Positions 1 through 64,000 of a stretch of 64,000 bases of DNA are shown here, one piece after another. This DNA comes from Magnolia sinica (Eukaryota > Streptophyta > Magnoliopsida > Magnoliales > Magnoliaceae). Each line of letters opens with the position of its first letter. Position 1 is the first letter of the stretch. Under the pieces are notes generated by a model. It made no database searches. It was not told the DNA's origin and worked only from the letters and a program-made list of their open reading frames with translations. Made by a program: the position numbers and the translations under genes. Where the stretch lies: positions 27,572,501 through 27,636,500 of the forward strand of contig NC_080577.1 of NCBI RefSeq assembly GCF_029962835.1, read 5' to 3'.

Positions 1-2725
1 AAACGTTAACCTATAACCTAAACCTTAACCTATAACCTATAACCTCAAACCTAAACCTAAACCTAAAGCCTAAAACCTAAACCTAAACCTAAACCTTAAC
101 CTAAACCTAAAACCTAAAACCTAAACATAAACCTAAACTTAAACCTAAACATATAACCTAAACCTATAAACTAAAACCTAAAACCTAAATGTATTCTCAA
201 ATTTCTAAACTTAAACCTACATCTAATCCTAATCTTAACTCCCTAACCTAAACCTAAACTTAAAAACCCAAACCTAAACCCGATCCCGAACCCGAACCTG
301 ATTTTCTAAACCTAAACCTTGACCTATTCTCAATTCCCTAAAGCTATAACATATAACCTAAACCTAAACCTAAACCTAACCTAAACCTATAACCTTAACC
401 TAAACCAAAACCTATAACCTAAACCTTAACCTATAACCTATAACCTGTAACCTAAACTTATAACCTCAAACCTAACCTTAACCTAAACCTAAAACCTAAA
501 CCTAAACCTATAAACTAAAACCTAAACCAAAACCTAAAATCTAAATGTATTCTCAAATCCCTAAACGTAAACCTACACATAATCCTAATCTCAACTCCCT
601 AACCTAAACCTAAACCTAAACTTGAAAACCCAAACATAAACCCGATCCTGAACCCCAACCCGATGTCCTAAACCTAAACCTTAACCTATTCTCAATTCCC
701 TAAAGCTACAACCTATAACCTAAACCTAAACCTAACCTAAACCTATAACTTAAACCTATAACCTTAACCTAAACCAAAACCTATAACCTAAACCAAAACC
801 TATAACTTAAAACTATAACCTTAACCTAAACCTAAAACCTAAACTTAAACCTAAACCAAAACCTATAACCTTAAACTAAACTAAAACCTATAACCTATAA
901 CCTAAACTTAAACCTAAACTTAAACCTAAACCAAAACTTATAACCTAAACCTAAACCTAAACCTTAACCTATTCTCAATTCCCTAAAGCTATAACCTATA
1001 ACCTATAACATATAACCTATACCTAAACCTAAGCCTAAAACCTAAACCTAAACCTACAACCTAAATGTATTCTCAAATCCATAAACATAAACCTTAACCT
1101 ATTCTCAATTCCCTAAACCTTAACCTATAACCTAACTTAAACCTAAACCTATAACCTACACTTACAACCTAAAACCTAAATGTATTCTCAAATCCCTAAA
1201 CCTAAATGTATTCTCAAATCCTTAAAGCTATAACCTATAACTTATAACCAAAATCTATAACCTAAACCTAAACCTATAACCTAAACTTATAACCTATAAC
1301 CTAAACCTAAAACCTAAACCTAAACCTAAACCTATAAACTAAAACCTAAACCTAAACCTAAAACCTAAATGTATTCTCAAATCGTTAAACCTAAACCTAC
1401 ACCCAATCCTAATCTCAACTCCTTAGCCTAAATATAAACTTCAAAATCCAAACCTAAATCCGAACCCGAACCCAATTTCCTAAACTGAAACCTTAACCTA
1501 TTCTCAATTCCCCAAACCTACACCTACAACCTATAACCTATAACCTAAATCTAAACTTAACCTAAACCTATAACCTTAACCTAAACCTAAAACCTAAACC
1601 TAAACCTAAACCTAAACCAAAATATATAACCTTAACCTAAACCTTAACCTATAACCTATAACCCAATAACCTAAACTTATAACCTTAACCTAAACCTAAA
1701 ACCAAAACATAAACCTATAACCTAAACCAAAACCTAAACTTAAAACCTAAATATATTCTCAAATCCTTAAACCTAAACCTACACCTAATCCTAATCTCAA
1801 CTCCCTAACCTAAACATAAACCTAGACTTGAAACCCCAAACCTAAACCTAATCCCGAACCCGATTTCCTAAAACTAAACCTAAACCTTAACCTATTCTCA
1901 ATTCCCTAAAGCTATAACCTATAACCTTTAACCTAAACCTAACCTAAACCTATAACCTTAACTTAAACTTAAAACCTAAAACCTAAACCTAAACCTAAAC
2001 CTAAAACCTAAATGTATTCTTAAATCCCCAAACCTAAACCTATACCTAATCCTAATCTCAACTCCCTAACCTAAACCTAAACCTAAACTTGAAAACCCAA
2101 ACCTAAACCCGATCCTGAACCCGAACCCGATTTCCTAAACCTAGACCTTAACCTATTCTCAAATCCCTAAAGCTATAACCTATAACCGACACTTATAACC
2201 TAAACCTATAACCGACACTTATAACCTAAACCTATAACCTAAATGTATTTTCAAATTCCTAAACCTACACCTACACCTAATCCTAATCTCAACTCCTTAA
2301 CCTAAACCTAAACTTGAAACCCCAAACCTAAACCCGAACCCGAACCCGAACCCGATTTTCTAAACCTAAACCTTAACCTATTCTCAATTCCCTAAACTTT
2401 AACCTATAACCTAACTTAAACCTAAACCTTAACCTATTCTCAATTCCCTAAACCTTAACCTATAACCTAACTTAAACCTAAACCTATAACCTAAACCTAA
2501 ACATATAACCTAAACCTAAAATCTAAATGTAATCTCAAATCCTTAAACCTAAACCTACACCTAATCCTAATCTCAACTCCATAACCTAAACTTAAACCTA
2601 AACTTGAAAACCCAAACCTAAACCCTATACCGAACCCGAACCAGAACCTGATTTCTTAAACCTAAACCTTAACCTATTCTCAATTCTCTAAAACTATAAC
2701 CTATAACCTATAACCTAAACCTGAT
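1..2725. repeat. Degenerate telomere-like (subtelomeric) satellite array
   Basis: The stretch is built almost wholly from CCTAAA (6 bp) and CCTATAA or CCTTAA variants, with very few copies of the canonical plant telomere heptamer CCCTAAA. A longer block recurs, beginning near TTCTCAAATCCCTAAAC, running through AATCCTAATCTCAACTCC and GAACCCGAACCCGA, and ending near CTCAATTCCCTAAAGC. Copies start near 190, 547, 1370, 1750, 2015, 2247 and 2528, so it is a higher-order satellite rather than a pure telomere tract. The C-rich strand reads 5' to 3' from base 1, the orientation expected at a left chromosome arm. No coding frame is credible. Confidence 0.9.
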
Positions 2726-2990
2726 TTCTTTTCATTTATCTGGATCACCTCTCATATGTTCTCTCTCTTTTCATTTGTTTTTTTTCATAAGATTATTTGT
2801 GTTTGGATGGATGCAGTTTATGTTTGGATGAATGTATTTTATGTTTGGATGAATTTACATAGTTTGGGTTTAGATGGATGTGAATGTGAATACGATGAAA
2901 TATATTATATAACAGGTGTATATCAGGAAGAATATGATGAATTATATTCTAATAGGTGTATATTAAAAAAAAAAAAGAAAGAAAGACTTT
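2726..2990. other. Unassigned AT-rich segment with a short internal repeat
   Basis: Between the satellite and the CACTA subterminal repeats. It holds about three imperfect copies of a roughly 20-bp unit based on TATGTTTGGATGAATG (about 2797-2860). The open frame across it is low complexity and I do not accept it as a gene. It may be CACTA interior. Confidence 0.4.
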
Positions 2991-3783
2991 TACATACGAA
3001 ATATTTCGTAGGTAAAAGTCTTTAGCGACAAATATTTTCCTCGCTAAAAGTCTTATCCACGTTTTTAAAATTGTTGCAGCCTTTAGCGATGAAAATTTTC
3101 GTCGTTAAAAGTCACATCCAGGTTTTTTAGCTATGAAACGTTTCGTAGCTAAAAGTAATCTTAACTGTTTAAACCAGCTTTTAACGACGAAGGTTTTCGT
3201 CGCTAAAAGTCTATTCCATGATTTTTAGATACGAATAGTTGCGTAGCTAAAAGTAATCCATTCAATTTTTTGAAAAATTGTTTGTAGCCTTTGGCAACGA
3301 AATTTTTCGTCACTAAAAATCTCATTCACAAATTTTAGCTACAAAAAGTTCGTTGCAAAAAGTAATCGATTCGATTAAATTGAGAAATTGTTTATAGCCT
3401 TTGGCGACGAAAATTTTCGTCGCTTAAAATCTAATCTACGATATTTAGCTATGAAAAGTTTCGTAGCTAAAAATAAATCGTTTGCACCCTTTCGCGGCGA
3501 AAATTTTCGTCGCTAAAAGTCTCATCCACGATTTGTAGCTACGAAAATTTTCGTAGCTAAAAGTAATCCATTCGATTCTGTGAAAAAGTTGTTTACAGCC
3601 TTTAGCGACGAAAATTTTCGCCGCTAAAAGTCTCATCCATGATTTTTAGCTGTGAAAATTTTCGTTGCTAAAAGTATCGTCGCTAAAAGTACACTTTTGG
3701 CGACGAAAAATTATTTCGTCGCTAAAAGTTACTTTTGGCGACGAAAATGTGTTTCGTCGCTAAAAACCCTCTTTCTTGTAGTG
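2991..3783 (-). mobile_element. CACTA (En/Spm) transposon end with subterminal palindromes; other end missing
   Basis: Read on the minus strand, the element starts at 3783 with CACTACAAGAAAGAGGG, the classic CACTA terminus. Inward lie about ten or more palindromic subterminal units of the type TAGCGACGAAA...TTTCGTCGCTA spaced through 3000-3780. It sits exactly inside the 5' LTR of the copia element: the base after 3783 begins TGACCTG, and the undisturbed 3' LTR reads through the same TGACCTG at 9544. TGA would be the 3-bp target duplication, but the left end and left TGA are not in the window, so the element is truncated or rearranged toward the satellite. Confidence 0.85.
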
Positions 3784-4107
3784 TGACCTGTGCAGAAGTT
3801 TTTTCTCTTCTTTTCTTCTTCTTTTGGGATTTTTTCCTTTATACTATAATACTGCCAGAAAGTGTGTAATTGAGTTCCATTTAGTGGGTCTTCGTGTTTG
3901 CTAAACGCAGACCCATACCAGGCTCGTCGTATCCTAGAAGTTATTTGCCTGTAACTTACCAGCATACTCAATTCACTTGAGTAGGGGCAAATAACGCTTT
4001 AAGGACAGCGTTTCAGACGTGCTTCAGCCTGTCCTGATTTCTGATTATTTTGCACTTTTCGGTTTCCATATTATATAGAAATACATTAATCTGTATAATA
4101 TCCAACA
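3784..4107 (+). repeat. 5' LTR, 3' portion only (copia)
   Basis: Matches 9544-9866 almost base for base, with one single-base length difference in a T run and scattered substitutions. Ends TATCCAACA. The first roughly 950 bp present in the 3' LTR are missing here, cut at the CACTA junction. Confidence 0.9.
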
Positions 4108-4130
4108 ATTCTTAAAGCGTTATTTTTCTG

Positions 4131-5402
4131 ATGGAAGCCGACAATGTTTCATCCATCAAGTTGATGAATCAGGACTTGATACGTCTTGATCGGTTTGATG
4201 GAACCAATTTTACAAGATGGTAAGACAAGCTGAAATTTCTCCTGACGGCACTGAAGATCTATTACATATTAGATCCAAATTTGCAAGCACTACCTAAAGC
4301 ATCTGACAATGACACACCTAAACAAGTAGCTGCCCGCATCAAAAGAGCCGAAGACGAACTCTTGTGTCGAGGACATATTCTGAACGCTCTCTCCGATCGC
4401 CTGTACGATCTGTACCAATAGACGTCATCAGCAAAGGAGATCTTGGCCGCTCTGGAATTCAAATATACGGCTGAAGAAGAAGGTACCAACAAGTTTCTCA
4501 TCGCCAGGTATTTTGACTTCAGCATGGTAGATAATAAACCGTTGCTACCCCAAATCCAAGAACTGCAGCTAATAGTAAACAAAATCAAAGCGATAAAAAT
4601 CGATCTTCCTGAATCTTTCCAAGTCGGGGCTATAATCGCCAAATTGTCACCGATGTGGAAAGACTATAGAAAGAAGTTGCTGCATAAAACCGAGGACTAT
4701 ACATTAGAACAAATCCAGAAACACCTCAGGATTGAGGAAGAATCCCGTAACCGCGATAGAAAAAATGATAACGGGAATACCTTGTCTAACGAGAAGGACG
4801 ATTTCTTAAAACTTAATAAAAGAAAATTCAAGAAGAACACCCAAAAGAAGAACGAAAAGTTCAAGGGCCCATGCCATGTCTATGGAAAAACTAGGCACTA
4901 TGCTCGAGTATGTCGCTATCGCAAATCTAAAAAAGAAGCAAGTGCAGTAGAAGAAGGCGATATCGTGGCTATGATCACTGAGGTGAATACCATCCAAGGA
5001 AAAGTTCCAGGTTTGTGGTATGATACTGTTGCTACTATACACCTGTGCTACGACAAATCAGCCTTCAAAATCTATGAGGAATTGACCAATGGTCAAGAAG
5101 TCCAAATGGATAATGAAGTCCAATCGAAGGTCGTCGGCAAAGGAACTGTCGAACTGATATTCACCTTTGGAAAGAAAGTGATTCTAACTAATGTACTGCA
5201 CATCCCAGACATGAGGCCAAACTTAGTTTCTGGGGATCTTCTGGGAAAATCAGGCATATGGGTGGTGTACGAGTCAGGTAAACTGATTCTGTCTAAAAAT
5301 AGGAATTTTGTCGGAAAGGGATATGCTTGTAACGGAATGGTTAAGTTTTCTCTAAATGAAAGAAGCACTTCTGCGTATATGGTTGAATTCGCTGGACTGT
5401 GA
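4131..5402 (+). pseudogene. copia gag-protease region, broken by stops
   Basis: A frame starting at the ATG at 4131 encodes a copia gag-like start and is interrupted by TAA at 4221 and TAG at 4419; the longest open stretch then runs 4443-5402. It includes a nucleocapsid zinc knuckle near 4885-4925 whose second cysteine position reads tyrosine, and a protease active site near 5022 reading D-T-V where the family has D-[ST]-G. The frame ends in TGA at 5400, just before the HxRLxH zinc-binding motif of integrase, which continues in the same frame. In intact elements this is one polyprotein. Gag packages RNA and protease cleaves the polyprotein; neither product looks functional here. Confidence 0.88.
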
Positions 5403-6473
5403 CATGATAGACTAGCCCATATAGGGTATAGTACGTTGAAGTTCATGGCTAAGAATGGTTTAATCTCATACACAGATAATGAAACCGAAAAATGTGAAGT
5501 GTGCATAAGATCCAAAATGACAAAGAAACCTTTTTCAAGTGTTGAAAGATCGTCTCAAATATTGGTTCTTGTGCACAGTGATATCTATGAGTTAAACGGC
5601 ATTCTTACTCGTGGAGGTAAACGGTACTTCATAACCTTTATAGATGATTGCTTTAGGTATGTGTATGTGTACCTATTAAAGAGCAAAGATGAAGCATTAA
5701 ACATATTTAAAATATGTAAAGCAGAAGTAGAGAATCAACTGAATAAGAAGATAAAAATTCTCCGTAGCGATAGAGGAGGAGAATACTTCTCCAATAAATT
5801 CGATAACTTCTGTGAAGAACATGGACTGATACATCAATGAATAGCGTCATACACACCTTAACAAAATGGTATAGCTGAAAGGAAGAATAGAACATTAGTA
5901 GAAATGGTTAACTCAATGCTGATAAGAGCAAAGTTATCACTAAGTCTATGGGAAGAGGCACTGCTTACAGCATGCCATATAATAAACAGAATTCCATCTA
6001 AAAAATATAAAATATCTCCATATGAAACATGGAGAGGTAGAAAACCTAACCTAGGATATCTAAAAGTATGGGGGTCTCTTGCATATTGCAGAACCCCTGG
6101 TCCAAAAAGAACTAAGTTAGGACCAAGAGCTATTAAATGCGCCTTCGTAGGGTATGCACAAAATAGTAAAGCTTATAGACTTCTAAACATAGAGTCTAAT
6201 ACAATAATAGAATCAAGAGATTTTGAGTTCTTTGAAAACTCACTATCCTTGGAGTCAAAGGATAATGAAATCCAAACTCCTAATAGAAAACCAGATAGCA
6301 CAGCTCCACAGATGGTGGAAGCTCCTATTGAGCCTCGTAGAAGTCAAAGGACAAGAATAGAGAAGAGTCTAGGAGATGACTATATAGACTCACAACGTGT
6401 CATTTTTCATCTTGTAGAAGGAGATAGAAAATGTTATAAGAAGAATACCTATAGTAATGACTATAGAAGATGA
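5403..6473 (+). pseudogene. copia integrase, broken by stops and a frameshift
   Basis: The same frame as gag continues with HDRLAH and a CxxC pair (pre-integrase zinc finger, near 5403-5510), the first catalytic aspartate in HSD (about 5575), the second in RSDRGGE (about 5765), and the glutamate in AERKNR (about 5875). Stops at 5838 (TGA) and 5859 (TAA) fall between the second aspartate and the glutamate. The C-terminal part is open from 5904 to 6473, but between about 6425 and 6456 the reading shifts by one base into the reverse-transcriptase frame. The integrase is therefore inactive in its own right. Confidence 0.88.
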
Positions 6474-8013
6474 TCCTAAAACATATAAAGAGGCCATATC
6501 CTCTAGAGACTCAGTTTTCTGGAAAGAAACTATAAATGATGAAATGGAATCCACACTATCAAATCAAATATGGGAAGTAGTTAACTTACCTCTAGGTTCT
6601 ATACCCATAGGTTGTAAGTGGGTATTTAAAAAGAAATATCACACTGATGGGACTATCCAAACCTTTAAAGCTCGACTAGTAGCTAAGGGTTTTAGACAAA
6701 AAGAATGGATAGATTACTTTGACACATACTCTCCTGTAGCTAGGATAATATCCATTAGGATATTATTTGCACTAGCTTCAATACATCATCTTCACATCCA
6801 CCAAATGGATGTAAAGACCGCATTCCTGAATGGTGACCTCAACGAGGAGATATATATGGAACAACCTAAAGAATTCATTCTACCAAAAAATGAAAATAAA
6901 GTATGTAGATTAGTCAAATCATTGTATGGATTAAAACAAGCACCAAAACAGTGGCATGAGAAGTTTGATTCCAAAATACTTTCTCATGATTTCATGCATA
7001 ATGTAGCTGACAAATGCATATATTCTAAAGTAGATGGTAATTACATCGTTATTATTTGTCTGTATGTTGATGACATGTTAATAATAAGTAATAAAATGGA
7101 AGGTGTAACTGAAACAAAAAGATTTCTATCTTCCGTATTTAAAATGAAGGATCTTGGACAAGTTGATACTATTCTTGGTATCAATGTTAAAAAACATTAT
7201 GGGAGTTATGCTTTGTATCAATCTCATTATATTGAGAAGATACTAAACAAGTTTAACCATCTAAATATAAAAGAAGCAAAGACCCCATTTGATCCAAGTA
7301 TCAAGCTAAAAGAAAATACTGGAAGAATAGTTGTACAATTAGAATATGCGAGTGCTATAGGGAGTCTTATGTATGTTATGCAATGCACTAGACCTGATAT
7401 CGCATATGCTGTGAGTAAACTTAGTAGGTTTACTAGTAACCCCAGTACTGAACACTGGAATGCAATAAGTAGAGTCCTTAGTTACTTAAAAGTAACCAAA
7501 GACTTAAGACTATTCTATTCAGAGTTTCCTACCGTATTGGAAGGATATACCGATGCAAGCTGGATATCGAGTGCAGGGGACAACAAGTCTACTACAGGGT
7601 GGGTATTCACCCTAGGAGGTGTAGCTGTATCTTGGGGATCCAAGAAACAGACTTGCATAACGCATTCGACTATGGAGTCTGAATTTATAGCCCTGGCTGC
7701 AACAGGCAAAGAGGCTGAGTGGCTAAGGGATCTTCTATTAGAAATTCATTTCTATGTAAAGCCTATATCGGCTGTGTCACTACATTGTGATAGTGAAGCC
7801 ACATTAGCTAGAGCCTATAGCGGGACTTATAATGGTAAGTCTAGACATATTAGTCTTCAACATAATTATGTCAAACAATTGATTCGAGATGGAATCATTG
7901 CTATTTCTTATGTGAAATCAAGTAATAACCTAACAGATCCTTTCACTAAACCTCTACCGAGAGAGGTAGTAAAGGTTACATCTAGAGGGATGGGGTTGAA
8001 ACTCTTCAACTAA
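6457..8013 (+). pseudogene. copia reverse transcriptase-RNase H open frame (518 codons)
   Basis: An uninterrupted frame covering the whole copia RT and RNase H domains. Visible landmarks are the [10 protein letters not shown] block near residue 70, [10 protein letters not shown] near residue 115, the catalytic YVDD at residues 203-206 (7063-7074), LYGLKQAP, and the RNase H run GYTDASW, with the aspartates of TDAS and CDSEAT and the glutamate of TMESEF, and a C-terminal end near [10 protein letters not shown] and RNase H would copy element RNA to DNA. It is out of frame with integrase and lacks a normal start, so I class it as part of a decayed polyprotein, but the domain itself looks intact. 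Confidence 0.9.
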
Positions 8014-8591
8014 AGTTCCACCAGTGATGGTAACCCAACCTAAAGTCAGAAAATCTCTAATTTTGAATTTAATGGGTAAGAACAAGTCACTGATATGTGG
8101 AAAGTTTTTCAGCACTAAAATTATAAAACCTCATCCATAATAGATAAGTTTTGAGCGTTACGATAGAGGGTTGAGTCTTAGAACTCTTAATGAAATCCAG
8201 TCTATAAGGACAAGTATCTTATAGTAACGGAGATATTGGAAGGATTTCACCTATATGAACGTAGAGATGGTGCCGTCTCTCATGAGAGTTAGGAGTTTTT
8301 CTCTCAGGATCGTTCATGAATTAGGATAAGCACATGGCCATTAATTGTGCTGAGTAAGATTGTGGGAACTCTAACAAACACATAGCGAATATGTGTGTGG
8401 TATTTCTAATTCTGTTATCTAGGAATAATTGGTTCAAAGCTGCGGCTACCAGTCATTTCGACGGAGTTTTGAAATACTTACACTAAGGAAAGATTAAAAT
8501 CGAAAGATATTTTTCTTTATGCATATAAGCAAATTATTTTGGTAGTATTGTTTAACCGAGAAAATATTTTTATAAAAATCAAGTGGGGGAT
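8014..8591 (+). other. copia 3' internal untranslated region and polypurine tract
   Basis: Non-coding stretch after the RNase H stop. It ends in the purine-rich AAGTGGGGGA (8581-8590), the expected plus-strand primer, directly before the LTR start. A paralogous version of this region is seen at 30440-31650. Confidence 0.75.
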
Positions 8592-9866
8592 TATTGCAAA
8601 AATATTGATTTTAATAAAAAAATATTTTAATAATAAAATATAATATAATATAAAAAGTTATTTTTGAAAAAATACTTTTCTACGGGTTTTTTGGGAATAG
8701 TCCCACATGGAAAAGAGAAGAGAAAAACCTGTAGTTTATATGAAAGATGTGGAGTATTATAATATTTACCTACCTAGTCCGTGGACTATGGACTTTGCGT
8801 GTTCCAGTGCGTACCGCGCGCGCGCTCGCGCTCGCGCTCGGGCTCGGACTCGGGCTCGGGCTCGGTGCGAGGGCGTGGGCATGCGAGGCAGTGTGGCTGT
8901 AGAGGCGCTAGTGGCGCACTTTGCACTTCACACGTCCGCATCGTGTCGCGGAGGGTCGCTCATTCGCGACCTTGAGCGAACTGGAGCGAGACGTGTGCGA
9001 GTCGCGGTGCGACTAAGTGGCTATGGCGGGTGGCTGGTTAGTAGAAAAACTAAAGGACTGAGAGAGAGATCTCTCAGTATAAATAAAGGAACTGAAAAAA
9101 GCTGTTGCAGCAAAAACTGTAACAGCTGAGCCATTAGTGCAGGGTCCAATTGTAACTGCTGCATGGCTAGCCCAACAGCTAGAAAACGGCTAGCTGTTGT
9201 CTCACAACAGTCAGCATGCAGTAGCTTGATGGTCCATGCACAACAGTCAGAAAACGGCCATAAAATGGCTAGTTTTCTAACAGCCAGAAATAGCTTAATG
9301 GAATTTAAGTCTCTGGACCATAACTCCCTAGCCACCATAGCCTATAAAAGGAGGACCTGGATGGGTTTCCAAACCATCTCAACTCACTCCAGCAAACCCA
9401 TACGAACTGAGACAGCCAGCCCCTCTCCACTCATATATTCTAGTGTTTCCAGCAACATAGTAAGGCTTAAACCTTAGCTTGAAGAACTGACCAGCGGTGT
9501 GGTCTAGAACGGTTCAACTGAACCAGTAGCTGAAGATTTGAACTGACCTGTGCAGAAGTTTTTTCTCTTCTTTTCTTCTTCTTTTGGGATTTTTTCTTTA
9601 TACTGTAATACTGGCAGAAAGTGTGTAATTGAGTTCCATTTAGTGGGCCTTCGTGTTTGCTGAACGCAGACCCACACCAGGCTCGTCGTATCCTAGAAGC
9701 TATTTGCCTGTAACCTACTAGCATACTCAATTCACTTGAGTAGGGGCAAATAACGTTTTAAGGACAGCGTTTCAGACGTGCTTCAACCTGTCCTGATTTC
9801 TTATTATTTTGCACTTTTCGGTTTCCACATTATACAGAAATACATTAATCTGTATAATATCCAACA
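8592..9866 (+). repeat. 3' LTR of the copia element (about 1.27 kb)
   Basis: Begins about TATTGCAAAAATATTG after the polypurine tract (TG of a usual TGTTG start apparently mutated) and ends CCAACA at 9866. It contains an alternating GC-rich run of CGCGCTCG-type units (8815-8868), a TATA box, and short repeats around AACAGCTAGAAAACGG and CAACAGTCAGAAAACGG (9170-9260). The last 323 bp match the partial 5' LTR. The start is inferred, not proven, since the 5' LTR start is missing. Confidence 0.75.
9343..9349 (+). promoter_or_regulatory. TATA box in the copia LTR
   Basis: TATAAAA inside CCTATAAAAGG, about 520 bp before the LTR end. It would place the RNA start (U3/R border) near 9375. A weaker TATAAATA lies at about 9080. 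Confidence 0.6.
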
Positions 9867-9884
9867 CATCCTGCCAAATGAAAA

Positions 9885-10350
9885 GGGATTGCCTGGTGAC
9901 TGGTCACCAGGAGTAACCCAAGTGACCCAACTATGTGAGGCCTACTCCATCCATTTTTCTAACTCATTTTAGGACATGAGCCCCAGGATCTAAGCTTAAG
10001 TGGACCACAACACAGAAATTGTGGTGATTGAATGCCTGTTGTTGAAAACTTTTTTTAGGATGAGAAGTTTTTGGATCAAGTTGATATTTGTGTTTTCCCT
10101 TCATCCAGGTCTGCATAACAGGTTGGATGGCAAATAAACATCATGGTGGGCCTTAAAAAAGTTTTGACAGTGAGTGTCACTATTTCCATTATTTCATGTT
10201 GTGCAGACCACTTAGACATTTGGATTTGCCTCATTTTTGGGCTTATGCCCTAAATGCCCTAAATGAGCTGGCACAATAGATGGAAGGACAATGTGGATAA
10301 AACTCACAATGCCCCAGTGGGTAGTGGGCCCATAGTGCCTGTCATAAGAA
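9885..10350. mobile_element. Foldback MITE, copy 1
   Basis: Left end GGGATTGCCTGGTGAC. The left arm (TTTTAGGACATGAGCCC, AAGTGGACCACA, AAACATCATGGTGGGCC) is matched in reverse by the right arm (GCAGACCACTT, CATTTTTGGGCTTATGCCC, GTGGATAAAACTCACAATG), giving a long imperfect hairpin. Non-coding. The right terminal repeat is decayed. Confidence 0.7.
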
Positions 10351-10351
10351 T

Positions 10352-10710
10352 GGGGATTGCCTGGTGACTCGACTCTACCGGGACCACCATGTTGTATGTG
10401 TTTATCCACACCATTCATTCATTTTGCCAACACATTTTAGAGCATGAGCTCAAAAATGAGTCAAATCCAAATCTCAAGTGGGCCACACCAAGAAATGGTG
10501 GGTATAATGGCACCCATTGTTGAAACCTTCCTAGGGCTCATTGTGGTGTTTAATTGTCATCCAACCTATATATTCATATGGTCATACAGACTTGAACGAA
10601 GGGAAAACACAAATATTAACTTATCCAAAACTTTTGTGAGCCCATAGGAGTTTTCAATGATAGGCATTTAATTCCCATAGTTTATTGTTTCTACGGTGTA
10701 GTTGTAATGA
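10352..10710. mobile_element. Foldback MITE, copy 2, right end decayed
   Basis: Starts GGGGATTGCCTGGTGACTC directly after copy 1, then the family left arm (ACCACCATGTTGTATGTG, TTTTAGAGCATGAGC, AAGTGGGCCACACC). The right arm is recognisable to about 10710 and then stops. Confidence 0.6.
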
Positions 10711-10835
10711 CCTGAACCATGTCATGACCGTTGACTTTGGTTTCAAATCTGTATATTGTTCTGTATTGATCTTGGGAACAGTCTATGTGGGACCGTCCAT
10801 TGAATTATGTGTACAGTCCGCTTAGATCTAACTGT

Positions 10836-11240
10836 CAATTCATTCATTCACTGCACCTAATCAGTCCAACATCTAGCCATCCATTCATCCATAAATCCAA
10901 CCATACACTCATCTAACCATCCGTACGTCAAATTATTAATCTGACCATTCATTCATTTATCAAGCCATCTGTATATCCAGCCGTTCAACCTGAATACATT
11001 CATTTGTTTCAACCATACAACCATATATGCATAACCCATCTAACCATATATTTATATATTTCATCCATCTTAACTGCCTGTACACCGATCCAACCATCCA
11101 TCCAACTACCATACATCTACACCATATATCCATACACCACACGCTACACTTGACAAACCAAACCAGATGCACCACACACCCTTCACATGACACACACGTG
11201 CAATGCATGACACCATCCATCCATTCACACCATGCATGTT
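10836..11240. repeat. Degenerate CATCCATC / ATCCAACCAT tandem array
   Basis: Loose four- to ten-base periodicity of CCATCCAT, ATCCAACCAT and CATTCATT across about 400 bp. The reverse-complement motif ATGGTTGGAT reappears at 12065-12115, so the 1.2-kb region may be an old foldback. Confidence 0.65.
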
Positions 11241-11710
11241 CGTACAAAACCAAACCACAGGACACACCCTTCACCTGGCAAACATGTGACACACATGAAA
11301 TGCACGGCGCATGTGCGTGCGTTGGTTCGGACCACACGTGAAAAATTAGAAAGAAAGAAAGAAGGAAAAGAAACGAAACGAGAAGGGATGTGCTAGGTAC
11401 ATGTATGAGAGGGACAACGTACGAAGGTAATCGTAGCCTCCATTGTAAGAAGGGAGGGTATGGCATGAGAGATACAAAAATGAGAGGGAAAAAACAAAAA
11501 GAGTTTGACACGAGGGGAGAGGGAGAAAAAAAAAAACCACTTTAATGTTTGGTACATACATGGTGTACACGTGGGTGTGCGCACACATGTGCGTGTGTAC
11601 CCATGAGGTGTGTGCTTACATATAGTGGGTTCGTGCGTAAAGTATACATGATGAATAATATGTGTATATGAAAACATATAATGTGTATGTAATGTAAATA
11701 TGTCATGTAT
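11241..11710. other. No gene seen; purine-rich and TG/CA-rich tract
   Basis: Contains GAAAGAAAG-type purine runs (11345-11530) and an alternating ACATGTGCGTGTGT-type stretch (11570-11610). The open frames here are low-complexity shadows. Confidence 0.5.
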
Positions 11711-11714
11711 AGTA

Positions 11715-11870
11715 CAAATGCATGGTGATACATTTTATTCTTTTTTACTCATGCACCCGCTACACATATACAGTGGGCTTTCACCACCTAGGGGTTTCAA
11801 ACCCAAGACCTCGTGTTGAAACTCCTCAGAGTCTACTACTCGGGCAAAGAGTGGAACCCACTACATGGTG
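11715..11870 (-). mobile_element. tRNA-derived SINE-like fragment
   Basis: On the minus strand it reads GTAGACTCTGAGGAGTTTCAACACGAGG-type sequence (shown here only in outline), followed by a T-arm-like GGGTTTGAAACCC and a poly-A-like end near 11715. It shares this core with the SINE pieces at 24835-25110. Confidence 0.5.
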
Positions 11871-12374
11871 ATACATGCATCTCTTGTTAGTAAGGAGTAC
11901 ATGGTCATAATTAAAAATAAACAATTGATCATAATCGAAGTCGCTTATTAATTTATAATTACCAACAAAATTGTAGGTAAATAGTGATCTTGTGGTTAAA
12001 TGGTTGATTTTAATGGAAAACAATGCATAGAAAAATAAATTAATAAATAGATATGCTTACATGCATGGTTGGATTAGCTATTGAATGGTTGGATTGATAA
12101 ATGAATGATTGGATGACCCAATACTTTAGATGCCCGGATGTACAGATGTACTGTTTATAGAGCTGGACAGCAAGCCGAACCGAGTCAACCTTTGCACAAT
12201 TCGGCTCAGTGCGACAAGCACTCTACCTCAGCTCAAGTTCAGCTCAGTCCTTGAGATTGACTGACCAGCTTGGCTTGGTTCAGTCAACAACTTTGTTTAG
12301 CTCGGGCCGTGCTTGAGTTCAACAGCCCAAATAGAGAGAGAGAGGGTTACCAGCTCGAGTGCTCGGACAGACGG

Positions 12375-12715
12375 ATGGCCAGGCAAGGAAGCTCAAATGC
12401 TTGATCAAGTGTTTGGAAATGGATGGTCAGGTGCTCGGATAGGTAATAATAGTTAGACAGGGATAACTGAGTGCTCAAATTAGAAGTGACGGCTGGTTAG
12501 GGACGGTCAACTGCTCAGGTAGAGAAGGACGGCTAGAGAGAGAGAGAGTGAGAGAGAGGGCCGATTAGGTTAGCTAGGGCGAAAAAAGTCAGCTAGAGCC
12601 AAAAACAAAAGAGAGAAAAGAAATGGGATTTAAGAGGGAGGTAAAGAGGGAGGGCATGTCAGGTTCTATCAGGGAGGGATGGAGGGAGGGAAGGCATGTC
12701 AGGTTAGAACAAAAA
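12375..12715. repeat. Degenerate G/A-rich minisatellite
   Basis: Imperfect repeats of a roughly 45-bp unit containing GGACGGTCAGGTGCTCGG-like sequence (12375-12530), then AGAGAGAG runs, then two copies of GGCATGTCAGGTT (12652, 12693). Confidence 0.5.
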
Positions 12716-12766
12716 AAACAAAAAAAAGAAGGACAATATTATATATACATGTATATATGTATGTAG

Positions 12767-12950
12767 ATGAATGCTCAGCTGCCCACTTGTTCTAACAATT
12801 TCTTGTGAGAACTCATGTATGGGGATATGACCCCAAAATCTGAACCGTCCACCTGATGTAGGACCCCATGAAATCATTGGGGCCAAACTTTTATCCTGAT
12901 CCAAAACTCTGGTGGGCCATAGCGAGAACTGGTGCTCAGTTGAGCATTTA
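12767..12950. mobile_element. Short foldback-MITE relative
   Basis: Shares TGATCCAAAACTCTGGTGGGCCATAGC-type sequence with the hairpin at 21236-21492 and has AATGCTCAGCTG at one end and CAGTTGAGCATT at the other, i.e. short terminal inverted repeats. Confidence 0.55.
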
Positions 12951-12962
12951 TACATGTGTGTG

Positions 12963-12963
<1 letters not shown>

Positions 12964-13008
<45 letters not shown>
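12964..13008. repeat. (TA)n microsatellite
   Basis: About 22 TA units directly after the MITE terminus. Confidence 0.95.
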
Positions 13009-13009
<1 letters not shown>

Positions 13010-13187
13010 CCCAATCAAGTGAGTTAACAGAGCTATCTCCAACTGTTTGGATCTTTAAAAAATATAATTGCTGACTTCAAAATTTATTAGGATTATGGAG
13101 CGTGTTACTGACATCGACACGCCCAATCAAATCTGTCACATTAGGTCACCAAGGATATTACTCGTAATTTGGCTAGCAGCACTCGGC

Positions 13188-13874
13188 TTGGTTACGGCAG
13201 CGGATTGGCTGGTGTACCAGCAATATCGCTGATGTGGGTGCGGGTCGTGCGAAGACTAGCGCTTAAGCTCCTCGAGCTCCGAGTATTACTGACGGTTGAA
13301 AGAGATCAAAGTTATATGGCCCCAAAATGATGTATTTATTATATCCACACCGTTCATCCATTTTTCGAGATCATTTTAAAGCATTAAAGAAAAAATGAAT
13401 CATATCCAAAGCTCATTTGGACCACACCACAAATAGCAGTTGGGATAATAATTTTCACAGTTAAGACATTCTTGTGCCCCACCATAACGTTTATTTTCCT
13501 TCCAATTTATTCATAAGGTAACAAAGACCTGAATGAAGAGGAAAAACAAATAGCATATTGATCCAAAACTTCCATGGCTCCAAAAGGGTTTCAATGGTAG
13601 ACCTTCAACCCCCATGTCTTTTTGCAGCATGGTTTACTTGATCTTTAAATCTGTCTTAGTTTTTGGCTCAAGTCTTATGATGAGCTTGCCAAATGGATAA
13701 ATGGTTTGGATATAACACATACCTCATGATAGTCTTATGATGAGCTCGCCAAATGGATGAACGGTTTGGATATAATACATATTTTATAATGGGACCCACA
13801 AAACTTGGTGACGTCAACACGCAGGCTAGATCGTTGGTGTGTGGTACACCAGCAAATCCGCTTCCCTTGGTTAC
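13188..13874. mobile_element. hAT-like foldback MITE with 8-bp target duplication
   Basis: Element body 13196-13866. Termini are GGCAGCGGATTGGCTGGTG and, reversed, GGGAAGCGGATTTGCTGGTG. The octamer TTGGTTAC flanks it on both sides (13188-13195 and 13867-13874), a perfect 8-bp duplication as made by hAT transposases. The interior is the common foldback core (ATGATGTATTTATTATATCC, TGGACCACACCAC, and their reverse complements). Confidence 0.85.
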
Positions 13875-14859
13875 GATGTACATGTACTTTCAGTGGCCAA
13901 TATCGAGGCTGATCCTGTCATCAGGTGGGCCACACCTTTGCGACAAAAAGGGTCCGTTGAAAAGGTTTGGCAATAGCCTTGCATTCAAATTACCCATGTG
14001 CCAACCAATGGCTGTGACCGTCCTGACAATCAAGATATGGTAGAACCCAAGTGAGGCTCGCCAAATGAATGGTCTCGATGTCTCACACGCTTGTTACATT
14101 GCCAAGCATATGGAAAGGACTCGGATAGCCACTCTATGTAGGACCAACAATCCTTAGGACCTGTTTGGGACCGTGGATTTAGAACCCCGATTAGAAACCC
14201 CCTTGATTTGTAATCCTCCCATGTGTTTGGCTCCCTGGAGTGTGAATTAACTTTAATCCAGAAGTACCAATCTATGGTATATTTACAAGGGTTTGAATTT
14301 AATTATTAAATCAACTTTAATATCTCTAATTAGTGAGATATGTAATTTTTAACACAATGGTTGTAATAAGCCCGCTGAAATATATGCTTTGCCTGAAAAT
14401 GATGAAATTCTAAGTCTCGGATGGGCCACAAGCACAAGATCATGTCTGAGTGACTAACCAACGATTTTTAATCATTGATTTACATGGACAATGTTTGGAC
14501 GGTCTTGGACAATATTTGGATGATGCTGATTTACATTAAAAATGTTTAGATGGTGCTGATCATCATTAATGGGTCATGTGCCCAATAGAATGATAGTGTA
14601 TAGTGACACACATATTACACCTGCAACTATTGAAATAATTTTAGGTGTAATTCAAGTTAGAGTTGGGCATCGGTCCAGATCGAATCGAATTGGGTCCAAC
14701 TCGATCTGATTTGAAATCTCAATTGCCTAACCCGAACTCGATCCGATCCAGGATCAAGTTCAGGTCACTCGGACCGATCCGATGCATGGTTGGCCTGACC
14801 CAAACCAAGTCGGGTCGGGTTAGGTACAATTCGGATTGTATGAATTTAATCCAACTATT

Positions 14860-15084
14860 TCATGTGGTGTGGTCCACTTTAGCCTTCAATATACTGTCTT
14901 TTTGTGCTCCAGGCCTAAAATGATATGTCAAAATGGATGAACGGCTTATATCAAACATATACATCAAGGTGGGCCCCACATGGCTCTAAAAGAACTATCC
15001 ATCTACCGTATCCACGCTTTTATCGGACGTATTCTTAGTATTGACGTGCACTGCACGAAAGTCCAGTGGCATGCTTTTCACGCA
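14860..15084. repeat. Foldback-MITE arm
   Basis: Family sequence (CATGTGGTGTGGTCCACTTT, CAAAATGGATGAACGGC, CATCAAGGTGGGCCCCACATGG) interrupted at 15085 by the hAT-like element. Confidence 0.55.
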
Positions 15085-15727
15085 AGTGCAGCTAAGGGTG
15101 TACATCGAGTCGAACCGAGTCGAGCTAGCCTCTACTCGACTCGGCTCGGCCACTGGCTGACCTCAGCTCGAACTCGACTTGGCTCGATCCTCGAGCCTGA
15201 CTGGCCAGCTCGGCTCGGTTCGGTCAATAGCTCGGGCCAGCTCGAGTTGAGTTCGAGCCGAGTTCACCATTGAGGCGTTTCCACAAACACTTGGACTACA
15301 CCTTCAAAACCCATCTGTATGTGAAACAGAAGCAATGGTTTTACAGGTATTTTATCAAACACCTTCTAAGCAACATAAAAACCAAGAAAAAAAAGGTATT
15401 TGTTTCATGTACATACCTTCCTTGCCACCAGCCACACTTCGTTGAGTCATTTTATCAAACACTTGGTGAGCAACATCAATGGCAAAGTAACCGAGTCACC
15501 GAACTGGTTCGATCCGAGTTCGATTCGAGCTGAATTCGAGCTAGATTCGATTCGAGTCGAGTCGAGCTGGGGTTTGCTCGAACTTGGCTTGAACTCATTT
15601 TCAAGCTCAAAAAATTAGCTTGACTGGGCTCGAGCTCAACTTCAAACCTAGTCGAATCGAGCTATTTTGAGTCGAGTCAAGCAAGCTAACCGAGCTAGCT
15701 CGATTTGTATACATCCCTAAGTGCAGC
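15085..15727. mobile_element. Inner hAT-like MITE with perfect 8-bp target duplication
   Basis: Body 15093-15719, termini TAAGGGTGTACATCGAG and, reversed, TAGGGATGTATACAAATCGAG. AGTGCAGC flanks both sides (15085-15092, 15720-15727). The ends are rich in GAGTCGAGCTCGA-like short repeats; the centre (about 15270-15480) is unique-looking. Non-autonomous: no transposase frame. Confidence 0.88.
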
Positions 15728-16170
15728 ACAGTGCATTACTGACTTGCTGTATTAACGTTAGCAAGTTTTGTGGGTCTAATCATGGGGTATGTGTTATATC
15801 CAAACCGTCTATCCATTTGGCGAGCTCGTCTTAAGGCTTGAGACGAAAAATAAGACAGATCTAACTATCAAGTGGACCACACAAATTGTTTAATGGTGAA
15901 AATCATTCTCTACTACTATTTGTGGTGTGGTCCAGATGATCTTTGGATATTATTCATTTTTTGGATAATCCTCTATAATGATCTCTAAAAATATATGAAC
16001 GGTGAAGATATAATAAATACAACATTGTGGGGCCCATATAACTTTGATCTCATTTGAACCGTTCGTACAACTCGGAGCTCAAGGAGCGCTAGTATTCGTC
16101 TTCGCACACGACACGTACCTACAACAGCTATTTAGCTGGTGTGTGGTACACCAGCAAATCCGCTTCTAAA
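15728..16170. mobile_element. Foldback-MITE copy related to the one at 13196
   Basis: Contains the family arms in inverted order and ends GTACACCAGCAAATCCGCTTC, the same terminus as 13866. It also carries the reversed CAACTCGGAGCTCAAGGAGCG segment seen at 13264-13285. Confidence 0.6.
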
Positions 16171-16184
16171 TCCAATTATCAAGT

Positions 16185-16510
16185 GGACCATTCCATAAGA
16201 ATCAATGATCATTAACCATTCTACTATTAAAAACTTCTTAGACCGCACCTTAATGTTTCAGTGGTGTTTATTTATCATCCAATCCATTTTTAAGATCACA
16301 TAAGCCAAAAACAAATATCGACTTAATCCAAAACTTCTGTGGCCCATTAATAGTCAATCACCACTGTTTCTTATGGTATGGTCCACCTAATAATTAGATC
16401 TACTTTATTTTTCAGATAATACCCTAAAATGATCTGGAAAAACGAATGGACAATGCAGATAAATAATACATACATCAAAGTGGGCCCCACAGGCTAGGGT
16501 CTCACCTAAT
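16185..16510. mobile_element. Foldback-MITE copy
   Basis: Both arms are recognisable: ATCAAGTGGACCATTCC early and ATGGTCCACCTAATAATTAG late, ending CAAAGTGGGCCCCACAGG. No clear target duplication. Confidence 0.55.
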
Positions 16511-16547
16511 CTGCACTCACCTGAGAATCGTTAAACTCAACCTTATA

Positions 16548-16883
16548 CTACTGGGCCAAACCAAGGTGAGCTTTCAAAAGCCAAACAGAAGTGAGAAATT
16601 CCCCTCCCGTGACTAGCCATTGGGCATGGTCCTTGCCACTACATTGATTCGCAGTGGAACACAGCAGCTCCACCCAAACTTTGCTTATATTCATCCACGC
16701 GAAGATATCAGGCTGATTTAACAGCTTATGGGCAACCAAACACGCATTCTTCAGCAAGATTTCAGACCGTTCGATCTTTCTACGATCTGTAAGACTATAC
16801 TCTTCAAGCAGCTTCCGACAAAGGCTCTTGTCATCCTTCAAATCACCCTTGATGAACTTCTTGATATCTTTGCATACTTCCAC
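16548..16883 (-). pseudogene. DUF594-domain protein C-terminal fragment
   Basis: The minus-strand frame of about 111 codons ends with a block reading VWVELLCSTANQC, then GGEFLTSVWLLKAHLG, which resembles the conserved C-terminus of plant DUF4220/DUF594 proteins (a family of unknown function with N-terminal membrane segments). The usual several-hundred-residue N-terminal part is absent and a TAA lies in frame shortly upstream. It lies inside the 2.56-kb inverted-repeat element at 14657-17214, so it may be a host exon carried by a transposon. Assignment is from motif memory; a profile search would settle it. Confidence 0.6.
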
Positions 16884-17504
16884 CTGCTCTGCGCAATCGC
16901 CTTAATTGATGAGATCAGAAGATAAAGCATGTAGTTTGACAAGAGCTTGCCAACATCTCAATGTAGGGATTTGCAGTCTCTCAACTCTCTTTTATCGTAC
17001 TGAGTAAACTTTGTTAGGGCTCACTTTGAAAATGCATGTGGTTTATCCACTCCGGATCGGGTCAAATTGGATCGATCGGGGTAGGTATGGATCCTAACTT
17101 GACCTGAAAAGCTTTCGGATCTGAACCGCCCTACTTGATCCGCACTGATCTAGGCCGTCGAATCGCGTCAGATCTGGTCGAAACCACCAGATTGGGTCAG
17201 GATTGCCCAACTCTAATCCAAGCTCTCACCGTGGATTACAAACCCCTCAAAGAGGGGATTTGAAACCCCTAGTTACTTTATGCTGCCAAACAACCAGGGG
17301 ATTTGAAACCCCCTCAAATCCTTCAAATCCCCTCCAATCGACGGTGCCAAACGACCCTAGACACTTGTTTGTTGAAATAAGACTAGTTGATATTTTTCAT
17401 TTTTAACCATACAATGAATATCCACCAATCCGATAGTCGGATAATCAAATAAGCGTAATTTTAGTTAAATAATACATCTAAACTGAGTTTCCATAACTTG
17501 GGCA

Positions 17505-17860
17505 GGTTAATTTGTTATTTTGCATTCCATGTAGGCCGTATCTAAGCGCCCGCGTATCATCCACTACACTTGGCCAGAGTATCGAAGTTTTTCCCATAAC
17601 AAGTGACAAGCCCTTCTATCCGATTTACGACTCCTGGAGTGCTGGAACCGCATTCCTCTCCTTTCCTTCCTCAGCTGTTTCTGTAATTCCTCCAGAAATC
17701 CTCTCCATTTCTAGGGTTTATTTTATATATAGGGTTTGGGTTTTGATTCTTTCCTTCATCCTTTTATTTTCAGGGAATCTGCATAGGATTGAAGGATTCG
17801 GCATCTTCTCTAGGTATTTCACTCCATCCTCTTGTAATTTTCCAGGTTTCTAGGGTTTCT
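17505..17860 (+). promoter_or_regulatory. COX5C: Possible promoter and leader exon of COX5C
   Basis: Pyrimidine-rich sequence with TTTCTAGGGTTTA and ATAGGGTTTGGG (telo-box-like, frequent in promoters of plant genes for respiratory and translation proteins), a TATA-like TTATATATA at about 17723-17731, and a candidate splice donor TCTAG|GTATTT after 17813. COX5C genes of other plants have an intron in the 5' leader. If this exon belongs to COX5C the acceptor would be TTGCAG ending at 23309 and the intron would be about 5.5 kb. This is inference; the leader could equally belong to an unrecognised transcript. Confidence 0.35.
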
Positions 17861-18534
17861 GTACGATGGATTACATCTCAGAGAAATTAGGGTTCCTTGC
17901 CCTTTCCCATTTTTTTCCGAGTCCGATCAGTCGAATTTTGTTTTTTCCTCAGTAGATGGAAGTTGGTAAACGAATCATGAGAATCGGGAAAATTTTTTGT
18001 AGGAGAATTGGTTATAGCCCAGCCCTAATGCACACTCCACACGTACTTACGTGTCACACATTTGCGAGATCCAAGAGTAGGAGACTAGGCGGGCCCTAGT
18101 GTGTGGATGCCCTGGAACATGAATTGGGTGGGCTCTCTCTTCGGGTGGGGCATGCCTATACGTTGAGTGTGAGCCATCGATCAACTTGTTTAAACTTTTC
18201 TTTTGCTTGGTACATTGCGACACACCTGATTTAGAGGACTGGCCTGATTCATGGTCTAGGGCATCTACATGTTGGATCTGCTACATGTGCCATTGGCGCA
18301 GACGTAGATTGTGTGCAGCAGGGCATTGCATGCACCCCGTGTGGCAATGACGAGTCACCAATGAAATAGTGCCATGTGCGCATGTCAGACGTGGGAATCA
18401 CAGTGAAAAGTAAAGATTCTCCCCCATGAAATGATGATTTTGCCCTTTTCACTATATCCCCCAAGGATGCCATGCGCACATCATTGGTGCTTTTGCATTG
18501 GCAGCACATCATTGTGCACCAGGTCTATGCAGTA
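17861..18534. other. No gene seen
   Basis: GC-moderate sequence without a credible frame or repeat that I can name, apart from short direct repeats around TGTGCATGCATGCC-like stretches. Confidence 0.4.
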
Positions 18535-18785
18535 CCTAAGGTATTCAAAATCAGTTACGTAACAGTAACGGTCATAACTGTTAGATGCTATGGGGTCGAA
18601 ACGGCTGTTACAGAAAAAAACAGGCCGTGAAGGCCCTGTAACGGTCCCTTAACAGTCCTGTAATAGTTTTTTCAAAAAATAAAGAAGGGCCGTAATGGCT
18701 AATACGTAACAGCCGTTACAGCCCATATCATAACGGTAACGGTGGTGGCCGTTACGGCCACCGTTACTGTTTTGGAACACCTTGG
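18535..18785. mobile_element. MITE with TAACGG-rich inverted repeats
   Basis: Ends AAGGTATTCAAAATCAGTTACG and, reversed, AAGGTGTTCCAAAACAGTAACG. The interior is a palindrome dominated by GTAACGGT and ACCGTTAC. The same family occurs twice at 50113-51081. Length and ends suggest a Mutator-like MITE, but I cannot confirm a 9-bp duplication. Confidence 0.65.
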
Positions 18786-18914
18786 CATTGCCCTACTCCA
18801 TGCAATCTGCATCCCTTTGGCACGAGTTGGGGCATGTAATCATACATATTAGTATTTGATACTCGTATGACATCTTATACACAGGCACTCCAGAAACTGT
18901 GCATGTGGCATGTG

Positions 18915-20560
18915 TTACCTTTAGCAAAATATAAAGGGGGCATGGGTAGGAGAAGAATCTGTGGATTTATCAGGATTGCTTGGGCAAGTGACAATTGAGA
19001 TTTGAAGCAGGAAGGTGATAGTCTTTGGAAGAGGGCCCTAATAGCAAAATATGGTGTGTGATTAGGGTTGGAAACCTAAGCCTAAGCTCCTGTGTAGAGA
19101 CTCTAGTGTGTGGAAGGTTATTCAAAAGATGACGAGCCAAGTTGAACCGGAATCAGATTTGGGAAGACTTTTGGTGTGGCGAAGGCACTTTCTATTTCTG
19201 GTTTCCGAGTCTGTACAATATGGTGACAGATTAAGGCTGCAGCTTGGGTTCAGGTCAACCCGAACCTGACTGACCCAACCTGAGTTCAGGTCGGGTCAGG
19301 GTTCAAAAAATCCAACCCAATTTCAGTTGAACAAATACAGGTTGGGAACATCACATGTATTCATGTCAGGTCAGGTTGGGTTGGGTTAAGGTTGTGTAGA
19401 AAGGAATTCAGGTTGGCTTCGGGTTGGGCACCTCAGGTTGGAATTCAGGACAAGTTGGGTTGTGGGTTGGGTGCTCTTGAGGTTGTCTGGCTCAGGTTGA
19501 CCCTCGGTCGATTCCACCTGCCCAAGTTGCATCCCTTCGACAGATGAGCTCATTATTGTTGATCATTGCTTTTCAAGGTAGGGTGGCGATGTGGTTTGGA
19601 ATTTGTGATTCAAAAGAAATCTCTCAGATGAAGAAATTGACTCTTTCAGACCACTCCTTTCTCAGTCGGAGGAATTCTCTTGGGGTGTTGATGGCCCCTG
19701 TCACTTTATGAATCTTTGTCCATATTTGCCAGTGCATCTGTTTGGTCTGGACTGTTTTGGAATTTTAGATGTCTGATGAGAGTTGCCGGTATTTTCTGGG
19801 TGGTGGGGATTGAAAAAATTATTACTTTGGATCACCTTCTGAGTAGGAATCACATAATTGTGAGCAATGACTTCATGTGCATGCAAGCAGAGGAATCTGT
19901 TACCATCTTTTGATCCATTGCCCTTTCGTTCAATGGGCATGGAAACTCGATCCTTTGTCTGTTCAAGTTAGCTTGGTCAATTCTATGTTTGCACCATTAA
20001 TGCTGGAAACATGGACCTTTGATTTTAAATTGGATAGAGGGAGGCTATTGTGGAACCTGTCCATTCCAGAGGTTTGGCAGGCCATACTGATAGAAATAAT
20101 CAGGTGCATTCAGAAACGTTAATCATCGTGTGGGTTAGGTGACTAATAACGTGAGTGTGAAGATTAACTCTTGGGCTTTAGCTCCAAAGGAATTCAAAGG
20201 AATCACAAAGAATAGTCTGAGGAGGGGTTGATTGGAGGTCATTTGACAATACATGTAGTTCACCTGCCCTTCGTTGCTCATGGTATCCACTGCCAAACTG
20301 TATTTGGAAACTTTGATGGAATCTGTATTGGAAATCTTGGGGCGACAGGGATAAGTGGGATGATAAGAGACACTCTAGGTTCAATTTCTCAAAATTTTTC
20401 TAATCCTATCAGAAGGGCTGATTCCAATGAGTCAGAGGTCAGGGCTTTGTGGCAGGGTATGCGGATGCTCATCATGCTCCTTGCATGATGGAAGGCGATT
20501 AAGCAAAGATGATGAAATGGACCTCCTCGTCAGGCGTTTATCCATGGTGGTTCCTCTGAT
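18915..20560 (+). mobile_element. L1-type LINE relic with RNase H remnant
   Basis: Translations in shifting frames give LINE landmarks: EGDSLWKRALIAKYG near 19010-19055, which sits in the region after the RT palm, and an RNase H piece near 20340-20480 (GISGMIRDTLGSISQ, then SNESEVRALWQGM, holding the glutamate). Many stops. An hAT-like MITE is inserted at 19225-19546. If the leader exon at 17760 is right, the relic lies in the COX5C leader intron. Confidence 0.75.
19225..19546. mobile_element. hAT-like MITE inserted in the LINE relic
   Basis: Body 19233-19538, termini AAGGCTGCAGCTTGGG and, reversed, GAAGGGATGCAACTTGGG. The flanks GACAGATT and GACAGATG agree at 7 of 8. The interior is a short-period run of GGTTCAGGT, GGTTGGGTT and their complements. 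Confidence 0.78.
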
Positions 20561-21235
20561 GGATAGAGGAAATCAGAGAGATGAAAGGCTGTTATGAAGT
20601 CGTTTAAGATGGGTTCTGGGAGATTAGTCACCACTTGTTTCCTAGTTTAATTAGGAAACCTGAGTTACAAGTTTAGTGGATTATATGGGTACGGTTAAAT
20701 GGTTCTTAGAGTCCAAGTCACCTAATTAGGGGCCTTTAGTTTAGAAATTGAGGGGAGTTGGATGGTCCGTGTAATGGAGGAACTTCAGGGTTGGTTGCAC
20801 CAGTACTGAACCTGCCCAATACAGGGTGATACGGGACAATACTGGACCATATCGGCAGTGAATGATCCAATATCCGGTACACTGATTTGAAATCTTCCTA
20901 GGGTAATAGCTGGGTTTTTTGTATGTTTTGAGCTCATTTGAATATTGAATGTTGGGCATAAACCTCTTCCAAAGTTCTATGCATGGGATTTGCATTGGGC
21001 TTGGAAGTTCCCTCTCTTTGTTTAATGCGCGATTACTTTTGTAGTTGACTTTTATTATATATTTTTTATGTTCCTTGTTTTGGATTCCTTAATCGCTTAT
21101 TTCAATATTATTGTTGCGTATTCATGGAGTTAACTTTTTGAGGGTTGAGGTCTTTGAGTAATATCTTCCTTTGATGATTCAACACACCCACGCACGTGCA
21201 TGCTCACATGGGAATTGGTTCTTGTGGGAACTCGT
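20561..21235. other. No gene seen; TATCGG-like repeat fragment
   Basis: 20800-20900 holds GATACGGG / ATATCGG / ATATCCGG sequence of the same kind as 22085-22975. The rest is AT-rich without features. Confidence 0.4.
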
Positions 21236-21488
21236 GAGCACTTTTGACATGTTATGTGGGCACAAAATCATAACGGTCCACCAGATGAGTCATCTCATGA
21301 AATCCCTAGGGCCCAAAAGTTAACTTGATCCAAAAATCTGGTGGGCCATAGCAAAGTGAGAAGGAATCACTTTGCTATGGCCTACCAAATTTTTGGATCA
21401 AACTAACTTTTGGGCCCTAGGGGTTTTCATGAGGTGACTCATCTAGTGAACCGTTTGAATATTGTGCCCACATCACGTGTCAAAAAGT

Positions 21489-21492
<4 letters not shown>
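21236..21492. mobile_element. Compact foldback MITE (long hairpin)
   Basis: Left arm 21236-21357 and right arm 21369-21492 are reverse complements with few mismatches, separated by only about 11 bases. Ends GAGCACTTTTGACA and, reversed, GAGCACTTTTTGACA. Transcription would give a roughly 120-bp stem. Confidence 0.85.

Positions 21493-21545
<53 letters not shown>
21491..21545. repeat. (TC)n followed by (TA)n microsatellite
   Basis: About 21 TC units then about 6 TA units, abutting the hairpin end. Confidence 0.95.
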
Positions 21546-21546
<1 letters not shown>

Positions 21547-21674
21547 AGACATGGAGTTCTCAAGAGAAGGAATGCTGGAAGGCCATTAAAAGAAGAGGCT
21601 TCAATGTAAATACATTCTAGAAAACGTTGGGCTTAATAACAAATGGGTATTCAAATTGACAGGGGGAAAACTGT

Positions 21675-21824
21675 TTCATTTTTCATGGCCCATCAAAGTT
21701 TTAAATCAAAGTAAAACTTGGGCCTGGGGTTTCACGAGGTGCTTCACATGAATGGTTCAGATTTTGATCCACATCAAGTATGATGGGTTCTCAAAGTTCG
21801 TATGTAGTGCGCAGGTGAGCATTT

Positions 21825-21826
<2 letters not shown>
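21675..21826. mobile_element. Half-copy of the compact foldback MITE
   Basis: TGGCCCATCAAAGTTTTAAATCAAAG, GGGCCTGGGGTTTCACGAGG and GATGGGTTCTCA parallel one arm of 21236-21492 (given here in short pieces). Confidence 0.5.

Positions 21827-21889
<63 letters not shown>
21827..21889. repeat. (TA)n microsatellite
   Basis: About 31 TA units. Confidence 0.95.
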
Positions 21890-21892
<3 letters not shown>

Positions 21893-22084
21893 ATGGTTTA
21901 TTTGCTCCCATGATTTTGATCAGCACGGAATTGGGTATCTCGTTGATTGACTTGTCATTAAGGGACTGACCAAACGCAATTTATCTGTGAGCTTGAAGAA
22001 GTGATAACTCTCCATAGCAAGCTTTAAAGTTTCATCTGAAACTGGTACCTATTGCCTGATGGGCACCAGTATTGTCCAGGAATG

Positions 22085-22975
22085 ACCAGTGTTCAAAGTA
22101 TTGGTATCGCTATGAGTTTCGCCAGGGGATACGGAAACAATATCAATAGTACTGATAACTGGAAATGCGGGGAGATGCGGGGAAAACAGTGGAATTTTTT
22201 AGTGAAACTTTAGGAGATGCTAAAATACATATATTTGCATATTTAGGAATTTAAAAAAATTGCAAAAAGAATGCATACATAATAAGTGTCCATTTAATGG
22301 GGGCCAAAAAACATGTGCTGTTGTAAGAAATCAGTCCAACTATCCCATCCATCCAACCATCTCATCTATCCATCCAACCAACCAACCATCCATAGATATT
22401 TCAAAATATCCAACACGATATTTCACCAAGAAATCATCGATAAGTGGAAAGGAAACGAAAGATTGTGGTCTCAATATCGCTGATGTTGCAATAATGATAA
22501 CAAATTAAACACTGCATATGACCATGCACCTATTAAAAATTTGAGATGGGAATTTTTTTAATAAACAATTTTTTTGCGATATTGATACATTGGCGATATT
22601 ATCAAAATACCATTGATACATTTGCCATACAAGCAACACCCGAAATTTACACAGTCAAAAATATTTGTGATACATTGGCAATACAAGCAACATCTGGAAT
22701 TTACACAGTAAAAAATACTGGCCTTAGTTTGGGAATATCAATACATTGACGATACTTAGCGATACATTGCCAATACCTAGAATTTCTAATACTACCAGTG
22801 TTATCGGTATCGTTGTGCTAGATATTTCGATGATAATATCAGGGATATTTTGAACAATGTCAATGACACAGCTTTATCAGCCCCTGCTGGCCTGAAAGAG
22901 TCTGATACAGGTGATACGGGGCACTATGATCCCATTTTGGTGTTCAACAATGTGATACACTGATCAATTTTTAAC
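22085..22975. repeat. TATCG/GATACA-rich element with a 54-bp internal duplication
   Basis: Bounded by TTCAAAGTATTGGTATCGC and, at the right, CAATGTGATACACTGATC. Two copies of a unit starting ATACATT and holding ACAAGCAACA and GAATTTACACAGT or AAATTTACACAGT lie at about 22615-22668 and 22669-22722. It also contains CCATCCATCCAACCAACC microsatellite (22335-22395). Non-coding; probably a MITE of unknown class. Confidence 0.55.
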
Positions 22976-23307
22976 CACGCTCTTTGGTTACCTCTCCAAA
23001 AAATTTTAAAAATAAAAAACACAATGTTCCATGGTTCCCTGCTTTTGCCTTTCTCATACTCTACAATTCTGAGATGATGGTACAAGAGTTTTGTGGCTTA
23101 AGCGACTTCAAGATCATAGACATGCTCCAGCTTGATCACTTTCAATGCAATGTAAAATTCAGTTAGGCCAGTCTCCAAAAAATAGGTTCTTTTCTCAACG
23201 TATTTTCCAAAAAGTTACAGAACGGTTTAAATGATTGTGCATTACTTTGTTCAATCCATCATTAGTCTTGCTTATGGTTTTCCAAAACATTCTCATTGGC
23301 AACTTGC

Positions 23308-23344
23308 AGAGTTCATTTGCCTACTGACCTAAGAAAAGAAGCAA
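23308..23344 (+). promoter_or_regulatory. COX5C: Candidate 3' splice site and 5' leader of COX5C
   Basis: CAACTTGCAG ending at 23309 is a good acceptor 35 bases before the start codon; the leader ends AAGCAAATGGCT, a favourable plant start context. Confidence 0.45.
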
Positions 23345-23539
23345 ATGGCTGCCCACAAGATTGCTCACGTGACCTTGACAGGGCCGAGTGTGGTCAAGGA
23401 GCTCTTCATTGGCTTCGCACTCGGGTTAGCCGCAGGTGGCATGTGGAAGATGCATCACTGGAATGAGCAGAGAAAGACCAGGGCCTTCTATGATATGCTG
23501 GAGAAGGGCGAGATCAGTGTTGTTGTTGCAGAAGAATAG
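23345..23539 (+). CDS. COX5C: Cytochrome c oxidase subunit 5c (COX5C)
   Basis: A single-exon 64-codon CDS, the normal length for plant COX5c. It is a small nuclear-encoded subunit of respiratory complex IV, anchored in the inner mitochondrial membrane. The start MAAHKIAH, the block GPSVVKEL, the hydrophobic span around residues 21-34 (IGFALGLAAGGMW), and the C-terminal half KMHHWNEQRKT, AFYDMLEKGEISVVV are all family hallmarks. There is no separate cleaved presequence, as usual for this subunit. The frame is complete from ATG to TAG with no damage. Other plants carry a 5'-leader intron that boosts expression; an acceptor at 23309 fits that layout. The nearest neighbours are TE relics, so the gene stands alone. 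Confidence 0.96.
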   Translation: MAAHKIAHVTLTGPSVVKELFIGFALGLAAGGMWKMHHWNEQRKTRAFYDMLEKGEISVVVAEE

Positions 23540-23835
23540 CTTCTCATTGCATTTCATTTCACCCAATGCTCGACGGTGCTGATTTTTCCTCTGTTGATTT
23601 GAAAGATAAGTTGCATATGGGCAGAAATGGGTGAGTTTTCATTTGGGCATTGAAACTTGAAATAGGCATTTTTGCGTGGAACAATCCTCGATATTTTTCT
23701 CTTGATTACGCATGGCGGTGATTGGAATAATGTTCAAAAACTCTCAGGGCTCCAAGCCAGAGATGTTTCTTGTTTCTTTTTAATTTAAAATACTTGTTGA
23801 AAACAGTTGTACTTGATTGGTATTATGGAAGACTA
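23540..23835 (+). other. COX5C 3' flank and probable 3' UTR
   Basis: AT-rich sequence with no further frame. I see no canonical AATAAA before 23800; TTTAATTTAAAATA near 23782 may serve. Confidence 0.4.
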
Positions 23836-24834
23836 GGGCTGTGTTTGGATATGCAGTATTGAATTGCATTTCAATGGTCAGTTTAATGCAGCGGGAAGGA
23901 TGAAATTTTGATTTCCTTACCCATGTATAATACATGTTGGGCATGGATTGGCAGGTGATTGCATGCATCCGTAGGGAATAGTCTTAGTCTTACCTTAAAA
24001 CGGGAAGGTAATAATACCCTGCCATCATTATAGAAAAAATTAAAAAAAACCATGTTGGGCATGTGTCCCAAATTTTAACTATGTTACTTTCAAGTTGGAT
24101 GAGGCAAGTTGCATTTTGAGGGGCTACCTCGGCATTATGCACAGCCCAAGAGCCCTGGAATGGTTTGAATAGTGAATGGTAAGTTCTTTGATTACTTGTG
24201 CAATCTCTGCCATAAAAATTGCAGCTCTGCTGGACTGTTGATTCCCCTTGGATGAGCCATGGCGTGTTAGGAAACCGAGGACTTTCGAAGAGGTCATCAT
24301 CGAGTAAAATGCTTACAAATGGTGGGGGCATATGGATGGATGGTATGGACGATTCATCAGTTGCACGCCCACTGCAAATTTGCGTTGTTTGTACAATCCG
24401 AAGTGTCGAATCAATGGAAACTGGTTCAATGTTACCCAAATCAACGGTGGAGCCTCACGGATGGATGATCTGGCCCCGCATGATTACCATGCAACCACAT
24501 GTACGGCTGTGATGGGCATCTTACCTGAAAGCTCCATTGCCATTAAGAGCTGATTCCTAAGACCCATTTATGGTAATCGAGGCCCTTTATGTAGACGGTT
24601 CAGCTGTCGAAGGGGCCCACCTGGGCAAACCTTGCTGATCAAAGATGCTCACCTTCCACATGGAGGTGAGTTTGAACCCATGGTCCAGATATCAACATGG
24701 ATGGATCTCGATGACAACCAGTAATCAGCTGATTTTTTGTGAAACGCAACACATACGTGGTGTGGGATATATGAACGGTCCAGCAAACGTGCTGGGCAGA
24801 AGGGAGATTGGCTGGCAGGGGTCCTTACTCTTGC
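23836..24834. other. No gene seen; MITE-like end at the left
   Basis: Starts GGGCTGTGTTTGGATATGC (about 23837), a common PIF/Harbinger-like MITE terminus, but I find no matching right end. The rest (24000-24830) has only short shadows of frames. Confidence 0.35.
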
Positions 24835-24931
24835 TTGGGTGGTAGACTCTCAGGAGTTTCAACACCCGGTCAAGGGTTCCACTAGCGTGAGTGTGTGGGG
24901 GTGTGTGTGCGTGTAAAAAAAAAAAAAAAAT
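24835..24931 (+). mobile_element. SINE-like fragment with poly-A tail
   Basis: GGTGGTAGACTCTCAGG, GAGTTTCAACACC, then GTGTGTGTGCGTG and 16 A residues (24916-24931). Confidence 0.55.
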
Positions 24932-24944
24932 CTTTCTATCAGGC

Positions 24945-25110
24945 TACTTTTTTTCTTTTTTCTTTTTACTTGTTAGTACACTCCCACTGTCAGTACACAC
25001 TCTGCACTGTTAGCCACCCCCACTGTGAATCGGTACCAAGACCTCAAGTGTTGAAACGAGGCATCTCCACTGAGTCTACCAGTTGAGCTATGGATCAGGG
25101 TGTAGGTTAT
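24945..25110 (-). mobile_element. tRNA-derived SINE
   Basis: Minus strand begins near 25095 with ATAGCTCAACTGGTAGAC, which fits a pol III A box (TAGCTCAACTGG), followed by GAGTTTCAACAC-type family sequence and a pyrimidine-poor 3' end near 24945. Confidence 0.6.
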
Positions 25111-25207
25111 CAATGTTACCTAAATCACCGTAAATCACCAGTCTACCAGTTGAGCTATCGATCAGGGTGTAGGTTATCAATGTTACCTAAATCACCACAA
25201 ATCACCA
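25074..25207. repeat. 67-bp tandem duplication
   Basis: Two adjacent copies (25074-25140, 25141-25207) starting GTCTACCAGTTGAGCTAT and ending AAATCACCA, differing at only a few positions. It covers the SINE head and its flank. Confidence 0.9.
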
Positions 25208-25425
25208 ATTCTGTTCAGATAAGTAAGTTTGGTTTATGATTAGTTATAAGTAACTTTTTAAATTAAAAGAACCTAATCACTTCAGTTAATTTTTTTAGCT
25301 CTCTACTTTTCATTAGTTATTGAAGAGAGGCGTGGGAGAGTCAAGAGGAGAAGCTGATTAGCTGTTTACCAAACTTTCTTCTCTACTTAATAAGTAGAAA
25401 CTAAGATAAGTTACTTGTGGCATAG

Positions 25426-25523
25426 GTAACTTATCTTAAGGTGGTGAAATCCCACTGGGGTGTGAGTGTGTATCAGGTGCGTGTATAAAAAAAACCAAAA
25501 AAAAAAAAGTAACTTATCTTAAG
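25426..25523 (+). mobile_element. 5'-truncated SINE with 15-bp target duplication
   Basis: Insert 25441-25508 starts GTGGTGAAATCCCAC and ends in an A-rich tail. GTAACTTATCTTAAG is repeated exactly at 25426-25440 and 25509-25523, the mark of LINE-mediated retroposition. Confidence 0.88.
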
Positions 25524-25739
25524 CACAACTTATAAGATACTACCAAATAAGTTACTTTTTTCCTTACATTAAATAACTACGTTATTTTTTTCACTTAAGT
25601 TAGTTTGATAACTATCATGTTAAATGTAACTTATGTGCCAAAAGCAACTTATCTTAATAAGTAATTATTTGTAGATTTTTAAGTTTTGACCTTTTTTACT
25701 TCTTTCTTATAGTTATGGAAAGGGAGGCTCTCTCACTGT

Positions 25740-26012
25740 CCATATCAAAGGAAGCCTCACATGGTGGACTGTTCACATTAAAGGTGGAGCTCACATGGTG
25801 GACGGTCCACATAAAAGGTGAGCCCCACATGATGGATGACCTCATACTAATATGGGCCCACACATGGATGGTCCACATCAAAGGTTAACCCATAATGATA
25901 AATAGCCAACATCCAAAGTGGACTGGTATGATGGATGACCCACTTCAAAGGTGGGGCCTACATGATGAACGGTCCACATCAAAGGTGGGCTCCACATGAT
26001 GGGTGATGGACA
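25740..26012. repeat. Minisatellite, about 33-40 bp unit
   Basis: Seven or so imperfect units built on GGTCCACATCAAAGGTGG and CCCACATGATGGATG. Confidence 0.75.
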
Positions 26013-26329
26013 TTGTAACGCTCATATTTTTTTAAATAAAATAAAATTTAAAATTTTTAAATTGAATTTTGAGTGAGAGAGAGATCCACCATTCTCATCT
26101 TATGTCTCCTCTTATATCTCCCTATCCAAACTCTCCTTCGTATCCCCTAGTCTCTCAACAAACCATCTCTCTTAAAGAGGGAGAGTGTGAAAGCGAGAGT
26201 CCTACTAAGATTCAAAGAATCAAAGAAAGAAATTCGTAGAAAAAAATGAGAGAGAAAGGGAGAGAGAGATTTTTAGAATTCATCTATTCAAGTTAATATA
26301 ATTATTTTTCTTTGTTTTCTTTCTGCAGT

Positions 26330-29300
26330 AATTTTGTAACGCCCTGAAATTCGGGAGTCGAGCATAACTCAGCTCCCGAGTTCCAAAACATCACTTATGC
26401 AACATATTTAATGATGGATGTATGTTGTCTGTATTAGTGCATAAAACATGGAATAGATTAAGCCAAATAGTAAATATAATTCAGGGATAAGTAAAGAAAG
26501 CAAGCGGAAGACTTATAGAAATAAATGTGTACATGTGCGAATCCCTGAAATACATACACATACCAGGTCGTAATTCAAGTGTTACTATCAAAATTATAAG
26601 TATCAAATTACATCATTTAATTCCCAAAAGAAATCCCAAAGTCCCATCCGAACAAGGCTCACTAGAACCCGTCTAAAACCGCATAAAAGAGAAAGCCTTA
26701 TCATCATCCATCTCCCGCTCGGCCTGAAGTCACATCAACATCTGCAACATCGGAACCTAAGACAGAGTGTTTTAAAACACCGCCCCAGAACATGGGAGTG
26801 AGTGATCAACTCAGTGGAACAATAAAGCACAGGTTAACATGTTATCAATTCAATCAAGCAGTAATGATAAAGCAGAATAATCAAACATGTCCTAAGTACT
26901 CTTGTTAATGCAGGGATGTATGCAGAATGATGCGTGCCCTCACGCGTACACCCTCAGCGTCTTCATCTTACTTTACGCATGACACCACCTCAAAATGCGC
27001 CACGTCTACAAAGCACATGCAAATGCAGTGCATCAACATGATTACCGAGTTGTTATTAGTCCTTTTCATACAGCAGGATTGGGAAGCTAAGGTACCTTCC
27101 TCATATCACCATCCAAACAGTGATCCATTCTAGGGTCGTCAGTCCTAGACAATCTCATACGATCATATGGTTTGAGGTCGTTGCAAAGGGCTCGTCACCA
27201 ATCAATGCACGCTTATCACACCTTCGTTATTACACTAAGTCTCGTCACCTCAATGCGGTATCCAGGCATACTCGAGGTCACTACAAAGGGCTCATCACCA
27301 ATCAATGTAGGCCGACAGCACGAATATAGTGTCCCATACCACCATAATCGGCTCACGAGTTTGGTTGCTCACTGGTCACTACGGGGAAGCTCGTCACCCT
27401 AGCGTAGGCCGACAGCTCGACCACGGTGTCCCATACCACCATGTCCGGCTCATGAGTCTTAGCGGATCAAGGTACCAAGGTTAATAGGATTTCACTGGTA
27501 AGTTCGGTATCCTAGATTCAAACAATAGCGTCCATACATGGTGAACATACATCGGACAATTGGGTTACTTGACGAACTCGACTAGCACGAGTGCACGTTG
27601 GGTTGAACGACATAGAGTGCGCAAACACTCCGCGTGGCCAAACCACTGCCGACAACTCTAATATGACTCTGGTTCGTCTAATTACATCCTACGTGCCGAA
27701 AGCAACCTCAGCCACCAACTTAAGGCCGATTACCGATTTCCTGGACTATTCATAGTCCCAAACACATTCCACTATAACAGGTATTGATATCAACAATTTA
27801 GAATAGTAATGGAACAACAACTCAAATCATATGGTATGTAAGTATCTGAAGAATATTAACTTAACATGGATTTAAGCATAAGTAAGACTTGAAATTAAAT
27901 AACAAGGAATGTAACTTACATGGAGGAAATCATACACACTAGTGGGAGAATTGAGAATCGCTTCTCAACGCCCACAAATAGTATAATATACTACACTTTA
28001 GATCATTCAGGCATTTCTACAAACGCTTAAAATACATAGTTCAACATACATGACGTATGTTGAAAATACGCATTTGGACAATTCCTTTTACCAAGGAGTT
28101 GTCGCACATACATCTAGCATAAGTACATGACAAATAATCATGGCAATCACATGTTCATATTTTATACGCATACGGTACTTTATACATACACATAGAATAC
28201 ACAAATCTCAATAATCACATGCATAACAGGAACGCAAAGTAAACATAACATTTGGCATGTGAAATCTCATCCATAACAAAAATAAACCATTAACTGGCAT
28301 TAAAAGCCTTGAAAACCATAACCTATACGATTAAAGTCCGCACCTTAATCCAGAAAAGAACACTGAACTGATTTCAGACGATATGTCTTCGTCAACGGCG
28401 ACAGAACAACCTAAGACAAGAATAGAAATGAGATACAACAACACCAAGACTATTCTAAGCTCTAACACAGATCAGGGTTAGGTTAATTTACCCAAAGATG
28501 AACTCAGAATCGCTGGAATAACGATTCAAAGTGAAGGTTAAAGGATGAATGAGAACAGGAAAGAATCTAAGATGATTCACCAACTTCTCTCTCACTTTCT
28601 CTCTCTTTTCCTCTCTTTCACTTAGCTAGGGTTAGAAAATTCGTATGGAAAAGAGAGCTAGGGTTTTAAGGTCTATATATAGGCCAAACATTGATGAAAG
28701 TAACCCCAGGGCCAAGGTATACTTAGGGTATAACCAAAACCGGCCTCTCACGATCCAATGAAGCACTTCCGGTGGACCTATTACCACGAAAGGTCGAACT
28801 TAAGCTCACTGACCATGGATCTAGGTCAGGCTGAGTTTTCGTACCGATCGACTTTACAGATCAGCCGTGGCGGACCACACTCAATTCAACGGTCACTGAA
28901 TCTCGATTAGGTCCACAAGCACAGGGACATGTCTGGGCCACCTTCCCTGATCAGAGGGTGAAATTGGGTCAGAATCCAACGGTCAGATTGCTTAAAATCA
29001 TCGCGCAAGCGACACGACTCAGATTTCATAAAATCACATTTACTTTCTAACCGTTCTCACACTCTTCACTCCAAACTCAATCAAATCGACCCAGAATATC
29101 ACCTGAACTTGATTTTTGAGGTGATGACCAAGTCCAACATGGTGACCGCAACAACCTAAGATCATCACTATCGTGCTTTCGACGCGCGGTCCAGGTCCGA
29201 TCCAGAACTTCCAAAAATTTCTAAGAGCAACTGGATTTAGCGATGAATCCCAGATTTCAGAGTAACATAGCGCTGACTAATCTACAAGTTTAGAGTCATG

Positions 29301-29438
29301 CAGATCGAATTTAAAGTGATTGATGCAAATTTCACAAGCAATCGAGATAAGCGCTAATTACCCCAAATAGCTACTAAGGAAAGAAATAGAGGTGGTACTC
29401 GGGTCTTGGCACAAAATTTTCTGGGTCATTACAAATTT
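26330..29438 (-). mobile_element. Solo LTR A, 3.1 kb (probably Ty3/gypsy)
   Basis: Body 26335-29433 begins TGTAACGCCC and ends GGGTCATTACA, with AATTT directly repeated at both sides (26330-26334, 29434-29438). On the minus strand a TATATATAG (about 28672-28682) precedes a pyrimidine-rich CTAGCTAAGTGAAAGAGAGG-like leader, so transcription would run leftwards. No gag or pol is present. It shares stretches with solo LTR B, e.g. GTGTTTTAAAACAC and GGGAGTGAGTG (26768-26805 against 35392-35425). The gypsy label rests on size and on TGTAA ends. Confidence 0.8.
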
Positions 29439-30440
29439 AATTTGACATTGATATACACATTGGACGGATTGGATCAATCAAGCATCCATTGTGTACACCT
29501 AACTCATCCATGTGGAAAGGTACATTGATGTGCATGACTTTATGGCAGATGTGAAAAGGGTTAGACTTTTTTCATGATGGACAACAGTCGATATAATCTG
29601 TACAGTTCACGGATTTTATAAGACTCAATCATGTAATAATTTTAAGAATCAGACATATTTGACATCTCAATGAACTGTACCAATCATAAATTTACTAAGG
29701 TTTTTCCTTAACTTAAGAAAACTGAATTAATATCAGAAGAGTAATTCTCTTGTAAGCTACAACTTGGCATAGTGAATTATATGAACTAATTTGAAATATG
29801 TGATTAAATCATCACCGTTCATTGGATTCTTAAGAACAAAATAAATTAAAATTTTAAATTCCAAATCAATCGTACCATTAGATGGGCCGCATCGATTTGA
29901 GGAAATGGCAGACAATGAATCATTTGTTAATTTATTGTGTGGAACCATTGGATTGTTGAGATCTAACTCGATCTGGATTGACTATCAAAATCCGGACATC
30001 AGATGACGGTGACGTTCAGATTTAATGATCAATTTAACCGTCTAATGGGTTACATCGACTAATCAATGTAATCATTAAGAATTGTAATAAATTAAGGTAT
30101 GGATGGTTGGATCAAAATGATCATCAGTTGTCCCTTAAAATTGATCAAGTGGTGATCAATAGTTAGCCTTGATTTATCTATCAAATGTAATTCAACCCTT
30201 AACTTATCAAAGTAAATAAATCCCTAAAAATTCATGTAAATCATCATAAACTGCATAAAATTTCGGGATTCTAAGGCTAAAATAGAATTTTTACGAAGTC
30301 ATAGGGGTTTTGACATAAAATTTCAAAATATTACAGAACACTGCCCAAACTTTTAGGAAAAAAAAAAAAAACAACGACAGTATAAAATATGGAAAATCCT
30401 TTAACTAAGAACCTTACAAGGAAAATAAATCTATAGTACT
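29439..30440. other. No gene seen; AT-rich spacer
   Basis: Low-complexity-free, AT-rich sequence with an A14 run at 30359-30372. No frame or repeat recognised. Confidence 0.4.
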
Positions 30441-32130
30441 TCAAATGGAATGAGATTTAAGCAAATTGAGTGAACTGCCGATAATGGTAACCCAACTTGA
30501 ATGACCGGAGATCCCAGAAAAGAGGTTCAATGAGACAAATGACTTACGGAACAGTTTTATGAGGTACTTGATTTAGGAAATTGGGTTTCTTGTCTTATTA
30601 TGATGTAAAACTAATACATCTTGTGACAGATAGGAGGATGAGGTTTGAACTCTTAATGAGTTCTATAGTCCTTACGTATGGAACATGATCGACACACGAT
30701 CATGAGTGCATTCTTAATAGACTCACTTATATGAGTATGAAAGCTTGACCGTCTTTTATAGGGGTGCACACAATTTGGTTTGGTTCGGTCCGGTTCTGGG
30801 GTGAAATCGGAACCGAACCATTCCTAACGGTTCCAAAAAAATCGGAACTGGACCATTTGCACCTTAGAATCGAATCGGAACCGGACCGTAAAAATCGGTT
30901 CAATTCTACGGTTCTGGGCTTTTTATAATCTAGCCCAATTGCATGTTTTTTTTAAATCCAACCCATATCCATTCGCGTCGTGATCCATTTGATGAATGGT
31001 ATAGATATTGTGTAAGGTGTGTAAAAAGACATTTATGGAAACAATCAAAGGGCGCATTGTAAACCATAAATCATGAGCTAAATAGACAACAAAAATACAT
31101 TGTAAACTCATAAAATAGCTTTAAGACAAGTCTAATTAAGCATGATAATCACGGTCCGATTTCAGGTTTGGTTACAAGTTTGGTTCTACGATCCAGTTCA
31201 TGGTCCGGTTCGGTTCCACATAACCCCAAACCAAGAACCGAACCGAACTAACCGGTACTTTGATTTTCGGAACTGGAACCGGTGCGCTTCAAAATCGGAC
31301 CAAATTGTGTGGTTTGCTCGGTTCCGGTCCTGTTTACTGGTTCTACCGGTTCCATGTGCACCCCTAATCTTCTATGAGAATTTGGCTAATTCTCTAGAGT
31401 GCTCAAAAAATTGGGATTAGTACATAGATTCAAAGTGTATTATGTTCATATACACCAAAAAAGTGGTGATCTTATGGATGTGTGAAGTATTGATCGTACC
31501 GTTCAATAGCTTAGTTTTGAAAGACCATGTCCACTAAGTCTATAAAAAGTGATTACTTCCCACTAAGCTAAGGTTTAAGTTTACATGACATCTTTACTTA
31601 CGCGTGTTAGATTGGATACTCATATATCCTTTGTTTTAAAAATAGTGAGGGAATTTTGTTTGGTTGAATGCTTTTAAAAAACAAAAGAGAGGAGAAGGAA
31701 AAGTGCTTTGAACTTTTTGAAAATTTTGCTTATGGGAATTGTCCCACATTGGAGAGAAAATATGATTTTTTTTTCTCCTTTATGTATAGAAGCATGTGAA
31801 TAGCTTTTGTTAAGTTCTTGACTATGCTATGCCATGAACCACACACGCATGTGTATGCCGAAATGGGCTCGAGCTTGTCTATGTGATAATTTATGTTTTT
31901 TGTCAATTTTTTCTCTTTTTTGACCGAGTCTCTTGACAATTACATATCTTTGCAAGGGTGTTGTAGTCATTTGCAAAACTAATTATATACATTGGCTGAC
32001 ACATCAACGGCAAGTGTCCGCCATGTAAGCCCTTGGATTTGATTACTATATATAGTAATTTTTCAAAAACCTAATGGGGTATTCCAAAAACATGCAGTAG
32101 AAAAAAAACCCTAGCCGCTCTCATAATTGC
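30441..32130 (+). mobile_element. 3' end of a second copia element with LTR
   Basis: GATAATGGTAACCCAACTTG and GGTTTGAACTCTTAATGAG parallel the 3' untranslated part of the copia element at 8020-8190. A purine run AGTGAGGGAA precedes a likely LTR start TGTTTGGTTGAATG near 31657; GGGAATTGTCCCACATTGG and a TATATATAG near 32047 follow. The internal part is split by an hAT-like MITE (30752-31375). The right side runs into a TRIM-like element. Confidence 0.65.
30752..31375. mobile_element. hAT-like MITE, CGGTTC-rich
   Basis: Body about 30760-31367, ends AGGGGTGCACACAATTTGG and, reversed, AGGGGTGCACATGG. The flanking octamers TCTTTTAT and TCTTCTAT agree at 7 of 8. The ends are rich in GGTTCGGTCCGGTTC; the centre (30905-31150) is unrelated single-copy-like sequence. 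Confidence 0.8.
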
Positions 32131-32142
32131 TAGTAAATAAAT

Positions 32143-32558
32143 CGTTAGAGCATGGAAAATCAATCCATTTATCTCATAGCCCCACGGGCCGCCCACTCTG
32201 AGTGTGCCCCTGCATCGCACAGGCAACCCCGCTCGAGCCCGGTGTGAAATTGCCCCTGCATTAATCACCCCCAGTGAGGAGTTTCAAACACGAGACATTC
32301 CGCTCTAATACCAATTCGATGCAGGACAATTAACCACTTACTTTAAAAGCTTGAACCGTTAGAGCATGGCGAATCAATTCATTTATCTTATATCCCAGGC
32401 CCTACATCTCATGGGTTAGGACCTCGATCAAACCTCCCTTGTGGGCCCCAAATCACATGGGTACCGCCTCACTCGTGCTGCCCACATCGAGTGTGCCCCT
32501 GCATCCCACCAACAACCCTACTTGAGCCCCAATGTGAAAATGCCCCTGCATTAGATTG
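32143..32558 (-). mobile_element. TRIM-like element, 5' LTR side damaged
   Basis: A partial LTR ends at 32263 (TGCATTA), then a 53-bp internal segment (32264-32316) and a 237-bp LTR (32317-32553). On the minus strand the internal segment starts, three bases from the LTR end, with TGGTATTAGAGCGG, a tRNA-iMet primer-site match. GATTG follows at 32554-32558. Same family as 44873-45179 and 62125-62879. Confidence 0.75.
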
Positions 32559-33040
32559 AGCTCTTTCTAAGAGCATTTTTAGGCCAGGCTGGTATAGCAT
32601 GTTCAAGGTTTCAACAACATTTTTGTTATATATCGTGCATGGTGGGCCATATGCCTAATGAAGAGCCTAGCTAGACCTTACACAAGTGGAATGTTAGGCT
32701 CAGACTTGGGCCATGCACCCTGTCGATGGTGCAACTTGGGTTGGGCCTAGGTTTTTGCTTGCGGACTGTGCTTGGATTGACCTCTGCCTAGCTTGGGCTT
32801 GGCCTATTGACAACCTTACCTATTAGCATGCTTCTATTATTGGCCCACATGTGGAAAAAAATCAAACAATCTGAAATGTCCATCTTCTAAGAATTATAGT
32901 AGATGGAACATGGTTTAAACATTACACCCAAGGGTCATTCTTGGCCATGGATTAAAAGCATTCAAGAAAACAATTTCAAAGATAGTTGTTGTTGTCTAAT
33001 GTCTTAAATCTGTTTGAAATAGTGTTGATTGCTTAACAGT
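32559..33040. other. No gene seen; GGGCTTGG-rich fragment
   Basis: 32590-32820 contains TTGGGCCTAGG, GGCTTGGCC-type short repeats, perhaps a decayed hAT-like MITE. Nothing coding. Confidence 0.35.
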
Positions 33041-33498
33041 TTTGGAGGTTGTTACTCGATGGAATCGAAGGTTCTTCGATATCATAAGCTGGTTCTTGAT
33101 GGTTGTCGATGCCATCGAAGGTCCCATTGAAAGCACGTACAAAATTGCATAAGTGCGCGATTTATTTCATATTGTGGTTGCAGTAGTGTGTGCACGTGTG
33201 TGTAGTGTAATTAGGATTGTCGTAATGATTAGGGTTCTTAAAGGCGTGCTTAAGAGTTTGAGAGGTTTTGAAGGGCAAAGGCTAAGGCTTTTCCTCTTGA
33301 GGCTTTGATCGGTAATGTTTCATATCTTTTAACTCATTTTTTTATAGTGCATTATCGTTTTGTGCCATGGTTTTTTCCCTCAAGGGTTTTTCCATGTAAA
33401 TTCAAATTGTTCTTTTGTTGGATTTGTTGTAAATTCAAGGATTCTTTGGTGCATTATCTTGTTTGATTTCTCTTTTTATGCTTCCACGAGTCCCAACA
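33041..33498 (+). repeat. LTR portion of a third copia element
   Basis: Sequence ending TCCCAACA immediately before a primer site. The left boundary is uncertain. Confidence 0.5.
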
Positions 33499-33500
33499 AG

Positions 33501-33512
33501 TGGTATTAGAGT
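33501..33512 (+). promoter_or_regulatory. tRNA-iMet primer-binding site (retrotransposon)
   Basis: TGGTATTAGAGT, two bases after the LTR end at 33498, a close match to the plant TGGTATCAGAGC primer site. Confidence 0.75.
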
Positions 33513-33549
33513 AAATGTTGGGGAATAGATTGAATCTAAAGACAAAGTA

Positions 33550-34325
33550 TCTATGGCATCTAACATGAAATTCGATGTATAGAAGGGATGAAGGTAAAGA
33601 TGAAGGGCCTTCTAGTTCAGCAGGGATTAAAAGATGCACTCCTTGGAAAGTAAGTTAAAACTATGAAAGAATAACAGTGGAATAAGCTAAATCAAAAGGC
33701 TAAAATCTCAATTCAATTTTGTCGAATGGATGAGGTCCTCTACAATGTTATAAGAGAGAAAACTGCAACTAATACATGTGCAAATGTAGAGAACATTTAT
33801 ATAAAGAAATCTCTTGAGAATCATTTGTATCTAAAGGTATAGTTGTTCAATCTAAAGATGGTTAAGGGGGCTGACGTTGATACCCACATTAGTAACTTTA
33901 ATCGGCTTGTTTGCAAATTGTTGAATGTGAATGAGGTGATGAATGATGGGAATCAACCATGTATTATGTTGAATTCTCTTTCCAGAATCATATGAGTCGT
34001 TCAAAGACTCTTTGTGCACTAGTCGGACGACCATTATATCAGTCCTTCAGTCGAAGGCTATGAGAAAGAAAGTCAGTAACGTGAGTGCGTCTACAAATGT
34101 ATTGTTTATGAGGTGGAGAAATTTTGAGAGAAATAGTAGATCTTCATAATTGATATCCAAATCTAAGGGAAAGGAAAAAAGACAAGTCAAAGTGCTGAAA
34201 TTGTGGCATAATAGGACACATGAAGAAGGATTGCCATAATCATAAGTCTAAGAAGGAGAAATCAGGGAGTTCTTTTAAAGACGCCAACACTGCGGAATCC
34301 AGTGAGGGGGGGAGTGGCAAAGATG
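33550..34325 (+). pseudogene. copia gag remnant
   Basis: Translations in changing frames recall copia gag: NRLVCKLLNVNE-like sequence near 33900-33940 and a zinc knuckle of the form CxxCxxxxGHxxxxC near 34190-34235 with MKKDC. Many stops and shifts. No protease, integrase or RT follows. Confidence 0.7.
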
Positions 34326-34505
34326 GGCATGCATAAATCATGTTTCAAAGTTCTTAAGTCTTTGTACTCAATTAGGACACATCTATGACAATAACATGTA
34401 GCCTAATCAAATATCACCACATCCATAGATGTTCATAGTGGCAAGTTTACATGTAATTACAAGTTCTATTTCTACCATACTCTGATTTTTCTTGCTATCC
34501 TACTA

Positions 34506-34965
34506 GACATGGATTGCCTTAACCATACATGATGCTTGTGTTTTATCCACTTCGCCTAAAGTGAAAGCAAATCCAAAGCCTAAGTGGACCACACCACATA
34601 AAACAGTAGGAATTAAATGCATACCATTGAAAACTTCCTAGGTTATTTGCCTTTTAACCCGTTCATGAGGTCACACAGACATGAATGAAGGTAAAAAATG
34701 TAAAAAATTAGCTTGTTCCAACACTTTTGTGCCCCTTAAGAAGTTTTCAATGAAGGCCACTTCAATCCCTATTGTTTTTCCCGTGGTGTGGTTGAGCTTT
34801 GGATTTACCTCCTTTTTAGCTCATGCCTTAAAATGAATTAACAAAATGGATGGATGGTGTGGATAAAACACAAACATCATGGTGGGCCCACAGAGTCGTG
34901 CTACCAATGGATATCCTAGTCACCAGGCAATCTGCATGCTTATCGTGTGGACATGGATTAGGTAG
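34506..34965. mobile_element. Foldback MITE
   Basis: Left end GGATTGCCT, right end CACCAGGCAATC. The arms are AAGTGGACCACACCACA against GTGGTGTGGTTGAGCTTTGG and CAAACATCATGGTGGGCCC. Confidence 0.7.
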
Positions 34966-35000
34966 TCAAGCCCACACCACTCTCAACTACAGTTTGGTGA

Positions 35001-37103
35001 TATGGTGTAACACCCCAAAAATTGGCACCCGAGTACATAGACTCTGGTCTCGAGTTCCCAGATGTTAACTTAATAAAATGCACATGTGTTCTCATTTTAA
35101 TTCACTTTAAGTCCATACATGAATAATCAAAGCTGCGTAATTTAGCTTAACGAAAGCGGGATAGAGATAACAAAAATTAATAAATATAGGGTAGACAGTC
35201 AAAGTACAATTGAAAAGTAGTGTCCGCCTAAATGAGAATTATATAAGCCACAATATACATACTCAAAATGATTAAAGTGTAAAGTTTTCGGTTTGGTCTA
35301 ATCCTCTAAAACATAACGTCAGTGGTGCAAGCCACTTTAAGATTACCCGTCTAAGATCTCGATAGTAACTGAATCAATAATATCTCTTGGTTGGTGTTTT
35401 AAAACACAGTCTCAGGTGGGAGTGAGTAGCTAACTCAGTGGTTACATTAGTTCTAAGTTACACATGTTATCAACCTAATCAACGCAAGTAATGATGAAAC
35501 AAGAAATCAAACAATTCCTAAATACTCTTATTAAATGCACATATGAAAATATGATATGATGCATTCTCTTTCCAAACAATACTCCATCACAAGCGACTTC
35601 AACGCCTATTTCGTATATGTTAACACTTTCTCACAGGCGGCCCAATGCCAAATAGCAAGTCCTACCTAATGCAATGCGGTGAATGTGTATGTTAATTGAG
35701 TGGTTATTAGGTTTCATTCATACAACATATTGAGTAAGCTAGGGTGCCCTCATTTTATTATGGTCTCAACTGAATCACTAGGCTCGGGGCAGCCGAAGTG
35801 GCTTCTTACTTGTGTTTCTTTATCCGTTTTCGGGTTTACCACCCAGACAACAACTCCCCAATCAATATAAGGTTAACACTGGCCCAACCAATCACTAAGG
35901 ATCCGGATGACACAACCTGAACGCACAAGGTTAGGCGGCCCATTGATGGGTGGAGGGTGCCCACAAATAATATAAGAGTCATCACTCAAACACAAATGTG
36001 GAGCAGTCATGACATCATTATAGTTTGATGTACTAGGTTCATAGTCTTCTTAGTTGCTCATTAATCACTAGGGGAGGCTCGTCATCCCAACATAAGCCGA
36101 CAGCTCGGACACGATGTCGCATATTACCATGCCCAGCCCATGAGTCTTGTGGATCATACCACTAATGGTTGTAAGTAGACTCGTTCAATGGGAACAAGGT
36201 ATCCTAGATTCTATTCGGTGTTGTCACATATTGCAAATATAAGCGGTCAGTCGACTTTTAGGTTGGTTCGATCGACTTGGGGCACTCCGGTTCCACTGTC
36301 ATTGGGTGTAGCATCCCGTGTAGTCCAAATACTGTTAGTCGTTCGTGTTCGACTCGGGTCGACTAAACAAGTTTAGGGTGGCCAACCTAACTCCGGCCTC
36401 CCCTTAGTTTGAGCGGTTAGTTGACTGACCCAACATCATCGACAATTCTAATATCATTATGGACCTAGGAACTCATCATGCGATCATTGTGAGGTTTCAT
36501 AAGAATTATAGATTCAACAACGCAAACACTTAGGCATTGCATTAAACATGTGAGCCTCAATAGAGTAATACATTCACTAGAGCATTTAGCCAAACATGTG
36601 AACATCAACAAATCAACACGTTCGATCGAGCATTCAATTAAACATGTGAGCATCATTAGAATAACACTTTTAATCACTTAGGAATTTTATTAAACATGTA
36701 GGCTTCCATAAACAACTAATGACACATACTACAATACAAAATAAAATATGAACATGCTAGCTATTTACAAACTATTCAGTACAAGACATCATTAACTGAG
36801 ACCCTCAATGGTTGATAAATAGAAACCTAGGCATAATGGTTCGCACCTTTGCAATAATTCGCTTGACTCAAAGCGCGCCTAAGATTAGGAATTTGGAAAA
36901 AATAATTCCTATACCAATTTAGAAACAATTAGGTAAGATTCATGTAATTTAATTTAGAAAAATCTACGTTAGAAAGTAGGATTCATTTTTTACCTTTTGA
37001 TCGCGAGTGAGATAGATTCGGCGGAGGAGAACGGTCGAGGCTAAGGTTTGATTGAAGGGAACTCATCAAGAACACTCTAAGATCACCCTCCTTTTTCTGT
37101 CTT

Positions 37104-37147
<44 letters not shown>

Positions 37148-38249
37148 CTTTATAGGCTAAATTCGTATGGGGAGAGGGGCTATGAAATAAAATGGTATTT
37201 ATAGTGACAGATGTTGCACAGATGACCTCGATGACCCTTTATTCACTATATTAACAATGGAGGGGGTTGTTTCCAACAAATGGGACCCATTGGAAGGTGT
37301 GCGAGTCAATCTAAGTCATGGGATAAGTGTCCCAATAGGAGATCTATATTTGGACACAACCATCTGAAGATCGGACATGCCGATTAACTAGGAAGGCCCT
37401 AACTTAGATTGACAGTCACCGATGATCAATCAGGGCCATGTCTATACGAATATGTGTGGGGAAATGTCTTTAGTCGGCACCCCGACTTTGGTCATGAATT
37501 GACAGTCTGAAAGTTACAACTTTGTGAGAGAACAAGTAGAATAGTTTCATTGAAGTTCCAGATTTTCATATAAGGTATTCACACAACACAAGCACTTACC
37601 TTGCAAGTCTAAGTTGAACAATTTGAGATACGATCTAGGCTCGATGTCCCCCGATTGACGTCAAGCTCACTAAGGCAAACGTATTTCTATTGCATGCGGG
37701 TTTAGTGGCCCACTAACGAGCGGTTTGAAGCTTGTTTGGATAATCGGGGTATTTCTGGAATGAATTAGGTGTCGAGATTTCTTGTACACAATTATTAGGG
37801 TTTGGATTAACTAAGTTCATAGTATGACTTATTTGCAATTAGCGAAAATAATGATTTAAACATAATCACTCTAAATCGTTGGTTTTTAGGTTAAAATGAT
37901 ATTGGGTCAGTTTAATTTGTTAATTAAAATCCGACTTCTAGTTGTCTCAGCTTTGGGTAGATCTTTATTAAGTTACAGTTATCTCAATTAGTTAGTGCTA
38001 GGTCGGCTGGATTTGAGCCCCATGTGAATAAATCATGTAGCTAAACTTAATGTTTAAGTGATCGGCCTAATTCGTTGGCTTCCTACAATTGATTAATTGG
38101 ATTTGTGCGGTTTTTTATTGGTACCACCCATGTATAGGCTAACATCGAGTGTTAATAGTTAGTATATAACAACGTAAGTTAATTATAATGAAAATTTTCA
38201 AGGGTTTTTAAAAATTCAAAACAATAAAAATTTAGGACGTTACACATGG
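35001..38249 (-). mobile_element. Solo LTR B, 3.2 kb, same family as solo LTR A
   Basis: Body 35006-38244, TGTAACACCCC to GACGTTACA, flanked by TATGG and CATGG (4 of 5 match). The minus strand has TATAAATA near 37196-37204, then a CCATACGAATTT leader also present in LTR A (CATACGAATTTT near 28640). A (TC)n tract lies at 37107-37140. No coding frame. Confidence 0.78.
37107..37140. repeat. (TC)n microsatellite
   Basis: About 17 TC units inside solo LTR B, in the expected 5' leader on the minus strand (there GA-rich). Confidence 0.95.
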
Positions 38250-38359
38250 TGAGATATGATCGGTGGAGTCTTGCACTATTAATGATGTGCCAAGCTAATC
38301 CACCTCCTTGCCATATCATCTCCTTTTAAACGCAAATTAAGCCGTCGAAATCCACACCA

Positions 38360-38825
38360 CAGGTGTGGATTAGGTGTTGCTGCCAACGCCACGTGTTAAG
38401 GTTGTGGGGCCCAACATGATGTATGTGTCTTATATCCATGCCATTTATCTATTTTTCTAGCTTATTTTAGGGCATGAACCAAAAAAATGAAATAAATCAA
38501 AAACCCTAGCAGACCATACGATAGGAAACAGTGAGGACAATGACACCCATTGTCGAAACCTTTCTTGGGCCCATTGTCATGTTTATTTGTCATCTAATGT
38601 ATTGATAAGGTCACTTCGAACTCGCGGAAGGGGAAAAAAACACAAATATTAGCCTGGTCTAAAACTTTTGTGTTTCATGATGTTTTTAATAGTGGAAGTT
38701 CAATCACTACTGTTTTCTTTATTGTGGAGCTACTAATCTTGGTGCAAAATGATTAGACCATGTGGATATATAAACATATACACCACCTTGGGCCCACAAC
38801 ACCCAACACATATTGCCATATATCT
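38360..38825. mobile_element. Foldback MITE
   Basis: GGGGCCCAACATGATGTATG near 38404 and CACCTTGGGCCCACAAC near 38785 are the opposed arm ends. Confidence 0.6.
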
Positions 38826-38892
38826 TCTCCCTTTGGGTGAGGCAGTGGTTTAAGTGCACCCAAGTCTTACCTGAGATAATGCGGCCTTATGT

Positions 38893-39275
38893 GGGATTGC
38901 ATTGTACCCCCTCCCGTCTCTAGCCATGATTGGGCAGTTGTGTGGGCAGGCCCATGGTGATGTATACCTATATCCACACTGTCCATCCCTTTTCTCACAT
39001 CATTTTAAGGTAATTGTACAAAATGAGTCATCCGACACTAAAGTGGATCACACCAAATAATAAGCTTGCTTGCATAAAATGCACCAAGCATTAAATGCAA
39101 CAATCATCTTTGGTGTGGTCTACTTTAACATTGGATCTTCCTCATTTTTATGTTCATAACTTAAAATGATCTGACAAAAGGGATGAATGGTGTAGATAAA
39201 CATATACATTATGGTGGGCCCACCAACAAAATTGCCCGTTCGTGGCTAGAGATGGGAGGTGGTAGGACACAATCC
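38893..39275. mobile_element. Foldback MITE with long terminal repeats
   Basis: Left CCCTCCCGTCTCTAGCCATG, right reversed CCTCCCATCTCTAGCCACG; the inner arms carry CCCATGGTGATGTATACC and TATACATTATGGTGGGCCC. Confidence 0.72.
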
Positions 39276-39279
39276 ATCC

Positions 39280-39645
39280 ATCATGGGGCTACCTTAATAT
39301 ATACCTTCTATATATGCTCAGTGATCATTTTAGGTATGAGCCCTAAAATGAAGAAGGTCCAACTCTTAGGTGGACCATATCATAGGAAAAAGTGGTGATT
39401 AAACGCATTACCTTAAAAAAAAACTTCATAAGGCCCACTTAAATGTTTATTTGGTATTAAAAAATCTGGATGAAGGAAATATATATATATATATCAGCCT
39501 GATCGAAAGCTTTGGTAATCTATCATGATACAATATGGTCCACTTAATAATCGAATCTACTTCAATTTTGGGTCATGCCATAAAATAATATGGAAAAACA
39601 TACGGATGGCGTGGATATAGAACAACTAATCCGTTCCATTGGATG
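39280..39645. mobile_element. Foldback MITE copy
   Basis: TTTTAGGTATGAGCCC and GGTGGACCATATCATAGG in the left arm, ATGATACAATATGGTCCACTT and GGATGGCGTGGATATA in the right. A short (AT)n lies at 39480-39494. Confidence 0.55.
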
Positions 39646-39741
39646 GGATTGGATGGTGAAAACCACTCCCCACCTCCCGCGGAGATTTGAGTGGGGCTGT
39701 GCGCTGTGTCAGACAGAAGCACCGATGTGTGGTGAGACCCA

Positions 39742-40170
39742 GACCGTAGGGCCCATCTCCATGTATTCATTATATATCCACGCCGTCCATCTATTTTTCC
39801 AGCTTATTTTACGGTAGGGTCAAAAAAATAAATAAGATACAAATTTCAGGTGGACAACACCACAGGAAATAGTGGTCATTGAGTGCCCACCATTAAAAAC
39901 TTCTTACCGTCTACGGTAATGTTTATTGAAGTTCTGACATGCTGATAAGACCCCACAGATATGGATAAAGGTAAAAAATAAATCTAACTTCATCTAAAAC
40001 TTTGTGGCCGATAAAATGCTTTTAGCTGTCAATAACCACTGTTTCTTGAGGTGTGGTCCCCCTGAAATTTGTATCCACTTTATTTTTGGGACCATGAACT
40101 GAAATAAATTGAAAAAATAAATCAACGGTGTGGATATACAATTCACACATCGTTGTGGGGCCCTACGGTC
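39742..40170. mobile_element. Foldback MITE with perfect 13-bp ends
   Basis: GACCGTAGGGCCC at 39742-39754 is exactly reversed as GGGCCCTACGGTC at 40158-40170. The arms carry ATTATATATCCACGCCGTCC and GGTGTGGATATACAATTC. Confidence 0.8.
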
Positions 40171-40531
40171 AGGCTAATCGAATCTTACCAAGTCATTTTT
40201 ACCACCGTGTGGGTTTCGCTATCCAATCCACATCCTCTCCTCAGTGAATGGTCCATCAGCGGTGGGTCCCAGTATACCAGTGTTTTAAGATGATGGTTAC
40301 TTCGTCCTTGTCGCTTGTACAGACTGAAGACCCGAGTGCTTCCGTACAGGTAGATTTTCGACAATCCAAAGCCGTCCATGTATCTGGACCAACCATGCAT
40401 AGAGGATTACTGACCTGTTTCGTTGAGAAGTAATATAGACCGTCCAATTTTTACTTTCGATTTTTGTACCGCTCACTGCTTAGATTAGCCGTTAATGGGA
40501 TGGTTAGGGTTACTTGATTAGCATGATCCTA

Positions 40532-40619
40532 GAGATAGGAAACGGATTGGCTACTCCCCCTGCCACTAGCCCGGTGAGATAGGAAACGGATTGGCTACTC
40601 CCCCTGCCACTAGCCCGGT
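40532..40619. repeat. Perfect 44-bp tandem duplication of a MITE end
   Basis: Two identical copies starting GAGATAGGAAACGGATTGGC at 40532 and 40576. Confidence 0.95.
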
Positions 40620-41104
40620 GGCTGATGGTCGTGTTCTGTGGGCCCCACCATGATGTATGTGTTTCATCCATGCCGTTCATCCATTTTTACATATCATTTT
40701 AGGGCTGGATGCCAAAAATGAGAGGGATATAAATCTCAGGTGGACCACACTACAGGAAAACAATAGTGATTGGATATCCACCATTAAAATCCTCCTAAGG
40801 CCCACTGTACTGTTTATTTGACATCCAATCTGTTGATTAGGTCATACAGACCTAGATGAAGGTAATAAACAAATATCAGCTTGATCCAAAACTTTTATGG
40901 CCCCCCAAAAGTTTTTAATGGCCAACGGGCATTCAACACTGTTTCCTGTAATGTGGTCCACTTGAGATTACCTCATTTTTGATCTCATACCCTAAAATGA
41001 TCTAGAAAAATAGATGAATGACATGGATGAAACACATACATCATGGTGGGTCCCACATAGAACCGATCATGGCGGGTGGAAGGGGAGTAGCCAATCCGTT
41101 TCCA
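40580..41104. mobile_element. Foldback MITE, GGAAACGGATTGGC subfamily
   Basis: Left GGAAACGGATTGGCTACTCC and right end in exact reverse (GGAGTAGCCAATCCGTTTCC). Inner arms GGGCCCCACCATGATGTATG and ACATCATGGTGGGTCCC. The left end is duplicated (40532-40619), so a target duplication cannot be read. Confidence 0.85.
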
Positions 41105-41489
41105 CATTGGGCCCACAGTTTGGACGATCTGAGATATATGTACAACAGTGCTGCATGCGAGGAGGATAAGTCAAAACCATTTTCTATTTTCCTACTTTTT
41201 AGTACCTTTTAGTTTGAGGGATGATCTGGTACACAATTATACACGCGTCTTGAATTTTTACAGTAGCAGTTTATAGGGAAACGGATTGGCTACTGACCCT
41301 GCAACTAGCCAATGTCTAGTGGTCGGTGCTCTGTGGGCCCCACCATGATGTATGTGTTTCATCCATTCCATCCACCCATTATTTCATACCGAAAAATGAG
41401 GTTGATCCAAATCTCAAGTGGACCGCACAGTGTTGATTGAACGCTAACCATTAAAAATTTTTTGGGAGACAAAGGCATATGGGAAAAGG

Positions 41490-42012
41490 TACTATGCGCT
41501 CGACCTCACTATAAGCTCCCGTGAGGTCGATCTGTGTGGGCCCCACCGTGATTCCTGTCGACCATCAACACCGTGCATTTGATGGATCCCCTTTAAATTA
41601 TGGGATATCCCAAAAATAAACCATATACGGAACTCAGGTGGGCCATACCATCTAAAATCATGTGATGAGACCGTTAAAACATATAAAATCACTTGGTGGG
41701 GCCCACATGTAATTTTTATGCCCCTGAAACTTGGTCTGAACCCTCATCTAAGTGGGACACACATAATGGATGGGCTGGATTTGCAAAAAACATCTCGGTG
41801 GGCCCAAAAAATGATTATGAATGTTTTAATGGCGCACGGTCCCTCTCCACTTCTGTATGTGGTGTGGCCCAAAAAAGTCACGGATTAACTTTATTTTTGA
41901 GACTTAGGGCCACGATGGAATGGTGCATCTGACTGATGGGGTAGATGTTCGAAACACATCACGGTGGGGCCTACACAGCTCGACCTCATGGGACGGACTC
42001 GTGAGGTTCCCC
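41490..42012. mobile_element. Second-family foldback element inside the previous one
   Basis: Ends CGACCTCAC...GTGAGGTCG at the left and CGACCTCATGGG...GTGAGGTTCC at the right; arms GGGCCCCACCGTGATTCC and ATCACGGTGGGGCC. Non-coding. Confidence 0.65.
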
Positions 42013-42026
42013 CCTCTCTCTCTGTA

Positions 42027-42038
<12 letters not shown>

Positions 42039-42101
<63 letters not shown>
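42039..42101. repeat. (TA)n microsatellite
   Basis: About 31 TA units after a short (TG)n. Confidence 0.95.
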
Positions 42102-42104
<3 letters not shown>

Positions 42105-42395
42105 CCTTCATCCAAGACCGTATGACCTAATCAATAGCTTAGATGTCAAACATCCATTACAGTGGCCCTAGGAGGTTTTTAATGGTGGAGATTCAATCAC
42201 TACTGTTTTTCCATGGTGTGGTCCACCTGAGATTTAGATTTAGATCTACCTCATTTTTGGGATTAAGCCTGAAATTATCTTTCAAAATGTATGGACGGCG
42301 TGGATAAAACACATACATCATTGTGGTCCACATAGCAACGACCACTAGCCACTGGCTGGTGGCAGCGTCGCTGGCCAAACCGCGTCCGCAGTTTA

Positions 42396-42921
42396 GACCG
42401 CTGTTCTATTGAGGCCCACCTTGGATGGAGAACTGCTCGTATTTCTCTCTGATTATAAATAGCCAGCGACCAGCTTTTTCAGTTTAATGTGGGAAGCAAT
42501 TGGGTATCTCTTCTCAGCCGTCTATTCATAGGATAAAATTCAAGTATTATGATCTTCCTTACAAAGTAAAGATTTAAGATATAGGTACATCTATATACTT
42601 AGAAATATGCCAATGGTTTAGATTACTAAAAAGATGGTCCAAAATTTCAAAATTGAAAACACGTGTACACTGAAAATATGCGAGCGACGTATGAGATAAT
42701 TATTACTCCTTTCAGTAGAGCATGGAAGGTGCGGGGAAAAGGCGATTCCGAGTCAAAGCTTTTGTGGGCGGGAGCTGAGAAGGCGATTCCAACTCCGTTG
42801 TTTGAAAAAGTCTAAAAAGGGTGCAGAAATTCGGATTTCTTCCTTCCTTTCTACCTTTAAAACCGAAATAGGGTTTTCAGATACCCATTTGAAGTGAGAG
42901 AGAGAGAGAGAGAGAGAGAGA
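42396..42921 (+). promoter_or_regulatory. SUCLA2: Promoter and 5' UTR of the succinate-CoA ligase beta gene
   Basis: Follows directly on the MITE target duplication. TATAAAT at 42455-42461 is a possible TATA box; it would imply a roughly 430-base leader, so a closer TATA-less start is also possible. The last 25 bases before the ATG (42896-42920) are a pure GA repeat in the 5' UTR. Confidence 0.5.
42896..42920. repeat. (GA)n in the 5' UTR of the ligase gene
   Basis: 12.5 GA units ending one base before the A of AATGG. Confidence 0.97.
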
Positions 42922-43023
42922 ATGGCGAGAGGTTTGCTGAGAAATCTCGTTTCCCGTACGCTCTCCATCTCTGGCAAATGGCAGCAGCAGCAGATCCGTC
43001 GTCTCAACGTCCACGAGTATCAG
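42922..43023 (+). CDS. SUCLA2: Ligase beta exon 1 (34 codons)
   Basis: Presequence [20 protein letters not shown] followed by the QQQQIRR and LNVHEYQ start of the mature protein. Donor CAG|GTCTCT after 43023. A stronger-looking donor CTCG|GTGAGA exists 26 bases later but would break the frame into exon 2. Confidence 0.94.
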
Positions 43024-46000
43024 GTCTCTCTCTCTCTCTCTCTCTCTCGGTGAGATTGTTATGTATCGTTCGTTCGGGGAAGCATAGTGGCAAACTTTTT
43101 CCCGGCAATTTCTGGGCCTGGAAAATTCCCAGGAGATTTTTCAAAATTTGAGGTTTTTTTTTTTCAAAAGCAACGTAAATTTGATAAATAAAAATATTTA
43201 TTGTAAATTGATAAATAAATTTTAAAAATCCTTGATTGTAATCATCATGTGTACTAGACTATTAGATAGCGCTTGATTGAAATCAACCTATTTAATAGTC
43301 CATTATATTGTGCTTGTGGGATTTTGGTGCTCTCATTGTTGGTCCCAAGCCCGGATAAAGGAGGAGGATTTTGTCAGAGTGGCAGCCGGTGTCAGACTTA
43401 TGCCATAACTTCCATCACCAATCCGAACAATTCGACATTCCAAGCTCATGCTAGGGCATTCCCTGTAAGCAATGCGCTGCATCAGAGCCCGGGTGTAGTG
43501 AGAAATGGGCAAGGGTTGGCTAGGGCATCCTCCGGAGGTGAAGTGTCACAACAATACCCAGTTTCTGTGAGAAGTAGGCAATGGTTCTTGTGCCATTCTG
43601 GACATATGTGTGTAAAGAAGCTACTCTAGGAGAACATGATTTGTCTTGCCACATGGAATATGGGAACAATGACAGGTAAGAGTATAAAGTTAGTAGATAT
43701 AATGAAATGAATGGGAGTTGACATAGCTTGCATTCAAGAGACCAAGTGGAAAGGGGCCAAAACTAAAGAAATTGATGGATATAAACTTCTGTATATAGGA
43801 AAGGATAATAATAGAAATGGGGTCGGGATGGTGATAGACAAAGATGTAAGGGATAAAGTAGTAGATATTAAGAAAGTAATTGATGTGATTTTATTAATAA
43901 AGCTCGTGTTAGGAGTGGAGTTAATCAATGTTCTCAATCCATATGTACCACAGACAAGGTTAGAAGATAGAATCAAAAGATGATTATGGGAGGATATGGA
44001 TGGGCTAATGCAAGGACATCCGAGTAGAGAGGATATTTGCAGGAGGAGACTTAAATGGTCATGCAGGAAAATAAAGTAGAGGATATAAGAGCATGTATGG
44101 AGGATATGGTTTTGGGAGAAGAAATGAGATGGGGAATGCTATCCTTGATTTTGCGATGGCATACAATCTAGCTCTAGCAAACACATACATTAAAAAGAGA
44201 GAGGAACATTTAATTTCATTCAAAAGTGGATCATATACATCACATGCCAAATAGATTTCTTTCTACCTATGAAAACAAAACAATTGATATGTGAGGATTG
44301 CAAGGTTATACTAGGAGATTCGTACCGCCCAACATACTTACATAGGTTAATGGTTATTTATGTCTATGTTAAGAGATAGTAGAAAGGGAGTGTAATTAAT
44401 AAGTGTCCAAAAACTAGGTGGTGGAATTTAAAGGAGAGAATAATGTTGTTTAGAAAAAAATTGTTGGAAGAAGAAATGTGGAATTTTGAGGAAGAAGTAA
44501 ATGTTACATGGAATGAGATGGTTGAGTGCATTAGGAAAGTGACAAAAGATGTTTTAGGGGTATCTAGAGGGAAATGCCAATCATAGAAGGAAACTTGACG
44601 GTGGAATGATGGTGTAGAAAAAGCTATTCACGGGAAATATTGATGTTTTAAAGCTTGGCAAGGGATTAGAAATGGTGAAAATTATGAATAATATAGAAAT
44701 CTGAAAAAGACTTCTTAAAAAGTAGTAAGTGAGGTTAAACATAAGGCTTATGTTAATTTTACATTAGACTGGGGACTAGAGAAAGATGTATTCAAACTTG
44801 CAAAAATGGGAGTGAGTAATGGTAAGGACCAGATCATGTTAGATGCATTAAGAGCGATAACCAGAGGGTACTTAATGCGGGGGCATTTTCATTCCGGGCT
44901 CGAGTGTGGTGGCTCGTGGGATGCAGGGGTACACTCAGGGTGGGTGGCCTGCAGAACCCATGGATTTAGGGCCCGTGTGAGGCGGGTGGCTCGTGTGAGG
45001 TGGAACCCATGGATTTGGGGCCCACAAGGGGGCGGAACCTATGGATTTGGGGCTCATGAGGAGGTTTGGCCGAGGATCTAACCCATGGGTTTGGGGCCTG
45101 GGCTATGAGATAAATGGATTAATTCACCATTCTCTATCAGTTTGAGCTTTTAGAGCAAGTGATTAATTGTCTTGCCTCAGTACTAGTAAAAGACAATGGG
45201 ATCAATGAAAGGTGGATAAGCTATTTTTAGAACATGTTAAATGACAACCACTCTAAGAGGATAGGAATGGAAGGAACCATAAATTCAAATGATGTTGAAT
45301 ACCATAGATACATTCGTAGGATTAGAACATTTGAAATGAAATAATCTTTGAGAAAGATGAAAAGAGGAAGGGCCCTTGGACCAAATGGTATACCGATAGA
45401 GGTTTGGTTACTTTGATTGACAAAGTTGTTTAACAAGATTGTAAGATCGAAGAAAATGCCAGACAAATGGAGGAACAATAGCATGATACCTATTTATAAG
45501 AGCAGAGGAGACACAGAGTTGCAGTAACTTTCGTGTGAACAAAGGAGACATATAGAGTTGCTCTAACTTTTGTGCAGTTAAACTTATGAGCTATACTATG
45601 AAACTTTGGGAGAGAGCGATTGAACAAAGACTAAGGCATGAGACGAATGCTGGGAAGTCTATCACTGAAGCTATTTTTCTACTTGGACAATTGATGGGGA
45701 AATATAAGGAGAGGAGGAAGGATATTCACATGGTCTTTATTGACTTAGAGAAACTATACGATGGAGTCCTTAGAGAGTTAATCCGACGGGTGTTGGAAAA
45801 GAAATGAGTCTTAAGAGGATTGGCATTGTTAATGATATGTATGAGTAGAACAAATGTGAGAACCACCAATGGAGAGATCAGTGAGTTCCCAATTAATGTG
45901 GGCTTGCATCAGGGGTAGATATTAAGCATGTACGTTTTTTGCATTGGTTATGGATGGGTTATTGAAACATTTGTAGGAAGTGATCTTGTTTTGTATGTTG

Positions 46001-47979
46001 TTTGCAAATGACATAGTTTTCATTGAGAAGATGAGAGAGAGTGTAAACATAAAGCTAGATTTATGGAGGGACTTTAGAATATAAAGTATTTAAAATTAGT
46101 CGGACTAAAATAGAGTACATGGAGTGAAATTTTAATAATATAGGTGTGAAAGCGAGGAATTAGTTAAGATTGTTGACCAAGAAGTTTCCCAAAAATGACC
46201 ACTTATAATACCTTGGGTCAATAATTCATGTGAGCGGAGAGATTGGAAAGGATGTTGCCCATAGAATTCAAGCTGGGTGAAATGGAGATGTGTGCCTATA
46301 GAGTTTTGTGAGATCATCGTGTACCATTCAAACTAAAAGGGAAATTTTATGGAATAGCTATAAGACCAGCCATGCTTGATGGTAAAAAAATGTTGGGTAG
46401 TTAAAGAACAAGAAGTTCATAGGATTAGTGTAGCGATAGGTAATAAGATGAGGAAAAGTAGGCTTAGATGGTTTGGCCATGTGCAACGGAGACCAAGAAT
46501 CGTGCTTGTATGAAGGAGTGAGTTGGTGCAAGTTGAAGGCACTAAAAGGGCAAGGGGAACACCCAAAAGGACGTGGATAGAGGTTATAAGAAAAGACTTG
46601 ATAACCTATGGTCTAACCAAAGGTCTAACGCTTGATAGAGTGGATTGGCAAATCATGATTCATGTGAATAATGTACAGGGTAGACCTCACCCTCCAAACT
46701 GCTTTCCTTAGTGCGGTCCACTTGAATGATAGACGAGCCTAACTTTTGGGCCCCAGGCCTAAGTTTAGTCTGGCATTTGATGGTTAGAGTGGATTTTATA
46801 TAATCATCACGGTGGGCTCTTTAAAAATCAAGGGTGGACTTCTCTCTCCCAATTGTTTTCCTTGCTGTGGCCCACCTGAACCACAAGCTAGCCTTTTTTA
46901 TTTTATTTTTTGGGCTTTGGGCCTAACATTGGATTACACATCTAATGGTCAGAGTGGATCTCAGATACACACCATGGTGGGCCCTGTCAAAAATCCGGGA
47001 TGGGCCTCCGTTTCTCACATGTGTCCTTAGAGAATAGTGATATTCCCGAAAAAGAGTTCTTAAGTCCAAGTGGTTGGACTACAAGCTATAATCTACCCAT
47101 ATGATAACTTCCAAAGTGTCAAGTGCATGTGACATCCAACCCTTCCAACCAATTGTCCCCATTAGGAGGATTGCCTAGTGCAATGGTCGATCCCATATAC
47201 GCATCAAGTGGGTCACACTATATAAAACAATGTTCAGACATTGGTAAATAGCGAAACACAATTGTGGTCCACTTAATGAGTGGTTGTTGTGGAGTTTTCC
47301 AAAAGTTGATGCTCATCATGGGGCCAACTGATTAGACCATATACACATAAAAGGCTAGAAGTTATTAGCTGGTTGGACTTTAACCTATAGTCCAGCCTGT
47401 TGGACTTGAGAACTTCTTAGGAATTTTACCGAACACCCACCCTTATTTTTTATGGGGCCCACCTTGATGTTTAAATGAGATCCACTCCGACCATTTGATG
47501 TGTAATTCTATGTTAAGCCCAAAGCAAAGAATCAGGCTTACCAGTGATTTAGGTGGGCCACACCAAGGGAAACAGTTGGGAGAGAGATGTTAACCCTTGA
47601 TTTTTATAGAGTCCACTATGATGGTTATATACTATCCATTCCAACTATTAGATGCCACACGAAAACGTAGGCCTAGGGCCCAAAAATCAGATCCATTCAT
47701 GATTCAAGTGAGCCACACCAAAGAAAACAATTTTGAAGGTGAGCTTGAGACATGTGGTCTGCCTGAATCATGGATGGGGCTAATTTTCGGGCCTTGAGAA
47801 TAACATGGGGTGACACACCTGATTTTTGGGATGAATTTCACAAAAACACTAGTGGGGCTCACCCAGGTTGCCACCCCTTTTCCACAGTGAGGTGAAATGA
47901 CTCTCTCCGGTATATTTTATTAACAGTAATTAATCCCTTATATCTAAGCCGGTTGTATGTCCAACCGATCAGACTTGAG

Positions 47980-48046
<67 letters not shown>

Positions 48047-51000
48047 CTTCAAGTTGTTTACTTCAAAATTTGCTGATATTTTCCAAAATCTCGCGATATT
48101 CGTCACATTGCGGGGAGGTTTTTCATTGACTCTTCCTGAGTTGAGTTTGGGTGGGTTGATTATATACATTTGCCTGAAATCGATGGGTTTTGGGTTCAGG
48201 GAGCTGATTTGATGAGCAAATATGGCATTAATGTTCCAAAGGGTGTCGCTGTTTCTTCCGTCGAAGAGGCGAGGAAGGCTATCCAAGATGTTTTCCCTAA
48301 GAAGGAGGAGGTAATTTGTTTGGTTTTTTATGTTGTATTTTTGAAAAAAAAATGGGTGCTCACTGCTCAGTGTGCTTGATTCACTCTGATTAACTAGTTT
48401 CTGTTGACCATGAGTTAAATGCATTCGGATTCACAATTGGTGCAGCCCACTGTATAGATGGTGGGAGCTTTGCTATGCCCCAACAATGATTACTTGCAGC
48501 CTATGGAGACATCTGGGATGTGCATCGGGTGGGACCCTCTACTTGGATGACCTGGATGAAAGAAATTGGCTGGGTAGCTGCACTAGATTAGATACGTGTG
48601 CACAAAACTGTGGACAATTTAAGAAAACCAGAGATAGTGCATGATCAATGTCCTTGTGTGGCCTACCTGATGGGTAAACCAGCCCAGTTTTGTGACAGAT
48701 TATCTGCACACAGTGGGACCCACCTGATGTGTGCAGAGGTGCATTTTTGTTTACCAAAAATATAGATATTAGAGGGATGCTACTGTGCACACGCTTGATG
48801 CAAACCCTAAAGAGATGCAAATGGATCAAAGTAAGACAAACAAGATTATAAGGAAGAGCCTTAACAATCCTTTAGCGGATGCTAGAGATCGCGAAAACTC
48901 CCTCTCCAAATCTTTTTCCAAAGCAAACGAACACCAAAACTAAAGAACTTTTATTTCATCATCATCATAATCATCATAATAATGCCTTACAACTCCAAAC
49001 ATAGCCTTATATAGGCTTTAAACGAACAAACAAGGAAGCCCTAATTTATGGAAATGACTAAGATTTCATTGAATCCAATCACCACCATATGCGGCATATG
49101 TCAATGTGCCATAACTCAAACAATGTCAGAAGTGTATGATCTTGGGCTCATTTGAAAGCTAATACAGTGGGCTATCCAACAGGACCAATTTTCCTCATTC
49201 AGACATTGTTTGGTACCCTAAAAGAATAGTGATAGGGAAATTATTAAATACTCAATCTAACCCTTATAACTAATTAAAACCAATAAATCTAAGAATTATA
49301 ATGATTGTCCGATTGATCCTCTCAACCTCACCGTGTAATCTAATCATTGATCTCCTCATATTGGTCATCAAATCACAGATTTGGCCATCAATCATGACGA
49401 TTTGAGCAGTTGGATTGTTTAGATCTTGATCAATTGGCTTTTGTGACCATTTGGTTGCATCAATTCGATCTAGCTTTCAAGAGAACTCGTCCTTGAGTTA
49501 AAATTGGTGGTCTTAACTCTTAATCTCCTATGAAAATTCTCGTTTGTGTCGCATCTTTTTTGTCTTCGTTGTTAGCTGATGGTGGAAATCTAAGTGCCTA
49601 ATTGGTAGCTTGTGCATAATATGTCATTGAAATACGAGCCACCTCTTCTTTTGCTTCTTGGTGGTCCTCCATGGTGTAGGTGTTGATTTCCACTTTTGTA
49701 AAGGGGATTTGTAGACCTGGATGGCTGGACTGTTGACCGTGGCTTCTTTTTTGTTGTTGGCTTTTGATTTGTGGACCTTGATTGATGTTGAGATGGTAAC
49801 ATGATGTTGACCTCCAAAGAAATTGCTACTATTCTCATGACACTATCCACCTATTTGACCATCAATTCGTTCATATTTGTTGATCCTTCAATCTTTTCCA
49901 TTGTGCCATTTGATGGTTGATCATTTGATTTCATTAACGCTTCCTCCGATGTGGCCGTTGATCCATTAATAGGTGCATCCATAGATCCATTGAGCAAACC
50001 AATGGTACTTTCTTCCTGGGCCACCAGGCTTTTTGCAGATAGGCATTATTGGGAACTCTAGATATAGCGGGTTGAAACCCATAACACTTTTCGTGTTTGA
50101 TGAAGGGCAAGCAAGGTATTCTGTTTCAGTAATGGTTACTGTAATGGTCACCACTGTTACTAATACGGGTATCGGTTGTAAAGGCCGATACAGTTACCGG
50201 CTGTAATGGCCGATATGGGAGTGTAACGACCGTTACGACCCCCATGACGGTTGGAAAAAAATTTTGCTTGAAAAATTCAGAAAAAAATATTTAGAAAATC
50301 TAGAATAATGTAAATATTCCAAATATGAATTCTTTGTCTTGAACATATTTATGATAGAGTAGCGGTCCACTATTTGGTGAGAGTATTGTATTTAGTTGTT
50401 TGGTGAACTTATGAACATGGTTATTTGTCTTTAATATTTACACATCACAATCAAACATTAGAACTAGAAAATGAGGAAAAAAGCATAAATACCACTTTTT
50501 TCAATTTTTTGAAAAGATGGCCATTGAAGCTTCTATTTGCCCAAATTGCTTCAATATATGGTTTTAATTCTAAAAAAACTATAGTAAGAGTGGTCGAAAT
50601 TTGCTGTAGAATAATTTAAAAAAGTTTTTTGGAATAAAAAAAGTGAAAAAAATGATGAGAAAAATGGATCTAAATAGAAAAAAGTGGTCATTTTTCGACC
50701 GTTATGCCTTGTAATGATCGATACGATTCTAAAAAACCTACTACTCTGTTTCACCCCTGTATCGCGTAATAGTCATGGCTGTTATCTATATGTATCGGTC
50801 TTTACGACCGTATTGTAACGGATATGGAACACCTTGAGGGCAAGGTATTCCAAGACGGTTATGTAACGATAATGGTGGTTATGAACAAATTGACCAGTAA
50901 TGGCCGTTATGAAAAAATTGACCAATAATGGGCATAACGGTCCTGTAATGGTCCATTAACGGGTTGAAATAGGTTTTTTAAAAGAAAAGAAATAAAAAAA

Positions 51001-54000
51001 TAAATAAATCTATAATGGCTATTATGTCCTGTATTGTAATATGGTAACGTTGGTGGCTATACCATTATGGAATACCTTGATCGAGGCTGGAAGCAAGCTT
51101 TAACCACCTTGTTGAGTTCTTTGAATTCTATTGCAATTTCTTCATTGAATGCTCTAATCTCCTTCTTAAGTTCCCACAAATTCTCCTTCTACATCTCTTG
51201 AACATTCTCAGCCATTGCTGACATTTCCCTGCAATACAATGCTTTTGAGTAGCCGACATGTGGTTGCCTTCATTCATAACAGTAGGAGGGGTGTTAAAAG
51301 GAATCATCATAAGACATATGAAGACCGGTGAAACTTGGGGCGATAGGGATGATGATCTTGATGGTCAAAATGACCATGATAATGATATGGTGACGAATAT
51401 GGATGGTCCTGGGAGTTCAGATGGGGACGATCATTCAAGGCATGTGAACATCTTCCTAACCATAACATCTTTATGTAAGAAATTGGGCTGAACTTAAGGC
51501 TCGAGTTCTATATCCAAGGGTTTTGAGAAAGAGGAGAAAAAAGTGGAAGAATGCATACGATTAGGGTCTTTGATGGATTTGGAGAAAAAAGGGAAAAAAG
51601 AGTATAACTTTGATGGGAAGAAAGAGAACAAAATAAAGGGGAAATTTTGATGAAGAGGGAAAGGTAGGAGAAAAAAAAGTAACATTGATTTTCAATTTCC
51701 CAATGAAGTAACCTGCTCTAATACCTAAATAATGCAAGTGGATCGAGAAAGAAACTATTTGCATTGGATTCAATGTACTGGATTGGAATTTCAAATCACA
51801 CAAGAGAAGCAGCAATGACTATGAGCAATCTCAACAGCCCCCGGTGCACACACAACCACCACTACTACAGCAGAAAAACATGATAATTTGCTCAACAAAA
51901 GTATCAATCAACTGTCTTATTTCACATGGCCTATACCTTTATAATGGAGGTTTCCTTGTTTAGAAAATCTATAACACAATCTAAGGAATCTGGAAATAGA
52001 ATTCGTTGCTAGCCAAGATCTTTAAAATAAGAATACCCATAAAGATTTTTAAAATAAGAAAACTCATTGACATGAAAATCTAATAACATAGATTTCCTAA
52101 CATAGAGATATACATCCTAACATAGAAACAATGAAAAAGGAAACTAGAAACAATCTAAAAAAGGAAAGGAAACCATGCCTTTTCTCGTTTAGACGTGTGG
52201 AGCGTGCATGTGTGGGATGGGATGTGATTGCATCAATGCTTCATGGAGTTATGTGAAGTGCGAGGCAGAATATCTGTACCTCACACCATCCATAAAAAAT
52301 CTCTTTTACTTACACAACTCATGAGTGTAGTCATTGGGACTGTTGATTTGGTGGCCACTGCATGAATGGGCCATAGCCAAAAACTCAAGGCCATAAGGCT
52401 ACTATGGACAGTTAGGATTGAGCCCCGTTTTCAACGGGTGAAACTCACAATAATTTGTAAGTTAGGACTGTCCTATGTAATTGGGCAATGGGTACAGCAT
52501 TTACCATTAAAGTTGGATACAAGTATGATACCAAATTGTGAATGTCTGGGCAGCAAAGGTCTTGTGCAGCAACCATTATTTTGGTCTATTGTACGTCTCA
52601 TGGCCAAGCAGATGGAAAAGGAAGTTATTTCATACTTTAGAAGATATGCAGACACTTAGAAGTTGCATACATGGCATAAATTAACTTAAATTAAACTGCC
52701 TAAATTGTTGAACCCTCTATAACTCAGTCACAATCCCAAAATCTTAAACAATCCTAACTTCTCATTCGTGGACACTTGTTTGCTCAAATGGGACCAATGG
52801 GTATTTTTGGTCTTGTTCTAATGCCATGGTGCCTTTTAGGCTTTTACACATCCAAGTGGGGTGCCTTATATAGGCTTATGAACAAAAGAAACTCTAAATT
52901 AGAAAAAAAAATGGCAAAAGTGCCTTCCCTTGTGGTTACTTATCAATGTACTGAAGCGAGGTATTCTAGTCACTTTCTTTTATGTAAAATGACATACAAT
53001 TAAAGCAAACAAAGAACAACTATTCTTATCTACTGTATGATCACAAGGTCCACATGTTTCCAAGTGGTGTTAGGTGTGTGACATATGAAATCATGCGGGC
53101 TCCACATGTCTTCTTGCATGGCACTCATTTGGAGCCCTGGTTGCATCACTCTGCCAGACTATCAAACTTTTCCTCCAGATAAAAGTTTATGAGCACCATA
53201 CCACATGTATGGTGGGCACTGCGTGTCATTGAGCTGATATGGTCAAGCATGCAAACTGAATTTCTAGATAATATTGCATTGAGTACAATAGTTGGCTTTA
53301 CTTGCATGGAGCATCAAAGACATAAGATATCCAATGACTGTTTATTGTTGGTGGTTTATAGTTAGTTGACTAAGTGCTGAGTTCTTCTATATGGCCGTAC
53401 TTTCCAAGTCAGCTCATCTATGATTTGAAGCTGAATAACATGATACCTTTAACTATATTTCGTCTTTGCGATTCTAGTACAGTTGGTGGTCAAAAGCCAA
53501 ATTCTTGCGGGTGGACGAGGCTTGGGAACTTTCCAAAGTGGTCTTAAGGGAGGAGTGCATATTGTTAAAGTTGATGAGGTTGAAGCAATATCTGGTACTG
53601 GAGTTTATTTGCTATTTAATCTGAATAGTATAATTTTTTTTTTTTTTTTTTTTGTTCCTTTTCAATCTTAGGCTTATTATGGAGATATCATGATGATGCA
53701 AGCAAATCCATGGTCCCTTGTGTGGATCATCCTGACCACATGTGTGGGTTCCACATTCCTATATACGTGGAGTCCATATAGGGTCCATGTGATGAAAGGA
53801 GACAACTTTGGATATTTTTCTTTGTGTTTATTGTTTATTAAGAGGGAATTATCAAAATTGCCCTCATTAGGGAATAGCGTCTGAGTGAGGACAGTGTAGT
53901 AATTTCCTTTTTGTGTTAAGCTATTTGAAATCCATGCCGTGCCTGTCATAGCTATTGTGGTAGAAGTTTAAGAAAGGTTTGAGAATAACCTTGTTGTGAG

Positions 54001-57000
54001 CTTTGTGTTTCCTATGTGGCATGTGTTGCTTGGTGAATCTTAGCATGTGTTGTTAAATATTATTCTTCTTCTTTTTCTTGCTTCCCTCAAACCATGTTTT
54101 TTTGATATTTGATTCACTCTGCACCTCTGGCTGCTTTAACTGGTCCCACAACAAGTTTGCTTTGGGATTGAGGGCTCCCTTCTTCCTCTTCTTCACACAC
54201 AGTCTCCATCATTCTTACTTTGGTTCTTCATTTTCCTTCATCCCAAAAAACTCATACCCAAAACCTAACGTGCATTTTCCCCATCCCCTTAAACCCTAAC
54301 CGTCACTTCTCCCCATCCATAATACCCTTACCATCCACAAAACCCCATCCCAAAACCCATCTTCATCCCCAACTGTCCCTTCCCCCATCCACAAAATCCT
54401 AACACTCTTGGTATTAAAAAATAGTTATGTTACAGTCGTATCGGCTGTTACATAAAGGAAAAGGTTGGCCCCATTACGCTATATGGGGGGTGAATCGGTC
54501 TGTTATGATAGAAATCCTTGTAGTTTTGTTATCTTCAGAAGTTTATTTGTATTCAGTCATTATATTTGATTGCAGGCAAGATGCTTGGGCAGATACTTGT
54601 TACAAAACAAACTGGACCTCAGGGAAAAGTTGTGAGCAAGGTTAGTTATTCTGTTTCTCTTCTGTGTGCTATATTAGCTGGCCCTCTTATTGAACTAGCT
54701 CTTGGATTTCTCCATCACTGTGTTTGTATTTTTTGTTCTTTTCACAGTTCTTGAACTTCTCAAAATCAGAAAATAAGTAAAATTGTTTGCTTCTGATTTC
54801 TGAATAAATTGCCCCTGTTGTTTGTTATTTTGAAGATGTAGTATAATCTTTCTTAGTTGTCATGATCATAGGGATGAAATCAGCTATGTTTGAAATCAAA
54901 CAGTTAAAAGAATTGGAGTTTGAATTTTTCATAGAAACAGTCAAAAAGATGGGAAAAAGTATTGTAATCCGTAACCTGTTGACTCCCTTTTGTGTCACTA
55001 AGTCACTTTTCATTACGTTCTATGTGATACACTTGGTTGATCCATTTTGATATGTGAAATATGAATCAAAACAACACAGCTTAACACATGATGCACCGTT
55101 CTAGGCTTGAAGTTGCATCAAAACCTTAAGTCCCGATGAGTCACACCACTGATAATAGGAATGACACACCGAAAATAATCACAGGATTAGGGAAAAGATC
55201 AAAGAAGTGTGTGTGTGTGGAAAAGATCAAAGAAATGTGTATGCATGTGTGTTTGTGTGAAGAAATGTGTGTATGAAAGATCAAAGAAATGTGTGTGTAG
55301 GAACAGATCAAATAACTATATGTGCGCATGCAAGTGTGCTTGTGTGGGTGGGTGCGCGCCAGTGTGCATGTGATGGATAGGTGCGCGCCAGTGTGCATGT
55401 GATGGATATAAACTTCGGTTTATAGGAAATGACAACAATAGAAATGAAGTGAGGATAGTAGTAGACAGATATAAAAGATAGAGTTGTAGATGTTAAGAGA
55501 GTAAGTGATAGGATTTTATTAATAAAGCATGTTTTGAGAGAGGAGATAATCAATATCTTTGACGCATATGTGGCACAGGTAGGCTTAGGGGGTAGAATCA
55601 ATAGACAATTTTGGAGGGATGTGGATGGAATCATGCAAGGAATTCCGAATGGAGAGGATTTTTGTAGGAGTCTTAGACGGTCATGGAGGAAAAAATAGTA
55701 GTGGATGCGAAAAGGTACATAGAGGATATGATTTTAGGAGACATGAGACGGGGATGCCATCATTAATTTTGCTATGGCATGCAATTTAGCTCTAGCAAAC
55801 ATCATCACCATCAAAACCTTATCCCAACTACTTGGAGTTGGCTGCACGAATCCTATTCCACCATTCCAATTTATCGGAATGTTAGATTGTCATGATTCAT
55901 GATTGGCAGAAGTTTGATGTGGCTAGCAACTTATCGCAACCTTCCTTTGCCTAGGCCTGGGACCAGCAGTGAGAGTGCAAAACTCCCATTGCCGAATTTA
56001 ATTTAGCTACAGCAAACGCAGACTTTAAAAAGAAAGATGAACATTACCCTTTAAAAGGATCATATACAAGTCAAATTGACTTCTTTCTACCTAGGAAGAA
56101 AGACCGGAGGCACGATATGTTTCAATCCCACTTCCATTGGCAAATCCAAATGCATGGACCAGAGCAACCGACAGTGTGAAAAAGCCAGTTGTTGTCCAAT
56201 AATCAGTTGGGCCTATCCCATATGAGTTACTGTTAACCAGCATCAGACAATCACATGAAGAAGCTATCCTTAACCTTAGTGCCCACTGCATGACACAAAG
56301 AAATGTGAGTTACTAAACGCAGGATTGATATGTAAAGACTGCAAGATTATACTAGGGGAGAGTTTGAGTACGTAACATATGTTAATGATTATGGATGTTT
56401 ACATCAAGATATTGAGGAGTGGGAGCAAAATTAGTAGGTGTCCTACAACTAAGCCTGCTGGTTGATGATCAGACTAAAGATATGATGGACGCCAAAGTGG
56501 ATGGTGGATTTCCCTAAAATCTCCCAAATGCCAAGATCCTATTCATTCAAATATGCTGTGTAGAAATAGGTTAAGGAAAAATGAAGACATTCAACACACA
56601 CACCATAGGTCAAAGTCTATATATCTTCCTTTGTGGAAGAATTTTGACGCAAGTCCAATCCATGGTGGGGCCCATCTTATAAACATTTGAGATCAATGAA
56701 TCATGATCCCCCAAGTAGCTAGACACGTGCCTCATTTGATGGGCTACATGTGGAGTTATGGACCATTGCTACTCTGGTAGAGGATGATAGCATGGCCGGT
56801 CTTCTCTCAGCTTGGCATGGAGTCTCTCTGGGCAAAGAAAAATCTATGGTTTGGAGAATGTCCTTATTAGCGGTCTGGTGGGCAATCTAGGAAGAAAGAA
56901 ATAGTAGATGTTTCAGAGATGTTTCCAATTCGGTAGATCGCATAGCTAAGAGAGTGCATCAGTTTATTCTTGAATGGGTCTGCAGTGTGGTCAATTTCAG

Positions 57001-59380
57001 CGGGATTCCCTTCACGTTTGGTCAATCTGTTGGGTTGTAATTTTCCTCTTTCTTGAGGGTGATCAGCTCGCTATCTCAGCAGGCTTTTCCTCTCCTTGTT
57101 CTCCTTTTCTTTTTTAATGAATACTTCGTTGCTTCTCAAAAAAAAGAAAAAAAGCTTCTAAGCTTGGGATACAAACATCTCAGTTCAAACTGTCCAAATT
57201 GTGAGAGTAGATTTCGTCCCATCATAACCAAAACTCATAACAATTTTGATGACATAAGTTGCTGATTTTTGGACTTCGATAGTTGAACTGAAAAATATCA
57301 ACAATTCCTAGTTCAACAGTCAGGTGACCACGAATCAGCTGATTTTTGCAGCTTGGGTCCCACCTTTTGTACGGTTTATTAGGAGTTACTCTATGACACT
57401 TGAACAACTTTCTAGGTGCTTCCTGTAAAAAAAAAAGGTGCTTATGTATCAACCATCACTCTTCCACAATTATCAAATAACTCCCCTTCTCCTTCGTTTT
57501 GACATGGCAACTCCACCCACAAAAGAAGAGCCATCCAACAGCAACTTCATTTTGAGCTCAATCATGCTCCTATTTCGAACTTAATACGATGATTCCTATC
57601 TAAAGGTTTGTGTAAAATTCAATCTCATGTTTGAATTTAATATGTTTCTATTCTGGAAGCTAATTTAAAAATTACCTTTTGTTTTGAAAGGTAATGAATT
57701 TATTATAAAGGAAGGTGGAAGTCAAAGAACAACCAAGAGACAAATAATAAGGCAGACTAAAGATGAAACCGTGAGAGGACAGACAACGAGAGCCTTTATA
57801 TTTGAGGTCCAATCCATTACATCCAATTTAACCCTTCTAAAGACTTCGGAAACTAGCCCACTATGATTACAAAAACATCGATTATTCCTCTCCCCACAAG
57901 GCCGAAATGCCTATCAATAACGATAGTCTTCAAAGCATTCTCCCTTTCTCCCCCATCCCATCCCCATGTCGGGATTTTCTCCCCCATCCCATCCCCATGT
58001 CGGGATAGGAAAAGATTCTAAATGGATCCTAACATCACCCACGACACTTCAAAAGATCGCCAAGAACCTCTCCCACATCTCACTAGCAAAGGGGTAGTGA
58101 CTAAAGAGATGATTAATGTCAATTTTCCTCCTAGTGAGAGGTGTTGGCGTTTTCATCTCAACAACTTCCTTTCAACTCTTTCTATAACCCTAGTGCTTTG
58201 CAGGCTTGCCAATACATAAAGGAAGGCCGGGATACAAAGAAGGAAATGACCCGGTGCTAGAACCAAGCACCTCTTCAAGCTTCTTCACCTCCTCCGTAGA
58301 GGTACCAACGCCCCAACATCTCGCTTTTAAGGATATTCACCTTTAGGCCTGACACCACGTTGAAACACCTAACTATCTTTCTCAAATTATCCACCTTAGC
58401 TTCGTCCACATCACAAAATAGAATTGTGTCACTGATCTAGAGATGGGAGATTTGAGATGCTGGTTTATCAACCTTGAACCCACTATAAATTATGTGTTCC
58501 CAACTCTACTCCATTGATTCACGATTTACTAGGAACTAAAAAGCAAATTGCTGATTAAACCACATTGATGTAATCATCATCATCATTGTCTAAGCTTTAT
58601 ACCAACTAATTGGGGTTGGCTACATGAATTCTTTTCTGCTTTGTTTGGATTCATGTTGGAAGTTATGGCATAAATTTGATGCCAGCTGCCAACCTGAAGC
58701 AACCCTCCTTTATCCAGGTTGGGGACCGGCAATGAGAGCATAAAACCCCCACTAGTGCAATGTACTAGACAATTACAAAGGTTGATAACAATGAAGTGCT
58801 ATCTAATAGTCTATTACATAGGTTGATTAAAATCAACAAGTTAACAACATCGATTTTCCATTCAATAAAATCAAAGCGCAGCAATTGGAGAATTTGTGTG
58901 CTTGAATTGATTTGTGGTTCGAGCACTGATGGAGTGATTAGGTAACTATGGGTCACACCATAAAGATCACCTCATAAGAAAATCAGGATGGTCTACTCAT
59001 CAAGCAGGCTACATTGCCGAAATCAATGTACAGCCAGTGGTATGAATCAGTGCAAGGGCATGGCACCAAATGAGTGGTGATTAGTCCAGTTTTCACCTCA
59101 GGTGGCGCCCAACCTTTTGCTTGGCTTAGGTGTTCTAAGAAGTAACAAAGAAACCTTGTATGCTAGCATTCTCTTCTTCATCATATCACTGCAAATTTTG
59201 GTAACGTTTTTTGAAAGCTCTACTCAACTCTTGCTTGTGTTGAAACTAAATTTACTGTCATATCTGAAGGACTTAAAGCTTACCTGTTGCTTTTTTTAAC
59301 AGGTGTACTTGTGCGAAAAGTTGTCACTTGCGAATGAAATGTACTTTGCAATCACCCTTGACCGTACAAGTGCTGGTCCA
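42922..59380 (+). CDS. SUCLA2: Succinate-CoA ligase [ADP-forming] beta subunit, mitochondrial, exons 1-5 (3' part outside window)
   Basis: CDS joined from 42922-43023, 48200-48310, 53483-53594, 54576-54640 and 59303-59380: 156 codons, about a third of the roughly 420-residue plant protein. The enzyme makes succinate and ATP from succinyl-CoA in the TCA cycle, as an alpha-beta complex in the mitochondrial matrix; the beta subunit has the ATP-grasp fold. Residues 1-27 are an arginine-rich mitochondrial presequence; the mature chain starts near [19 protein letters not shown] (exon 3) is the nucleotide-binding lysine and glycine loop; [15 protein letters not shown] is exon 4. All junctions are GT-AG; introns 1, 2 and 4 are phase 0, intron 3 phase 1. 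Introns are 5176, 5172, 981, 4662 and over 4620 bp, full of TE relics. I found no later exon before 64000. Confidence 0.95.
43025..43048. repeat. (TC)n at the start of ligase intron 1
   Basis: Twelve TC units immediately after the donor GT. Complementary to the GA tract before the ATG. Confidence 0.97.
43233..46690 (+). mobile_element. RTE-clade LINE relic (ligase intron 1)
   Basis: A decayed single-ORF LINE. The endonuclease begins near 43634 ([29 protein letters not shown]) and runs to about 44260; reverse transcriptase follows from about 45340 ([47 protein letters not shown] near 45715-45770) and ends with the C-terminal region near 46690. Plant RTE endonucleases are the source of many 'craniofacial development protein 2-like' annotations. 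Stops and shifts throughout. Same orientation as the host gene. A solo LTR splits it at 44868-45184. Confidence 0.85.
44868..45184 (-). mobile_element. Solo LTR of the TRIM-like family, in the RTE relic
   Basis: Body 44873-45179 (307 bp), TAATGCGGG to CTTGCCTCA, with GTACT repeated exactly on both sides (44868-44872, 45180-45184). Removing it rejoins the RTE reading, which confirms the boundaries. Confidence 0.88.
46690..47830. mobile_element. Large foldback element with a second foldback inside
   Basis: The outer arms (46715-47030 and about 47450-47810) share CAAGGGTGGACTTCTCTCTCC / GAGAGAGATGTTAACCCTTG-type opposed sequence and GGTGGGCC cores. The inner element, about 47050-47435, has GTTCTTAAGTCCAAGTGG at the left and, reversed, GTTCTCAAGTCCAACAGG at the right. 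Confidence 0.65.
47982..48046. repeat. (CT)n followed by (AT)n microsatellite
   Basis: About 19 CT units then 13 AT units, 150 bp before exon 2. Confidence 0.95.
48200..48310 (+). CDS. SUCLA2: Ligase beta exon 2 (37 codons)
   Basis: Acceptor GGGTTCAG|G, donor GAG|GTAATT. Encodes [18 protein letters not shown] and then the helix ending FPKKEE, the first part of the ATP-grasp region. Confidence 0.95.
48813..51727 (-). mobile_element. Antisense LTR-retrotransposon relic, probably Ty3/gypsy (ligase intron 2)
   Basis: On the minus strand a primer-site match GGTATTAGAGCAGGT lies at 51725-51711 next to an apparent LTR end. Gag-like remnants follow (about 51310-51100), and AACTCAAGGACGAGTTCTC near 49480-49505 resembles the end of gypsy pol. 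Sequence at 48813 (ATGCAAATGGATCAAAG) repeats that at 51733 (ATGCAAGTGGATCGAG), as two LTR ends would. A TATATAAGG lies near 49000 on the minus strand. Nearly all of pol is gone. Confidence 0.5.
50113..51081. mobile_element. Two tandem TAACGG-type MITEs
   Basis: Copy 1 runs AAGGTATTCTGTTTCAG (about 50115) to GGAACACCTT (50836); copy 2 runs AAGGTATTCCAAGACGG (about 50843) to GGAATACCTT (51080). Only GAGGGC separates them. They carry GTAACGGC/GCCGTTAC-type palindromes like the copy at 18535. Confidence 0.65.
51728..53000 (-). other. Possible 5' LTR of the antisense relic; otherwise no gene seen
   Basis: AT-rich intron sequence with GCCTTATATAGGC near 52864 echoing GCCTTATATAGGC near 49001, which suggests a second LTR. 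Boundaries unclear. Confidence 0.35.
53483..53594 (+). CDS. SUCLA2: Ligase beta exon 3 (37 codons plus 1 base)
   Basis: Acceptor TAGTACAG, donor TCTG|GTACTG. Encodes [20 protein letters not shown] (nucleotide-binding loop) and [12 protein letters not shown]. Confidence 0.95.
54236..54405. repeat. C-rich CCCATCC / CCTAACC imperfect repeat (intron 3)
   Basis: Loose repetition of CCCATCCA, AAACCCTAAC and CCACAAAACC. Confidence 0.6.
54576..54640 (+). CDS. SUCLA2: Ligase beta exon 4
   Basis: Acceptor GATTGCAG, donor AAG|GTTAGT. Two bases complete the glycine codon split by intron 3, then [19 protein letters not shown]. Confidence 0.94.
55197..55409. repeat. GATCAAAGAAATGTGTGTG repeats and a 29-bp tandem duplication
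   Basis: Four loose copies of GATCAAAGAAATGTGTG (55197-55315), then two near-exact copies of GTGCGCGCCAGTGTGCATG plus ten bases (55352-55380, 55381-55409). Confidence 0.85.
55400..56460 (+). mobile_element. Second RTE-clade LINE relic (endonuclease part only)
   Basis: Parallels 43770-44360 of the first relic (GATGGATATAAACTTC, AATAGAAATG, TTATTAATAAAGC, CTTCTTTCTACCTA). Interrupted by a small RTE-derived element (55801-55998) and by about 190 bp of unidentified sequence (56104-56295). Confidence 0.75.
55782..56017 (-). mobile_element. Non-autonomous RTE-derived (SINE-like) element with long target duplication
   Basis: Insert about 55801-55998; read on the minus strand it ends in a GATGATGAT tail at 55801-55811. 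The flanks AATTTAGCTCTAGCAAAC (55783-55800) and AATTTAGCTACAGCAAAC (56000-56017) differ at one position, an 18-bp duplication. Confidence 0.8.
56755..57160 (+). mobile_element. 5'-truncated L1-type LINE 3' end
   Basis: Reads [14 protein letters not shown] then [10 protein letters not shown] and the following [11 protein letters not shown] block typical of the L1 C-terminus, ending in an A-rich tail near 57137-57155. Confidence 0.72.
57640..58480 (-). mobile_element. L1-type LINE relic, antisense, with internal deletion
   Basis: On the minus strand: [19 protein letters not shown] then [13 protein letters not shown] (RT palm-thumb, about 58440-58320), jumping to [20 protein letters not shown] (zinc-binding RT C-terminal domain, about 58160-58090). 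A 31-bp tandem duplication (57947-57977, 57978-58008) lies inside. Confidence 0.72.
58573..58830 (-). mobile_element. Non-autonomous RTE-derived element
   Basis: Minus strand runs from ATCAACCTATGTAATAGACT (also the 5' region of the intron 1 RTE relic near 43285) through CCAACCCCAATTAGTTGG to a GATGATGAT tail at 58573-58585. Confidence 0.7.
59303..59380 (+). CDS. SUCLA2: Ligase beta exon 5 (26 codons)
   Basis: Acceptor TTTTTTTAACAG, donor CCA|GTACGT. Encodes [20 protein letters not shown] followed by RTSAGP. Confidence 0.95.
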
Positions 59381-59749
59381 GTACGTTCCTGACTCAAGTG
59401 TTAAATTTTTGTTTACTTTCAATCCTCATTTGTATATCAAATATGAAGAGTGCATTCTTTTGCCTGAACATGCTTTCTTCCATTCGTACCATTAGAAAAA
59501 AGTTGTCTTCTATCTGTTCCTGTCCCTTCAATAAGAATTTTTTGTATTAAGTTGTCTTCATGTTTTGCTTCTGTCACATCGAGTCCAGTTTCTCTGTATT
59601 CCACGTCACTAGTTTGTTTTTCTTTGTCACAACATGTGGATTGGATTGTGCATTTTATAGCCACTACTTTACCGTATTTGTTTGCATCACACCTCAGAGA
59701 ATGTTCAAGAAATATTCAGACAGTTGACAATGTTCAAGCGAACATACGC

Positions 59750-60099
59750 TTAGCGGGCATTTGGATAGAGAAACCAAAATGTGGACTGGAAAACCAACAT
59801 GGAATTCTCATGAAATGGAACCCTCGGATTCCAAGAAGAATTCTGTCATCTGGTTCAGAGTGCAGTGTTTCATGCAAATCTTAAAAGGTCAATGGTCCCA
59901 GGGTGAGAGACGTCCCTCACATTGGAATATCTCCATATAACAGGTTTTTTCAGAACAAATTGGCAATCCACGTTTTTTGTGGAAAACCTCGGAAATGGAA
60001 AACAATTTCCGCAGTTTTTTTTTTTTGTCAAACTGATGAAATTTAGATATACACAGAAATTGTTTACTTTAGTTTTCAATGTTCCCAAACAGCCCATTA
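59750..60099. mobile_element. PIF/Harbinger-like MITE
   Basis: Body 59753-60096, ends GCGGGCATTTGG and, reversed, TGGGCTGTTTGG, flanked by TTA on both sides. Confidence 0.7.
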
Positions 60100-60149
60100 A
60101 TGAAAATGTTTAGATGCTGGTTTTGGAACTCTAAGATTCACATTGTTGA

Positions 60150-61160
60150 ATCTTCCAGTTGACTGTCTATCTTAAATTTCTGGCTAAAGTTGCAAACACA
60201 GTGGAATGCATTCAAAGAAACTTTCTGTGGGAAGGGGGCAGAGAGGAGAGTGGGAAATACAAGTTTCATCTTGTGTAGTAGTCTAGTGTCCAACTACAAA
60301 AAGGGGCTGGTGGAATAGTGATAGGTGATGTAAAGGAAAGAAATTGGCACTTCTAAGCAAGTCGTGATATGGAACTGGGGAGAAAAAAGACTCTTTGGGG
60401 AAATGTGATTGCACACACAGGGTCATGGAAGGAGATTGGTTCATTGGCATAATCCTGAGAGGGAGGGGATCAGAGGCACGGAAAGCCATTAGCAAATTTG
60501 GCAGTATTCCAATAGTGGATCATAGGGTTGGAAAGGTGATGAAGGAGGGGGTTGAGTTCATTTTCAAATTCACAGAGAAAATGCTTGTTATCTGGGTGGG
60601 GTTGAATGTTTGGATTTGGTGTTCCCTTATTTGCCATCTCTTTGAGAAAAAAAAGGGGGCCTATCTAGAGATTTCCCTGAAATTATTGGGCATTTTGTAA
60701 TGTGGAATCTTACTGTTCATTGGAATCTTAAAGATGAGGAAAATTTGTGTGAGCAGTTGAGGGGGTGAGAGATCTCTTCCTTGATCCTAGGGAACCGGAT
60801 CACAAGATTTGGTTAGGGTTGAGGATCAGTTGCTTCTCCTCATAAAAAATTTTCTCCAATTATATCAGAGGGGGTGGGAATATGTCTTCCCCATGTGCAA
60901 ACGTGTGGTGGAAATGGCATCGAGGATTGCAAATTTTCCTTGGTCGGCCACTACTAATAAACTTTTGAAGGCGGATAACCTAAAGAAACAAAATCATGTT
61001 TCCAATCCAAACATTTGTTTCATGTGTTGAGAGGACGAGGAAATGGTTGATCATCTTTTCCTTCATTGTCCTTTGGCAAAGAGATGTGGAGCCACTTTGT
61101 ATTTGGTATTGAAATGGTGATGAATACTGTGCTTGAGGGTAATATCGCTGTTTGGTGGCA
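60150..61160 (+). mobile_element. L1-type LINE relic (C-terminal RT region)
   Basis: FLWEGG-like start of the L1 thumb region near 60220, then SATTNKLLKADNLKKQ and HLFLHCPLAKRC (zinc-binding region, about 60945-61085). Multiple stops. Confidence 0.7.
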
Positions 61161-61314
61161 TGGTCGACACTGTCAAACACTGCGAACCTGTAACCTTTAT
61201 TGCATTTGATTGATTCTTTTCATTTATTGTGTTCATGGTTACTTCAATTTTTATCCTACTTGTTGGTTGGCCATTGTCAATAAAATTTTGACGGTGAATA
61301 ACAATGAAAAAGTC

Positions 61315-61540
61315 ATTGATTGTAATTAACATTTGTAATAGACTTATCGCATGATTGCAATCGACCTATGTAATAGTCTATTGCATTGCCCTTGTGGGAG
61401 TTTTGTGCCTTCATCATGAATCCGAAAAATATGACATTCTAAACTCATGCTAGAGTGGAATGGTGGAACAAGATTCACGCAGCTGACCCCAGTTAACAGG
61501 GGTAAGGCTTAGATGATGATGATGATGATCATGATGATGA
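61315..61540 (+). mobile_element. Non-autonomous RTE-derived element
   Basis: 5' ATCGACCTATGTAATAGTC, centre CAGCTGACCCCAGTTAACAGG, tail GGCTTAGATGATGATGATG. Lies between two copies of an L1 segment. Confidence 0.72.
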
Positions 61541-61542
61541 CC

Positions 61543-61715
61543 CAAAGAAAGAAATGTCGTGCTTCCAATCCAGACATTTGTTTCACGTGTTGCGACTTGG
61601 GAGGATGAGGAAATGGTTGATCATCTTTTTCTTCACGGACCCCTGGCATGAGAAGTGTGGAGCCACCTCTTTGTTTTTGGTATTGAGATGGTGATAAATG
61701 CTATATGCTTGACGG
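61543..61715 (+). mobile_element. Second copy of the L1 C-terminal segment
   Basis: Repeats 60985-61155 (CCAATCCAGACATTTGTTTC, GGAAATGGTTGATCATC, GTGTGGAGCCAC) with scattered changes. Confidence 0.75.
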
Positions 61716-61939
61716 CCTCATCATTGGTTTTCATAAAAAAATGATTAAGTCCTTTGGAAAATGTTGCCCATTGTAATGCATCCTGACCATAGATTGATCA
61801 TGTTTGTGTTAAAAGGGATGCAAATAGTCCCCACTTTGGCTGTGCAGCTGGATGTAAAAACAACCTCATATGCAGTTTGTTTTGGGCATTTTAGAGAATC
61901 TTTTATGGGATTTAGAATATTTTAATTTTAATTTTTTTT

Positions 61940-62990
61940 AGTTTCGTGCTTTCATCAATCTTTTAGTGATTTTATTATGTCATAAGTTCGTCCAGACATA
62001 GTAAAGTACAGATTTGTAAGATCTCTTTGGATCTCTACCTTTTGTTTTTGGCCCATAAAACATGTCTAAGGCCATATGTATGAATGCGAGTTGATGAATT
62101 TTATGGAATAAAAGAAAGTGATTGTGATGCAGGACAATTAACCACTTGCTCTAAAAGCTCGAACTGTTAGAGTATGGCGAATTAATCCCTTTATCTCATA
62201 GCCCAGGCCCCATATCTCATGGGTTAAGACCTCGGCCGAACCTCATTTGTGGGCCCCAAATCACATGGGCTACCCACCTCGAGTGTGTCCCCGCATCTCA
62301 CGGGCTGCCCCACTTGAGCCCGGTGTGAAATGCGCATTAATCACCCCTGGTAAGGAGTCTCGAACACAAGACCTCCCCCATGGGCCCCAAATTGCATGGG
62401 TCACCCACCCCGAGTGTGCCCCTGCATCCAACAGGCGACCCCACTCGAGCCCAGTGTGAAAATGCCCCTACATTAATCACCCTCGGTGAGGAGTCTCGAA
62501 CACGAGACCTCCTGCTTTGATACCAATTTGATGCAGGACAATTAACCACTTGCTCTAAAAGCTCGAACTGTTAGAGTATGGCGAATTAATTCCTTTATCT
62601 CATAGCCCAGGCCCCACATCTCATGGGTTAGGAATTTGGCCGAACCCCCTTCGTGGGCCCCAAATCACATGGGTCGCCCACCTTGAGTGTGTCCCCGCAT
62701 CCCACGGGCTACCCCACTTGAGCCCGGTGTGAAATGCGCATTAATCACCCCTGGTAAGGAGTCTCGAACACGAGACCTCCCCTGTGGGCCCCAAATCGCA
62801 TGGGTCACCCACCCCGAGTGTACCCCAGTATCCAACAGGTGACCCCACTCGAGCCCAGTGTGAAAATGCCCCTGCATTAGATTGTAGGGAGAAGTGTATT
62901 CTCTTGCAAAGGGAGAAAACCCTAAAAACCAACCTTTTTGCATTTCGTGGGTTGTGCAAAAATCTGTTCATCTTCTTTTCTTCTTTCGCA
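61940..62990 (+). repeat. Direct repeat copy A (possible LTR), split by a TRIM-like element
   Basis: 61940-62119 plus 62885-62970 match 63466-63710 in order (TTTATTATGTCATA, GGAATAAAAGAAAGTG, GTGCAAAAATCTG). Near 63007 a weak primer-site match TGATATTAGAACAAG follows. Confidence 0.6.
62120..62884 (-). mobile_element. Complete TRIM-like element: 351-bp LTRs, 53-bp internal region
   Basis: LTRs 62125-62475 and 62529-62879 are the same length and nearly identical; they end TGATGCAGG and TGCATTA. Only 62476-62528 lies between. On the minus strand the internal part carries TGGTATCAAAGCAGG (62525-62511), three bases from the LTR: a tRNA-iMet primer site. GATTG flanks both sides. The paralogous copy B at 63630 reads through without the insert. 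No coding capacity; it would need another element's proteins to move. Confidence 0.9.
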
Positions 62991-63196
62991 CCCATCCTGC
63001 GTCAAATTGATATTAGAACAAGTCATGCTCTTGGAAACTTCGATTTTTTTTTTCCCCCTTTATTCCCAAAACTTGTCAGAACTGTCCTAAATTCGCCCTG
63101 ACCTGTCTACAATTGGCCTCACTTCCAACTCTATGTTAACCCTAAGAGGACCATAAAATTTATCCCTGAGTTTCAAACTATAGCCTATCAATCATT

Positions 63197-63331
63197 GTTG
63201 ACATGGCGATTGGCAAGAAGTGGATATCATTACAATTTGTACAATTACTCTTTTCTGGAGTCCTGTACAAGGAATCTGAAATACAACATTCTTCAAAATG
63301 TAGTCCTTAACTTCTACATGGTATCAGTGCC
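63197..63331 (+). repeat. Short copia-type LTR end with primer site
   Basis: TGTTGACATGG (63197) to CTTCTACA (63318), then TGGTATCAGTGCC (63319-63331), a tRNA-iMet primer-site match. Left boundary uncertain. Confidence 0.5.
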
Positions 63332-63465
63332 ACATCTCTCACTGTGGCCACTGAAACAAAATACTGTCAGATTTCTAGCATCCATCTCTAACATGCAATC
63401 CTGTCTGTCCGATAAGAGAATCTTTTATGAGATCAATAATCTAGTAAATAGTTGGTTAGTTTCCT

Positions 63466-63710
63466 CTTTTAGTAGAAGTCCATCCTTTGTTGATCTTTTA
63501 ATGATTTTATTATGTCATAGGTAGTCTAAAAATAGTAAAGTTCAGAGTTGCCAGGTCTCTTTGGATAACTTATCGTTTGTCTTTTTGGCCTATTTGGACT
63601 TGATGAATAGTATGGAATAAAAGAAAGTGAGTTTAGGGAGAGTATTCTATTACAGAAGGAGAAACCCTTAAAAATAAGACCCTTTGAATCATTTAGTTTG
63701 TGCAAAAATC
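63466..63710 (+). repeat. Direct repeat copy B
   Basis: Uninterrupted counterpart of copy A; shows the empty site of the TRIM-like insertion (AAAGAAAGTGAGTTTAGGGAG). Confidence 0.65.
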
Positions 63711-64000
63711 TGCTTTGGAACATTGGTTCTTTAATCAATGATGGGGTCTCTTGAATTGTGACCAACTGAGCTACTTCGGACTTGTTGGTCCCTTGAAAAT
63801 TGGCATATTGTATATCCAGATTATAAAATGATATTAGGATCATACTTGTTGTTCTCGCTTCTTCCAAGGGGAGCAACCGAGGTAGCAACTCTTGCAAAGG
63901 AGGCACTAATGAGAGTGTCACCATTGGCTATGCAATCCCGCTCTCCTAGCCTTTGTACTCTGTTGCTTTTCTTTTGCTTAATAAAATTTTTAGGTGCCTA
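63711..64000. other. No gene seen; LINE-like tail at the edge
   Basis: The last bases (CTCTGTTGCTTTTCTTTTGC, then TTAATAAAATTTT) resemble an L1 3' end, but too little is present to name it. Confidence 0.3.

Follow-up and report, generated by a model that had tools for sequence, protein, structure and literature searches.

The question raised by this locus is what kind of element occupies positions 62120 to 62884 of the window (the whole stretch of 64,000 nucleotides of Magnolia sinica DNA that was analysed), and how its LTRs came to hold a piece of the element's own internal region. Our main reading, to which we give a probability of roughly 0.8, is a non-autonomous, TRIM-type LTR retrotransposon, whose long LTR arose by a single fusion of core and U3 sequence, and which uses Ty3/Gypsy enzymes. 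The features in the window are as follows.

62120..62124, unstranded: target-site duplication GATTG, left, adjoining copy A
62125..62475, minus strand: 3′ LTR of copy A, 351 bp, left-hand in the window
62340..62376, minus strand: core fragment embedded in the 3′ LTR, 37 bp, with outer U3 fragment 62377-62475 and inner LTR 62125-62339
62476..62528, minus strand: core of copy A, 53 bp
62514..62525, minus strand: primer binding site (PBS) TGGTATCAAAGC in the core of copy A, Met-tRNA type
62529..62879, minus strand: 5′ LTR of copy A, 351 bp
62744..62780, minus strand: core fragment embedded in the 5′ LTR, 37 bp, with outer U3 fragment 62781-62879 and inner LTR 62529-62743
62880..62884, unstranded: target-site duplication GATTG, right, adjoining copy A
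63415..63712, plus strand: paralogous empty site, a diverged copy of the flanks of copy A lacking the element
32143..32553, minus strand: copy B, with 5′ LTR 32317-32553 (237 bp), core 32264-32316 (53 bp) and 3′ LTR 32143-32263
44873..45179, plus strand: solo LTR, 307 bp, in the opposite orientation to copy A, inside degraded LINE-like sequence

Copy A (62125-62879, minus strand) consists of LTR, core and LTR. An earlier note on this DNA had described it as having equal 351-bp LTRs, a PBS, GATTG on both sides and an empty site, and this description is confirmed throughout. The two LTRs, each of 351 bp, are identical at 327 of 351 positions. In the orientation of the element they start with TAATGCAGG and end with CCTGCATCA, and the PBS TGGTATCAAAGC, which we take to be complementary to the plant initiator Met-tRNA, begins three bases (AAT) into the core. 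In most cores of the A-like set described below it reads TGGTATCAGAGC. The joined flanks of copy A align to 63415-63712 with 231/276 identities and a score of 187, compared to 31 for the best of 200 mononucleotide shuffles, and the two GATTG copies of the filled site correspond to a single GAGTT in the paralogue. The remainder of the core outside the PBS is predicted to form two hairpins, with a z-score of only −1.75 (8 of 200 shuffles fold equally well). The 3′ end of the cores, checked as a polypurine tract, is CCGGGGGTGAT or similar, which is G-rich but contains no clean purine run.

The copy at 32 kb had been presented as the same 53-bp core between LTRs of unequal length. The 53-bp core (44/53 identical to that of copy A) and one complete LTR, the 237-bp 5′ LTR, are indeed present, but this is not a clean short-LTR element, and the difference in length is partly due to damage, because the 3′ LTR is truncated and internally deleted. 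Clean short-LTR elements are present elsewhere, for example loci L046 and L059. The solo LTR is real, and is flanked on both sides by its own duplication GTACT (44868-44872 and 45180-45184), which the earlier note did not report. When its flanks are joined, a reading frame runs across the insertion site; the surrounding degraded sequence is presumably a LINE. Solo LTRs are known in plant TRIMs. Elsewhere in the window, positions 1-3766 are taken up by a long array, tandem or satellite-like, in which GC skew is strong, and the repeat pairs 43773-44183/55400-55801 and 13199-13476/15880-16164 are dispersed, direct and inverted, and 76-80% identical.

The 1.84-Gb assembly (127 contigs) was searched with copy A as the query, and the best 40 scored of 5137 first-look candidates gave 39 A-like loci other than copy A. 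All locus sets used here were picked by similarity and are not a census. Of these loci, 34 have the arrangement LTR-core-LTR (L2I1) and five are tandem arrays, LTR-core-LTR-core-LTR (L3I2), all five bearing exact duplications. The LTRs are 337-353 bp long, and every internal region is 53 bp (44/44). Exact 5-bp duplications at unshifted ends were found at 25/39 loci, as against 0/1482 cross-locus flank pairings; for matches of at least four of the five bases the figures are 34/39 and 34/1482. The exact duplications, together with the constant internal regions, indicate a genuine TRIM family. No strong target motif was seen in the 25 exact duplications, where G is the first base in 11. The sequence GATTG does not occur among them, and neither GATTG nor CAATC is found in the five bases beside either end of any of the 39 loci. 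The GATTG that also follows the 32-kb copy, raised as a caveat in the earlier note, is therefore best read as coincidence; GATTG is not a general feature of insertion sites, and can be ruled out as part of the element.

Many further copies exist. The exact 53-base core occurs at 61 places in the genome and its reversed control at none. In a set of 39 loci obtained with copy B as the query, 42 of 44 cores are 53 bp, the remaining two being 52 and 54 bp, although these cores were chosen by a near-complete blast match, which biases them toward a constant length. The proposed combination of a constant core with variable LTRs thus holds across the family: LTR lengths are mostly 234-256, 290-295 and 350-367 bp, with extremes of 113 and 621 bp in damaged or compound loci. 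Three loci (L091, L094, and L097) belong to a third length class of about 291-295 bp, with no embedded core by the score cut. L029 and L030 share their flanks, as if a single insertion had been copied along with its surroundings. L021 and L024 adjoin further core sequence. L075 (G000:C11:72898257-72901568) is a compound locus where the family has been rearranged repeatedly; it contains two cores and LTR-like stretches measuring 359, 621, and 367 bp. The median LTR divergence is 0.041 (35 two-LTR loci including copy A). LTR substitution rates used for dating run from 1.3e-8 to 1.5e-9, and with these the divergence corresponds to 1.6 to 14 My, too wide a range to use.

The family has the features by which a TRIM is recognized, namely two LTRs around a very short non-coding internal region, a PBS after the 5′ LTR, and a 5-bp duplication. 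Every feature examined agrees with the TRIM-like identity that had been proposed: the LTRs come in pairs, a PBS is present, independent insertion sites bear 5-bp duplications, copies are dispersed, and an empty site exists. A transcript would start from the 5′ LTR, and Met-tRNA would prime its reverse transcription. Reverse transcription and integration would be carried out by enzymes of a Ty3/Gypsy family with the same PBS, leader and LTR 3′ terminus CCTRCATCA. No 5S rRNA or tRNA-derived LTR sequence of the Cassandra/TRIMp3 type was found in the window by Rfam at gathering score and ARAGORN, and no hammerhead ribozyme in an LTR, as in retrozymes, by Rfam at gathering score. Searches of prokaryote genome contigs and viral contigs (one exact 21-base and one 19-base LTR pattern) and of plasmids (blastn) gave no match, as expected for a plant element.

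The most unusual feature is the LTR itself. In transcription orientation, the 351-bp LTR begins with 99 bp of U3, continues with 37 bp of core, and closes with a complete inner LTR of 215 bp, which runs from TAATG to CATCA. The core part GGAGTCTCGAACAC had been noticed within each LTR; the repeated stretch corresponds to core positions 17-53, and is 34/37 and 33/37 identical in the two LTRs. One and the same U3/core junction is common to 85/85 A-type LTRs (83 from the 39 loci and the two of copy A), from which we infer a single ancestral fusion. The suggestion that the LTR grew by recombination with the core is thus supported and can be refined, in that U3 and core fragments stand ahead of a complete inner LTR. 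In the other sets the embedded core was detected in 35/116 LTRs, by a score cut that misses some (such as the second LTR of L062). The outer fragment is 14 bp shorter in many of these LTRs and shorter still in L070, and L098 and L075 have a longer inner terminus. Short LTRs of about 236 bp have no embedded core. By eye, the microhomology between core and U3 is three bases (GGG) for most U3 variants and seven (GGGAGGT) for that of copy B.

Synthesis may have crossed between core and U3 where the two have a short G-rich microhomology, through a reverse transcriptase template switch or a deletion in a tandem array, which placed a U3 fragment and a core fragment ahead of a complete LTR. Reverse transcription would then copy the enlarged U3 to both ends, and the long form would amplify; a switch during reverse transcription would lengthen both LTRs within a single round. 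A single fusion followed by amplification is the simplest reading of the long LTR. The direction, from short to long, we infer from structure rather than from a rooted tree, and the embedded-core junction could predate the short LTRs compared here.

The two LTRs of one insertion can also differ in length. Of the 61 exact-core places, nine lie in loci already collected, and the first 20 of the other 52 were examined. Both LTR ends were present in 17 of these, with exact duplications in 12. The LTRs are unequal by at least 48 bp in 6/12 loci with exact duplications (352/231, 353/231, 253/200, 235/357, 326/278, and 220/351 bp) and in 0/5 without. The B query favours loci with a short 5′ LTR, and in its set the LTRs are unequal by at least 15 bp in 10/19 loci with exact duplications. 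For six pairs of a long and a short LTR (L042, L072, L087, L089, L098, and L104) the differences are 116, 117, 121, 122, 122, and 131 bp, and the spacings between outer and inner U3 are 117, 117, 121, 122, 122, and 131 bp, a match to within 1 bp in 6/6, which rests on six aligned bases for L087 and L089 and 13 for L098, with L042 off by one. L074 (353/113, with no duplication) was excluded from this comparison as a remnant. The short LTR of L087, L089, and L098 is approximately the inner LTR alone, and differences of 18 bp fall in a tandem 18-bp unit. The agreement of length differences with internal repeat spacings indicates that LTRs change length at direct repeats, be it after insertion or during reverse transcription. 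With U3 present twice in the long LTR, one copy could be lost there, which would yield elements with one long and one short LTR.

A quite different identity, a SINE-like, Pol III or ribozyme element that merely resembles an LTR element, is very improbable: the core does contain GTGTTCGAGACTCC, loosely similar to the Pol III B box consensus, but ARAGORN finds no tRNA and no Rfam family reaches gathering score, and paired LTRs with a PBS and duplications are as expected of an LTR element. SINE, tRNA-derived and retrozyme identities were rejected on these searches of the window. The origin of the long LTR is more finely balanced. It may have required no unusual reverse transcriptase event, if a genomic deletion in an LTR-core-LTR-core-LTR array joined mid-U3 to core and ordinary reverse transcription then carried the product to both ends. 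We rate this a little below even odds. Tandem arrays with exact duplications make up 5/39 of the A-like loci, and they are described as common in TRIMs in the part of PMC4717578 consulted. The array route nevertheless takes two steps, and no array with an intermediate junction was seen among the loci; L098 and the pair L042/L072, with a short 5′ and a long 3′ LTR, have the expected shape, yet are better explained as later loss. As for the unequal LTRs, exchange between elements of different subfamilies, by gene conversion or intermolecular strand transfer, seems an unlikely substitute for loss at direct repeats. Both polarities do occur with exact duplications (L087 and L089 as against L098 and L104), and an LTR's own partner is usually not its nearest LTR, being nearest in 14/35 A-type loci and mostly not in the older sets, for equal and unequal pairs alike. 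Because equal-LTR loci behave in the same way, this last comparison does not separate exchange from loss, and the size differences fit the internal repeat spacings, down to the 18-bp differences in the tandem unit.

The earlier note had proposed finding the autonomous helper by its LTR ends and primer site, and this approach yielded a candidate Gypsy relative. Nine exact sites genome-wide have the LTR end and PBS with no core-like bases next to them at the positions tested. One of these, L079 (C11:70962600-70972599), is a 6.5-kb element with TRIM-type LTRs of 254 and 274 bp (234/254 identical), flanked by exact AGAAC on both sides. Weak gag and zinc-knuckle matches that do not reach the curated cut-offs are followed, in this order, by RVT_1, RNase H, and Integrase_H2C2 matches that do. 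Reverse transcriptase and RNase H ahead of integrase is the Ty3/Gypsy order. The element is degenerate with broken frames, and its integrase is incomplete: no part other than H2C2 scored, the frame that follows (6305-6463) matches no Pfam family, and the truncated integrase gives way to the final 29 bp of the core and then the 3′ LTR. L079 has these 29 bp, the PBS and the LTR in common with the TRIM. The best 39 other relatives of its leader, out of 536 first-look candidates, match at 79-87%. TRIM LTR and Gypsy leader occur together at 3/40 scored places, one of them L079. L079 is only 80 and 78% similar to the other two, no closer than leader relatives generally. Of the four leader flanks that were read, that of L108 shows TRIM core sequence followed by a TRIM-type LTR, and the other three carry another LTR of about 1 kb ending in CCTACATCA, with a TGATG start in two of the three by eye. 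At L108 (G000:C9:40335650-40336180) the order is TRIM LTR end, core, LTR, and Gypsy leader, which is a TRIM unit and a Gypsy unit with a common LTR. The window also contains a presumably Copia-like element at 3784-9866 (LTRs 3784-4107 and 9544-9866, 324 bp and 95.7% identical; frames 4422-8010), which was considered as a helper and set aside, its LTRs appearing unrelated by eye.

A Gypsy element with TRIM-type LTRs and exact duplications makes this Ty3/Gypsy family, judged from sequence, the likely helper of the TRIM. The three places that combine LTR and leader are read as chimeras, or as remnants of a parent lineage. That L079 and the two like it are not chimeric TRIM/Gypsy RNAs but represent the true coding parent lineage, in which an internal deletion gave rise to the core, is a real possibility to which we lend slightly less than half our belief. 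It would account for the match in LTR, PBS, and the terminal 29 bp of core, but it sits poorly with the different LTR on three of the four leader relatives that were read and with the 80 and 78% similarity of L079 to the other two places. More speculatively, and on balance doubtfully, TRIM RNA in this flowering plant may be packaged with a Ty3/Gypsy helper and undergo frequent template switching: onto itself, from which the self-embedding LTR and its abundant subfamily would descend; at direct repeats, so that LTRs would be unequal already at integration; and onto the helper, producing TRIM-LTR/Gypsy chimeras such as L079, L108, and C18:10248045. If this were true, the genome would be a fossil record of strand transfer by a plant reverse transcriptase, easily read thanks to the 53-bp core.

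The magnolia family bears on how TRIMs arise, grow and find helpers, and provides a Gypsy-linked case. It also presents a clear fusion, through which internal sequence of the element became part of its LTR before that LTR spread. Methods that find LTRs, or date insertions from LTR pairs, should allow for unequal lengths of the two LTRs of a single insertion. No TRIM with an LTR embedding its own core was found in the literature searched, which misses most subscription journals and all supplements. LTR and core sequence strings had no match in paper texts, which does not make the family undescribed.

TRIMs and their tandem arrays have already been published (PMC4717578, PMC11899658), and the comparisons that follow refer to the available portions of the papers cited. 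Plant TRIMs (PMC4717578) likewise have a small LTR pair, a PBS, no coding region, 5-bp duplications, and L3I2 arrays. The magnolia family differs in that its LTR embeds a fragment of its own core and its internal region is only 53 bp, shorter than in the three examples compared (85 and 122 bp as stated, and 129 bp by subtraction). Large relatives are reported there for only 11/289 TRIM subfamilies, and for flowering-plant TRIMs all are Ty1-copia, whereas the relative found here is Ty3/Gypsy. SMART, or FRetro129 (PMC3281118), is also very small and has a candidate coding partner, but is 292 bp long with 85-bp LTRs and a 122-bp internal region; its LTR has only an 11-bp motif in common with the partner, which is apparently Copia-like. 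Wukong of maize (PMC4528315) resembles the magnolia family in its tandem LTR arrays and in having a putative coding counterpart, Sanzang, while a self-embedded core in the LTR is absent from the passages compared. Complex insertions in Triticeae (PMC1950507) have an extra LTR within intact duplications, ascribed to template switching by reverse transcriptase; in the text compared these are a whole extra LTR and core at single loci, and not a fused LTR spreading as a subfamily. Finally, Cassandra, Helenus, and Ajax (PMC7215508, PMC10886601) are TRIMs with additional sequence in the LTR, and Cassandra forms tandem arrays. In those elements the added sequence is described as 5S rRNA or tRNA, whereas in the magnolia family it comes from the element itself.
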